Below, one piece after another: positions 1 to 24,918 of a stretch of 24,918 bases of DNA. Made by a program: the position numbers and the translations under genes. The stretch's first letter is position 1; each line of letters starts with the position of its first letter. Source of the DNA: a virus. Location: positions 1 through 24,918 of IMG/VR virus record IMGVR_UViG_3300042922_000218, one strand, 5' to 3'. The notes beneath the pieces were generated by a model. The model worked only from the letters and a program-made list of their open reading frames with translations, had not been told where the DNA came from and did no database searches.

Positions 1-181
1 TGACTCTTGTCTTATAGCGGGGCCCGTCAGCGCCTAGTTTTTTACCTTCCGCACGTATCTTGTGATATAGAGCACAGTGGCCGCATATCTTATCGGGCTT
101 GCCTGCAATCAGTCGTTTAGGGCAGTCTCCGCATTGGTCGAGCAGGTCATTAATGATCCGCAGTTGTTTACGTTTATCCAT
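1..181 (-). CDS. Zinc-finger protein, N-terminal part (runs off the window)
   Basis: The first 60 codons of a minus-strand gene are visible, starting at the ATG at 181, six bases after the stop of the upstream gene. The protein begins MDKRKQLRIINDLLDQ and has two CxxC-type pairs, Cys17/Cys20 and Cys33/Cys36, typical of a small structural zinc-binding knuckle. The same pattern, with the same MDK start and a matching LLD, LIAG and CxxC order, opens the neighbouring gene at 188-1144, so the two look like tandem paralogues. The rest of the protein lies outside the window, so its full domain structure is unknown. Proteins of this kind in Firmicutes phages sit late in the early operon and are usually taken to bind DNA. 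No enzymatic role is visible. The ribosome binding site is weak (AAGTGA), which fits translational coupling to the upstream gene. Confidence 0.72.
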   Translation of the reverse strand, partial: MDKRKQLRIINDLLDQCGDCPKRLIAGKPDKICGHCALYHKIRAEGKKLGADGPRYKTRV

Positions 182-187
182 AGCGAA

Positions 188-1144
188 TCACTTCGCGGTC
201 AGTGTGTGAATAAAGTTCATGGCTGCTCTTAATTGTTGGCAATGCGTTGTATGCTCACTGATTTCCTTGCCGTATAATTTTTGATACCGCTCACTAGCTT
301 CTTTTTGCTTGCTAGCTTCAATTTCAAGATCATCAGCGTCAGCGTTGAGGTCGTCGATCTGTTTGCATTTTTCTTGATACAGCTTGTTGGCGCTATCAAG
401 ATTTTTCTGCAAAGCATTGATCGTGTCTGCCTGTTTCTGCGTTGATTTAAGCAGATCAGCTTTTTCATTTTTTAGCTGTACAATCGTTTTTTGAGCAACA
501 CTTAAATTGTGATGCACCGATTCATTTAGTTTTTTCTCTGTGTCAAGTTGCTCTTTTAGACTGTTGATTTGTGGTGGTTCAATATCGCTTTTTAACTTGT
601 CCTGCTCCTCTAGCCACTTCCTCTTGTCCTCTACTAGGGCGTCAACTTGCCGATCACGCTCCGCTAAACTAACACGAAGTTTGGCGATTACTGATTCCTG
701 TTCTTTTACCTTTGCCGAGAGCTTGCCGGCAACAAGCTGATTTGCCGAATCGTTCACTTTTTTCGTGTTTTCGTTCGTTTTCGGTTCATTTTTAGCCGTT
801 TTAGGTTCAATTCCGGCATTTTTAATTTCGTCCTTGTGCGCTATTTTCCAACTGTACACAGATGCCGGGGACACATTCTTTGCTTTGGCAATTTCCTTGA
901 TGCTCAATTTCTTGAGTTTAAAAGCCTTGTATTCTTCCACAGTCATTTTCATTTTTGGTTCACTCCTTATAAGTAGCTGATCTCCCAGCTGACGTATTTG
1001 TTTGTAGTACGGGCAAGACTGGCAGATTTTAAAAGCTTCGTTGTGCCCAGCTGAATAGCCCTTATGTCCCGCAATTAGCTTGCATCCGTGGCAGTGCGCA
1101 TCTAGTAGATTATTAATCTCGATTCGTATAAGATGCTTGTCCAC
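188..1144 (-). CDS. Zinc-finger, helix-turn-helix and coiled-coil protein
   Basis: A 318-aa protein starting at GTG 1144, with GGTGA a few bases upstream. Three parts can be read. Residues 1-55 hold a zinc-knuckle pattern (Cys18, Cys21, Cys41, Cys44). Residues about 68-105 look like a helix-turn-helix of the phage small-terminase or transposase-like type (LSIKEIAKAKNVSPASVYSW). Residues about 130-300 form a long, highly charged coiled coil (repeated K/E/Q with regular Leu and Ile). The combination suggests a DNA-binding oligomeric protein, but no catalytic motif is seen. Its position after dut in the early operon suggests a replication or late-gene control role; this is inference. The N-terminal module is repeated in the next gene downstream. 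A small-terminase function was considered because of the HTH, but the neighbours here are early genes, not terminase large subunit or portal. Confidence 0.75.
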   Translation of the reverse strand: MDKHLIRIEINNLLDAHCHGCKLIAGHKGYSAGHNEAFKICQSCPYYKQIRQLGDQLLIRSEPKMKMTVEEYKAFKLKKLSIKEIAKAKNVSPASVYSWKIAHKDEIKNAGIEPKTAKNEPKTNENTKKVNDSANQLVAGKLSAKVKEQESVIAKLRVSLAERDRQVDALVEDKRKWLEEQDKLKSDIEPPQINSLKEQLDTEKKLNESVHHNLSVAQKTIVQLKNEKADLLKSTQKQADTINALQKNLDSANKLYQEKCKQIDDLNADADDLEIEASKQKEASERYQKLYGKEISEHTTHCQQLRAAMNFIHTLTAK

Positions 1145-1150
1145 TACGCA

Positions 1151-1300
1151 TCACCGTACAACTTCAGGTGCTAGGATAATGGCAACAACGGCAGCCAGTG
1201 CCATCAGCGCGAAGATGATACGCATCGGGCGTTCCTCGTTTTTGCCTAGCGCGCCGAAAATACCGACAATGACAAGCAGCCATAAGACAACACGTATCAT
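1151..1300 (-). CDS. Small two-helix membrane protein, 49 aa
   Basis: A 49-codon gene below the usual length cut-off. Its ATG at 1300 overlaps the TGA of the upstream gene in an ATGA junction. It ends at TGA 1151, just before the GTG of the zinc-finger gene. The product has two hydrophobic segments: residues about 2-18 (IRVVLWLLVIVGIFGAL) and about 27-44 (RIIFALMALAAVVAIIL). A short charged loop (GKNEERPM) lies between them. This is a classic small bitopic or hairpin inner-membrane protein. No family is recognised. The tight coupling on both sides argues that it is really translated. Possible roles are a holin-like or membrane-anchoring early protein, but nothing in the sequence proves this. 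Confidence 0.62.
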   Translation of the reverse strand: MIRVVLWLLVIVGIFGALGKNEERPMRIIFALMALAAVVAIILAPEVVR

Positions 1301-1569
1301 GAGCCGTCACCGTCCGTATTCGGATGCATCCAATGTTGATCCCAAGCCGTTGTCAAATTCCATGGGTCAAAGGGAAATGGCTGTGCTTGCTCAATCTTCT
1401 GCTTGATATCGTTGTAGGATTCATCACAATAAATACATCTCTCGTTTAATGTGTGAATTGCGCTTCTAACATTTGTGCCTTCCAATTGCTCGGCTTGAAC
1501 GCTAGAGATCATATTAATATTTATTAGTCTCGTATTCTTATCGAGATGGATCTCAATAAAGCCCTTCAT
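1297..1569 (-). CDS. Hypothetical early protein, FlbD-like fold suspected
   Basis: A 90-aa protein whose ATG at 1569 overlaps the dUTPase stop codon (ATGA), so translation is probably coupled to dut. The N-terminal 60 residues run as short alternating strands with a KGFIEIHL start, an INMISSV segment and an ESYNDIKQKI helix. That order resembles the small FlbD-like proteins found in many Firmicutes phages, in which an input strand, an 'I + polar' turn and a 'V-x-E-S-x-x-x-I' helix follow each other. The match is by eye only. The C-terminus (WNLTTAWDQHWMHPNTDGDGS) is rich in Trp and His and looks disordered. No known catalytic residues are present. It lies between a nucleotide-metabolism gene and a membrane peptide gene, which gives little help with function. 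Confidence 0.65.
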   Translation of the reverse strand: MKGFIEIHLDKNTRLININMISSVQAEQLEGTNVRSAIHTLNERCIYCDESYNDIKQKIEQAQPFPFDPWNLTTAWDQHWMHPNTDGDGS

Positions 1570-2012
1570 TTCTGCTTCACCCCCGTACTGCCGAATCCTG
1601 CGGTTCCACGTTCGCTTTCCCCTAACTTGTCCACTTCTTCAAAATCAGCATGGATAACTGGAGCAATAACAGCTTGTGCAATGCGTGTTCCCTTAATAAT
1701 CACGCGTTCACCGTTTTCAGAATCTAGTGATGGTCGTAAATAAGCGATGATGCTTACTTCGCCATGATATCCGCTGTCAATCGTACCCATGATCACAAGC
1801 AACGGTGTCTTTGCTGAAATACCGGAACGTGGACGAACTTGTATTTCATATCCTTTAGGAATATCAAAGGCTAATCCAGTTGGTATTTTTATAGTTTGAC
1901 CTGGTAAAATAGACATTGTTTTCGATGCTCCCAAATCAAACCCAGCATCACAATCATGCTTGTAGGTTGGTATCACTGCATCAGGTGATAATTTTTTAAT
2001 TTTAATTTTCAT
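1566..2012 (-). CDS. dut: dUTP diphosphatase (dUTPase)
   Basis: A 148-aa trimeric-type dUTPase, which hydrolyses dUTP to dUMP and pyrophosphate, keeping uracil out of phage DNA and supplying dUMP for dTMP synthesis. All five family motifs are present in order: DAGFDLGA (motif 1, about residue 22), PRSGISAK (motif 2, about 61), GTIDSGYHGEV (motif 3, about 76, with the catalytic Asp and Tyr), GTRIAQAVI (motif 4, about 107) and RGTAGFGSTG (motif 5, about 134). The length is normal for the family. The start is ATG 2012 with AAAGGATGG upstream. It follows an intra-operon terminator and may have partly separate control. Cytoplasmic. The call is secure; some phage dUTPases also moonlight as regulators, which cannot be judged here. 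Confidence 0.96.
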   Translation of the reverse strand: MKIKIKKLSPDAVIPTYKHDCDAGFDLGASKTMSILPGQTIKIPTGLAFDIPKGYEIQVRPRSGISAKTPLLVIMGTIDSGYHGEVSIIAYLRPSLDSENGERVIIKGTRIAQAVIAPVIHADFEEVDKLGESERGTAGFGSTGVKQK

Positions 2013-2065
2013 TGCAATCCATCCTTTTTTTACATTATTTGACAGTAAATTAATTTAAAATTAAA

Positions 2066-2087
2066 GAGAGACCGTTAAAAGTCTCCC
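2066..2087 (-). terminator. Stem-loop between the DUF669 gene and dut
   Basis: Read on the minus strand, GGGAGAC pairs with GTCTCTC (one G-U) around an 8-base loop and is followed by TTTAATTTT. It lies just after the DUF669 stop and before dut. It probably reduces, rather than ends, transcription of the early operon, since genes continue in the same direction. Confidence 0.6.
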
Positions 2088-2098
2088 TGTTTAGTTGA

Positions 2099-2584
2099 TC
2101 AAAATTGTCCAGGTGTGAATCCACCTTGGTGTGTTGGAAATGGTGCTTGATTTTGCGGTTGTGGCTTAACTTCGTCAGCCGGAATAAACGTCTTGACCTC
2201 GTTATTCTGTTTCTTCTGTCCGTCGTTCCCTGTCCACTCGTGAATTGCTAGTTTGCATCGTCCACTTGATCCGACAACCGTATTCCAATTCATGCGTAGC
2301 TTTTCGCCCTTCTTCTTCTGCCCGATCCCGGCGAAGAAGTTGGATAGAAATCCTTCTGTTTTTGTATGAAGTAGCATGTTATGGAACACAACCACGTCTC
2401 CTTGTTCGGAATGCACGGTCAATTCCAATTTGGCTTGATTGCAAGCCGGCATCTTGGTACTTCCGGCAAAGCGTCCACGTTCAAACTTTGTCACTGTAAA
2501 GCCGTATTCTCCTGCCGGTAAGATGATAAATTCTCCACCGTCTTTTTCAATTTCATCATCCCAGCCTAATTCGCGTTCTGCCAT
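2099..2584 (-). CDS. DUF669-family phage protein (SSB-like, recombination module)
   Basis: A 161-aa protein starting at ATG 2584 after a GGGGGA ribosome site. Features seen: an N-terminal acidic stretch (WDDEIEKDGGEF), a beta-rich core with a Cys-containing AKLELTVHSE strand and a GFLSNFFAGIGQKKKG segment, and a low-complexity C-terminal tail (Pro, Gln, Gly) ending in GGFTPGQF. This pattern matches DUF669 proteins, which sit next to Sak4-type ATPases in phages of Gram-positive hosts. They are thought to act with ssDNA, but biochemistry is sparse. The disordered tail with a short terminal motif recalls the partner-binding tip of single-strand-binding proteins, although it is not the acidic DDDLPF type. 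No separate SSB gene is seen in the window, so this protein may fill that role; this is inference. Confidence 0.78.
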   Translation of the reverse strand: MAERELGWDDEIEKDGGEFIILPAGEYGFTVTKFERGRFAGSTKMPACNQAKLELTVHSEQGDVVVFHNMLLHTKTEGFLSNFFAGIGQKKKGEKLRMNWNTVVGSSGRCKLAIHEWTGNDGQKKQNNEVKTFIPADEVKPQPQNQAPFPTHQGGFTPGQF

Positions 2585-2598
2585 CGTTTAATTCCCCC

Positions 2599-2841
2599 TT
2601 AATCTTGTAACTCAAATTCGCTGATCCATCCTGATCGCATAATTTTTGCATCAAATTCAAGTCTTGGTTTTTCAAAATACAATTGCCATTTGTTTAGATA
2701 GTTTTTTTCTGAATATGGTCTGAATCCCATATCCAGTAAGTGCTGCGAAGCTGATCTGTACGACTTGAAAATATTTTCTATCTTATCTTCGTAGTCTTCA
2801 TATTCCATACCATTGTCAGTTTGAACGACATAAACTTTCAT
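2599..2841 (-). CDS. Hypothetical early protein, 80 aa
   Basis: Starts at ATG 2841 with a strong AGGAGGTGAGG ribosome site. The product opens MKVYVVQTDNGMEYEDYEDK, followed by FKSYRSASQHLLDMGF, a helix ending in Gly-Phe, and then two aromatic-rich strands. This 'VYVVQ...S..A...L...GF' layout is common in small phage proteins lying between the Sak4 and DUF669 genes, but no function is established that I can name. The composition is acidic with many Tyr. It has no signal peptide or membrane segment, so it is a cytoplasmic protein. Its place inside the recombination cluster suggests an accessory role. Confidence 0.68.
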   Translation of the reverse strand: MKVYVVQTDNGMEYEDYEDKIENIFKSYRSASQHLLDMGFRPYSEKNYLNKWQLYFEKPRLEFDAKIMRSGWISEFELQD

Positions 2842-2859
2842 ATTGTCCTCACCTCCTGT

Positions 2860-3936
2860 TTAATTAAATGGTATTGTTTTTCTAAAATCTTGAATCATTC
2901 CGAATACCTGCTGCCACGCTCCAACGAGTACGCCGTTAACGAAGCCGGGATCATAGTTGGTAATTGGCGTATCTAGTGGGTAGTAGCCTTTCTGAGCTAC
3001 GACAGCTTGGATCTCTTCTTCCGACACTTTGGCTTGTAGCATGAGATCACGCAGTGCTTGCGGTATCGCTGAATTGAGTTTCGGATTGTAATCGTCCATT
3101 GTTGCTTGCTGCGTTTCCGGAGCGGCTTGTTTCGGCGATTCCGCTACTGGTGGTGCCTGTGGCGGTGTGTTTGTTTGAGTTGTCGGCGTGTTAGATGAAG
3201 TCTTATTGTCAAAGATCGGTGCCAAGTACTTTTCATACGCTCCTTCAAGCGGAAACTCGTCAGGCAGATTATGACGGTTCTTTGCGTCCCATGCCGGGCT
3301 GTGTGTGGCATAGACTGTGCGTGTTCCGCCCTGTGCCTTATGCTTACGTCCGGTGTCGTCCGTTGCTACGCTCATCGTTTTATAGTTGATAAACAAAACC
3401 ATGTCTGCCCACTCTTTTACAAGTGGTGCTGTTTGAGAGCTTGTCTTTTTGCCCAGCTTTAATTGATAGCGATCATACGCACCCATTTCGTCGGGTTGCT
3501 CAAATTTAATGATTTGAGAGTGGGCAACAAGAGCAACGTTGATTTTTGCATTGTCGATTACGTCTTGTAATTTGTTGAGAAAACGCCCAAACTCTTCTTT
3601 TGTATAAACGTAGCCATTACCATAGCCAAAATCTTCAATGCCTTTTTTGCCGTACGATGCGCATACACTATCAATGCAAAGCATTTCTGCCCAATCAATC
3701 GTGTCGATTACAAGCGTTTTAAATCCTTGCGTCACGACATAATCAACTTCTTGCTTCAGCATTTCCCAACTTGTTGGTTTAGGTAGACGGTCAACGGTCA
3801 TTTCCGTTGTTGACCCTTCTGTGTCGATGAAAATCGGGAAAGGCAATTTGGCAGCTAACGACGATTTGCCAATACCTTCGGGACCATACAAAACAATTTT
3901 TTTGGCTTTATTAATTTTCCCACTGATAACTTCCAT
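2860..3936 (-). CDS. Sak4-type RecA-like AAA ATPase (single-strand annealing partner)
   Basis: A 358-aa ATPase with Walker A GPEGIGKS at residues 18-25, a following FIDTEGST (the acidic residue after strand 2, typical of AAA_24/Sak4 proteins), and Walker B KTLVIDTIDW at about 73-82. A conserved ALVAHSQI strand and an FINYK region follow. The ATPase core is followed by a Pro/Gln/Thr-rich linker (about 245-285) and a C-terminal helical part, so the protein is longer than the minimal family core. Sak4 proteins act in phage homologous recombination with an SSB partner. I chose ATG 3936, which overlaps the upstream TGA (TGATG) with GGGTGA before it, over an in-frame TTG three bases earlier. Neighbours: the SMC-like ATPase upstream and DUF669 downstream. 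Confidence 0.85.
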   Translation of the reverse strand: MEVISGKINKAKKIVLYGPEGIGKSSLAAKLPFPIFIDTEGSTTEMTVDRLPKPTSWEMLKQEVDYVVTQGFKTLVIDTIDWAEMLCIDSVCASYGKKGIEDFGYGNGYVYTKEEFGRFLNKLQDVIDNAKINVALVAHSQIIKFEQPDEMGAYDRYQLKLGKKTSSQTAPLVKEWADMVLFINYKTMSVATDDTGRKHKAQGGTRTVYATHSPAWDAKNRHNLPDEFPLEGAYEKYLAPIFDNKTSSNTPTTQTNTPPQAPPVAESPKQAAPETQQATMDDYNPKLNSAIPQALRDLMLQAKVSEEEIQAVVAQKGYYPLDTPITNYDPGFVNGVLVGAWQQVFGMIQDFRKTIPFN

Positions 3937-5231
3937 CAAAATTCACCCGGCTTCCATGTTTTAGTTTGTGGTTCAGCTACCGGAGCTTGTTCCTGCCCTG
4001 TAACATAGCCGTCCTCGATAATAATTGAGCATTCTGATCCGGTGCTGACGCGCGTTGCGATGGCTTGTAAGCCTTCTTGTTCGAGCCATTCGCCAAACTC
4101 CTTCAACGTGTCTGTGTCCATCTGCTCTAGCTTGTCGAGTAGGATAAAGCCACAGTCCGGCTTAAGTTTACGTACAATGGCTGTCGATACTTTGAGTTGG
4201 TCAGCGCCGCTCATGTTGTCCCACTTTTGGCCTTCATAGACTAACTCGCCATCTGCTACAGACAAGCCGGGCAATGGTAGATTCGCATTCGTGAGTAAGT
4301 CGGACTTTTGCTTGCGTACCTGGTCGATTTCAGCAGACAGTTTCTGATACTGTGCGCCATACTCCTTGGCATCTTCTTCTGCTTTGTCCTTGTCGAGATT
4401 GGCGCGAACCTTTCGGTTGATGTCGTCGATTTTGCTAATGTTATCTTCCAACTCAGCGGTTGATTCGTCTCGCAGGTCGAGTGCGTCTTTTTGTGCGATA
4501 GCAAGGTCGCTTTGCAACTCGCCATACTTCTTCTGTGCAGCATTAAGCAAAGCTGTTAGCCGATTGACTTCGCGTCCTTGGCTCTCAAATTCACTTTGAA
4601 TCTGTGCCACACGCTGCCGTTTCCGCTGATTTTCGCCGTTTTTGGCGAGTATAGCTTGTTGTTGCTGAATCAGTTCAGACGCTGACACAGGCTCTTTCGG
4701 AGCGTCTTGAAAGTATGGTTGCTCCTTGGCAAACTTGGCTTTCTGATCGGCGATCTGACCAATCGTGCGCCGCCGGTTGTATACTTCGTTTTCTTGTTGC
4801 TCTAGTTCGTGCAACTTGTTGCCAACACCAATGATCTGTAGCAGTATATTGGCTTTTTCCTTACTCGTTGAGTTCATAAATTTTGGTAGATTAATAGCCA
4901 ATTCTCCAACGAAGCTGTCAAGCAGTTGCTGGCCTGCTTTTTGACCGTTAGGATCGAGAACCTTTAAGTCGCTGTTTTTTCCTTTACGCTCAACGACTAA
5001 GCCGTTTGATAGAACAATATGCAGGTATGGAGCAGTTACCGATCCTTCACGCGATGGTTCAGAAGGACGGTATTTGTTGCCACCTAGTCCCCACGCGATA
5101 GCATCCAGTACGCTTGTCTTTCCTTGCTTGTTCTTGCCCCCAAGAATTGTTAAGCCGCTTGCTGATGGCTCAACCTTGACGGCTTTGACTCGCTTGACGT
5201 TTTCAATTTCTAGTTTGCTGATTGTTACCAT
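3936..5231 (-). CDS. SMC/SbcC-like ATPase (AAA_23)
   Basis: A 431-aa ABC-type ATPase with split nucleotide-binding halves. Walker A GGKNKQGKTS is at residues 31-40. A coiled-coil insertion (about 150-320, rich in Gln, Glu, Lys) follows. Then come the signature-like MSGADQLKVS at 340-349 and a Walker B stretch FILLDKLEQMD at about 362-372. It is far shorter than true SMC or SbcC and matches the mini-SMC proteins of phage recombination clusters. The residue after the Walker B Asp is Lys, not the Glu expected in SMC/RecF proteins; Glu two residues later may serve instead. I prefer ATG 5231 (MVTISKLEI, the normal family N-terminus) with AAAGGACGG upstream over GTG 5267. No nuclease (SbcD-like) gene is visible nearby. 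Confidence 0.82.
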   Translation of the reverse strand: MVTISKLEIENVKRVKAVKVEPSASGLTILGGKNKQGKTSVLDAIAWGLGGNKYRPSEPSREGSVTAPYLHIVLSNGLVVERKGKNSDLKVLDPNGQKAGQQLLDSFVGELAINLPKFMNSTSKEKANILLQIIGVGNKLHELEQQENEVYNRRRTIGQIADQKAKFAKEQPYFQDAPKEPVSASELIQQQQAILAKNGENQRKRQRVAQIQSEFESQGREVNRLTALLNAAQKKYGELQSDLAIAQKDALDLRDESTAELEDNISKIDDINRKVRANLDKDKAEEDAKEYGAQYQKLSAEIDQVRKQKSDLLTNANLPLPGLSVADGELVYEGQKWDNMSGADQLKVSTAIVRKLKPDCGFILLDKLEQMDTDTLKEFGEWLEQEGLQAIATRVSTGSECSIIIEDGYVTGQEQAPVAEPQTKTWKPGEF

Positions 5232-5272
5232 GTTTATAAAACCGTCCTTTCGTGGTACAATGACCACGTAGA

Positions 5273-5827
5273 TTAGTTTTGAGTCGTCTTTGCAGAGACG
5301 GCTTTATTTTTGCGTTCTTCTTGCTCTCTAAGTAATCGAGCATACGTTTCGGCGTATTCAATTTCGCTGATTTCGGTTAGGCTTTTGTCGGTACCACTTG
5401 GGATAAAGTTGCAACGTTGATAAAGACGACCATCGAAGTCTCGGTAGCTTTGCGATTCTTGACGTGGTGATGTTTTAAACATGCCGTAAACAAAGCGCAA
5501 ATCGCGTAGTGATTGGTAATCATCCAAACCATTTTCTTTAAGTGTCGCCTTATAAAACTCTCGCAGTTTACGGCATACCTTTCCATTTTGCTTTAGCATG
5601 TTGTTTTTAGTGAACAACTTCTTGTGTTCATCACTAAACTTTGCGATTTGTTCAGGCGGTAGCCCAAGGTTAAAGGTAAACAGGTAAATGACTTCGATCT
5701 TTTCATTCATGTGCTTAGACAGAGCCTTCATAACATCTGTCCAACGGTCTTGCCCTTGCCATTCCTTGCGAACAGCTTTGTCATAGTCCGATCCTTCTTT
5801 TGAAACGTAGCAGTGGAAATCACTCAC
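5273..5827 (-). CDS. Hypothetical early protein, 184 aa
   Basis: Starts at GTG 5827, ten bases after a good AAGGAG site, and overlaps the TGA of the preceding short reading frame (GTGA). The protein is helical and basic, with no membrane segment. It has a Trp-rich N-terminal part (RKEWQGQDRW), a central helical stretch with many Lys (KLFTKNNMLKQNGKVCRKL), and a C-terminal EYAETYARLLREQEERKNK helix. It resembles proteins of unknown function that sit ahead of SMC-like ATPases in phages of lactic acid bacteria, but I cannot name a family. The position suggests a replication or recombination accessory. Confidence is high that it is a real gene and low on its role. Confidence 0.7.
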   Translation of the reverse strand: MSDFHCYVSKEGSDYDKAVRKEWQGQDRWTDVMKALSKHMNEKIEVIYLFTFNLGLPPEQIAKFSDEHKKLFTKNNMLKQNGKVCRKLREFYKATLKENGLDDYQSLRDLRFVYGMFKTSPRQESQSYRDFDGRLYQRCNFIPSGTDKSLTEISEIEYAETYARLLREQEERKNKAVSAKTTQN

Positions 5828-5991
5828 TTCTTCTCACGCTCCTTTCTTACCTTTTCAATATTTTCCTTGCGTTCCGCATTCGTGATGTACGAACCGTTGT
5901 AGTACCGCTTGTCCGTCAGATGCTTACGTTCAGCGCGGCAGAGGATTTAACCGAAGTCATTTTTAATTGCTGTAGATACTGCTGATAGCAT
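5824..5991 (-). pseudogene. Short early gene interrupted by an in-frame stop
   Basis: A 55-codon frame runs from ATG 5991 (overlapping the upstream TAA as TAATG) to TGA 5824 (overlapping the downstream GTG as GTGA). Both junctions are typical of coupled phage genes. Codon 15, at 5947-5949, is TAA. Before it the frame reads MLSAVSTAIKNDFG. After it comes a 40-codon stretch containing CRAERKHLTDKRYYNGSY and a strongly charged C-terminal helix (ENIEKVRKEREKK). No ATG, GTG or TTG restarts the frame after the stop. The second half contains the ribosome site of the next gene. The simplest reading is a nonsense-mutated gene. A sequencing error, a frameshift (an ATG at 5960 opens a short +1 frame), or readthrough are alternatives. 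Confidence 0.5.
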
Positions 5992-6299
5992 TAGTTGTCA
6001 TCTTCTTTCGATTCAACGTATTTCTTGGCTAGTTTGTACAGGCGAATATCATCTTCACTGGCTGGTTGAAATGCGATTCGATCCAAAAATTTTTCGTCTG
6101 ACTCATAGTTGATAAACGTTTTCCCGTCGTATATGGCATCAACGAGGGCTTTCATTCCGGCTCTGCCGATGATATTGTCTTGAGTGGCATTTGTTTTTCC
6201 AAGAAGAAGATAAAGACGCATGCCGGGGTCATCTTGATTGTTAATCTCCTCAAGAGCTACATCTGAAATTTTAACCGGTAATTTAAATGGCTCCGTCAC
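5991..6299 (-). CDS. Hypothetical early protein, 102 aa
   Basis: Starts at GTG 6299, overlapping the stop of the upstream gene (GTGA), and ends at TAA 5991 where the next frame begins. The product is acidic and soluble. It has an N-terminal MTEPFKLPVKISDVALEEI segment, a DDPGMRLYLLLGK stretch, a central GRAGMKALVDAIYDG helix and a C-terminal helical YKLAKKYVESKEDD tail. No family is recognised and no catalytic motif can be seen. It belongs to a run of short, overlapping early genes that probably form one transcript from the Cro-side promoter. Confidence 0.65.
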   Translation of the reverse strand: MTEPFKLPVKISDVALEEINNQDDPGMRLYLLLGKTNATQDNIIGRAGMKALVDAIYDGKTFINYESDEKFLDRIAFQPASEDDIRLYKLAKKYVESKEDDN

Positions 6300-6541
6300 T
6301 CGGCTTCACCTCCCTTAATCATCTGAAAATATTTGCTTTTCTGCCGTAACGCCCACCGTGCAATGTTCATGCGACCCGCCACTTTCATGCGCGTTTGTAG
6401 ATTGGCGAAGAAGAAATAAAGCTGTTTGGCAGTTTCATGCGGTACGATGAGCGATACGTTTTTAGCGATCATGGTGCCATTGTCACCAAACAGAATAGCT
6501 GTTTCCGTATGAATTGGTTCAAGTTGTCTTAGTGCTTCCAT
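6296..6541 (-). CDS. Hypothetical early protein, 81 aa
   Basis: Starts at ATG 6541 directly after the TAG of the previous gene, with GAGGTGAGATAG as ribosome site embedded in that gene's end. The N-terminal half is beta-like (TAILFGDNGTMIAKNVSLIV, at about residues 14-33) and the C-terminal half is basic and helical, with RMNIARWALRQKSKYFQMIK. A basic aromatic helix of this kind could contact nucleic acid, but no domain is recognised. There is no signal peptide or membrane helix. It overlaps the next gene by four bases (GTGA). Confidence 0.64.
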   Translation of the reverse strand: MEALRQLEPIHTETAILFGDNGTMIAKNVSLIVPHETAKQLYFFFANLQTRMKVAGRMNIARWALRQKSKYFQMIKGGEAE

Positions 6542-6739
6542 CTATCTCACCTCCTCGCGCTGCGCAATGCTGATTTTCATCATTTGTTTACCGCCATTGG
6601 CAACAATTGTTAAATGCACTCGATCGCTATTGATAACAGCCTGTCGATGCGCCAAACGAAACGCAGCGTCTTTAGCTTCGTAAATCGTGTCAAAGTCTCG
6701 TAATGGATAGCCATGAGCATGATCAACAACTTTGTACAT
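6542..6739 (-). CDS. Hypothetical early protein, 65 aa
   Basis: I place the start at ATG 6739 (MYKVVDHAHGYPLRDF) because GGAGGGG lies five bases upstream. The in-frame ATG at 6760 would put this ribosome site inside the coding region. The small protein has a strand-turn-helix shape: a short N-terminal strand, DFDTIYEAKDAAFRLAHRQ as a helix, then a VHLTIVAN strand, which is common in small phage proteins of unknown function. It overlaps the end of the gene before it by 17 bases. Confidence 0.62.
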   Translation of the reverse strand: MYKVVDHAHGYPLRDFDTIYEAKDAAFRLAHRQAVINSDRVHLTIVANGGKQMMKISIAQREEVR

Positions 6740-6869
6740 CGCAGCCCCTCCCCACTTCATTCAGCTGACATAGGCGGTCATACTCGGCTAAGTAGCGCCG
6801 GTATGTTTCGTGATTCATCATCCATGACAAGTCGTCGATCAGGTCGTGTGCCTTTTCAGCGTCTGTCAT
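6723..6869 (-). CDS. Small early protein, 48 aa
   Basis: A short gene that fills the gap between its neighbours. Its ATG at 6869 overlaps the TGA of the upstream gene (ATGA) and it ends at TGA 6723 inside the next gene. The product starts MTDAEKAHDLIDDLSWMMN and continues with an amphipathic, Tyr/Arg-rich helix (HETYRRYLAEYDRLCQLNE). It ends GRGCDVQSC. Two predicted helices and no membrane segment point to a small soluble helical protein. The family is not recognised. Because its 3' end contains the GGAGGGG ribosome site of the next gene, translation of the two is probably linked. Confidence 0.55.
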   Translation of the reverse strand: MTDAEKAHDLIDDLSWMMNHETYRRYLAEYDRLCQLNEVGRGCDVQSC

Positions 6870-7090
6870 TGCAACGCCTCCAATCGTGCGCAAATTTCCA
6901 TTTCCCAGTCGTAATCCTCTACGTTATGGGCGATTAAAGATAGGCTTTCTAAGTCGATTTGCTTCTGCATTTTGTTGTTTAGGTACTGGTAGGATTCCTT
7001 GAGTTCGCCCACTTCTGACTTGCTGAGTGGCTGCCGGTTGATAATCTTGCTGACCAATTCAAGCAGCCGTCGCTGTACCGGGCAGATCAT
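6866..7090 (-). CDS. Small helical phage protein, 74 aa
   Basis: Starts at ATG 7090 with AAAGGAGGCC upstream, embedded in the end of the excisionase-like gene. It has the pattern 'CPVQRRLLELVSKI...PLSKSEVGELKESYQYL', then 'LESLSLIAHNVEDYDWEMEICARLEAL'. The closing 'D-W-x-x-E-I-C-A-R-x-E' is a recurring signature of small helical proteins in Bacillales and Lactobacillales prophages, whose function is unknown to me. It is soluble, all-helical and slightly acidic. The location in the early operon next to an excisionase-like protein is typical of this class. Confidence 0.68.
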   Translation of the reverse strand: MICPVQRRLLELVSKIINRQPLSKSEVGELKESYQYLNNKMQKQIDLESLSLIAHNVEDYDWEMEICARLEALQ

Positions 7091-7093
7091 GTG

Positions 7094-7279
7094 TTAGGCC
7101 TCCTTTCCGTCAATCCAGGCATCAATGCGGTCGGTATCAAATAGAATGATTTGCGGTGTCGGCCGGGTATGCGGAATGCGATTCATTCGTACGAGTCGGT
7201 AGACGGTTGACTTGCTAAGTTTTAATGGCGTTGTCTTGAGATACTCTGTTGCCGCCTGGACACCGATAAGTTTGCTCAT
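7094..7279 (-). CDS. Excisionase-like MerR-type helix-turn-helix protein
   Basis: A 61-aa DNA-binding protein starting at ATG 7279, overlapping the antirepressor stop (ATGA). The sequence IGVQAATEYLKTTPLKLSKSTVYRLV, divided into a helix, a turn and a recognition helix, is followed by RMNRIPHTRPTPQIILFDTDRID and AWIDGKE. This is the winged HTH_17/excisionase fold: helix-turn-helix, then a basic wing, then a 'D-x-x-x-I-D-A-W' helix. Such proteins direct the tyrosine integrase toward excision or regulate transcription. As the integrase is about 2 kb away on the other strand, production from the lytic promoter would fit a role in prophage excision. A purely regulatory role is equally possible. 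Confidence 0.72.
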   Translation of the reverse strand: MSKLIGVQAATEYLKTTPLKLSKSTVYRLVRMNRIPHTRPTPQIILFDTDRIDAWIDGKEA

Positions 7280-8055
7280 GCGACTTCAACTCCGTTAGCA
7301 ATCGCAAATTCCTTAACAACCGCGAGGTAAATTTCAATTAGTCGTTTGTCGTCGCCAATTACATCAACTTTGGATAGCCGATCGCGCTTCGACTTGCTAA
7401 CTCCTTCATCCGCCATTCTCCGACGCTTATTTGTTAGCCGAATCGATAGTTGGAATCCGCCGCGACGTTCGACTTCCGCATAGATTTCGCTTCTTACCGA
7501 TTTGTAGGCTTCGTTACCGCCGCGATTTCGTGCAATATCATTAATCAGCTTGTTGGCATCCTTCCGCCAATCCACCGAGTTGAGCGCTACGATTTCGGAT
7601 ATGCCATCAACCCGGTGTTCGAGTTGCTTGGTTGCCAATTCTTGCTGTGCGAGCGACTTGAACAATCCATTGAACATTTGCAGTTCAGGGCTTAATTGTG
7701 TCGTGTCAAGCTGTTTATCCGGGTTAAAATAGCTTTCCTCCAAACTGTCGAATTGTTCCCATGCCTTATCTGTGCCAAGCAATTTGCAATGACGGCTGGC
7801 GCCCCGGCGAGTCCACAGGTATAGGATTCTAGCGTTTTTTCCAACAAGGTCGATATTATCTACCCTGTCCTTAAAGTCGTGTAGTTCTTCCCCCTCGAGT
7901 AGAACGTAATGCTTACCTTCAACAAAATTAGATTTGTTGTTATTAAAATTCTGCTTAATTTGAGTCGGCGATGCTTCATACGCTTCCGCAAGTTGCTCTG
8001 TAGTTAAGACTCGCTGATTTTGATAATCGACGGCTTTCAAATCGTTATTCGACAT
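7276..8055 (-). CDS. Antirepressor-like protein (ORF6N plus ORF6C domains)
   Basis: A 259-aa protein with two recognised parts. The N-terminal ORF6N (KilA-N-related) domain covers about residues 8-110, with VLTTEQLAEAYEASPTQIKQ, a GKHYVLLEGEEL strand and LYLWTRRGASRHCKLLGT. The C-terminal ORF6C-like domain covers about 155-255, with VDWRKDANKLINDIAR and RLIEIYLAVVKEFA. These proteins typically act as antirepressors or as regulators of the early operon in Firmicutes phages. I start at ATG 8055 because GGGGG lies about ten bases upstream. A GTG at 8088 and an ATG at 8061 are in frame, so the true start may differ slightly. It lies in the first part of the lytic transcript, where antirepressors usually are. 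Confidence 0.86.
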   Translation of the reverse strand: MSNNDLKAVDYQNQRVLTTEQLAEAYEASPTQIKQNFNNNKSNFVEGKHYVLLEGEELHDFKDRVDNIDLVGKNARILYLWTRRGASRHCKLLGTDKAWEQFDSLEESYFNPDKQLDTTQLSPELQMFNGLFKSLAQQELATKQLEHRVDGISEIVALNSVDWRKDANKLINDIARNRGGNEAYKSVRSEIYAEVERRGGFQLSIRLTNKRRRMADEGVSKSKRDRLSKVDVIGDDKRLIEIYLAVVKEFAIANGVEVA

Positions 8056-8341
8056 CCGCATTAACCCCCGTTTCTTCAAATATTTCACCGCTTAGAGATT
8101 CTAGTTCTCCTTGTGCCCAGTGAATAATAAATTCAAGGTAACCAGCACGGTCGACTGTTCGTTCTCGCTTTTCTCCTCCCAATTCTTCAACAAGCACATA
8201 ACTTTCTTTTTTAGCGCTTAATTCTTTATCGAGGTCAACGATAAGTGATTCGATACGGTTCATAATGTGTTTTGCAGATTTGATTGATAAAGGAACTTGA
8301 AGCTTTTCTACGTCGAATCCTTTTAAATCATCGTTTGTCAT
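8045..8341 (-). CDS. Hypothetical early protein, 98 aa
   Basis: Starts at ATG 8341 after GGAGGTGAGTTAAAA, with the ribosome site lying inside the last codons of cro. The product is acidic and helical: IKSAKHIMNRIESLIVDLDK as a probable amphipathic helix, KKESYVLVEEL, then YLEFIIHWAQGELESLSGEI and an acidic end. Its last codons overlap the start of the antirepressor gene by 11 bases in a different frame. It has no known domain and no membrane segment. Second-place genes after cro are often small regulators, but nothing here proves that. Confidence 0.65.
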   Translation of the reverse strand: MTNDDLKGFDVEKLQVPLSIKSAKHIMNRIESLIVDLDKELSAKKESYVLVEELGGEKRERTVDRAGYLEFIIHWAQGELESLSGEIFEETGVNADVE

Positions 8342-8343
8342 TT

Positions 8344-8601
8344 TTAACTCACCTCCTGTTCTTCATCTTGCGTTTTACGTAAGTTTGGGCTAAAAAAAAT
8401 ATCCGTTGCTTCTTCGGACGAGAGATTAAGCGTCTTGAAAAGAAGATTCATAGCCCTAAAAGAGGGGTTCTGTTGACCGTTCAGGATTAAACCAATAGTG
8501 TTTCGGCTTAGTCCGGTAGCTGTGGATAATGTCTTTCGATTAAATCCGGCGAGCACCATTTTAGATTCTAGTTGCTTGGTGTCAATCGTTGCTGCTAGCA
8601 T
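8344..8601 (-). CDS. cro: Cro-like HTH repressor
   Basis: An 85-aa XRE-family protein read divergently from the S24 repressor. The helix-turn-helix is RKTLSTATGLSRNTIGLILN at about residues 22-41, preceded by a first helix (DTKQLESKMVLAG) and followed by a NPSFRAMNLLFKTLNL segment typical of phage Cro/CI DNA-binding domains. Start choice: ATG 8601 sits six bases after AAAGGGGGTG, while the GTG at 8610 would be part of that site. It is expected to bind the same dyads as the repressor, to turn the lysogenic promoter down and commit to lytic growth. One copy of the operator motif lies in its own 3' coding region (8368-8382). Identity as Cro rests on HTH plus position, not on length or sequence to a named protein. 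Confidence 0.84.
   Translation of the reverse strand: MLAATIDTKQLESKMVLAGFNRKTLSTATGLSRNTIGLILNGQQNPSFRAMNLLFKTLNLSSEEATDIFFSPNLRKTQDEEQEVS
8368..8382. promoter_or_regulatory. Third copy of the switch operator, inside the cro 3' end
   Basis: TTGCGT-TTT-ACGTAA, a 6-3-6 inverted repeat of the same form as the two intergenic copies. It falls in the coding region for KTQ near the end of cro. It may be a remote operator used for repressor looping, or coincidence, since coding constraint also acts here. Confidence 0.5.
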
Positions 8602-8628
8602 GCTTAGCACCCCCTTTCAAATATCATC

Positions 8629-8643
8629 TTTCGTATTACGTAA
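8629..8643. promoter_or_regulatory. Operator at the lytic promoter
   Basis: TTTCGT-ATT-ACGTAA, a 15-bp imperfect dyad (6-3-6). It lies just downstream of the -10 of the lytic promoter, near the expected transcription start, so bound repressor would block cro transcription. Confidence 0.68.
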
Positions 8644-8646
8644 GTT

Positions 8647-8675
8647 ATTGTAGCATGCGCGTTTTTTATCGTCAA
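8647..8675 (-). promoter_or_regulatory. Lytic promoter (cro/early operon)
   Basis: On the minus strand, -35 TTGACG (8670-8675) and -10 TACAAT (8647-8652) are separated by exactly 17 bases. The ATG of cro follows about 45 bases after the -10. This is the best promoter in the switch region and lies between two operator-like dyads. It probably drives the whole early operon. Confidence 0.78.
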
Positions 8676-8715
8676 GCATATTGTGCAAGTTCTTTCGCTT
8701 TATGCATTATTTATC

Positions 8716-8730
8716 TTGCATTTTGCGTAA
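8716..8730. promoter_or_regulatory. Operator at the lysogenic promoter
   Basis: TTGCAT-TTT-GCGTAA, the same 6-3-6 dyad with changes in one half. Its left half coincides with the -35 of the repressor promoter, so occupation would shut off repressor synthesis. Weaker look-alikes are at 8674-8688 (AAGCAT-ATT-GTGCAA) and 8693-8707. Confidence 0.64.
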
Positions 8731-8744
8731 TAATAATATACTAT
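8716..8744 (+). promoter_or_regulatory. Lysogenic promoter (repressor/integrase)
   Basis: TTGCAT (8716-8721) and TACTAT (8739-8744) are 17 bases apart and lie about 34 bases before the repressor ATG. The -35 and operator overlap. An alternative -10, TATACT at 8737-8742, would give 15-base spacing. It is weaker than the lytic promoter, as is usual for a repressor maintenance promoter. Confidence 0.55.
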
Positions 8745-8777
8745 AAATCTATCAAATAGTAGAAGGGAAATTTATAA

Positions 8778-9413
8778 ATGACTATTTCAGATAGAATAAA
8801 AGAAATGCGAACAAAAAGGGGATTAACCCTTAAGCAACTGGCTGAAAAAATAGATAAAGCAGAAGCCACTGTTCAACGCTATGAAAGTGGCAATATCAGA
8901 AATCTAAAAAATGATACAATTGCACAAATCGCACACATTTTGAAATGCTCCCCCGCTTATTTGATGGGATGGACTGATATTGAAAATTCCAAAATGGAAA
9001 CCGCTCGGCCTTATGGGTTTAATAAATTTAGAGTTATTGGAACAGTTAAAGCGGGACCTAACGGCATTGCTTATGAGGATAAGGACGGATTTGAATTGTT
9101 TGACGGCCATTATGATCCTGAATCTCACTTCGTGTTACGAGTTAATGGAGATTCGATGGTCGGAGACGGTATATTTGAAGACGACATTGTTTTGATTGAG
9201 GAAAAAAATGATATTGAATTTAATGGACAAGTTGCTGTTGCAATAGTAAATGGCGAAGAAGGAACACTAAAACATATTTATAAAACAAATGAGAGTATTA
9301 CCCTGCAATCATCAAACCCTATTTACCCGCCTAGAACGTTCGTTGGTGAGGAAATGAATAGCGTTAGAATTGCGGGGATTGTTGTGGAAATGAAAAGAAG
9401 ATTTAAAAGATAA
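8778..9413 (+). CDS. Phage repressor with S24 self-cleavage domain (CI-like)
   Basis: A 211-aa repressor of the LexA/CI type. The N-terminal XRE helix-turn-helix (about 1-65) contains LTLKQLAEKIDKAEATVQRYE and ends at PAYLMGW. The C-terminal peptidase S24 domain (about 85-205) holds the probable cleavage pair Ala92-Gly93 in VKAGPNG, the nucleophile Ser126 in NGDSMVGDG, and the general base Lys165 in GTLKHIY. Together they predict RecA-stimulated autocleavage and thus SOS induction. The start at ATG 8778 follows AAGGGA. It is the first gene of the plus-strand lysogeny unit, with int 35 bases downstream, and shares the promoter region with cro. It would dimerise on the TTNCGT-N3-ACGYAA dyads; this is inferred from their position. 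The gene is visibly more A/T-rich than the structural genes. Confidence 0.93.
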   Translation: MTISDRIKEMRTKRGLTLKQLAEKIDKAEATVQRYESGNIRNLKNDTIAQIAHILKCSPAYLMGWTDIENSKMETARPYGFNKFRVIGTVKAGPNGIAYEDKDGFELFDGHYDPESHFVLRVNGDSMVGDGIFEDDIVLIEEKNDIEFNGQVAVAIVNGEEGTLKHIYKTNESITLQSSNPIYPPRTFVGEEMNSVRIAGIVVEMKRRFKR

Positions 9414-9448
9414 TTTCTCTTAATAACTTTGAAAGGAGGTGATAACAT

Positions 9449-10624
9449 ATGGCATCTTATCATTTTCTCACGCCGACTAAGGTTAAACTGTATGCAGAGT
9501 TTGGCTATCGCGACGATGGCACGAGAGCGCGCAAGACTAAGACAGTTACCATTAAGACCCCGAACAGTGAGCGAGCCGCACAGAGGGCACTAGAAGCCTT
9601 TATAGCAAGTTCATCTGAAGAAAAAGAACCTGCGAAGGCGATCACGTTTAAACGCTTCGTCGAGGACTGGCTCAATCTCCATGTAAGTAAGCTCCACTAC
9701 AACACGAGGAAAGCCTATAAAGATTGTCTTCGGCTTGGCATTATGGATTACTTCGGTAACCGTCAACTCGCGTCTATTCGTCCGCTTCATATTTTAAAAT
9801 TTTTTAAGCAGGAGGAAGAAGCAGGGAAAGGAAATATCGAAACAAAGCACACCACTTTATGTAGCCTGTTTTCGTGTGCAGTAAAATGGGAAGTTATAGA
9901 AAACAGCCCTATGGATAAAGTTGACAGCAAAGACATTCCCAAAGCAACGCCTAAAAAGCGCCCGAGAAAAGCGTACACGGGCGCTGAATTAGCAGAAGCA
10001 ATGATGCGGATCAATCGAGCAAAGAAAATGCGTCCTAAGTCAAAAATTGCTTTTAAACTCGCGGGACTGGTTGGGCTACGTGTTTCCGAAATTGCCGGGC
10101 TAAGGGAAGAAGTGTTAGATTTTAAAAACAACTCAATTATTATTGACCGTCAGCTTATTTGGAATCAAGAAGAACAGCGGTTTATGATGGCGCCGCCAAA
10201 AAGCCGCCGGTCACGAACCGTCTATGTACCCGATAAATTCATGCAAGGCGAATTGCGAAAGTATGTCTTACGTCATAAGAAAATACGCATCGCTTGTGAT
10301 TCTGCATGGTATGAATTTATTGACCCTGATTTTTCCCCCGAACCAGTCAATTTGATTTTCACAACAAATAGTGGCAGACCAACCTTTCCGGGGCAAATCA
10401 GCCATAATTGGCTTGCTTTTGTCCGCCGTGAAGGGTTACCTGAACTTAATTTCCACGGATTAAGGCATAGCTGCCTATCCTACCAAATGAATCATGGTGC
10501 GCCAGTAATGGATGTGCAGGAGCAAGCTGGTCATACTACGGCGGCTATCACAACTGGAATCTATGGGCACACAGAAAATGAGAGACGGCAAGCAACAGCA
10601 AACATCATGAACAATATTTTCTAG
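9449..10624 (+). CDS. int: Tyrosine integrase
   Basis: A 391-aa tyrosine recombinase of normal prophage length. Domains: an AP2-like arm-binding region (about 1-55), a SAM-like core-binding domain (about 65-160; FKRFVEDWLNLHVSK and RPLHILKFFKQ), and a catalytic domain (about 175-385). Active-site residues: Arg211 (GLRVSEI), Lys251 (PPKSRRSRTV), His336 and Arg339 (FHGLRHS), His362 (QAGHTT) and the nucleophile Tyr372 (GIYGHT). All are intact. The start at ATG 9449 follows AAAGGAGGTGAT, one of the best ribosome sites in the window, and reads as the second gene of the repressor transcript. It catalyses attP-attB recombination. The stop codon overlaps the first of the attP-flanking repeats. The integrase has an opposite-strand excisionase candidate at 7094-7279. 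Confidence 0.95.
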   Translation: MASYHFLTPTKVKLYAEFGYRDDGTRARKTKTVTIKTPNSERAAQRALEAFIASSSEEKEPAKAITFKRFVEDWLNLHVSKLHYNTRKAYKDCLRLGIMDYFGNRQLASIRPLHILKFFKQEEEAGKGNIETKHTTLCSLFSCAVKWEVIENSPMDKVDSKDIPKATPKKRPRKAYTGAELAEAMMRINRAKKMRPKSKIAFKLAGLVGLRVSEIAGLREEVLDFKNNSIIIDRQLIWNQEEQRFMMAPPKSRRSRTVYVPDKFMQGELRKYVLRHKKIRIACDSAWYEFIDPDFSPEPVNLIFTTNSGRPTFPGQISHNWLAFVRREGLPELNFHGLRHSCLSYQMNHGAPVMDVQEQAGHTTAAITTGIYGHTENERRQATANIMNNIF

Positions 10625-10640
10625 TCACTTTTTGGTCACT
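10623..10640. repeat. Left pair of direct repeats flanking attP (putative arm-type integrase sites)
   Basis: AGTCACT at 10623-10629 and GGTCACT at 10634-10640, 11 bases apart, about one helical turn. The first overlaps the int stop codon. The same pair, with the two purines swapped, occurs at 10857-10874. The organisation fits arm-type sites of an integrase with an AP2-like N-terminus. Confidence 0.55.
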
Positions 10641-10643
10641 TTT

Positions 10644-10856
10644 AATAATTCGAATCGATTTATAGCCTGAAAAAGCCTATATGACGGGGCTTGAATTAAA
10701 CCCGCCAATATGATCAAAGTATCAAAATTAAGAGTAAACAAAATTCTACGCAGATTAAAAATGTTTAAAAATGCTTTAGTATCGCACTTGTTGCGATGAG
10801 TTGTCAGAAAATAAAATTGAATAGTGGTCAACAACTTTTATGTTTTTTTAACGCTT
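10644..10856. other. Probable attP core region
   Basis: An A/T-rich, non-coding stretch between the two repeat pairs, directly downstream of int, which is where Firmicutes phages keep attP. It contains several small structures: an 8-mer TTCGAATC (10649-10656, as in a tRNA T-loop), a repeated AAAAATG-tract (10756-10778), and a hairpin ATCGCA-CTTGT-TGCGAT (10781-10797). Which one is the crossover core cannot be told from one copy. A possible promoter for the next gene is TTGTTG (10788-10793) and TAAAAT (10812-10817) at 18-base spacing. Short reading frames here look fortuitous. Confidence 0.5.
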
Positions 10857-10874
10857 GGTCACTTTTTAGTCACT
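10857..10874. repeat. Right pair of direct repeats flanking attP
   Basis: GGTCACT at 10857-10863 and AGTCACT at 10868-10874, again 11 bases apart. They share GTCACTTTTT-purine-GTCACT with the left pair 234 bases away. They sit directly before the ribosome site of the 57-aa gene. Confidence 0.55.
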
Positions 10875-10891
10875 CAAAGGAGATGGTAAAT

Positions 10892-11065
10892 ATGAAAGTG
10901 GCGGTAGAAATAATGATTGAAGAAAACAATGTCAAGCTGAAGTACTTAAGGGAATACGAACAAGATTATCGACATCATTTTAGTAAACGCGAACGCGCTC
11001 TTTATTATGCGATCGAGCATGAAATAGCTTACCTTGAAAAAGAAAATAAAGAGCTCACTAAATAA
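10892..11065 (+). CDS. Small charged helical protein, 57 aa (cargo)
   Basis: Starts at ATG 10892, eight bases after AAAGGAGA; an earlier in-frame ATG at 10796 lacks such a site and would run through the repeats. The product has an N-terminal MKVAVEIMIEEN strand-like segment, then one long, charged helix (LKYLREYEQDYRHHFSKRER and EIAYLEKENKELTK). The end is likely to form a coiled coil. No family is recognised. It lies between attP and the membrane-protein pair, is read on the plus strand like int, and is closed by its own terminator. It is likely a lysogenically expressed accessory protein; this is inference from orientation. Confidence 0.62.
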   Translation: MKVAVEIMIEENNVKLKYLREYEQDYRHHFSKRERALYYAIEHEIAYLEKENKELTK

Positions 11066-11076
11066 TATTTTATTTC

Positions 11077-11102
11077 ATCCCACTCAAGCAGTGGGATTTT
11101 TT
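11077..11102 (+). terminator. Rho-independent terminator after the 57-aa gene
   Basis: ATCCCACT (11077-11084) pairs with AGTGGGAT (11090-11097) around CAAGC, followed by five T. The stem is perfect over eight bases. A TATAAT at 11104-11109 right behind it, with no good -35, could be part of a weak promoter for the next gene. Confidence 0.85.
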
Positions 11103-11136
11103 GTATAATTAAGGAAAAAAGTAGGGGACTATTTAC

Positions 11137-11676
11137 ATGAACAAAAAACGATGGGTTATCTCGCTCGCAGCTTTCGCAATCATTTTAGCAATAGCAACAC
11201 CTTTTAGTGTAAAAGCCTATCAGGATCATCGAGAGACGGTGCGTATAAATGACCAATTCGATGAGGCATTCTCAAAGGTGATCGGCTACTCTTTACTCGC
11301 CGGAAGGCAAGCCGATTTAATCGGGTTAGAGTATGACGATATACTAACTAATTCAGATGCCGATGGCGCGGCATTAGAAACCTTAATCGATCAAAAACAA
11401 TCAAAACTTATTGCGACTGGTAAATACGATAAAGCGAATGAATATTTTATTAAGCTTGCTCCGGCATACAATACGTTTAAACAAAAATCCACGAGGGGAA
11501 TCAACTACGGAAAAGAAAAAAAGGAAGCGGCAAAATCATTTTATGATACTGTTTCAAAGTTCTATTCGCTCGTAAACAATCCAAAGCCTAATTTTGATTA
11601 CGCTTTAAAAATAAATGAATACCAAAAAGCATATTTTAGCGACCTTGATAAATGCATAAAATTGCAAAAGAAATAA
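11137..11676 (+). CDS. Membrane-anchored protein, paralogue A (cargo/moron)
   Basis: A 179-aa protein with a positively charged start (MNKKR), one hydrophobic segment at about residues 6-24, and then a helical, Lys/Asp-rich domain that should face the outside of the membrane. The segment could be a signal peptide (SVKAYQ follows it) or a membrane anchor. The C-terminal half has AAKSFYDTVSKFYSL, which lines up with NQAKNLYDSLGKFYSL in the next gene; the two share length, anchor and overall order, so they look like diverged duplicates. No lipobox Cys is seen. No known domain is recognised. A single Cys (near the end) makes disulfide bonding unlikely. The location in the moron slot between attP and lysis, on the non-late strand, suggests expression in the lysogen, possibly superinfection exclusion. 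That is a hypothesis. Confidence 0.75.
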   Translation: MNKKRWVISLAAFAIILAIATPFSVKAYQDHRETVRINDQFDEAFSKVIGYSLLAGRQADLIGLEYDDILTNSDADGAALETLIDQKQSKLIATGKYDKANEYFIKLAPAYNTFKQKSTRGINYGKEKKEAAKSFYDTVSKFYSLVNNPKPNFDYALKINEYQKAYFSDLDKCIKLQKK

Positions 11677-11692
11677 CTAGGAGGATCAACCA

Positions 11693-12283
11693 ATGAACAA
11701 GAAACTAGCAATCATTCTAGGCAGTATAATTGGTGTTATCGTACTCGCCGTCATCATTATCTTCGGTGCTAACCAGGTACAACAGATGCAGGTGCATAAT
11801 AAAGAAGTGGCGGCTAAGGAAAAGGAGGCAGCGATCGAAAAGAAAAGGGAAAAGGTATTTGATAAAACATTTGATCAATTTATAACAGATGCAACAGCTT
11901 CCGCCGCCCTCTCTGAATCGATGGGCGGCACCTACCATGATGTTTGGTCAAAAACTATTGATAACGGAAGCGTAACAATTTCGGGCAAAAAATATACAGA
12001 TTTTAGCAAAGCAGTAAGTGCACAATCCGATAAATTTGAAACAAATGGATTTGTTGATGATGTCGAAAAAGGATATAACGATTCAAAAGAAACATACGAC
12101 AAGTTAAGCAAAAATGTAACTTATAAAAATCAAGAACGTTTTAACCAAGCCAAAAACTTGTACGATTCTTTAGGAAAATTTTATAGTTTGTCTTCTAGCC
12201 CATCGGGTAGTTTAAATTCGTTTACCGAAGATTTTAATCAACTCGATAGTGATATTGCGGCAGCACTTAAAGCCATTCAATAA
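11693..12283 (+). CDS. Membrane-anchored protein, paralogue B (cargo/moron)
   Basis: A 196-aa protein starting 16 bases after paralogue A, with a strong AGGAGGAT ribosome site. MNKK is followed by one long transmembrane helix (about residues 5-26), then a charged coiled-coil stalk (KEVAAKEKEAAIEKKREK, about 37-54), and a soluble helical domain (55-196) with GGTYHDVWSKTI, YNDSKETYDKL and LYDSLGKFYSL. The stalk is the main difference from paralogue A. A signal-peptidase site is not obvious, so a permanent N-in, C-out anchor is likely. No family is recognised. The gene is A/T-rich compared with the tail genes (one sampled 60-base row has about 32% G+C, against 53% in a tape-measure row), as is common for cargo acquired by transfer. 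Confidence 0.76.
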   Translation: MNKKLAIILGSIIGVIVLAVIIIFGANQVQQMQVHNKEVAAKEKEAAIEKKREKVFDKTFDQFITDATASAALSESMGGTYHDVWSKTIDNGSVTISGKKYTDFSKAVSAQSDKFETNGFVDDVEKGYNDSKETYDKLSKNVTYKNQERFNQAKNLYDSLGKFYSLSSSPSGSLNSFTEDFNQLDSDIAAALKAIQ

Positions 12284-12372
12284 TAGTAATAACCGTACCA
12301 GTTACCCGCTCGCACCACACAAAACTACCCATCTCTACCACTTGTAACCGTTATTTTTGCTAAAAATGCGAT

Positions 12373-12401
12373 TTGCACGATCTAGACAGACTATGCATAA
12401 T
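12373..12401 (+). promoter_or_regulatory. Possible promoter of a short transcript
   Basis: TTGCAC (12373-12378) and CATAAT (12396-12401) are 17 bases apart. Transcription would begin near 12408 and reach the terminator at 12433-12467, giving about 60 nt with no convincing gene, although GGGAGAGG and two ATG codons lie inside. It could be a small RNA or the remnant of a lost gene. Confidence 0.4.
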
Positions 12402-12432
12402 CAAGTTGTGGGAGAGGAATTTAACATAGATG

Positions 12433-12467
12433 ATGCCCATCCATTGGGGTAGTGGATGGGTATTTTT
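12433..12467 (+). terminator. Rho-independent terminator of the plus-strand cargo block
   Basis: ATGCCCATCCA (12433-12443) pairs with TGGATGGGTAT (12453-12463; one G-U) around a nine-base loop and runs into T residues up to 12467. It faces the late-operon terminator a few bases away, so the two transcripts converge here. Confidence 0.85.
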
Positions 12468-12473
12468 ATGCAT

Positions 12474-12503
12474 AAAAAAAGAGCGTCCAATAAAGGGCGC
12501 TCT
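12474..12503 (-). terminator. Terminator of the late operon
   Basis: On the minus strand, AGAGCGCCC pairs with GGACGCTCT (one G-U) around TTTATT, and is followed by a run of seven T (complement of 12474-12480). It lies 18 bases after the holin stop codon and ends tail/lysis transcription. Confidence 0.87.
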
Positions 12504-12521
12504 TAGTCTCACTGTTTCTAT

Positions 12522-12797
12522 TTATTTCTTCGGTTCTTTATACTCTAGGGCCTGTTCACTGTCAGCAAGCCCTTTAGTCGTCGGGTCATTGACAGCATGC
12601 CAAACGCTTACGACAACAAGTCCAAGTACATAAGGATTTTGGACCGCAGCGACAAAGGTCTTGCCCAGGATCAACCATGATGTCAGGTCTTTCAATTCGA
12701 TGCCGGCATAAGCAAGAATCGGAAACAGCACTGACAGTGCGAGTTGCGCAATAAAGACAGGATTCTGAAATCTTACCAACCAATTAATCTTAGCCAT
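12522..12797 (-). CDS. Holin, phiLC3 family (Phage_holin_1)
   Basis: A 91-aa holin that would form holes in the cytoplasmic membrane at the end of the lytic cycle so that the endolysin can reach the wall. The hallmark layout is present: INWLVRFQNPVFIAQLAL at the start, a first membrane segment at about residues 14-31, a second at about 51-67 (VLGLVVVSVWHAV), and the family signature DPTTKGLADSEQAL near the C-terminus, followed by a charged tail ending EPKK. The gene starts at ATG 12797, next to the endolysin stop, with AAGGTGATG inside that gene. It is the last gene of the late operon. It follows the endolysin rather than preceding it, the reverse of the common order. Confidence 0.92.
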   Translation of the reverse strand: MAKINWLVRFQNPVFIAQLALSVLFPILAYAGIELKDLTSWLILGKTFVAAVQNPYVLGLVVVSVWHAVNDPTTKGLADSEQALEYKEPKK

Positions 12798-12798
12798 A

Positions 12799-13494
12799 TT
12801 AGAACATCACCTTCCAAGTTTTTTCACCGATAATTCCATCTGCTGACAGCCCGTGGCGCTTCTGATAAGCTTGTACTGCTTTTTTCGTCGCCGGGCCAAA
12901 GATACCATCTGCCGTCACACCGACGGCATTTTGGACGCGCTGCGCATCCTTGCCTTTGCTTCCCTGCTTAATCAAATGCCCTGGATACTTCACGATTGAC
13001 TTATCGGACGTAGCTTTTTTATTTTTCGGCGCAGGCTTAACAGACTTCTTAACGGCAGTAGGAGCTTTTTCTCCACCGACTGCATCGTACAACTCAAAAT
13101 GCGGATTGTCTTTGAATGAACGCCAGTCACCGCCCCACTTGAAGCCCTCTGCCTTCATAGCCGCGACAACTTTGCTAAATGGGCCGCCTGTCTGCCATGA
13201 AACTGTTTTGCCGTCTGCCGAGTACAAGCACAGATCAACCGCAACACCGTAGTTGTGGTTACTCTGTCCGCCTTTGGCATTAGTGACAATCTTGCCTGAC
13301 TTGCTTCGGCCAATCGCATACAGTGCGTCCTGATCAGCCTTGGAGCGATACCCTTGGGCAACGCAGATGTAGATGCCCTCCTTTGCCAACTTTTTGATTA
13401 CCGACCGTGTCTTGTCAGCAACCGTGTGAAGCATGCCAGGGTCGTCCAATTTGCGGTTTGCCTTGCTGATTAACCAATCGACTGATAATGTCAT
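12799..13494 (-). CDS. Endolysin: M15 peptidase (L-Ala-D-Glu type) with peptidoglycan-binding domain
   Basis: A 231-aa lytic enzyme. The N-terminal M15/VanY-like zinc peptidase (about 1-138) has the SxHxxGxAxD motif as SNHNYGVAVD with His80 and Asp87, and the third ligand His132 in PHFELY. Its closest known relatives in pattern are the CwlK and Ply500-type L-alanoyl-D-glutamate peptidases, which cut the stem peptide. A Lys/Ala/Pro-rich linker (about 140-168) leads to a C-terminal PG_binding_1 domain (about 170-231; QRVQNAVGVTADGIFG, then GLSADGIIGEKTW). No signal peptide is present, so export depends on the holin. The start at ATG 13494 follows GGAGGGATTCAC. Active-site residues are all intact. 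The substrate cut is inferred from family, not proved. Confidence 0.92.
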   Translation of the reverse strand: MTLSVDWLISKANRKLDDPGMLHTVADKTRSVIKKLAKEGIYICVAQGYRSKADQDALYAIGRSKSGKIVTNAKGGQSNHNYGVAVDLCLYSADGKTVSWQTGGPFSKVVAAMKAEGFKWGGDWRSFKDNPHFELYDAVGGEKAPTAVKKSVKPAPKNKKATSDKSIVKYPGHLIKQGSKGKDAQRVQNAVGVTADGIFGPATKKAVQAYQKRHGLSADGIIGEKTWKVMF

Positions 13495-13515
13495 GTGAAT
13501 CCCTCCAATTAAAAT

Positions 13516-13534
13516 AGACGCCCTATGAGCGTCT
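13516..13534 (-). terminator. Weak stem-loop between the XhlA-like gene and the endolysin
   Basis: AGACGC/GCGTCT with a seven-base loop and ATTTTAA behind it on the minus strand. The stem begins in the stop codon of the upstream gene. It may act as a partial terminator or processing site inside the late operon. Confidence 0.45.
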
Positions 13535-13863
13535 TAATGAAATAAGCTAATTAATACAGTTACAATCAATCCGACAACTGATAGCAGTACACCAATAAGC
13601 CACCGTCGCGTGCTGACTCGATCCGCTTGCACCTTATCCTCGCGTCTTGCTTGATTCTCCTTATGCTGTTCAAGATCAGCCTTAACCTCTTGTAAATCAT
13701 GTCGCGCTTCAATCGCGATTGCTTCTGCTTTGCGTGACCGATTATCCGCCGCTTCAATCTTGGTAAGCGACGAGTTAAATCCTTTAACTTCCCCCCGCAA
13801 TTCTGCGATCTCACGCTGTATATCCATTAACAGCGTGAGTACCCTGTCGTCCTTTACCTCCAC
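13534..13863 (-). CDS. xhlA: XhlA-like membrane-associated lysis protein
   Basis: A 109-aa protein of the haemolysin XhlA type. The N-terminal 80 residues form a charged coiled coil (LLMDIQREIAELRGEVKGF, EARHDLQEVKADLEQHKENQ), and the C-terminus is a single membrane helix at about residues 88-107 (WLIGVLLSVVGLIVTVLISL). This arrangement is that of XhlA of the Bacillus PBSX lysis cassette, where it works with the holin. The start is GTG 13863, with GGTGATGTAGG upstream. It sits directly before the endolysin, consistent with a lysis role. The family match is by layout rather than by a long sequence match. A spanin-like or membrane-anchoring role would be alternatives. Confidence 0.8.
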   Translation of the reverse strand: MEVKDDRVLTLLMDIQREIAELRGEVKGFNSSLTKIEAADNRSRKAEAIAIEARHDLQEVKADLEQHKENQARREDKVQADRVSTRRWLIGVLLSVVGLIVTVLISLFH

Positions 13864-13880
13864 CCTACATCACCGCCCTA

Positions 13881-14102
13881 TTATGCTTGTCCGCCTGCCA
13901 GTGTTTCTACCGCTGGTGCAATCAGCGCATTAATCTGCTCCACGTTGCCACCTGCAGCTGTAAACTGTTCCATCGTGATTTTGACGCTGCCGCTTAGAAA
14001 CTCACCGGTGCTGTCATTACGACCGTTAAATTGGAGCAGAAAACCTGTGATGTTGCGTTGTGCGTCGTATTGCGCGTTTAGTCCTGTAAATTGATAGTTC
14101 AT
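13881..14102 (-). CDS. Hypothetical late protein, 73 aa
   Basis: The start at ATG 14102 is preferred over 14132 because AAAGGAGGAATCACTC precedes it; the ATG also overlaps the TGA of the 44-aa gene (ATGA). The protein has a beta-rich first half (QFTGLNAQYDAQRNITGFLL) and a C-terminal helix with EQFTAAGGNVEQINALIAP. It is small, uncharged in the middle and has no membrane segment. Such proteins occur between baseplate and lysis genes in phages of lactic acid bacteria, but I do not know a function. Confidence 0.7.
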   Translation of the reverse strand: MNYQFTGLNAQYDAQRNITGFLLQFNGRNDSTGEFLSGSVKITMEQFTAAGGNVEQINALIAPAVETLAGGQA

Positions 14103-14233
14103 GAGTGATTCCTCCTTTGAGTTAGAAAACATATTAAAAATATCACCGCAATAACGATGATCCAGACATACCAGTATTTGATTAACAACTCTCGATCCGT
14201 CATGTGAATGTAGTCGTGCAAAAATTCAATCAT
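14099..14233 (-). CDS. Small membrane protein, 44 aa
   Basis: A gene too short for normal searches. It starts at ATG 14233 after GAGGTGG and ends with TGA 14099, overlapping the next start (ATGA). The product is IEFLHDYIHMTDRELLIKY followed by a hydrophobic helix at about residues 20-38 (WYVWIIVIAVIFLICFLT), then a basic QRRNHS tail. It is a single-pass membrane peptide with its short basic end likely in the cytoplasm. Several phages have such short peptides next to the lysis genes. A role in lysis or as a holin partner is possible but unsupported. Confidence 0.6.
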   Translation of the reverse strand: MIEFLHDYIHMTDRELLIKYWYVWIIVIAVIFLICFLTQRRNHS

Positions 14234-14263
14234 AGGCACCACCTCTCAAAAGCAAAATAAAAA

Positions 14264-14277
14264 CGCCTTACTTGGCG
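14264..14277 (-). terminator. Stem-loop overlapping a stop codon
   Basis: CGCC-AAGTAA-GGCG on the minus strand, with TTTTTATTTT behind it. The loop contains the TAA of the 105-aa gene. The stem is only four G-C pairs, so termination would be partial. Confidence 0.4.
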
Positions 14278-14585
14278 CCTGCTACTGGAATCCATTTTCC
14301 GTTTTTAAAGCATTTAAAATAAACTTTTGGAAAAGGCTCTTTATTATCAGTCTGATACCATAAATCATTTTCTCTTGGATTTTCAGGCTCATATCCCGAA
14401 TCGACATCCGAATAATAAACATTGCTTTTAGGATTGGAGTTAATTGTTTGCGCTGTGTCTAATTCTTCTCTCACAATCTCACGAATTCGCTTTTCAAATG
14501 CCTCGCCAAGTAGTGTAAAATTCGGATCTTTTACACCCTTAACACTAATTGCATCGGCAGAGATATTTTCTAAATTCTTACTCAT
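14268..14585 (-). CDS. Hypothetical late protein with a DLWY-type module, 105 aa
   Basis: The ATG at 14585 overlaps the DUF1617 stop (ATGA). The N-terminal half is helical (AFEKRIREIVREELDTAQ). The C-terminal part has PRENDLWYQTDN and then YFKCFKNGKWIPV. That 'xDLWY ... aromatic ... xNGxW' order also appears twice in the large Tal protein (SGDLWYKIVNGQYTEMW and NQDIWFRDNADGTVTIF). This suggests a shared small fold, perhaps a carbohydrate-contact or assembly module of the tail tip. It is likely a minor tail accessory because it lies between DUF1617 and the lysis genes. There is no named family. Confidence 0.68.
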   Translation of the reverse strand: MSKNLENISADAISVKGVKDPNFTLLGEAFEKRIREIVREELDTAQTINSNPKSNVYYSDVDSGYEPENPRENDLWYQTDNKEPFPKVYFKCFKNGKWIPVAGAK

Positions 14586-15028
14586 TTCTTCTTACCCTCT
14601 TTCTTCGCTTCGTCAGCCGTTTCAAACTGATCCAGCAGGTAATCATACGCATCTGCATCTTGATTACTCAATTCCTTATCCAAGCTATCAAGCACCTTGT
14701 GCACCGTCTGCATGGCTGTTTCTTTTTCTGCACCTGCAATCACAACCTTCTCCTTATAAAGCTCGTTCTTCACTTTTTCGAAATGACTAAGATCTTTCAC
14801 ATCTAGTGTTTTGACCCCGTTTTTAATAAATGTTTTCGGTTCTCCTTTTTCGTCTAGATTGCATTCCTCCTTTCGCAGCTGTTTTTCATCCTCAATGAAC
14901 TCGTTAAATTTTTCTTGCAACATTCGTACAAACTTACTGCGGTGCCGTGATTGCTTTCCTTTAAGTGATAGTCCATAAAGTAGATTAATAGCCGGTGCCA
15001 ATTTCTGATTTTCGATTTTGATTTCCAT
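14582..15028 (-). CDS. DUF1617-family tail-associated protein
   Basis: A 148-aa protein starting at ATG 15028, sharing one base with the Tal stop (TAATG). It is mainly helical: LAPAINLLYGLSLKGKQSRH as the conserved N-terminal part, then two long charged helices (VRMLQEKFNEFIEDEKQLRK and MQTVHKVLDSLDKELSNQ), and an acidic and Lys-rich end. This matches the DUF1617 proteins placed right after the tail fibre/Tal gene in Lactobacillus and Listeria phages. The function is not established. Location and coupling imply a part in tail assembly. Confidence 0.82.
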   Translation of the reverse strand: MEIKIENQKLAPAINLLYGLSLKGKQSRHRSKFVRMLQEKFNEFIEDEKQLRKEECNLDEKGEPKTFIKNGVKTLDVKDLSHFEKVKNELYKEKVVIAGAEKETAMQTVHKVLDSLDKELSNQDADAYDYLLDQFETADEAKKEGKKK

Positions 15029-18000
15029 TATGCTGCCTCCATTAATGATGCAATTTTTGATTCGGCTACAGAGAGCCGCGATTCTAAATCTGCGATTTTC
15101 AGAATGTCTTGTTGATGAAGTGTAGTGAGTTCTTGGATCGCCTTGAGCCCAATAAAAGTCGAGCTGTAAAGATTTACTCCCTGATCAGCGAAGTCTTTAA
15201 AATCATCAGGAAGTTGATAACCGTCGCCGATAATACCACCGTAAATATATTTTGCACGACCGCTAGCTACTTCTGATTTATATTTGAATTTGTATATATC
15301 CAGATTATTTACTAAGGCTAGCCCTATTGAATCGTCAAGTGTAGTTATTTCAGTTTTCAATTCTTCACGTGAGTTGTTGTTAAATGCTTGGGAATATACG
15401 GCATATCCAGTTATGTCAGTATTACCCCCACCCTCTCCATGGACATTAATTCGGTTCGGAATTATGTCAACATATTCATTTGTTGGGGAATATGAAACAT
15501 TTATTCCGCCATTTCGTATCCACGCATGGGTATCGTTTCCCCATTGTTGATGAAAACCATTACCATCTAACCATGTTTGGAATCCGTTGGCATTTTGATA
15601 AAAATTAGAACCGTTTATTTGTGAACCATTGATTGTAGTACCATTAATCGTTACACCTTGGATAGTACCATCAACGAATAGATTTCCTGTTATCCTTCTT
15701 TGTATTCTAATGTTCTGTATTAAATAGCTTGTAGAGCCACCATCGCTCGCTTGGTCAATTTGCCAATACGGATTTCCAAGTCTAGTGTTTCCATCATTGA
15801 CCCTATGATTCCAAGTTACTGTCGTCCATTGTTGATACGGAATTCCAGAAACAGGGTCATTCATATGCCAAGGACTATCAATGTTTGATTGATCACCTCT
15901 AAGTTCCCAAAAACCTCCACGTAGCGGCAAATCACCCATTTGACGATAAACATCTGCCGTGATGGTGAATTGATCGCCTTCGACCATAGGTATTTGAATT
16001 CCCCACGCCCTATGATCTCTCCCTGCAAATCTAATAGCACGATCATTATGTGGTTCGCCTTGAATATTAGGAAGACCATAACTACCGAGTTCGTATAACA
16101 AATAAGGATTAGGGAATAGGTTGGTAAAATCACCAATTGCTATTTGTTTAGCAGTAATACTGTTTGCCGCGATTCTATCGGAATTAATGGTGCCACTAGT
16201 TATACTTTCTCCATTAATATTTGATCCTGATATATTTACTCCATCAATGTTAAGTCCATGAATATGAACTCCAGAAATATCGCCCGCTGTCACATTACCA
16301 AGATTTGCGCTGATTGCCGCTAGATTGGTGACATTAAGCTTATCTGATGTAATAGTACCTGCGGCAATCCGTGCGGCGGCTAGCGTACCAGTCGTAATCT
16401 TTCCCGCATCAAGTGCCGCTATCATGGCGGATTGGATCACCGCATTGTCGATAGTTGTTTGACCAGTGATGTGGACTTTTTGACCAGCAATCAGGATAGA
16501 TTCAGTGCTAACGTTGATCTGATTGACGACGTCATTTTTTGATACACGCAGGTTGATGTCATTGCTGAGCTGACTGATCTTACTGTTGTAGGTCGTCGTG
16601 TCAACCTTGGCATTGATTGACGTTTGCAAACTACTTGATGTCGCCGTGAGACTCGTTTGAGTCGCGTAAGTTGATGCCGCAGTACTTGAATTAAGTTTTG
16701 CCGATAATGTTGTCGTGGTCTGACTGACGTAGGTGTTGTAAGTTGACTGATCGACCTTTTGCGATACTTGCGTGCTAATACCGTCAATTGTTTGGGTTAA
16801 CTGACTGAATTGCACTTGCGTTGCTAAGTCTTCAGGTGCTGGACTCCAATTGGTGTCTTTGTCACTCTGCTCAAGTTTTATATCAGTGGCATAAACATCG
16901 AACGGGCTGTTCGTGTTTCCGATCATAAAATTAAAAGCGTCTATTGTACTTGTTGTCGCCACGAATGTGAAAACAAATTTCGTCACGGTAGTAGAAAGCG
17001 TGTAATTCTGCCACGATTGAGCAACTATTGTACTTCCATTCAAGTGATGGAATCCGGTTGTCATACTCGTACCGGACGTAACGGCATAAGCCAAAAATGA
17101 AACTGTATAAGACTTCCCTGGCATGATGCCATTAACTTTTTGATTAACACCACGAAAAGACGCAGTATCGTTTTGAGATAGATGGATATATTTTTTCCCG
17201 TTGATCGTAACTACCGATCGTGCACAAGTTCCCCAGCTACTCCATGCAGATAGGTCTCCAGTAGGAAAATTACTGCCTTTAACCATATTTGTTCCGCCGA
17301 TTTGCAAGTTATTCAGATTCGTCTGCACGGCTGAAATACTACTCGTCAAACTATTACTTGTCGCAGTCAGCGCCGTCTGTGTCGCATATTTTGCATCAGC
17401 ATCTTGAGATGTGATCCGTGCCGCAATCTGATTTGCCTGCGTGGTCAACGTGGCAGACATAGTTGATACTTGACCAGTCAGCGCATTGACTGTCGAACTG
17501 TCAGCTTTCTGCGTGATTGCTTGAGCGTTGGCAGTAATCTGCGCGCATTGACTACTGACCGTCTGATTGATCGTGTCCACATAATCTTTATTGGCTTTTA
17601 GTGCGACGTCCGATTGATTCTGGGTGATTAATGTCGCTTGGCTAGAGACCGTGCCGGCAAGTGTATTAAACGAGTCTTGGCTGACTTTTTGAGACAGCGT
17701 ACCGTTGATATTGTCAATCTGGAATTGGATATCTTCGGTTGACGGTTGCCACGACCCGACCTTGTTACCCTTAACAAGCATTGGATGCGCCACATAAAAA
17801 TGTCCGCCGTTTCTTGTCATGATGGCTAATGATACATATTTAGTATCCGCTCCTTGAATCTGATAACCTTCTTTAACTACCCTTTGCCATTCACCTATTT
17901 TTGATGTATCTGCCCAAAAAGTGTTTGAAAAGTGAGTGCGTCCGCCTGTTTCCGTTGCGTATTCTTCGAACACGATAGATACCGAACCATTGTTTGTTCC

Positions 18001-19986
18001 GATTGCATCCACGCGTGCCATCATAGATGCGCTAAACAGATCGCCCTGTTTACAATCAATCATGTGACGATTAGCCATCACATTTACATACGACACCCAT
18101 GACAGACTTGTATCTGCCGGAAGATTTATTTCTCCAACCGCATCGCCATCATAAGTTTCAGATGATAAAACCCACCGATTGGAAGAATTGTAATAGTATT
18201 TAGAATCAAAAGTCTGAGTGCCTTTTAACAAGTTTTTGCTCGATAAATCTAAGGCACTATACGCATCGATTGCACTCTGCGCATTATTAATTGCCGTCTG
18301 AGCGTTGTTCCACGCACTCGATGCCTGACTCGCCGCGCTACTTGCTGTGCTCTGTGCCGCCTGTGCCGCGCTGTTAGCAGAGTTCGCCGTGTTGATCGCT
18401 GTTGCCGCTTGACCTGATGCACTATTAGCAGTGTTAAGGGCATTAGATGCTTGCACACTCGCCGCATCGGCTGTGGCAACTGCAGCATCCGCCTGATCCT
18501 GCGCCTGCTTGACGCCGTCAAGCGTCGGATCCGACCATACTCCATCTTGGTAGACAAAAATTGTGACCGTGCCGTCCGCATTGTCCCGGAACCAAATATC
18601 TTGATTGTTTGCCGCGATTGGTTGGGCAGCTTGATGATATACCGTGTTCTTACCATTTGCCGCGGTGAGCGCGTCGATTGCTTTGTTTAGGGCATCATTG
18701 GCGTCAGCAGACAGGATTTTGTTCCATCCTATTCCGTTGTATCGCCACATCTCCGTATATTGACCATTAACGATCTTGTACCACAGGTCACCACTCGTCA
18801 GGTTTCCGATTGGTTCTGTTGCGGAAAAATAAGTCTTGTTCTTACCGTTCGCTTGAGTGAGGGCGTAACCAGAGATTTTGGCTGCTTGGTTCGCGGTTGC
18901 AGAAACATCAGCGATAGAAGATGTTAAGGTATCCCCCCACTCTGTACTTGCATCACCAAGCTCCATACTCGTCCATTTATTAACCAAGCTATTGAATACG
19001 CCGTCAATAACTTTTACCTTCGCATCAATGCCAAGCTTCTTAAATCGCACGGTTACCCAGTCGCAAAGGCTCACATGCTCAAGCGGTGCAACGTTCTTGT
19101 ATTCTTCCATCTGCCACAATTGGATAAAGTTAATCGTCAAGCTGACTTTAGGCTTACCAAAGTCATTTTGCGTCACGTATGATTGAGCCTTACTTCTTAG
19201 GCTTGTTTCATCCGTCACATCATCGCCCGATAGGTCAATTGGCAAGCAACGACCGTAAGCATAATTACCGACGTATGGGCTTTCAACGATCTTTTCTGAG
19301 AGCTCAATAACCTTATCGTTTCCCTCTGCATCTCGAATCGTGGCAAACGGATAAATGCTTGTATAGGTTTCATCAATTGCTTTTTCTTGAGCCGCATCGG
19401 TTAAATTTTTCCCGTACTCTATGATAATCCCCGTATCGGTGCCGCGGTTCTGTTCTTCACGAATGACGAAATTATCACGAGTCAGTTCGCCGCGCCAACG
19501 ATCAATCAGGCTGCCCTCGATACCAACTAAAGCCTGTGATGCCGGAACACGTGACAAGTCACTCGTTGCAACAGTTGGATCACTCGATATAAATGTAAAT
19601 TGGTGCGGATAAACCGTATTAGCCAAGATTGCTTGTCCGAATTGCTGAGCGGTTCCGCTCGTCACGGACGCATGGGTAATCGGATTTTTGGCAAGCTCGC
19701 CAGTAATGTGTTCCGCATAAAAGGTACACTGCCCATTTAACGGCTTACCACTTTTGTAAATGCGGAATAGCTGATCATCCATGTTGGCATTGTCGTTGGC
19801 TTTTGCCTTAATGATTCGATCTTCAACCAATTCAGTGTACAACGGAGCATCAACCGGGTACTCAAGAGTTAGCTCAAAGGCACCGTTTCGTGCTTCGTGG
19901 ACAAGGCAAGAAATCGCGTCCGCCAGTGCGCCAATACCCATGCTATTAAATTGAGTTTCGTTAGCATCAAACAGTACCGGCGTCAT
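15028..19986 (-). CDS. tal: Tal: tail-associated baseplate protein and probable receptor-binding protein
   Basis: A very large tail-tip protein (1652 aa). I start at ATG 19986, which overlaps the Dit stop (ATGA) and has GAGGTGG eight bases upstream; a GTG at 19998 would lie in that site. Parts: the Tal/prophage-endopeptidase baseplate domain (about 1-365); two DLWY modules (about 385-485); an Ala/Ser/Asn coiled coil (485-575); a carbohydrate-binding-like module (585-750); coil (755-895); a second such module (900-1055); coil; a hexapeptide-rich beta stretch (1180-1290); a third such module (1290-1435); another beta-repeat (1440-1470); and a C-terminal S74-like intramolecular chaperone (about 1539-1652; SREELKTEI, IGLKAIQEL, final coiled coil). 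It probably binds the host cell-wall polysaccharide. Whether the chaperone is cleaved off after Ser1539 cannot be told. Confidence 0.88.
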   Translation of the reverse strand: MTPVLFDANETQFNSMGIGALADAISCLVHEARNGAFELTLEYPVDAPLYTELVEDRIIKAKANDNANMDDQLFRIYKSGKPLNGQCTFYAEHITGELAKNPITHASVTSGTAQQFGQAILANTVYPHQFTFISSDPTVATSDLSRVPASQALVGIEGSLIDRWRGELTRDNFVIREEQNRGTDTGIIIEYGKNLTDAAQEKAIDETYTSIYPFATIRDAEGNDKVIELSEKIVESPYVGNYAYGRCLPIDLSGDDVTDETSLRSKAQSYVTQNDFGKPKVSLTINFIQLWQMEEYKNVAPLEHVSLCDWVTVRFKKLGIDAKVKVIDGVFNSLVNKWTSMELGDASTEWGDTLTSSIADVSATANQAAKISGYALTQANGKNKTYFSATEPIGNLTSGDLWYKIVNGQYTEMWRYNGIGWNKILSADANDALNKAIDALTAANGKNTVYHQAAQPIAANNQDIWFRDNADGTVTIFVYQDGVWSDPTLDGVKQAQDQADAAVATADAASVQASNALNTANSASGQAATAINTANSANSAAQAAQSTASSAASQASSAWNNAQTAINNAQSAIDAYSALDLSSKNLLKGTQTFDSKYYYNSSNRWVLSSETYDGDAVGEINLPADTSLSWVSYVNVMANRHMIDCKQGDLFSASMMARVDAIGTNNGSVSIVFEEYATETGGRTHFSNTFWADTSKIGEWQRVVKEGYQIQGADTKYVSLAIMTRNGGHFYVAHPMLVKGNKVGSWQPSTEDIQFQIDNINGTLSQKVSQDSFNTLAGTVSSQATLITQNQSDVALKANKDYVDTINQTVSSQCAQITANAQAITQKADSSTVNALTGQVSTMSATLTTQANQIAARITSQDADAKYATQTALTATSNSLTSSISAVQTNLNNLQIGGTNMVKGSNFPTGDLSAWSSWGTCARSVVTINGKKYIHLSQNDTASFRGVNQKVNGIMPGKSYTVSFLAYAVTSGTSMTTGFHHLNGSTIVAQSWQNYTLSTTVTKFVFTFVATTSTIDAFNFMIGNTNSPFDVYATDIKLEQSDKDTNWSPAPEDLATQVQFSQLTQTIDGISTQVSQKVDQSTYNTYVSQTTTTLSAKLNSSTAASTYATQTSLTATSSSLQTSINAKVDTTTYNSKISQLSNDINLRVSKNDVVNQINVSTESILIAGQKVHITGQTTIDNAVIQSAMIAALDAGKITTGTLAAARIAAGTITSDKLNVTNLAAISANLGNVTAGDISGVHIHGLNIDGVNISGSNINGESITSGTINSDRIAANSITAKQIAIGDFTNLFPNPYLLYELGSYGLPNIQGEPHNDRAIRFAGRDHRAWGIQIPMVEGDQFTITADVYRQMGDLPLRGGFWELRGDQSNIDSPWHMNDPVSGIPYQQWTTVTWNHRVNDGNTRLGNPYWQIDQASDGGSTSYLIQNIRIQRRITGNLFVDGTIQGVTINGTTINGSQINGSNFYQNANGFQTWLDGNGFHQQWGNDTHAWIRNGGINVSYSPTNEYVDIIPNRINVHGEGGGNTDITGYAVYSQAFNNNSREELKTEITTLDDSIGLALVNNLDIYKFKYKSEVASGRAKYIYGGIIGDGYQLPDDFKDFADQGVNLYSSTFIGLKAIQELTTLHQQDILKIADLESRLSVAESKIASLMEAA

Positions 19987-20681
19987 AGCGTCCACCACCT
20001 CGGCTTAATCTCTACTTTTGATACGGTTCCTTCCCAGCTAATCTGATTTTCGCCCACGTTTAAAACCGGCCAGAAGTCTGACCGGTAATGAGTGTTCTGT
20101 AAGACAAGCCCTTTGAAACAGCTTTTTAATTGACTATCAATCTCGATTGATTCACTTACCCCAGTAAGTACAATGGTTTGATCGTTAATGCGCAGATTGA
20201 TATCGCCACTACCCGTAATTTTAATATAGGGTAGTGACTCCTTGCTTTCCGGATTGGCAAGCATTCCTGCAGCAGTTAAGGGCTGTACTGCATCACCGTC
20301 TAAACGATAACGCTGTGGATTGCAGTTAAAAGTTGCCGTAAACTGCCCCAGCTCTCGCACAATCGGCTCAATATCAATTGCATTCGTACACAATGCAAGC
20401 CGGAAGTAATCGGATTCTAGGCTGTCAATCAATTTCTGCCTACCTACCATGTCTAGCCAGGAACGAATAGCTGTAATCGTGGCTATATCCCTTGTCCGTA
20501 GTCCTAATGAATAAGGATCGTCATAGTTCAGATAGCCGCCGTTATCCTGCGTTAAGTCACCTAATCCACCAGGTACATGGATTAACGTCCGATCGCGCTG
20601 TGCAGAGTGGCGAACATGGCCGGACTGCACAATTAGTCCAAAGTCGGTTGTCTTTTTTTCTCCAAATTGTAAGTATCGCAT
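19983..20681 (-). CDS. dit: Dit: distal tail protein (baseplate hub)
   Basis: A 232-aa protein of the siphophage distal-tail (Sipho_tail) family, forming the hexameric ring that joins tail tube and baseplate. Evidence: the length, position between tape measure and Tal, an N-terminal half with DFGLIVQSGHVRHSAQRDR (tube-binding region), the FTATFNCNPQRYRLDGD strand that closes the first domain, and a C-terminal galectin-like part with LPYIKITGSGDINLRIN. It starts at ATG 20681 after AAGGGGTGGTGATAC. The length is near the short end of the family, so there is no inserted carbohydrate-binding module; receptor binding is probably left to Tal. Confidence 0.9.
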   Translation of the reverse strand: MRYLQFGEKKTTDFGLIVQSGHVRHSAQRDRTLIHVPGGLGDLTQDNGGYLNYDDPYSLGLRTRDIATITAIRSWLDMVGRQKLIDSLESDYFRLALCTNAIDIEPIVRELGQFTATFNCNPQRYRLDGDAVQPLTAAGMLANPESKESLPYIKITGSGDINLRINDQTIVLTGVSESIEIDSQLKSCFKGLVLQNTHYRSDFWPVLNVGENQISWEGTVSKVEIKPRWWTL

Positions 20682-20684
20682 GTA

Positions 20685-23600
20685 TCACCACCCCTTATGA
20701 CGCTGATAATCAGATGCGCCGCCCATAAAATTTTTAAAATCAACTTGGGCAACTGGCGTTTTGCCAAGTTCGGTTATTAAAATATTATTTTGCTGTTGGG
20801 TAGCCTTAAGAAGCTGGGTTAGCAATTGTACAAGCGCCGAGTTATCGCTATTCACCGTCACACTAGGCGAATGTTGGGCAACCGCCGTCTGACTCACATC
20901 CGGCACGTACCGATTCATCAGGCTATCGAACGCGCCACCAACGCCCGCGGCGAATCCTGGTAAGCCAAGCGACTTGCCTAACCGTTCAGTGTCGGCATTT
21001 TTCAGTACGCTGGCTCCTGCAGACAGCGGCACGATGGTCGGTTCATTGACCAGGTACGTACCGAACTTCTTATCATGGACAAACTCACGTCCTGCTTCAC
21101 CGACAAGCGCGATCTCGTCATGCGGCAAGTTTTTAACACCCGCAGCGTGAGTAGCATCGTATAATTTTTGATTGTGGACTTTAACATATAGATTTTTTGA
21201 TATATCGTCCGTCAGATTATAATACTGCTTTGGCAGATTAGTTTTGACATTGACATTTTTATTAACGTCTTTACCTAAACCTTTATACGTGCCGTCGGTA
21301 TGCGTGTGCGAGTCGACTTTCTTGTCGATGTCTTTGCGCAGCTCTTTGTTCATATCGAGAGCGCCGTCGGTACCTTTTTTAATTCTGCCATTAACGCCTT
21401 CAAGTTTATCAATTTGGCCTTGAATCTGTTTGCGACCTTCTTGATATTGTTCGTTCATTGACGTGTTCATTTTTCCAGATGCTGCTAATTTATCGTGTTC
21501 CTTATCCATCGCTGCAAGCTTATCTTTTTGTTTTTCAACTTGCTGCCCGAGGGTTAACATACCTTTTTTACCTTCGTCGTTAATTCCCACTGTTTTTAGC
21601 AAGGTATCCGCATATTTTTTTCTTAACTCATCCGCATCGTTAAGGTGCTTCTTATCATTATTGATTTTTTTCTGATCTTCATCATTTTGCTTCATTTGCG
21701 TACCTAACTGGGCATGTAAAGACTCACCCCCGTTAGCCAGCAATTGATTAATATCTCGACGACTGTGAAACTGTCTTTTTGTCGCTTCTACTCCATGCTC
21801 ATCCAAATAATTTGATATCTTAGAAAGGTCATTTTCATGTGCCTTTCCCACATTTAACTGATCTTGGAGATTTTTAATTTCTCGTTTGTATTTCGCTTCG
21901 TTTCCTTCAGCGTTGGTTTTTGCAATCTCAAGTTCGCGTAGTTGTTGTTCAAGCAATGCCGCATTATATTTTTTCGCTTTATCGGTACTTTCAGCGATTC
22001 GATTACCTTGCTTCGTAATCGCGTCTGTTGCGCCCGGCACCTTTTTAACAAGATCACCATTTAAGCTAACCATTTCGTCAAGCTCTTTATTGCTCAAACT
22101 AGACTTGTTTTGTAGCTTATCCGCTTCATCTTTTAACCGTTTGATCTCGTCAGCACTTGTTGCTTTTTTTAACCGAGCTTGTATGTCTACAAAACGCCCG
22201 AATTCCTTTGACGTTAACGTTGACATCGACTTTAATTCGTCGTATCGGTCAATCATTGGCGTCAATTGTGCACGCTGCTGATCGAGCGCGTCAGCCGCAG
22301 CTGTCGATGTATCCGCTAACTTCGTAAAGTGATGATACAAACCGTAAGCAGCCAGTCCAGCAGCGCCAATGCCAAGCGTTACAAGCCCAACAGGACTAGT
22401 TAATCCGCCAATCACGGATGTTAATAGCCCAGTGCCCTTTGTCAGCGTACCGACTTTACCAGCAGAGCTAGCAGCACCCGCTCCAATATCTGCAACGGAT
22501 TCAGCAGCGCGTGCGGCTTTAACTTCTCCAAATGCCTTTACTACTGTGTTGACACCAACCGCTAAATTGCTAAACTGCTTAATACCGCCGCCAATTGCCA
22601 TTGTCATAGCGCCCATTGCGGTACCAACGCCAAGCGTTGCCGTGGTTCCGAGTGCCATTTTACCAATCCATTGCTGAGTAGCCGGATCAAGCTTATTAAA
22701 CCAGTCAACGACGCCCTGGACGTTCCTAGTCAATCCTCGCAGTGTTGGCAGGAGACTGTTGCCAATAGTGATGCCCGCAGTTTCAAGCGAGCCACGTAAC
22801 TGCTCCAAGGTGCCTTTCATATTGTTCAACTTTTGACGAGCAACATCGGCCGCCGAAACCTTACCCATGCTTGTAGCCATGGCATCGACGCCCTTAGCAC
22901 CTTCACGATACAAGACGGTCGCGCCACGGACAGCGTCAGAGCCAAACATGACGCCTAAAGCATTTTGACGTTGCTCATTCGTCAGATTCTTCATATGGCC
23001 TTTTAGAAGCTGTGCAATCTGCGACATGTCTTTAAGGTCGCCGTTATTGTCATAAAACGCCGAGTGCATCGCACCGGAGCCCTCGGTCAAGTCCTTAAAG
23101 GCTTTCTGTTGTGCTTTTGATCCTTCCTTGGCGCCGGACATTTTAGTCGATAACTCGGTTAGCTGTTTAATCAGGTCGCCTTGGTTTTTTGACAACGGTT
23201 TAACCCCGTGACTGCTTAACACTTCCGCTGCTTTACTGGCGTCAAAGGTCATTAATCCAAGTTTCTCAAACTGTGCTGCTGCTTTATCTGTTTGCGGCTC
23301 CAACCGCATCAGCATCGTTTTTAGCGATGTTCCGGCGTCTGAACCCTTCAGACCATTTTGAGCAAATACCGCCAATGCTGTGGCGGTATCCTTAAAGGTC
23401 AACCCAACGCCTGCAGCTACCGCCGAGGACATGGAAAGAGCAAATTTCATTTCGCCAACATCCGTAGCCGATGCGTTCGCAGCGCCCGCTAAGATATCGG
23501 CGGCCTGTGCAACAGATAGCCCGTCCTTTTTAAATGCATTCAACGCAGTTGACGCGATCTCCGCCGCATCCTTCAAGTCTAGCGATCCGGCCGTTGCAAG

Positions 23601-24338
23601 GTTAAGTGCGCCGGACAAGCCGCCGTGGATAATGTCTTTTACCGACACACCGGCTTTAACCAACTCTTCTTCAGCCTGTGCAGCTTGTGTCGCACTAAAG
23701 GCGGTTTTAGAGCCTTGCACAATAGCAAGATTTTCGAGTTCCTTGCTATACTTACGAACCTCATCCGGAGCCATGACCGACTTAACGCCAGACATTTGCG
23801 ATTCAAAGTCCATCGCCGACTTAGCAGCAACGCCAAGACCCGCACCGACTGCAACGGTAGCTGTTCCGAAGCCCTGCATCATACTGCGCCCGGTTGCGGA
23901 TACTTTATCACCTGTTGCTCGGAACTTGTCCGCCTGAGAAGCTGCATGACCCCAGAAGGTCGATTGCTCGCGAATTTTACTATTTACCGCGTTCAATTGA
24001 GACTCGGTGTTTTTCATTGCTGCAGCACTGCTATTGTAGCGACGTGCGAGATTATCTACGGTCTTTGCGTCTACATCCTTCGCACTTGCAGCACGGTCAT
24101 ACTCAGCTTTTAAATTGGCAACACGGGCACGCTGAAGCTCCAGCACGCTTGTAAGACGGCGAGAGTTGGCTTGCATGCCTGCTAACGTCCTGTCGTAGCC
24201 ATCAACGCCTGCAGAAGCGACCTTAAACTCACTGTTAACCCCGCGAATCTTACGGGTAATTTCCGTCATAGACTTAGAAAAATCAGCCTCCTGCAAAGAG
24301 AGACTGATTTTAAGTGCGCCTATTTCTTGGTCTGCCAT
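20685..24338 (-). CDS. tmp: Tail tape measure protein
   Basis: A 1217-aa tape measure, the protein that sets tail length and is ejected with the DNA. The N-terminal 140 residues are coiled coil (NSEFKVASAGVDGYDRTL). The conserved phage tape-measure core follows (about 140-560), with AKSAMDFESQMSGVKSVM, FSATQAAQAEEELVKAGVS, and a GLKGSDAGTSLKTMLMRL segment. Hydrophobic Gly/Ala stretches at about 560-690 may cross the membrane. Then there is a long charged coil (700-1000) and a C-terminal part with HDEIALVGEAGREFVHDK. The start at ATG 24338 follows AAGGAGGTGGGATT. The usual rule of about 0.15 nm per residue gives a tail of roughly 180 nm. No peptidase or lysozyme domain is visible in it. Confidence 0.95.
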   Translation of the reverse strand: MADQEIGALKISLSLQEADFSKSMTEITRKIRGVNSEFKVASAGVDGYDRTLAGMQANSRRLTSVLELQRARVANLKAEYDRAASAKDVDAKTVDNLARRYNSSAAAMKNTESQLNAVNSKIREQSTFWGHAASQADKFRATGDKVSATGRSMMQGFGTATVAVGAGLGVAAKSAMDFESQMSGVKSVMAPDEVRKYSKELENLAIVQGSKTAFSATQAAQAEEELVKAGVSVKDIIHGGLSGALNLATAGSLDLKDAAEIASTALNAFKKDGLSVAQAADILAGAANASATDVGEMKFALSMSSAVAAGVGLTFKDTATALAVFAQNGLKGSDAGTSLKTMLMRLEPQTDKAAAQFEKLGLMTFDASKAAEVLSSHGVKPLSKNQGDLIKQLTELSTKMSGAKEGSKAQQKAFKDLTEGSGAMHSAFYDNNGDLKDMSQIAQLLKGHMKNLTNEQRQNALGVMFGSDAVRGATVLYREGAKGVDAMATSMGKVSAADVARQKLNNMKGTLEQLRGSLETAGITIGNSLLPTLRGLTRNVQGVVDWFNKLDPATQQWIGKMALGTTATLGVGTAMGAMTMAIGGGIKQFSNLAVGVNTVVKAFGEVKAARAAESVADIGAGAASSAGKVGTLTKGTGLLTSVIGGLTSPVGLVTLGIGAAGLAAYGLYHHFTKLADTSTAAADALDQQRAQLTPMIDRYDELKSMSTLTSKEFGRFVDIQARLKKATSADEIKRLKDEADKLQNKSSLSNKELDEMVSLNGDLVKKVPGATDAITKQGNRIAESTDKAKKYNAALLEQQLRELEIAKTNAEGNEAKYKREIKNLQDQLNVGKAHENDLSKISNYLDEHGVEATKRQFHSRRDINQLLANGGESLHAQLGTQMKQNDEDQKKINNDKKHLNDADELRKKYADTLLKTVGINDEGKKGMLTLGQQVEKQKDKLAAMDKEHDKLAASGKMNTSMNEQYQEGRKQIQGQIDKLEGVNGRIKKGTDGALDMNKELRKDIDKKVDSHTHTDGTYKGLGKDVNKNVNVKTNLPKQYYNLTDDISKNLYVKVHNQKLYDATHAAGVKNLPHDEIALVGEAGREFVHDKKFGTYLVNEPTIVPLSAGASVLKNADTERLGKSLGLPGFAAGVGGAFDSLMNRYVPDVSQTAVAQHSPSVTVNSDNSALVQLLTQLLKATQQQNNILITELGKTPVAQVDFKNFMGGASDYQRHKGW

Positions 24339-24350
24339 AATCCCACCTCC

Positions 24351-24808
24351 TTACAATCCTGGTATTTGGTCGATGTAGACTTTTTCCGGCTTGTTCATAA
24401 TAAAAAACATGCGGGCATCGATCTCATTGATCTCTTTGTCCGTCATGCCTTGTTTCCGCAATGCGAGATAGAGTTCTTTCATTCGTTCGAACCTATCCCG
24501 CGGCGTTAGTTTTTTTCTGTATCGTCTTCAACTTCAGGCAAAACACCTTGAACCGTTTTAAAAAATTCAAGATATTTTTTATTCCATTCAAGCACGTCAA
24601 TCCCTTGGATAAATTGTTCCGGTGTGAATTGACCATGAAAAATATCTGTACAAATAAACTCGACAAACTCTTGTGTTTCTTCGCGTTTTTCCAGCGTTGC
24701 AAATTCAATCCGCGTCTGCATCTCAGTTAAATTCATCAATGCAGCGAGATAAACTTTACCGGATGAAAATTTCTTTTCCTTACCATCTATAGTTAATGTG
24801 ACTTCCAA
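24351..24808 (-). CDS. Tail assembly chaperone GT (-1 frameshift fusion)
   Basis: A 152-aa fusion formed if ribosomes slip back one base at A-AAA-AAC (24509-24515). The first 100 codons are those of gpG (24506-24808). The extra 52 codons run in the -1 frame from CTA 24509 to TAA 24351 and contain MKELYLALRKQGMTD and EINEIDARMFFIMN, the usual helical layout of T-domains that bind the tape measure. The start of the tape measure gene follows 13 bases later. In lambda-like phages G and GT are needed in a fixed ratio for tail assembly. Frameshifting is inferred from the site and the conserved gene order, not shown. The T frame has no good start of its own apart from an ATG at 24482 without a strong site. 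Confidence 0.78.
24506..24808 (-). CDS. Tail assembly chaperone G
   Basis: A 100-aa helical protein between the major tail protein and tape measure genes, where the G chaperone always lies. The start is a TTG at 24808 (six bases after GAGGTGA), unusual for the window; no in-frame ATG lies nearby. It has MEVTLTIDGKEKKF, then a helical body (VYLAALMNLTEMQTRIEFAT) and an acidic end with PEVEDDTEKN, followed by the TAA at 24506-24508. The stop directly follows the slippery heptamer, so most ribosomes make G and a few make GT. The function, to keep the tape measure and tube subunits ready for assembly, comes from the lambda G/T precedent. Confidence 0.85.
   Translation of the reverse strand: MEVTLTIDGKEKKFSSGKVYLAALMNLTEMQTRIEFATLEKREETQEFVEFICTDIFHGQFTPEQFIQGIDVLEWNKKYLEFFKTVQGVLPEVEDDTEKN
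24509..24515 (-). promoter_or_regulatory. Programmed -1 frameshift site (A-AAA-AAC)
   Basis: Minus-strand heptamer AAAAAAC in frame as A-AAA-AAC, right before the G stop codon TAA. It fits X-XXY-YYZ, and the -1 frame is open for 52 codons into a chaperone-like T domain. A G/C-rich segment (CCGCGGGATAGG) begins ten bases later and may help as structure. Confidence 0.8.
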
Positions 24809-24837
24809 TGTAAATCACCTCATATTCAAATTAAAAA

Positions 24838-24859
24838 AGACAGGCGATTAGACCTGTCT
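24838..24859 (-). terminator. Intra-operon terminator after the major tail protein gene
   Basis: On the minus strand AGACAGG pairs with CCTGTCT around an eight-base loop and is followed by a T run (complement of 24833-24838). It lies between the abundant tail-tube protein gene and the low-abundance chaperone gene. Confidence 0.82.
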
Positions 24860-24866
24860 TCACTCA

Positions 24867-24918
24867 TTAGACTGTCGGTGCGGTTCCGTCATACACCTTG
24901 TCAAACCACTTAGCGAGA
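24867..24918 (-). CDS. C-terminal end of the probable major tail protein (partial)
   Basis: Only the last 16 residues and the TAA stop (24867-24869) are inside the window, reading LAKWFDKVYDGTAPTV in the frame that stays open to the edge. The identification as the tail-tube (major tail) protein rests on its place directly before the G/GT chaperones and the terminator behind it, not on sequence. KWFDKVYDG is a typical kind of ending for such proteins in phages of lactic acid bacteria. Confidence in the gene is good and in the name moderate. Confidence 0.6.
   Translation of the reverse strand, partial: LAKWFDKVYDGTAPTV

Follow-up and report, generated by a model that had tools for sequence, protein, structure and literature searches.

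Does the tail chaperone gene G of this virus end in a programmed −1 frameshift that joins it to a second, overlapping frame, T? We analysed a virus record of 24,918 bases (the window), which carries the junction on its minus strand. Excerpts of two papers (PMC5009743, PMC4493119) present frameshifting of the G/GT kind as a widely conserved trait of long-tailed phages. As judged from sequence, the locus is very probably (about 0.95) a G/GT tail-assembly-chaperone cassette in which a programmed −1 frameshift makes gpGT. Its features are listed below, each with the evidence for it.

20685..24338, minus strand: tape measure protein gene, 1217 aa (TIGR01760, phrog_1533, PF10145)
24351..24509, minus strand: −1-frame T region of 52 codons and a stop codon (open frame, conservation, dN/dS)
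24463..24501, minus strand: stem-loop, proposed frameshift stimulator (minimum free energy, MFE, fold in 4 of 4 sequences; covariation)
24502..24508, minus strand: 7-nt spacer including the G stop codon TAA (sequence)
24509..24515, minus strand: slippery heptamer A_AAA_AAC, in frame and abutting TAA (kept in the relatives L002, L003 and L005)
24506..24808, minus strand: G, the gene of a 100-residue tail assembly chaperone (matches to NF047360 and PF23857)
24815..24820, minus strand: Shine-Dalgarno sequence of G, AGGTGA, 6 nt upstream of the TTG start (core shared by L002, L003 and L005)
24829..24861, minus strand: intrinsic-terminator-like hairpin and U-tract, after the major tail protein gene and ahead of G (sequence, scored)

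The G/T cassette of the window

Gene G matched NF047360 'phage tail assembly chaperone G' with 65.0 bits (cut-off 25) and PF23857 Phage_TAC_19 with 55.3 bits (cut-off 27), matches by which its product is assigned to the PVL-type tail assembly chaperones. Matches to TIGR01760 (164.4 bits), phrog_1533 (E 1e-139) and PF10145 identify the 1217-residue neighbour as a tape measure protein of the TP901 type. Of the major tail protein gene the window has a 3′ fragment only, and its identity is presumed from the same position in annotated phages. The order of a lambda-type cassette is present, with a G-type chaperone gene and T followed by the tape measure gene. The PHROGs label for G, phrog_187 'head-tail adaptor', was rejected, as it is contradicted by the gene order. 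A phmmer search of G against the PDB gave no credible match (best E 0.11), and an AlphaFold2 model of G built from five sequences had a mean pLDDT of 47.9 and a pTM of 0.32, values too low for the model to be used. An Rfam scan of 24200-24918 returned a sub-threshold mir-322 match alone, which was taken as chance.

The zero frame of G ends in GAA AAA AAC TAA. An earlier reading of the window from its letters alone (the sequence-only reading) had placed the heptamer in frame directly before this stop codon, which was borne out: A_AAA_AAC occupies 24515-24509 on the minus strand and is an in-frame X_XXY_YYZ heptamer inside the G/T overlap. The same holds for its statement of a 52-codon open −1 frame that reaches the tape measure gene. 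This frame overlaps the end of G, encodes LTPRDRFERMKELYLALRKQGMTDKEINEIDARMFFIMNKPEKVYIDQIPGL* from CTA to the TAA at 24351, and ends 12 nt before the tape measure ATG at 24338. T alone matched no curated family above cut-off.

The nearest relatives are a prophage of Sporolactobacillus kofuensis, L005, whose G protein is 74% identical to that of the window, and two IMG/VR fragments, L002 and L003, with 98% and 96% identity in G. Because the S. kofuensis prophage is among them, the host is probably Sporolactobacillus or something near it. Scans of viral contigs with DNA patterns returned the two already known and six unrelated chance matches, with no further close relative. No near-identical DNA was found in the phage collection, and tblastn of window G and T against that collection gave no match; with the G of another locus, L004, as query, phi105, Mimir87, SpP, NIIg3.2 and others were matched. 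Among the titles returned by a literature search on Sporolactobacillus and prophages, none concerned its phages.

T is conserved as a protein. Over 46 codons (NG86), dN/dS was 0.009/0.316 against L002, 0.028/0.163 against L003 and 0.115/0.607 against L005, values by which T evolves as protein and under purifying selection. The first 16 codons of T, which contain the stem, show no substitution between the window and either L002 or L003, and the 19 nt GAAAAAAACTAACGCCGCG are unchanged in L005 despite the 74% identity of the G protein. An EIDEMD..F or YID-like pattern recurs in T across much of the family.

The sequence-only reading had also noted a TTG start for G and seen in it a second level of control. 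The TTG is real and is shared by L002 and L005, but the close relative L003 has ATG behind the same Shine-Dalgarno core, and the second level of control is therefore not supported. Across 102 loci of the family, a Shine-Dalgarno-guided guess at the start of G gave ATG in 88, GTG in 8 and TTG in 6.

Slippery sites across the family

Junctions for comparison came from the loci of genome searches, from annotated phages and from viral contigs. NF047360 was found in 57 of 397 genomes in an order-level search, in 48 of 398 (47 above cut-off) in a class-level search and in 3 of 15 in a genus-level search. Left out were L058 (its stretch ended before any G stop), L099 (a stop inside the G match), L010/L114 and further repeat fetches of one place, G731 (below the family cut-off), L076 (G truncated at the contig end, though T is in −1 and G_GGA_AAG stands ahead of the stop) and loci whose G had a string ratio above 0.9 to one already kept.

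T was open for at least 40 codons in the −1 frame at 95 of 100 non-redundant loci, and in the +1 frame at 6 of 100. Within the discovery set, 57 of the 60 non-redundant junctions with T in −1 had an in-frame XXXYYYZ heptamer in the G/T overlap, where the heptamer frequency in more upstream parts of these G genes would predict 3.8 (in-frame 63/688, out-of-frame 15/1376, upstream in-frame 35/6053). All 35 junctions of a second set had one, as did 92 of the 95 loci with T in −1 in the full set. The heptamer nearest the stop at these 92 junctions was AAAAAAG (37), GGGAAAC (13), GGGAAAG (13), AAAAAAC (8), CCCAAAC (8), AAAAAAA (4), TTTTTTG (4), AAAGGGG (2), or CCCTTTG, AAACCCT or GGGAAAA (1 each). 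The heptamer of the window does differ from that of lambda, as had been pointed out, but A_AAA_AAC is not unusual, because it stands at 8 of the 92 family junctions and has already been reported for HCTV-2 g-t.

Relatives with an intact T and no slippery site, named beforehand as evidence against frameshifting, were rare: the canonical heptamer is absent from 3 of 95 junctions and present in 92. The three are L039, L057 and phi105 (L078), where T is in −1 and G_GGG_GAG lies at or near the G stop; on this sequence only a P-site slip would be expected to re-pair. At L004 (3001-3480) CCC TAA A is followed by a homologous T (..HFFFELINEKKKVYIDEIW) in +1, and this version of the cassette may use a forward shift. 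In Bacillus phage SPP1 a +1 shift at CCCUAA is described for another gene, the tail tube gene (PMC6316719, in excerpt). T is in +1 in L125 too, with no evident site.

Two observations concern the annotation and content of these loci. L054, L113 and L119 are without T; between G and the tape measure gene they have a small zinc-ribbon ORF (CxxC-CxxC), whose product may resemble the Com protein of Mu. The public records of phi105 (PHI105_00070/00075), L079 and L081 list G and T as two hypothetical proteins and have no CDS that joins them by a frameshift.

A stem-loop behind the heptamer and the probable route to gpGT

The first account of this locus omits a stem-loop that starts 7 nt past the heptamer and consists of 13 bp with one bulged U and a 12-nt loop (5′ arm 24501-24489, 3′ arm 24476-24463). 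When 96-101 nt across the junction were folded, the same hairpin was the MFE fold in the window, L002, L003 and L005, with folding z-scores in the four sequences of −3.03, −2.07, −3.85 and −3.78. Between the window group and L005, three of the 13 pairs are altered on both sides (G-U to C-G, G-C to A-U and C-G to U-A), ten are invariant and none is broken; slid control pairings showed no both-side change. When six substitutions were placed at random among the 26 paired sites, every pair survived in 230 of 300,000 trials, and 7 of 500 column shuffles equalled the covariation score of the stem, in a sample of four sequences that amounts in effect to two lineages. Two of the compensations alter T residues (E to K and L to R); therefore, the pairing was kept while the protein changed. 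As a sequence feature the stem-loop of this cassette is newly seen and well supported, and it probably stimulates frameshifting.

We infer from the sequence the slippage itself, its rate and the roles of its products. Most ribosomes would stop at TAA and yield gpG (100 aa). The stem-loop would hold a minority with Lys-tRNA on AAA and Asn-tRNA on AAC; these would slip back one base on A_AAA_AAC, re-read the C as part of CTA and add 52 residues, giving a small amount of gpGT (152 aa). By analogy with lambda, many gpG and few gpGT would form a coat around the tape measure protein, with the T domain recruiting the major tail protein. The lambda G/GT-type −1 shift of the sequence-only reading is supported by the family of G, the gene order and the conserved T domain, and further by the family-wide in-frame heptamers and the covarying downstream stem-loop.

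An identical fusion would result if RNA polymerase inserted one extra A in the run of seven A that precedes the C, such that G and T were read as one frame. We consider such transcriptional slippage quite improbable: the covarying stem 7 nt downstream fits ribosomal frameshifting, and relatives use G_GGA_AAC, C_CCA_AAC and G_GGA_AAG without a long homopolymer. Nor is the A7 run alone distinctive, because the minus strand of the window has nine runs of that length or longer. A slightly smaller chance still attaches to T being a separate small protein, reached by reinitiation or from its own start, which is how the phi105, Mimir87 and NIIg3.2 records annotate it (a separate CDS). The window T does contain an ATG 10 codons in (ERMKELY), but this codon is ATA in L005, and within the first 15 codons past the slip site ATG is missing from 75 of 92 T frames, and all three of ATG, GTG and TTG from 53 of 92. 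Reinitiation, moreover, needs no in-frame heptamer, yet 92 of 95 junctions have one. A chance overlap without function is scarcely credible, since the family-wide heptamers, the conserved T, the purifying selection and the covarying stem contradict it, even though one 52-codon open frame is not rare by itself.

We compared heptamer types by the folding z-score over the 70 nt past the heptamer. An excerpt of PMC5009743 reports that in E. coli A_AAA_AAC slips far less readily than A_AAA_AAG; the host of the window may differ. AAC-ending heptamers had a downstream stem more commonly than others. In the discovery set, where the association was noticed, the median z was −3.08 for C-ended heptamers (n=23) and −0.31 for the others (n=34; P 3.5e-5). 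It was then tested on the class-level second set, which holds only six C-ended members (median z −1.67, against 0.34 for 29 others; P 0.018). With one mean per similarity cluster, such clustering being the sole treatment of kinship, z was −2.34 (21, C-ended) versus −0.36 (38; P 8.5e-5). Not fitting the association are 13 of 29 C-ended junctions, which fall short of z −2, and 12 of 63 others, which reach it. Strong stems are seen behind C-ended heptamers in L042, L049, L050, L064 and the window (24463-24515), for example, and G-ended heptamers are mostly without one. Where the heptamer is G_GGA_AAC, the 5′ arm is the G-rich end of G (GGGGGAG), which pairs with CTTCCC.

A possible control of transcript dosage, and known systems

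The terminator-like hairpin before G has the sequence GAAGACAGG-TCTAAT-CGCCTGTCTTTTTT. A hairpin with a T-tract occurred in the 130 nt before G at 74 of 102 loci, compared with 5 of 510 mononucleotide shuffles. By position, the last 100 nt before G held one at 71 of 100 loci and the other upstream bins at 0-12 of 99 or 100, with a second peak (24 of 99) 500-599 nt past the G start. The position of the pre-G hairpins is shared, and their sequences are unrelated between loci. On this pattern the hairpin probably causes partial termination and lowers the G and tape measure transcripts. As a general feature it was not found in the titles and abstract openings of the literature searched; an excerpt on SPP1 describes late clusters delimited by stem-loops of terminator-like kind (PMC6316719). 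The odds seem to us even that the family has two exchangeable designs, AAC with a strong near stem and AAG usually without, which together with a pre-G hairpin lowering transcripts would make a two-layer control of stoichiometry.

The arrangement of the cassette is well known, and the window is an ordinary, well-supported case of it. Phage lambda has the same order of major tail protein, G, T in −1 and tape measure, and an in-frame XXXYYYZ near the end of G (PMC5009743, in excerpt); the window differs in having A_AAA_AAC instead of G_GGA_AAG, touching the stop, and a strong downstream stem. Lactococcus phage TP901-1 likewise has a −1 frameshift at the end of gpG (PMC4493119, in excerpt), and its type of tape measure is that of the window; normal tails are not made by its gpG and gpT mutants according to the same excerpt. 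Its heptamer is GGGAAAG, unlike that of the window, and its frameshift is proven experimentally, whereas that of the window is predicted from the DNA. Bacillus phage SPP1 has a putative −1 G/GT shift in 17.5/17.5* (PMC6316719, in excerpt), but at UUUUUUC, and its tail tube gene has a further shift, of +1, at CCCUAA. The g-t genes of the haloarchaeal virus HCTV-2 share A_AAA_AAC (PMC5009743, in excerpt), in a virus with an archaeal host. Bacillus phage phi105 (PHI105_00070/00075) is alike in position and T type, with a T ending in YIDQILG, and unlike in its G_GGG_GAG before the stop in place of a canonical heptamer.

G/GT junctions serve as the training set of the predictor PRFect (PMC10885494, in excerpt). 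As a comparative example of G/GT frameshifting the window is clean, and it contributes a stem that covaries and is probably stimulatory. Should the family-wide link between heptamer and stem hold, it tells which features a predictor of frameshifts ought to demand at AAC-type sites in Bacilli. The terminator-like hairpin ahead of G would be a layer, seemingly a general one, in the dosage control of late genes.
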